A DNA stretch of 11,163 bases from Enterovirga sp. GTDB lineage: Bacteria; Pseudomonadota; Alphaproteobacteria; Rhizobiales; Beijerinckiaceae. This document shows, in pieces, positions 1 through 11,163 of this stretch (position 1 is the first letter of the stretch; every line of letters begins with the position of its first letter). The stretch spans positions 1 to 11,163 of the forward strand of contig JAQGJZ010000233.1 in the NCBI GenBank assembly GCA_028290385.1, read 5' to 3'. The notes under the pieces are model-generated. The model saw only the letters and a program-made list of their open reading frames with translations. It was not told the DNA's origin and searched no databases. Position numbers and translations under genes: made by a program.

Positions 1-104
1 TGCCCGCCGAGTACGGCGTGAAGGGCTATCGCTACACCGTCGTGAACGACCGGACGGTGCTGGTCGACCCGGGCAGCCGCCGCGTCGTCCAGATCATCGA
101 GTAA
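1..104 (+). CDS. DUF1236-like protein, C-terminal end (5' truncated)
   Basis: The frame is open from the window edge to TAA at 102-104 and gives the last 33 residues. They include YTVVNDRTVLVDP and end in VVQIIE. This resembles the conserved C-terminus of DUF1236 proteins, which are small, usually secreted proteins of unknown function common in Rhizobiales; I recognise it from memory of the family. The start, any signal peptide and the rest of the protein lie outside the window. A strong intrinsic terminator follows 15 bases after the stop, which supports this being a real gene end. No biochemical role can be given. Confidence 0.7.
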   Translation, partial: PAEYGVKGYRYTVVNDRTVLVDPGSRRVVQIIE

Positions 105-118
105 GCCGAAAGGCTTTC

Positions 119-151
119 GCCCCGCCCGGATTGTCCGGGCGGGGCTTTTTT
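119..151 (+). terminator. Rho-independent terminator of the DUF1236-like gene
   Basis: A perfect 12-bp stem (GCCCCGCCCGGA at 119-130 with TCCGGGCGGGGC at 134-145) encloses a TTG loop and is followed by six T at 146-151. It lies directly after the truncated first gene and separates it from the L,D-transpeptidase. Confidence 0.92.
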
Positions 152-288
152 CGTTGGCGATTGCGCCGCCCCTGCCGCGCGCCGCTGCCGATCTCGCCCG
201 CAAGCTCCGAATCCCGCCTCAATTTCATGGTTTTGGGTAGTCAAGAGGGTAAGGCTTGCAGCTTACCTTCCGTACCGATTCGGGGGCG

Positions 289-1461
289 ATGGGCTGGATG
301 GCGCTGAAGGCGACGCGAAGGATCCTGTGCGCGAGCGCATTGTCCGTTGCGATCCTGGCGGGGCTTCCCGCATCCGCGCAGACCCCGAAACATCTCGCTC
401 CCATTCCGTCGGGCACCGTGTCGCTCATGACGGCCCGGAACACGACCGCTGCAGCGCCCATGCTGATGCGGGTGTTCAAGAAGGAATCGGAGCTCGAGGT
501 TTGGAAGCAGGCCCGCGACGGCCGCTACGTCCATCTCAAGACCTTTCCGATCTGCCGCTGGTCCGGCCAGCTCGGGCCCAAGATGCGGGTCGGCGATCGC
601 CAGGCACCCGAAGGGTTCTACGCGATCACCCCGCGGCAGATGAATCCGAACTCGGCGTATTACCTGTCCTTCGACACCGGGTTTCCGAACGCGTTCGACC
701 GCGCCCGCGGCGCGACCGGTTCGGCCCTGATGGTGCATGGCACCTGCTCGTCGATGGGCTGCTTCGCCATGACGGACGCCCAGGTCGGCGAGATCTTCGC
801 GCTGGCCCGGGAGGCTTTTGCCGGCGGGCAGACGGCTTTCCAGTTCCAGGCCTATCCGTTCCGCATGACGGCCCAGAACATGGCGCGGCATCGGACGGAC
901 CCGAACATCGGGTTCTGGCGGATGCTGAAGGAGGGCTACGACCGGTTCGAGGCCACGGGCGAGGAGCCCGCCGTGTCGGTGGCAGGCGGCAAATACGTCT
1001 TCGGTCCGTCGAAGAACCCCGCCCGGGAGGCACTCGCACAGGCCCGCCTGTCTCAGGAGAAGGACAAGACCGAGGCGCTGATCGCCGAGGGGATCGCGGC
1101 CGTTCGCACCACCTATTCGGACGGCGGCACCCATCCGGCCTTTGCGTCGCTGGCTCGCGTCAGCTCGCCGGCGCTCGGCATGGTGTCCCGGCCGGAGGCG
1201 CTAGCCTTTGCCGGGCGCGAGGTCACGGTGATTCCGGCCCGCAAGGCGCCGCCGCTGCCGCCGGTTCTGGTTGCGGGCCTGCGTCCGCCGGCCGGCCTGG
1301 AGGCGTCCGCGCGGCCGACCGATCTGTCGGTCTTCGTGTTCGCAAGCCTAGGGTACGGCGCGGGCGAGATGCCCGTGGCGACCGCGGCATTCCTGCCCGG
1401 CTCGGCCGCGATCGTGCCCCAGGGCTTCGCCGGGGCGACCTTCCAGCTCGCTTCGCGCTAG
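289..1461 (+). CDS. Secreted L,D-transpeptidase, YkuD/YafK-type
   Basis: Predicted periplasmic L,D-transpeptidase-fold enzyme acting on peptidoglycan (3-3 cross-linking, protein anchoring or amidase-type activity; the exact reaction is not readable). From ATG 289 it has 390 residues. RR at 10-11 and a hydrophobic run form a Sec signal peptide ending ASA-Q near residue 30. The catalytic domain spans about 58-240, with motif HGTCSSMGCFAM: H150, S155, G157 and catalytic C158, as in YkuD/YafK proteins. FPICRWSGQLGPK and EGFYAITP are further family features. The last 150 residues are Pro/Ala-rich and unassigned. The start is uncertain: ATG 289 and ATG 298 have no clear ribosome site, while TTG 256 has GAGGG six bases upstream but gives an unusually long signal-peptide n-region. 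It stands alone and converges with cpdR. Confidence 0.88.
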   Translation: MGWMALKATRRILCASALSVAILAGLPASAQTPKHLAPIPSGTVSLMTARNTTAAAPMLMRVFKKESELEVWKQARDGRYVHLKTFPICRWSGQLGPKMRVGDRQAPEGFYAITPRQMNPNSAYYLSFDTGFPNAFDRARGATGSALMVHGTCSSMGCFAMTDAQVGEIFALAREAFAGGQTAFQFQAYPFRMTAQNMARHRTDPNIGFWRMLKEGYDRFEATGEEPAVSVAGGKYVFGPSKNPAREALAQARLSQEKDKTEALIAEGIAAVRTTYSDGGTHPAFASLARVSSPALGMVSRPEALAFAGREVTVIPARKAPPLPPVLVAGLRPPAGLEASARPTDLSVFVFASLGYGAGEMPVATAAFLPGSAAIVPQGFAGATFQLASR

Positions 1462-1467
1462 CCGGGG

Positions 1468-1490
1468 ACCCGGCCGAAAGGTGGCCGGGT
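1468..1490. terminator. Intergenic hairpin between convergent genes, possible terminator
   Basis: A perfect 8-bp stem (ACCCGGCC at 1468-1475 with GGCCGGGT at 1483-1490) has a 7-base loop. It sits between the stop of the L,D-transpeptidase and the stop of cpdR. Neither strand has a T run after it, so it is at best a weak or Rho-assisted terminator. Confidence 0.35.
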
Positions 1491-1507
1491 CAGGCGCGTG
1501 GCGATCC

Positions 1508-1867
1508 TCAGGCGGCCGCCAGCATCTTCTCGACCTCGTTGACGAGCTCGCGCAGGTGGAAGGGCTTCGACAGGATCTTGGCGTCGCGCGGAGCCTTGTT
1601 GTCGGGGTTGAGCGCAACCGCCGCAAAGCCCGTGATGAACATCACCTTGATGTCCGGATCGAGCTCGGTCGCGCGCCGCGCCAGTTCGATCCCGTCCATC
1701 TCGGGCATCACGATGTCCGTGAGCAGAAGCTCGAAGGGCTCCTCGCGCAGACGGTCGTAAGCAGACTGACCGTTGTCGTGAGGTGAGACCTTGAACCCCG
1801 CATTCTCCAGCGCCTTGGCCAGGAAGCGGCGCATGTCGTGATCGTCTTCCGCAAGCAGGATCTTCAT
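1508..1867 (-). CDS. cpdR: CpdR-family single-domain response regulator
   Basis: A 119-residue stand-alone receiver domain with no output domain. In Caulobacter, CpdR is phosphorylated through the CckA-ChpT relay; unphosphorylated CpdR primes the ClpXP protease and directs it to the pole, which drives timed degradation of cell-cycle proteins. Visible here are the acidic pair D8/D9, phosphoacceptor D51 (LLLTDIVMPEMDG), T79 and K101 (LSKPF). The stretch EPFELLLTDIVMPEMDGIEL and the phrase FITGFAAVALNP are near-identical to CpdR proteins as I remember them. The chain ends in three alanines, a possible protease-recognition tail. ATG 1867 is chosen because the receiver fold starts there; upstream in-frame codons do not resemble the family. 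No strong Shine-Dalgarno is visible. It is divergent from the next gene across 140 bp. Confidence 0.93.
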   Translation of the reverse strand: MKILLAEDDHDMRRFLAKALENAGFKVSPHDNGQSAYDRLREEPFELLLTDIVMPEMDGIELARRATELDPDIKVMFITGFAAVALNPDNKAPRDAKILSKPFHLRELVNEVEKMLAAA

Positions 1868-2007
1868 GGCCGAGGTACTCGTTAAACTCGGAAAGGCTTC
1901 TACAGCGTCTTTAGACGCCAGACATGGTAAATTTCGAATGAAAGTCGGGGATTCGGGGCGCGCGATCGGCTCCGCTCCCCGTCCGGGGCGCGTGCGGTAA
2001 GGGGATT

Positions 2008-2976
2008 GTGGACTCCGGGACACAGCCCCGCCACATTGGCCCCAGAGGTCAAGCTTCGCGCGCTCCGACGTCAGGCCCTTCCTTGAACGAAACCGATCCG
2101 TCCGTCGAGTTCGATCCGCCCTTCATCTGCCGCGAGCCCGAGCGGCAGCGATTTGCGTTCGTCTTCAACGCGCCGCATGCCGGGAGCCTCTACCCCGCGT
2201 CGTTGCTCCGCGCTTCCCGCCTCGACGCCACGGCGCTCCGGCGATCGGAGGATGCTTTCGTCGACGAGCTCTTCGCGGGCGTCGTGCAACTGGGCGCGCC
2301 CCTGATGAGCGCCCGCTTTCCGCGGGCCTATCTCGACGTCAACCGGGAGCCCTACGAGCTCGACCCGCGCATGTTCGAAGGGCGCCTGCCGCCCTACGCG
2401 AACACGCGCTCGATGCGCGTCGCGGGCGGGCTCGGAACCGTGCCCCGCATCGTGGCGGACGGGCACGAGATCTATCAGGCCCGCCTGCCGGTTGCGGAAG
2501 CGCTGCGCCGCATCGAGCTCCTCTACAAGCCGTACCACCGGGCGCTTCGGACGCGGCTCGCCCGCACGGTCGAACTGTTCGGCCACGTGGTGCTGATCGA
2601 TTGCCATTCGATGCCGTCCTCCAGCCTCGGCCGGGAAGACCTTCCGCGGGCCGATATCGTGCTCGGCGACCGGTATGGAACGAGTTGCACGGGGCTGCTC
2701 ACCGACCTTGTCGATGTCGGCCTTCGCGACCGCGGCTATGTCGTGGTGCGCAACAAGCCCTATGCCGGCGGCTTCATCACGGAGCATTACGGGGCGCCGG
2801 CGCTTCGCCGGCACTCCCTCCAGATCGAGGTGAACCGGGCGCTCTACATGGACGAGCGCAGCCTGCGGCCGAACAAGGGTTTCGGCCGGCTCGCCCAGGA
2901 CCTGGGCGACTGCTTCGCCGATGTCATGCTCGAGGTGGGAGGCGGGCTCGAGCCGCGCCGCATCGCGGCGGAATAG
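2008..2976 (+). CDS. N-formylglutamate amidohydrolase family protein
   Basis: Zinc-dependent hydrolase of the N-formylglutamate amidohydrolase family, whose members release formate or ammonia from N-acylated glutamate-type substrates. The true substrate here is unproven. It has 322 residues. NAPHAG (54-59) supplies the conserved metal-binding His; SEDAFVDELF (about 80-89), YLDVNREPYELDP (about 108-120), IDCHSMPS, a GDRYG segment and FITEHYG then HSLQIEVNRALYMDE follow in family order. GTG 2008 is preceded by AAGGGG at 1999-2004, close to the start. TTG 2083 is an alternative that would remove 25 poorly conserved residues. No other histidine-utilisation genes are present, so hutG is not assigned. 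It lies upstream of hisN on the same strand, but a minus-strand RNA gene fills the 208-bp gap. Confidence 0.88.
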   Translation: MDSGTQPRHIGPRGQASRAPTSGPSLNETDPSVEFDPPFICREPERQRFAFVFNAPHAGSLYPASLLRASRLDATALRRSEDAFVDELFAGVVQLGAPLMSARFPRAYLDVNREPYELDPRMFEGRLPPYANTRSMRVAGGLGTVPRIVADGHEIYQARLPVAEALRRIELLYKPYHRALRTRLARTVELFGHVVLIDCHSMPSSSLGREDLPRADIVLGDRYGTSCTGLLTDLVDVGLRDRGYVVVRNKPYAGGFITEHYGAPALRRHSLQIEVNRALYMDERSLRPNKGFGRLAQDLGDCFADVMLEVGGGLEPRRIAAE

Positions 2977-2981
2977 CCCAG

Positions 2982-3064
2982 AAAAGAAAGAGGCCGCCCT
3001 TTCGGGCGGCCCAAGTCTAGGGAGGAAACGCCCAAGAAGGGCAACAGCGCCGAAGCGCTGCGAT
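2982..3064 (-). ncRNA. mmgR: suhB/MmgR (alpha-r8) family small RNA
   Basis: Read on the minus strand, about 83 nt. Hairpin 1 is CAGCGC-UUCG-GCGCUG (3060-3045); hairpin 2 is GCCC-UUCUU-GGGC (3042-3030). An unpaired stretch with GUUUCCUCCCUAGACUU (about 3030-3014) follows, then a terminator hairpin GGCCGCCC-GAAA-GGGCGGCC (3011-2992) and the U-rich tail UCUUUCUUUUCU (2991-2980). The pyrimidine-rich UCCUCCCUAGAC segment and the order of parts match my memory of the Rfam suhB motif, found in alphaproteobacteria next to a suhB-like phosphatase gene. Its Sinorhizobium meliloti member, MmgR, is an Hfq-binding RNA that limits polyhydroxybutyrate accumulation. Its neighbour here is also an inositol-monophosphatase-family gene, read in the opposite direction. 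Ends are inferred from promoter and terminator; the target is unknown. Confidence 0.82.
2992..3011 (-). terminator. Terminator of the MmgR-like RNA, possibly shared
   Basis: A perfect 8-bp GC-rich stem with a GAAA loop on the minus strand is followed there by a pyrimidine tail rich in U. On the plus strand the same hairpin comes 15 bases after the amidohydrolase stop but has no T run, so termination of that gene is less certain. Confidence 0.78.
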
Positions 3065-3068
3065 GCAC

Positions 3069-3096
3069 AATCTAGGGTGCGGCGCACAAGAATCAA
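3069..3096 (-). promoter_or_regulatory. Housekeeping-type promoter of the MmgR-like RNA
   Basis: On the minus strand, TTGATT (3096-3091) and TAGATT (3074-3069) are separated by 16 bases. Counting seven bases on places the RNA start near 3062-3064, just before the first hairpin. This agrees with the expected length of the RNA family. Confidence 0.55.
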
Positions 3097-3184
3097 CCCC
3101 CTCGGGCCGATTTTCCGCGCGGCGCGTCTCGCCGTATGGTGATGAGGCCCTGCTCCCGACCCCACGCTGAACCGGACCCCCGTC

Positions 3185-3967
3185 ATGAGACCCGTCGATT
3201 TCGCCAGCTTCGTCAACGAGCTGGCCACCACGTCCGGCCAGGCGATCCTGCCGTTCTTCCGCACCTCGCTGTCCGCCGAGGACAAGTCGCGCGGCGGCGT
3301 CTTCGACCCGGTGACCGAGGCCGATCGCGCGGGCGAGACCACCATGCGCCGCATGATCACGGCCATGTTCCCGTCGCACGGGATCGTCGGCGAGGAGTTC
3401 GGAGCGGAGCGCGCCGACGCCGAGTTCGTCTGGATTCTCGACCCGATCGACGGCACCCGGGCCTTCATGGCGGGGCTGCCGCTCTGGGGAACCCTGATCG
3501 GCCTCACCCGCAACGGCGCCCCGGCTTACGGCCTCATGCATCAGCCCTTTATCGGCGAGCGCTTCTTCGGCGATGGCGGGAGCGCCGGCTATGTCGGCCC
3601 GCATGGCGAGCGCAAGCTGACCACCCGGCGTTGCCACGCGCTGGCCGACGCCACCATGTCGACCACCAGCCCGCGCCTGTTCGAGGGCGCCGCGATGGCG
3701 GGCTACCAGCGCGTCGAGAGCGCCGTGAAGCTCACGCGCTACGGGTACGATTGCTATGCCTATTGCATGCTGGCGGCCGGGCATCTCGACCTCGTGGTCG
3801 AGTCGGGCCTGAAGCCCTATGACATCGCCCCGCTGATCCCGATCATCGAGGGGGCGGGCGGCATTGTCACGACCTGGGACGGCGGCTCGGCCGCGCAGGG
3901 CGGCTCAATCGTCGCCTGCGGGGACAAGCGGCTGCACGACAGCGTCCTCGAGCTGCTCGGCCGCTGA
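3185..3967 (+). CDS. hisN: Histidinol-phosphatase, inositol-monophosphatase family (HisN type)
   Basis: Magnesium-dependent cytoplasmic phosphatase of 260 residues, predicted to convert L-histidinol phosphate to L-histidinol, the penultimate part of histidine synthesis. IMPase-fold signatures appear in order: DPVTEADR (41-48), GEEFG with metal-binding E70, DPIDGTRAF with D86 and D89, and YDIAPLIPIIEGAGG with D213. The wording FMAGLPLWGTLIGL and YDIAPLIPIIEGAGG fits the proteobacterial HisN branch better than SuhB or CysQ, where the last motif is usually WDxAA. Old genome annotations often call such genes suhB. ATG 3185 gives the family's usual N-terminus; no good Shine-Dalgarno precedes it. 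Its last 63 bp overlap the convergent hydrolase gene. No other his genes are visible. Confidence 0.87.
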   Translation: MRPVDFASFVNELATTSGQAILPFFRTSLSAEDKSRGGVFDPVTEADRAGETTMRRMITAMFPSHGIVGEEFGAERADAEFVWILDPIDGTRAFMAGLPLWGTLIGLTRNGAPAYGLMHQPFIGERFFGDGGSAGYVGPHGERKLTTRRCHALADATMSTTSPRLFEGAAMAGYQRVESAVKLTRYGYDCYAYCMLAAGHLDLVVESGLKPYDIAPLIPIIEGAGGIVTTWDGGSAAQGGSIVACGDKRLHDSVLELLGR

Positions 3968-4930
3968 AACGAGCTGCTCGGCGGTATCCTGTGATCCGGG
4001 GATGAAGGCGTCGAACGCCTTCCAGAACGCGGCGCGGATCTCGTCGCTCTCCATCAGGATCTCGTGCCTGGACCCGGGGATGGCCACGTAGGTGGAGCCG
4101 GGGCCGAGCCCGCGTGCAAACAGCGCGATCGCTGGGGTCGCGCAGACGGGGTCGTTGCCCGCCCCGAAGATCAGCGTCGGCACCTTGATGCGAGCGGAAT
4201 AGCCCGCCGCCTGGAGGGCGCCCATGGCCTCGTAGGCCGCGACCAGCCATGCGACCGTCGGGGACCCGACCGCGCCTTGGCCGAGGGCCCGCGCCACCGC
4301 GGCGTTGCGGGCATAGCGGACGGGATCGCCCGAGAGGCGGTTGCCTTCGAAGGGTTCGGTCGAGATGGACTGGCCCCGGCCCCCGGGCACGAACCGGGAG
4401 CCGAGCCCGAGCCAGGCAAGAACGCGCGCGAGGCGGCGCACGAGCCAGCCGTGCTTCACCAGGCTGAGGGCCACCATGGGCGTCGTCGCGACGAGGCGCT
4501 GCACGGGGAACCAGCCCTCCGCCGCGCCGGTAAGCGCGATGCAGCCGCCCATGGAATGCGCGAGGCCGAAGACCGGCTTCGGCAGCAACGGGTCGACGAG
4601 CTGGCCGAAGACGGCTTCCACGTCGCGGCGAAACTCCGAGAAATGCGCAACGTGCCCTTTGCGGCCGTCTTCCACGCTCCGGCCCGATGAGCCCTGGCCG
4701 CGCCAGTCGAAGGTCGCGACCGCAAAACCCCGCCCGAGCAATTCGCCGACGACTTCGAAATACTTCTCGATGAACTCGGCGCGGCCGTGCAGGACCACCA
4801 CCGTCCCGCGGGCGGGCCCGCCCGCGGGAAGCCAATACGCAGCCCGGAGCGTCACGCCGTCGGGCGTCTGCACCGGCTGCACGACGGCACCGGGCGGGGC
4901 GGGATTGTCGGGGCTTTCGTAGAGGTTCAC
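3905..4930 (-). CDS. Lysophospholipase / monoacylglycerol lipase-like alpha/beta hydrolase
   Basis: Serine hydrolase of 341 residues from GTG 4930, likely acting on lysophospholipids or monoacylglycerols (PldB-like, Hydrolase_4 type); the substrate is inferred from family only. Visible are the oxyanion-region motif VVLHGRAEFIEKYFEV (HG at 48-49), FDWRGQGSSGR (74-84), nucleophile elbow GLAHSMGG with S126, D260 in GAGNDP, and H289 in PGSRHEI, which together form a complete catalytic triad. There is no signal peptide. The frame stays open upstream to an ATG at 5104, but that extension is unlike the family and would cross the hsp20 start, so GTG 4930 (MNLYESPD) is preferred. No strong ribosome site is visible. 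Its 3' end overlaps hisN by 63 bp on the opposite strand. Confidence 0.87.
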   Translation of the reverse strand: MNLYESPDNPAPPGAVVQPVQTPDGVTLRAAYWLPAGGPARGTVVVLHGRAEFIEKYFEVVGELLGRGFAVATFDWRGQGSSGRSVEDGRKGHVAHFSEFRRDVEAVFGQLVDPLLPKPVFGLAHSMGGCIALTGAAEGWFPVQRLVATTPMVALSLVKHGWLVRRLARVLAWLGLGSRFVPGGRGQSISTEPFEGNRLSGDPVRYARNAAVARALGQGAVGSPTVAWLVAAYEAMGALQAAGYSARIKVPTLIFGAGNDPVCATPAIALFARGLGPGSTYVAIPGSRHEILMESDEIRAAFWKAFDAFIPGSQDTAEQLVSAAEQLEDAVVQPLVPAGDD

Positions 4931-4965
4931 GGCCGAACCGGGATGCAAGAATCTGCGTCGCGACC

Positions 4966-4988
4966 CTTGAAGGCTGCCAGCCCCATAT
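4966..4988 (+). promoter_or_regulatory. Candidate sigma32 heat-shock promoter for hsp20
   Basis: CCCTTGAA (4964-4971) and CCCCATAT (4981-4988) are both excellent matches to the two boxes of sigma32 promoters. The spacer between CTTGAA and CCCCAT is only 9 bases, shorter than the usual 13-15 or so. Transcription from here would start around 4995, just before the first hairpin of the leader. The boxes are convincing; the spacing is the weak point. Confidence 0.5.
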
Positions 4989-5000
4989 CCACCTCGCGCA

Positions 5001-5085
5001 TGTGCCGGCCCGGTTGGGCGGCACACCGGTCCGGCCCTCGGGCGGACCTCCAGACTGCATGTCGCTTCAAGGAGGATATGCCATG
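5001..5085 (+). promoter_or_regulatory. ROSE-like RNA thermometer in the hsp20 leader
   Basis: Three stacked hairpins precede the hsp20 start. Hairpin I pairs TGTGCC (5001-5006) with GGCACA (5020-5025) and GCCC with GGGC inside it, with one bulged G. Hairpin II pairs GGTCC (5028-5032) with GGACC (5044-5048) around GCC/GGC, also with a bulged G. Hairpin III pairs GCAT (5057-5060) with ATGC (5078-5081) and folds TCGCT (5062-5066 region) onto the Shine-Dalgarno AAGGAGG (5069-5075). ROSE elements of rhizobial small heat-shock genes have the conserved U(U/C)GCU opposite the ribosome site; here it reads UCGCU, including the G that lies opposite the SD. Warming would melt hairpin III and expose the site. 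The fold was made by eye, not computed. Confidence 0.78.
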
Positions 5086-5541
5086 CGACAGTTTGATCTT
5101 GCACCCCTGTACCGCAACACGGTCGGCTTCGACCGTCTTTTCTCGATGCTCGACCAGATCGGCGGCAGCGAGTCGGCCCCGTCTTATCCGCCCTACAACA
5201 TCGAGCGCACCGGCGAGACAGCTTACCGCATCTCCGTCGCGGTCGCGGGCTTCTCCCAGGAAGACCTCTCGATCGAGGTGAAGGAGAACGGGCTGACGAT
5301 CCGCGGCGACAAGAAGACGTCGGTCGAGCAGAAGGCCGAGGTCCTCTACCAGGGCATTGCGGCGCGCACGTTCGAGCGGCGCTTTCAGCTTGCCGATTAC
5401 GTGCAGGTGACCGGCGCGTCTCTTGAGAACGGCCTGCTCCATGTCGACCTCGTCCGCGAGATCCCGGAGGCCAAGAAGCCCCGTCAGATCGCGATCAACG
5501 GGCGCGGCCCGCAGACCATCGAGGCCAAGAAGGCCGCGTAA
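5083..5541 (+). CDS. Small heat-shock protein, Hsp20/alpha-crystallin family (IbpA/HspA-like)
   Basis: ATP-independent cytoplasmic holdase of 152 residues that binds unfolding proteins during heat stress. The alpha-crystallin domain covers about 36-130: YNIERTGETAYRISVAVAGFS, the EVKENGLTIRG strand and GIAARTFERRFQL (91-103), then the A-x-x-x-NGLL segment (112-119). The C-terminal I-x-I anchor used for oligomer assembly is IAI at 136-138. ATG 5083 has a strong Shine-Dalgarno, AAGGAGG at 5069-5075, seven bases upstream; the open frame to 5002 is leader RNA, not coding. Expression is probably controlled twice, by a sigma32-like promoter and by the ROSE-like leader. Rhizobia often carry several such genes; which paralogue class this is cannot be told here. 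Confidence 0.93.
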   Translation: MRQFDLAPLYRNTVGFDRLFSMLDQIGGSESAPSYPPYNIERTGETAYRISVAVAGFSQEDLSIEVKENGLTIRGDKKTSVEQKAEVLYQGIAARTFERRFQLADYVQVTGASLENGLLHVDLVREIPEAKKPRQIAINGRGPQTIEAKKAA

Positions 5542-5566
5542 GCTCGGCCTTTCCGACTGGTTTCGA

Positions 5567-5596
5567 AGCCCCGGAGCGCTCCTCCGGGGCTTTTTT
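5567..5596 (+). terminator. Rho-independent terminator of hsp20
   Basis: A 10-bp stem (AGCCCCGGAG at 5567-5576 with CTCCGGGGCT at 5582-5591) with a CGCTC loop is followed by a T run to 5596. It comes 25 bases after the hsp20 stop. Confidence 0.92.
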
Positions 5597-5639
5597 GTGC
5601 GCGCGGCGCCGGCCATCGGCGGCGGCCCGCAGAGTCGCG

Positions 5640-6629
5640 TCAGTTCTTGCCGGCCTGATCGGGCTTTCGCTCGACATTGTTCTGCGGCGCCGGGCTGGCC
5701 TGCTGCCCGGTGTTCATCGGCGTCACGCCTTCGATGACGCGCACCTTGCGCTCGCCGGCCTCGGCCGTTTCCGGGCCGGGCGCTGCCGGCACCTTCTCCG
5801 CGGGTCGGGAGGCCGTGCTCGGAACCGGCGCTGCGGGAGACGTGCGGGCTGCGGGTTTGGGCGGGACGGCCGGCTTGTCAGTCGCGGCGGCCTTGGACCC
5901 GCCCGCCTCGTCCGGCTTCTCGGGCCTGCTCGCCGTGTTCGGCTTCTGCGCCGGCGAACCGGCGCGCCCTCTGTCCGGGTTCAGGCCATTGACCTCGCCG
6001 GACGGAACACCGGCATCCGGGCTCGCGGGGCGCCGGGCCTCGCGGCGCGGTGCCGGCTCGGGAGGCTCGGCGCTGGCACCGGGGGAGTCCGGTGAAAGCC
6101 GCGCGTCGGCGGGACGCGTGCGTGGGCCGGGGGAGGGGATGATGACCTCCGGGTCGGCGGGCCGCGCCGCCTCGCGCCCGACCGGCGCGTCCGGCTCGTC
6201 GGGGCGGTAGCGCGGGGCGTTCGGCATCTCCGGCGGCAGATAGGCCCCGCGGCGGGACGGTGATGGGTAGCTCTCCACCTCGATGCCGTCATCGAACGGC
6301 GCGAGCCGCGCCATCGACAGCGGCGTCTGGCGCAGGATGCGCCCGTCATAGGCGTCGATGACCAGGCGAACGGCACCGCCGCGCCGGCTCGTCGCCTCGA
6401 CCACATAGACCGAGCCGTCGAAGCGGGGGCGGGCGACATCCTCGAAGCCGCGGTCCTCGAGCCGGTCCACGATCTCGTCGCGCGCGAGCGGGCGGGCGTA
6501 TTCCCGCTCGCCATAGCCGTAGGGCGGCGGCGGAGCGTTGTAGCTCCGGCCGTACCATTGGGCAGCCGCGGGCGATGCGAGGCTGGCGAGCGCGCCGCCG
6601 GCGATCAGGAGGGACTTCAGGTTACGCAT
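5640..6629 (-). CDS. Secreted PepSY-like domain protein with long Pro/Ala-rich tail
   Basis: Exported protein of 329 residues with no known function. Residues 1-23 are a Sec signal peptide (RNLK, hydrophobic core, AAA-Q cleavage). A Tyr/Pro/Gly-rich linker follows (24-45). Residues about 48-103 look like a PepSY-type fold: RDEIVDRLEDRGFEDVARP, a strand ending VYVVEATS, and VRLVIDAYDGRILRQ, a common DxxxGxIL ending. From about 130 to the end the chain is low-complexity, rich in Pro, Ala, Arg, Glu and Ser, probably disordered, with a short less biased stretch RKVRVIEGVTPMN near the end. ATG 6629 has a good ribosome site, GGAAGCGGA, just upstream. It follows the aldolase on the same strand after 91 bp, so cotranscription is possible. 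The PepSY call is by pattern only. Confidence 0.78.
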   Translation of the reverse strand: MRNLKSLLIAGGALASLASPAAAQWYGRSYNAPPPPYGYGEREYARPLARDEIVDRLEDRGFEDVARPRFDGSVYVVEATSRRGGAVRLVIDAYDGRILRQTPLSMARLAPFDDGIEVESYPSPSRRGAYLPPEMPNAPRYRPDEPDAPVGREAARPADPEVIIPSPGPRTRPADARLSPDSPGASAEPPEPAPRREARRPASPDAGVPSGEVNGLNPDRGRAGSPAQKPNTASRPEKPDEAGGSKAAATDKPAVPPKPAARTSPAAPVPSTASRPAEKVPAAPGPETAEAGERKVRVIEGVTPMNTGQQASPAPQNNVERKPDQAGKN

Positions 6630-6690
6630 TCATCCGCTTCCGAGTGACGCCGCGAGTCTCGTGCCGGATTGGGGCGGGGCTGGGGCGGCA

Positions 6691-6710
6691 AGCTTACATC
6701 TTGGTAAGCT
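6691..6710. repeat. Inverted repeat between aldolase and PepSY-like gene
   Basis: AGCTTAC (6691-6697) and GTAAGCT (6704-6710) are perfect 7-base arms around six bases, with outer GGCG/CGCC support at 6684-6687 and 6711-6714. It lies 10 bases past the aldolase stop and about 60 bases before the next start. There is no T run on the minus strand, so it could be a weak terminator, an mRNA-stabilising hairpin or a regulator site. Confidence 0.45.
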
Positions 6711-6720
6711 CGCCAAGCGC

Positions 6721-7788
6721 TTAGGTTCCACCGCGAGCGGCCGCCAGCAGCGCTTCGACGCTCTCCGGCGCCGTGTCGAAGGCCGTCACGAGCCGCACCA
6801 GGACCTCGTCCGGGCCGATCGCCTCGCCGGCCGCAAGGCTCTTGTCGGACCACGGGTAATACACGGCGCCGGCCTCCCGGAGCGCCGCGTCGATGCGGCT
6901 CGGCAGGATCGCGAACACCTCGTTCGCCTCCGTCGGCCAGGCGAGGCGAATGCCCGGGATCGCTGCAAGGCCCTGCGACAGGCGGGCCGCCATCCGGTTC
7001 GCGTGCCGGGCATTGTCGAGCCAGTGGCCGTCCGCGAGATAGCCCTCGAACTGCGCCGCCAGGAGCCGGCCCTTGGAAACCGTATGGCCCGATCGCTTCC
7101 GCCGCCGGCGCAGGCTGTCCGCGAGCCCGGGCTCGAAGACGAGCACCGCCTCGGCCGCCAGGCAGCCGTTCTTGGTGCCCCCGAAGGACAGGATGTCGAC
7201 CCCGGCGCGCCAGGTCATCTCGGCCGGCGAGCAGCCGAGCGCGACGAGGGCGTTGGCGAAGCGCGCACCGTCCATGTGCAGCTTCAGGCCGCGCGCATGC
7301 GCGACCTCGCCGATCGCCGCGATCTCGTCGGGCCGGTAGACGAGCCCGCATTCGGTCGCCTGCGAGATCGACACGATCTCGGCCGGCATCTGCTTCTCGT
7401 GCCGGGGGAGGCGGTCGGCCGCGGCCGCGATCGCGGCGGCATCGATCTTGGCCCCCGCGCCGGGAAGCCCGAGCAGCTTGGCCCCGGCCGTGAAGAATTC
7501 AGGCGCCCCGCATTCGTCGTCGATGACGTGCGCCTCCTCGTGGCAGAGGCAGAGGCCCCAGGGTGACAGGATCGAGGCGAGGGCCAGCGCGTTGGCGGCC
7601 GTTCCGGTCGCGACCAGAACGACCTCGACCTCGCGCTCGAACAGGTCCGAGAAGGTCTTGCCGAGCCGGGCCGTGAGCGGGTCGGTGCCGTAGGCCGGCA
7701 TCGAGCCGGCGCTGGCGGCGACGAGCGCATCCAGAACGGGCTTGCTTGCGCCCGCGATGTTGTCGCTGGCGAAGTTGAGAGTGGTCAC
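6721..7788 (-). CDS. ltaE: Low-specificity L-threonine aldolase, PLP-dependent
   Basis: Cytoplasmic pyridoxal-phosphate enzyme of 355 residues, predicted to cleave L-threonine or L-allo-threonine into glycine and acetaldehyde. It belongs to the fold-type I beta-eliminating lyase/threonine aldolase family. Visible are NFASDNIAGASKPVLDAL at the N-terminus, the cofactor-binding TGTAANALAL (61-70), the ring-stacking His region CHEEAHV (82-88), HMDGARFANAL with D173, and the Schiff-base lysine K206 in SFGGTKNGC. The DECGAPEFF variant at 91-99 is typical of one proteobacterial branch. GTG 7788 is the start, with AGGA a few bases upstream; the N-terminus matches the family's usual length. It is divergent from the beta-lactamase across 72 bp. 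A related beta-eliminating activity cannot be excluded. Confidence 0.91.
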   Translation of the reverse strand: MTTLNFASDNIAGASKPVLDALVAASAGSMPAYGTDPLTARLGKTFSDLFEREVEVVLVATGTAANALALASILSPWGLCLCHEEAHVIDDECGAPEFFTAGAKLLGLPGAGAKIDAAAIAAAADRLPRHEKQMPAEIVSISQATECGLVYRPDEIAAIGEVAHARGLKLHMDGARFANALVALGCSPAEMTWRAGVDILSFGGTKNGCLAAEAVLVFEPGLADSLRRRRKRSGHTVSKGRLLAAQFEGYLADGHWLDNARHANRMAARLSQGLAAIPGIRLAWPTEANEVFAILPSRIDAALREAGAVYYPWSDKSLAAGEAIGPDEVLVRLVTAFDTAPESVEALLAAARGGT

Positions 7789-7812
7789 AGGATCGTCCTG
7801 AATGGAGCGCGG

Positions 7813-7838
7813 GGCAGGGCGGCCTTATAAGGCAGGGC
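7813..7838. promoter_or_regulatory. Palindrome with flanking direct repeats between divergent genes
   Basis: A perfect 12-bp palindrome, GCCTTATAAGGC (7822-7833), is bracketed by two copies of GGCAGGGC (7813-7820 and 7831-7838). It lies midway in the 72-bp gap between the aldolase and beta-lactamase starts. TATAAG inside it could be a -10 box on either strand; a plus-strand start near 7838 would leave a leader of about 22 bases. The -35 matches are poor. An operator or overlapping promoters are inferred. Confidence 0.4.
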
Positions 7839-7860
7839 TTCGTCCCGCGGGAGCAATGCC

Positions 7861-8748
7861 ATGCAACCCAGACCGACGCGACGCGCCGTGCTTCGGGCCA
7901 CCCTCATCGGCACGACGTGGACCGGCCTCGGCGCGCCCGCACGGGCGGCGCCCGCCCGGGACCCGGCCGCCGAGATCGCGGCCCTAGAGGCGAAGCTCGG
8001 CGGGCGCATCGGGGTCGCGGCGCTCGACGCCGGCACGAGGCAGCGCATCGTCTACCGGGGCGACGAGCGCTTTCCGATGACCAGCACCTTCAAGATGCTG
8101 GCCGCGGCCTTCGTGCTCGCCCGGGTCGATCGCGGCGACGAGGATCTGGAGCGCCGGGTCAGGTTCAGCTCGGACGATCTCGTGACCTACTCCCCGGTCA
8201 CGAAGGACCGGACGCACGGGAACGGCATGTCGATGGCCGAACTCTGCGAGGCCGCGGTCGTGGTGAGCGACAACACGGCCGGCAATCTGCTGCTGTCGAG
8301 CTTCGGCGGCCCGCCGGGCCTGACCGGCTTCGTCAAATCGCTCGGCGACGACACGACCCGGCTGGACCGGATCGAACCGGCCCTGAACGAGGCCGCGCCC
8401 GGCGATCCGCGCGATACGACGAGCCCGGCCGCCATGCTGGAGACCATGCGGAGAATTCTCGTGGACGATGCGCTCGCGCCGCCCTCGCGTGAGCGGCTTC
8501 TGCGCTGGATGCGGGCGAGCAAGACCGGCGAGGCGCGCCTTCGGGCCGGATTTCCGAAGGACTGGGTTGCCGGCGACAAGACCGGCTCTGGCGAAAACGG
8601 CACGGCCAACGACGTCGCGGTCGCGGTGCGCCCGAGCGCCGTGCCCGTCCTGCTCGCCTGCTACATGACCGGGTCGAAGGCGAACTCCGCCCGCCTCAAT
8701 GAGACCCACGCCGCCATCGGACGGCTGGTCGCAGCCGCGTTCAGGTGA
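7861..8748 (+). CDS. Class A (serine) beta-lactamase, Tat-exported
   Basis: Periplasmic hydrolase of beta-lactam rings, 295 residues. The N-terminus TRRAVLR (6-12) is a twin-arginine motif, followed by a weakly hydrophobic stretch and ARA-A cleavage near residue 29, so export folded through Tat is likely. All class A motifs are intact: S75-T-F-K78 (Ambler S70, K73), S136-D-N138 (130-132), E172-PALN176 (E166, N170) and K240-T-G-S-G (234-238). The omega-loop pair R170 and D185 (R164, D179) is present. There is no Cys at Ambler 69 or 238, which argues against the disulfide carbapenemases. Ser at 237 also occurs in CTX-M enzymes; spectrum cannot be inferred. ATG 7861 has GGGAG seven bases upstream. 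No ampR-type regulator is adjacent. This is probably an intrinsic chromosomal gene. Confidence 0.93.
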   Translation: MQPRPTRRAVLRATLIGTTWTGLGAPARAAPARDPAAEIAALEAKLGGRIGVAALDAGTRQRIVYRGDERFPMTSTFKMLAAAFVLARVDRGDEDLERRVRFSSDDLVTYSPVTKDRTHGNGMSMAELCEAAVVVSDNTAGNLLLSSFGGPPGLTGFVKSLGDDTTRLDRIEPALNEAAPGDPRDTTSPAAMLETMRRILVDDALAPPSRERLLRWMRASKTGEARLRAGFPKDWVAGDKTGSGENGTANDVAVAVRPSAVPVLLACYMTGSKANSARLNETHAAIGRLVAAAFR

Positions 8749-8796
8749 GAGAGAGCGGTCGGCGGAGCGAATTTGCCCGTCTTGAGTTGCCGGGCG

Positions 8797-9174
8797 ATGG
8801 AACAGGTACTGTCAGACTGCCGTGTGTTGGTCGTTGAGGATGAATTCTTTCTGGCCCTCGAACTCGAAGACGCTCTCACGATGGCGGGCGCGGATGTCGT
8901 CGGGCCGCTGCCCGATCTCGGGAGCGCGCTCGCCCAGGCCTCGGAAGGTGGGTTCGACGTCGCCGTCGTGGATCTGAATCTCCGCGGCGGCCTGTCCTTC
9001 GCGCTGGCCGATGTGCTCACCGCGAAAGGCATCCCCTTCGTGTTCGCCACCGCCTATGCGCCGGCGCAATTTCCGGCCGCGCATCGCTCCCGCCTTATCC
9101 TCGAGAAGCCCTACGATCCCGACGTGCTGATCGCGACCCTGGCCGATCTCGTGAAGGTGAAGAGCCCCGCCTGA
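8797..9174 (+). CDS. Orphan single-domain response regulator
   Basis: A stand-alone receiver domain of 125 residues with no DNA-binding or enzymatic output. Visible are acidic residues E14/D15 (VVEDEFF), phosphoacceptor D59 in VAVVDLNLRGG, T85 with aromatic Y87 in the FATAYA switch, and K104 in LEKPYDP. The sequence VLVVEDEFFLALELEDAL resembles receivers found alone or attached to HWE/HisKA_2-type kinases in Rhizobiales, so it may be a phosphate shuttle or sink; that is inference. No kinase is nearby. ATG 8797 starts close to the first strand; TTG 8773, with GGCGGAG upstream, would add eight residues. It begins 48 bases after the beta-lactamase stop on the same strand, so readthrough is possible. 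The stop codon lies in the loop of a hairpin. Confidence 0.85.
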   Translation: MEQVLSDCRVLVVEDEFFLALELEDALTMAGADVVGPLPDLGSALAQASEGGFDVAVVDLNLRGGLSFALADVLTAKGIPFVFATAYAPAQFPAAHRSRLILEKPYDPDVLIATLADLVKVKSPA

Positions 9175-9182
9175 CGGGGCTC
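9162..9182 (+). terminator. Hairpin overlapping the receiver gene's stop codon
   Basis: GAGCCCCG (9162-9169) and CGGGGCTC (9175-9182) form a perfect 8-bp stem whose 5-base loop contains the TGA stop. No T run follows, so it is an unusual or weak terminator, or an RNA-stabilising end. Confidence 0.4.
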
Positions 9183-9275
9183 GGGGACGCCCGCGGAACG
9201 CTGCGGAGCGCCCTGAACCGGCACTCCCGTCGCGAGTTGAGTCGCGACGACACAGGGTCGGTAAGGGTTTCCACA

Positions 9276-9647
9276 ATGGCCGTCTTCAACAAGGACATCA
9301 TCAAGCTCACGACGTCGAACAAATTCTTCCAGAAGGAGGTCTATTTCGACGAGAACTGCCAGGTCGTGATGATGAGCATCGAGCCCGGCGAGGACATCGG
9401 CGAGGAAACCCATGACGCCGACCAGACGACGTTTTTCGTCGCAGGCGAGGGTCAGGCTGTGGTCGACGGCAGCCGCACCAAGGTCAGCCCGAACCACCTG
9501 ATCGTCATCCCGAAGGGCGCCAAGCACAACATCATCAACAAGGGCGAGGAGCCGCTGAAGCTCTTCACCGTGTATTCGCCGCCGGCCGAGGAGCAGGGCG
9601 TCTCCCACAAGACCAAGGCCGAGGCGGAAGCCGCCGAGGAGGAGTAA
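9276..9647 (+). CDS. Small cupin-domain protein
   Basis: Single-domain beta-barrel protein of 123 residues, of the mannose-6-phosphate-isomerase-like cupin group (COG0662 type). Motif 1 runs from GEDIGEETHDADQ to GEGQAVVDG, giving probable metal ligands Glu, His and Gln; motif 2 is IPKGAKHNIIN with the second His. The tail is charged (KTKAEAEAAEEE). No substrate can be named: such cupins include isomerases, dioxygenases and simple metal or small-molecule binders. ATG 9276 is chosen; TAAGGG lies about nine bases upstream, and a TTG at 9237 would add 13 residues unlike the family. Codon use is strongly C-ending (AAC, ATC, TTC), which suggests good expression. A hairpin follows at 9671-9700. Confidence 0.87.
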   Translation: MAVFNKDIIKLTTSNKFFQKEVYFDENCQVVMMSIEPGEDIGEETHDADQTTFFVAGEGQAVVDGSRTKVSPNHLIVIPKGAKHNIINKGEEPLKLFTVYSPPAEEQGVSHKTKAEAEAAEEE

Positions 9648-9670
9648 GACCTCCAGACGGGCGCAGCCGG

Positions 9671-9700
9671 GCACAGGCGGGCGAACAGTCCCGCTTGTGC
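9671..9700 (+). terminator. Hairpin after the cupin gene, possible terminator
   Basis: GCACAGGCGGG (9671-9681) pairs with CCCGCTTGTGC (9690-9700), 11 bp with one G-U pair and an 8-base loop, starting 24 bases after the cupin stop. There is no T run after it, so intrinsic termination is unproven. Confidence 0.45.
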
Positions 9701-9717
9701 TCCGAATTCAAATCTGT

Positions 9718-9842
9718 CACGTTCGAAAGTAGGACAGCGCTGCTGTCCAAACTCGGCTTCGGCCGCAGAGGGTTTCCGTCCCGTGGCACGCGTAGTTTCT
9801 TCGAAACGAGACGTGATCGCCGCCCGCGCCAAGCGGGCGGTG
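9718..9842. other. Hairpin-rich non-coding stretch upstream of gltB
   Basis: The 372-bp gap 9648-10019 has no credible gene. Within it TCACGTTCG (9718-9726) can pair with CGA-G-ACGTGA (9807-9816, one bulge), enclosing GGACAGC-GCT-GCTGTCC (9732-9748) and CGGC-TTCG-GCCG (9754-9765, the very stable UUCG tetraloop). CCGCCCGC-GCCAA-GCGGGCGG (9820-9840) follows directly. A further perfect stem, GCGCCCGC-GGGA-GCGGGCGC, is at 9873-9892. This could be an untranslated leader of gltB or a separate small RNA. I match it to no known family, and high GC makes chance hairpins common. Confidence 0.35.
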
Positions 9843-9952
9843 CGGGTGCGCGCGGGCTAGCAAGCCAGTGCGGCGCCCGCGGGAGCGGGCGCGATACGGG
9901 ACGCGGCCGCCCCCAAAGGTGAGAAGGGGCAGCGGACGTCCGGGCAGTTTTC

Positions 9953-9983
9953 TTGCATCGGTCGGATCGCCGCCGGGCTATGT
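9953..9983 (+). promoter_or_regulatory. Weak promoter candidate for gltB
   Basis: TTGCAT (9953-9958) and CTATGT (9978-9983) are separated by 19 bases and would start RNA near 9990. The match is modest and the spacer long. A small hairpin, TTGCC-ATTC-GGCAA (9987-10000), would then sit at the very 5' end of the gltB mRNA. Confidence 0.25.
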
Positions 9984-10019
9984 GTGTTGCCATTCGGCAA
10001 GACGGATGCAGGAAACGTG

Positions 10020-11163
10020 ATGGGCGCGCATCTGAACGGCATCGAAAGTCATGCGGCGGGGCAGGGCGGCATGGCGGCCCCGCTCGTGGTGCGCGATCCG
10101 GCGCTGCCGAAAGCCGAGGGCCTCTACGATCCGCGGACGGAGCGCGATTCCTGCGGCGTCGGCTTTGTGGCCGACATGAAGAACCGCAAGAGCCATGAGA
10201 TCGTGGAGCAGGGGCTCCAGATCCTGCTCAACATCGACCATCGCGGTGCTGTCGGCGGCGACCCCACCATGGGCGATGGCTGCGGCATCCTGGTCCAGAT
10301 CCCGCACCGCTTCTTTGCTGAGGAATGCGCCGCGCTGGGCATCGCCCTGCCGGAAGCCGGCCAGTACGGCGTCGGCCACCTCTTCATGCCGCAGGAAGAG
10401 AACGAGTTCCGCACGGTCGAGGAGATCGTGACGGCCGCCGTCGAGAGCGAGGGACTGACCCTTCTCGGCTGGCGCGACGTGCCTGTCCGTTCGGAAGACC
10501 TCAGCCCGTCGGTCGCCGCGACCGAGCCCCGGCACCGCCAGATCTTCATCGGCTCGCCGAAGCCGGTCGAGGACGCGGAGGCGTTCGAGCGCCAGCTCTT
10601 CATCCTGCGCAAGGTGATCTCGAACGCGGTCTATACGCGCCAGGATGCCGGGCTCGCCAAGTTCTATCCCGTGTGCCTGTCGGCGCGGACCGTCGTCTAC
10701 AAGGGCATGGTTCTCGTCACCCAGCTCGGGCGCTACTACAAGGACCTGTCGGATCCGCGGTTCGAGAGCGCGATCGCGCTGGTGCACCAGCGCTTCGCCA
10801 CCAACACGTTCCCGTCCTGGCGCCTCGCGCATCCCTACCGCCTGGTCGCGCATAACGGCGAGATCAACACGTTGCGCGGCAACGTGAACTGGATGGCCGC
10901 CCGGCAGGCGAGCGTCGATTCCGAGCTCTTCGGCAACGACATCTCGAAGCTCTGGCCGATCTCGTACGAGGGCCAGTCCGACACCGCCTGCTTCGACAAC
11001 GCGCGCGAATTCCTGCTGCGCGGCGGCTACTCGCTGCCGCACGCCCTGATGATGCTGGTGCCGGAAGCCTGGGATGGCAACCCGATGATGGACGAGGACA
11101 GGCGCGCTTTCTACGAGAATCACGAAGACCTCATGAATCACTCGGACGGGCCGTCCGAAATCT
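10020..11163 (+). CDS. gltB: Glutamate synthase (NADPH) large subunit, N-terminal part (3' truncated)
   Basis: The large subunit of glutamate synthase makes two glutamates from glutamine and 2-oxoglutarate in ammonium assimilation, together with the GltD subunit. The window holds 381 codons and no stop, covering the propeptide and most of the class II glutamine amidotransferase domain. The catalytic nucleophile is C45 in ERDSCGVGFVADMKN, so about 44 residues would be removed by maturation, close to the known propeptide lengths. Other signatures are NIDHRGAVGGDPTMGDGCGI, HQRFATNTFPSWRLAHPYR and HNGEINTLRGN, followed by GQSDTACFDN. ATG 10020 has AGGA six bases upstream; GTG 10017 directly before it is the only close rival. 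The FMN, iron-sulfur and GXGXG structural domains lie beyond the window. Confidence 0.96.
   Translation, partial: MGAHLNGIESHAAGQGGMAAPLVVRDPALPKAEGLYDPRTERDSCGVGFVADMKNRKSHEIVEQGLQILLNIDHRGAVGGDPTMGDGCGILVQIPHRFFAEECAALGIALPEAGQYGVGHLFMPQEENEFRTVEEIVTAAVESEGLTLLGWRDVPVRSEDLSPSVAATEPRHRQIFIGSPKPVEDAEAFERQLFILRKVISNAVYTRQDAGLAKFYPVCLSARTVVYKGMVLVTQLGRYYKDLSDPRFESAIALVHQRFATNTFPSWRLAHPYRLVAHNGEINTLRGNVNWMAARQASVDSELFGNDISKLWPISYEGQSDTACFDNAREFLLRGGYSLPHALMMLVPEAWDGNPMMDEDRRAFYENHEDLMNHSDGPSEI

Follow-up and report, generated by a model that had tools for sequence, protein, structure and literature searches.

Tandem PhaR-type palindromes in the promoter of an aR8 (MmgR/SisA) family small RNA from Enterovirga, and solute-binding protein mRNAs as its candidate targets

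Introduction

What occupies the gap between an N-formylglutamate amidohydrolase (FGase) family gene and hisN in Enterovirga sp., and what might control it? The window analysed, that is, the whole stretch of 11,163 nucleotides of contig JAQGJZ010000233.1 (assembly GCA_028290385.1), had been described in a preliminary way from its letters, and a small RNA of the MmgR/suhB type was placed in this gap, on the minus strand. Its closest known counterpart is MmgR of Sinorhizobium meliloti, which according to two papers has no known direct target (PMC7143759, PMC12559287). In S. meliloti, PhaR binds PHB, and it also binds the promoter of mmgR and represses this gene (PMC12542648; PMC8401924), and MmgR has been linked to PHB and phasins (PMC12542648). 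Papers given here by PMC number are cited for those portions of their text that were available.

Identity and fold of the RNA

The Rfam covariance model RF00519 (suhB/MmgR, aR8) matches positions 3049-2976 of the minus strand over its full length, model positions 1-77, scoring 73.7 bits (E 4.1e-14) where the gathering score is 41. This bears out the assignment made in the preliminary description and confirms the RNA as a member of an already known kind, the aR8 (MmgR/SisA) family. SorY (RF02651) was rejected as the family, at 24.8 bits against a cut-off of 111, as was BjrC1505, which scored far under its cut-off, and no other such Rfam family, of the AbcR/aR15 type, was among the matches listed (E up to 1, and up to 0.05 in a second search).

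The predicted fold of 3064-2982 has an energy of -42.5 kcal/mol (z -5.04), equalled by none of 200 shuffled sequences. In the order previously described, it begins with a pair of small hairpins, which are followed by the UUUCCUCCCU segment, left open, and by a terminator hairpin (Table 1). A terminator scan of 2700-3400 returned two overlapping sites where 0.4 were expected, and one of them corresponds to 3012-2991. The layout is that of aR8 RNAs, with the unpaired 10-mer, the core of these RNAs (PMC12559287), lying between a weak hairpin and a Rho-independent terminator. A stem of at least seven pairs at the position of the 5' hairpin was found in 70 of 116 Hyphomicrobiales copies, and in 12 after shuffling. 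The RNA probably acts in trans and would be expected to depend on Hfq.

Table 1. Features of the RNA locus and its neighbours, with positions in the window
Feature	Positions	Strand	Basis
cpdR response regulator gene	1508..1867	-	NF046022, 197.4 bits over 180
FGase (N-formylglutamate amidohydrolase family) gene	2008..2976	+	PF05013, 249.4 bits; convergent with the RNA
aR8/MmgR-type small RNA, transcript of about 83 nt	2982..3064	-	RF00519 and fold; ends predicted
Intrinsic terminator, interrupted U tail	2982..3012	-	stem 3012-2991 (terminator scan) and fold
Conserved open 10-mer UUUCCUCCCU, pairing seed	3019..3028	-	exact in window
Second hairpin, GCCC-UUCUU-GGGC	3030..3042	-	RF00519 match and fold
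5' hairpin, 7 bp, UUCG loop	3044..3061	-	predicted fold; not part of the base pairing in the Rfam model
O2, PhaR/AniA-type palindrome TGCATCGCA, over the predicted start	3059..3067	-	motif match
-10 element TAGATT	3069..3074	-	exact sequence
O1, PhaR/AniA-type palindrome TGCGCCGCA, in the -35/-10 spacer	3078..3086	-	motif match
-35 element TTGATT	3091..3096	-	exact sequence
hisN, histidinol-phosphatase (inositol monophosphatase family)	3185..3967	+	TIGR02067, 319.6 over 275.15, and PF00459; divergent from the RNA

S. meliloti carries one copy of the RNA (PMC12559287), whereas the Enterovirga genome carries two full copies and one weak one. The second full copy, on contig C3, scores 72.7 bits, and the third, at C417:279-350 (L003), falls below the cut-off of 41 with 34.2 bits; this diverged copy retains the UUUCCUCCCU core intact and is otherwise a weak match. 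RF00519 exceeded its cut-off in 235 of 297 genomes of a Hyphomicrobiales sample and in 164 of 385 of a sample of the class. Two genomes (G218 and G641) gave 10 matches each at E up to 0.001, and the family has therefore expanded in some lineages. In Bosea sp. 117 (L072, 6138-6939) three RNA copies stand in tandem downstream of the FGase gene, with two, one and no PhaR-type sites in their respective promoters.

Two PhaR-type palindromes in the promoter

The promoter proposed in the preliminary description, TTGATT and TAGATT separated by a 16-bp spacer, lies exactly where it had been placed (3096-3091 and 3074-3069), but a scan of the region for sigma-70 consensus promoters found none, so that the promoter call rests on conservation; a TTG begins 10 nt before O1 in 55 of the 58 Hyphomicrobiales tandem sites with spacings of 19-21.

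Within this promoter are two palindromes, O1 and O2, which the preliminary description did not mention. Their starts are 19 bp apart and each matches YGCRNYGCR, the core of the S. meliloti PhaR (AniA) site (PMC12542648), and 19 of the 21 positions of the full published consensus. The tandem motif at spacing 19 is present at four places in the 3.14-Mb genome, this promoter included, against two for a backward control. A phaR gene is present in the genome (E 2.3e-42) and, with a palindrome overlapping the promoter, the locus would qualify on its sequence as a PhaR/AniA-type promoter. PhaR may bind here, with O1 and O2 cooperating, as their spacing would predict. The promoter of the C3 paralogue has a single PhaR-type site, at the position of O2.

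In S. meliloti the mmgR promoter is listed with one PhaR site; PhaR shifts this promoter in EMSA, and the shift is lost once the palindrome is mutated (PMC12542648). The Enterovirga RNA shares with MmgR the Rfam family, the 10-mer, the linkage of the family to FGase and the promoter palindrome, and differs in having two sites rather than the one published. Two PhaR palindromes per promoter, also bound in EMSA, occur at S. meliloti phaP1 and phaP2 (PMC12542648), where they flank the -35 element of phasin genes, whereas O1 and O2 flank the -10 element of a small RNA gene. The SisA-D RNAs of Caulobacter crescentus have the same core, and sisA also adjoins an FGase gene, but the available text reports no shared promoter motif before sisA-D, and these RNAs are controlled by the sponge RNA CrfA (PMC12559287).

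Conservation of the sites and their association with phaR

A site was counted when it started 105 to 30 bases before the RNA core, and a tandem pair when two starts were 15-25 apart. Of 87 sampled RNA copies from phaR-bearing Hyphomicrobiales genomes, 81 had a site and 60 had a tandem pair, compared with 66 and 0 of 1041 control windows further upstream; among shuffled Hyphomicrobiales promoters, 15% contained a site and 0.2% a pair. The corresponding counts for other orders were 88 and 26 of 125, against 106 and 2 of 1476 upstream windows. Spacings peaked at 19-21 start to start (78 of 115 site pairs). At named FGase loci a site preceded 69 of 71 copies and a pair 60 of 71, while all 140-base windows of these loci, promoters included, gave 494 and 28 of 5668. 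Five genomes of one genus (G069, G136, G209, G229 and G265), assigned to the Rhizobiaceae by resemblance only, carry O1 alone, as published for S. meliloti. Most loci were the best-scoring part of longer lists, and these rates therefore hold for strong family members; one set of loci was chosen by family. One of the 232 loci of the promoter set lacked a core match (L225), and the loci below the cut-off (L003, L128-L131 and L133-L136) were left out; in the set containing the O1-only genomes, three of 30 had no core match.

Counted by genome in the class sample, a site was present in 181 of 218 genomes with phaR and in 2 of 11 at least 90% complete genomes in which phaR was not detected (p 1.1e-5), and a tandem pair in 89 of 218 and 1 of 11, respectively (p 0.054), p values which treat genomes as independent, uncorrected for kinship, and for which phaR-less Hyphomicrobiales genomes were partly sought on purpose. 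The two exceptions are G644 and G499. Less complete genomes with no detected phaR had a site in five of six cases, which brings the total without phaR to 7 of 17; these assemblies may just not include the gene. Within a single genus, G158 has phaR and O1, whereas in G182 no phaR was found and no site.

The association runs one way: sites are rare where phaR is missing, yet some lineages with phaR are siteless. Examples of genomes that carry phaR and the RNA, and whose retrieved promoters contain no site, are G335, G462, G558 and G634, and also G362, G574 and G651. Named genomes of this kind, with phaR and the RNA and no PhaR-type promoter site, belong to four families of the class sample (f91, f118, f133 and f164), in which PhaR control has been lost or was never gained. 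Such lineages agree with the absence of a shared promoter motif before sisA-D in the text available (PMC12559287).

Neighbouring genes

The FGase of the window shares 84% identity with its Enterovirga aerilata counterpart, which points to an Enterovirga-like source within the Hyphomicrobiales, and misses the HutG equivalog cut-off (105.4 against 278.75). Linkage of aR8 RNAs to FGase genes has been published (PMC12559287), while the 2005 discovery paper, in its available text, reported seeing no specific neighbouring genes (PMC1273637). The gene order cpdR, FGase, RNA and hisN-type gene, which the preliminary description gave for S. meliloti, is borne out: in 67 of 80 named FGase loci the RNA core was matched 50 to 1082 bases beyond the FGase gene, on the other strand, a CpdR-like gene lay upstream in 79, and a HisN-like gene was found downstream, in the retrieved DNA, in 57. 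Since the 80 loci were selected by their FGase, these rates apply to FGase loci only.

The preliminary description also took the synteny to suggest a functional or evolutionary link between the RNA and the genes beside it. A functional tie to FGase or hisN might run through a shared promoter region or an antisense overlap. The 67 loci, together with a predicted RNA end that lies 6 nt away from the stop of FGase and with the divergent arrangement of RNA and hisN, speak for such a tie, but 13 of the 80 FGase loci have no core match, 23 have no HisN-like gene in the retrieved DNA, and further RNA copies are located elsewhere in the genome. Moreover, the seed segment pairs with the FGase start at -16.3 kcal/mol and with the HisN start at -8.6 kcal/mol, both within the range of other starts. 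We consider this tie very improbable. The suggested functional link goes unsupported because of the loci lacking the core and the copies elsewhere, and because the strongest conserved link found for the RNA is with PhaR and not with its flanking genes.

Candidate targets of the seed

A 9-mer complementary to the seed, AGGGAGGAA, occurs 11 times in the Enterovirga genome, and its reversed control 10 times; the occurrences of the complement were placed relative to genes. Three of the 11 are the RNA genes themselves. Five of the remaining eight lie at the Shine-Dalgarno sequences of solute-binding protein genes (two TctC, two Peripla_BP_6 and one NMT1); of the other three, one stands ahead of a short frame that is itself followed by an unclassified gene, and two do not coincide with a clear start.

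Two weaker tests, on further sequences, agree with this. In 800 kb of Enterovirga rhinocerotis (G712), a complement of at least 8 bases to the open segment precedes 2 of 12 TctC/Peripla_BP_6/NMT1 genes and 4 of 324 others (p 0.016), after a filter on G+C at the third codon position that retained 336 of 611 called genes; one of the four non-family genes resembles a PotD-type binding protein by eye. On the 1.2-Mb pSymB of S. meliloti, complements of at least 8 bases to the 10-mer are found at 23 of 839 called genes, retained by the third-position G+C filter from 1018. Pfam scans identified solute-binding proteins in 6 of 22 of these (one gene of 1072 aa was omitted) and in 1 of 28 control genes that combine a strong Shine-Dalgarno sequence with a shorter complement, scanned from 30 drawn out of 66 (one-sided p 0.023). 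Not counted among the six were two solute-binding genes, L430:21894, with its site inside the gene, and L429:44934, with no Pfam match, as well as L427:5896, which encodes a LacI-type regulator; on the control side another regulator of this type, L418:20755, was likewise uncounted. An earlier pSymB count by iterated phmmer (7/23 against 13/816) was discarded, its seeds having been drawn from the very genes under test, and was replaced by these Pfam scans with Shine-Dalgarno-matched controls.

There is, then, an excess of solute-binding protein genes among the seed complements, in small numbers. The suggestion in the preliminary description that the pyrimidine-rich segment could pair with Shine-Dalgarno sequences agrees with these tests and with Caulobacter, where SisA represses mRNAs through the 10-mer (PMC12559287). 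If the target class is correct, the RNA would resemble AbcR1/AbcR2 (aR15), which direct CU-rich anti-Shine-Dalgarno segments at ABC transporter mRNAs (PMC7143759); these belong to another family and in S. meliloti are under the control of the LysR-type regulator LsrB (PMC8844928).

A possible link between carbon storage and import

PhaR is a repressor titrated by PHB granules. On the reading that we favour, and hold to be somewhat more likely than not, a tandem-operator promoter shut by PhaR governs an aR8 RNA that represses solute-binding protein mRNAs when PHB stores are full. PhaR on O1, in the spacer, and on O2, at the start, about two helical turns apart, would shut the promoter; as PHB builds up, PhaR would be drawn to the granules and the promoter would open; the UUUCCUCCCU seed would then cover the Shine-Dalgarno sequences of mRNAs, including some that encode periplasmic solute-binding proteins, and nutrient uptake would fall as storage fills. 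The RNA, the two palindromes, their conservation, their rarity where phaR is missing and, in small numbers, the excess of solute-binding genes among the seed complements are direct results of the computations, whereas PhaR binding at this promoter, cooperation of O1 and O2, a part for Hfq and the repression of importers are what we infer. What looks new, prior mentions having been sought in open-licence papers, is the tandem PhaR-type control of the RNA, which is widespread yet rare in genomes lacking phaR, together with a target class of solute-binding proteins.

Doubts about this reading concern both its targets and its operators. The RNA could be an ordinary MmgR orthologue tuning PHB by repression of phasins, the solute-binding matches being the purine-rich ribosome sites of well expressed genes. 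Deletion of the mmgR core in S. meliloti raises PhaP1, PhaP2 and PHB, directly or indirectly, a point left unsettled in the available text (PMC8401924); the Enterovirga genome has three phasin-family genes; and the seed complement is no commoner genome-wide than its reverse. Two of the three phasin starts were tried, however, and they pair no better than unrelated genes (-10.3 and -17.7 kcal/mol, against -8.6 to -21.0 for eight genes of the window), so phasin mRNAs were set aside as preferred targets, and strong Shine-Dalgarno sequences as such do not reproduce the excess on pSymB (1/28 against 6/22). We regard the phasin explanation as unlikely, if still the most serious competitor. phaC was not found in the Enterovirga genome, whose source assembly is 78% complete; it is present in a genome of the same genus and in 55 of 60 of a family sample, and because the same-genus genome has it we read its absence as assembly incompleteness.

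The palindromes might instead serve another factor, such as NtrC, which also activates S. meliloti mmgR, and a review ties both AniA and NtrC control to a -35/-10 dyad (PMC8401924). Most of the near-complete genomes that lack phaR have no such sites, however, and the core matches a PhaR consensus that has been tested by EMSA. O2, which overlaps the start and the first stem, could alternatively be kept only as code for the 5' stem, but O1 lies outside the predicted transcript, and in two near-complete phaR-less genomes, G182 and G285, a 5' stem can be made out by eye where O2 is absent. Operators for another factor, or a stem-coding O2, seem to us distinctly improbable.

Our preferred reading of PhaR-type control and importer targets has a wider extension, which we advance tentatively and think possible, though with less than even confidence: the aR8 RNA may be the missing indirect arm by which importers are kept on under PhaR, a storage-gated brake on uptake in many Alphaproteobacteria whose operators disappeared where phaR was lost. 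In rich medium 30% of the PhaR-activated genes of S. meliloti concern transport, and many transport proteins fall without PhaR, while the PhaR motif is found at only seven PhaR-activated genes (PMC12542648). This points to an indirect path from PhaR to transporters, and we infer that it may pass through the aR8 RNA; how PhaR raises transporter levels is left unexplained in the available text of that paper (PMC12542648). With a widespread PhaR-type operator and a target class fitting the phaR proteome, the question of the MmgR targets and that of the transporters become testable in one double mutant. The proposal, if true, would couple the storage of carbon to its import in many PHB producers, among them soil, plant-associated and industrial ones.

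Other features of the window

At 5002-5090 of the plus strand there is a match to a ROSE RNA thermometer that remains below threshold (29.8 bits, cut-off 45, E 0.3) and directly precedes an IbpA/Hsp20-type gene at about 5083-5541, which scores 163.8 and so stays below the IbpA equivalog cut-off of 212. In the leader of this gene the ribosome site falls within a predicted hairpin, the z value of the whole leader being -1.95. The same ribosome site (5060-5090, plus strand) gave the best pairing with the seed segment among the ten starts tried, -21.0 kcal/mol, and IbpA and Hsp20 proteins also decrease in S. meliloti without PhaR (PMC12542648). The window also carries a class A beta-lactamase gene at 7861-8748 on the plus strand (NF033103, 321.1 bits over 200).
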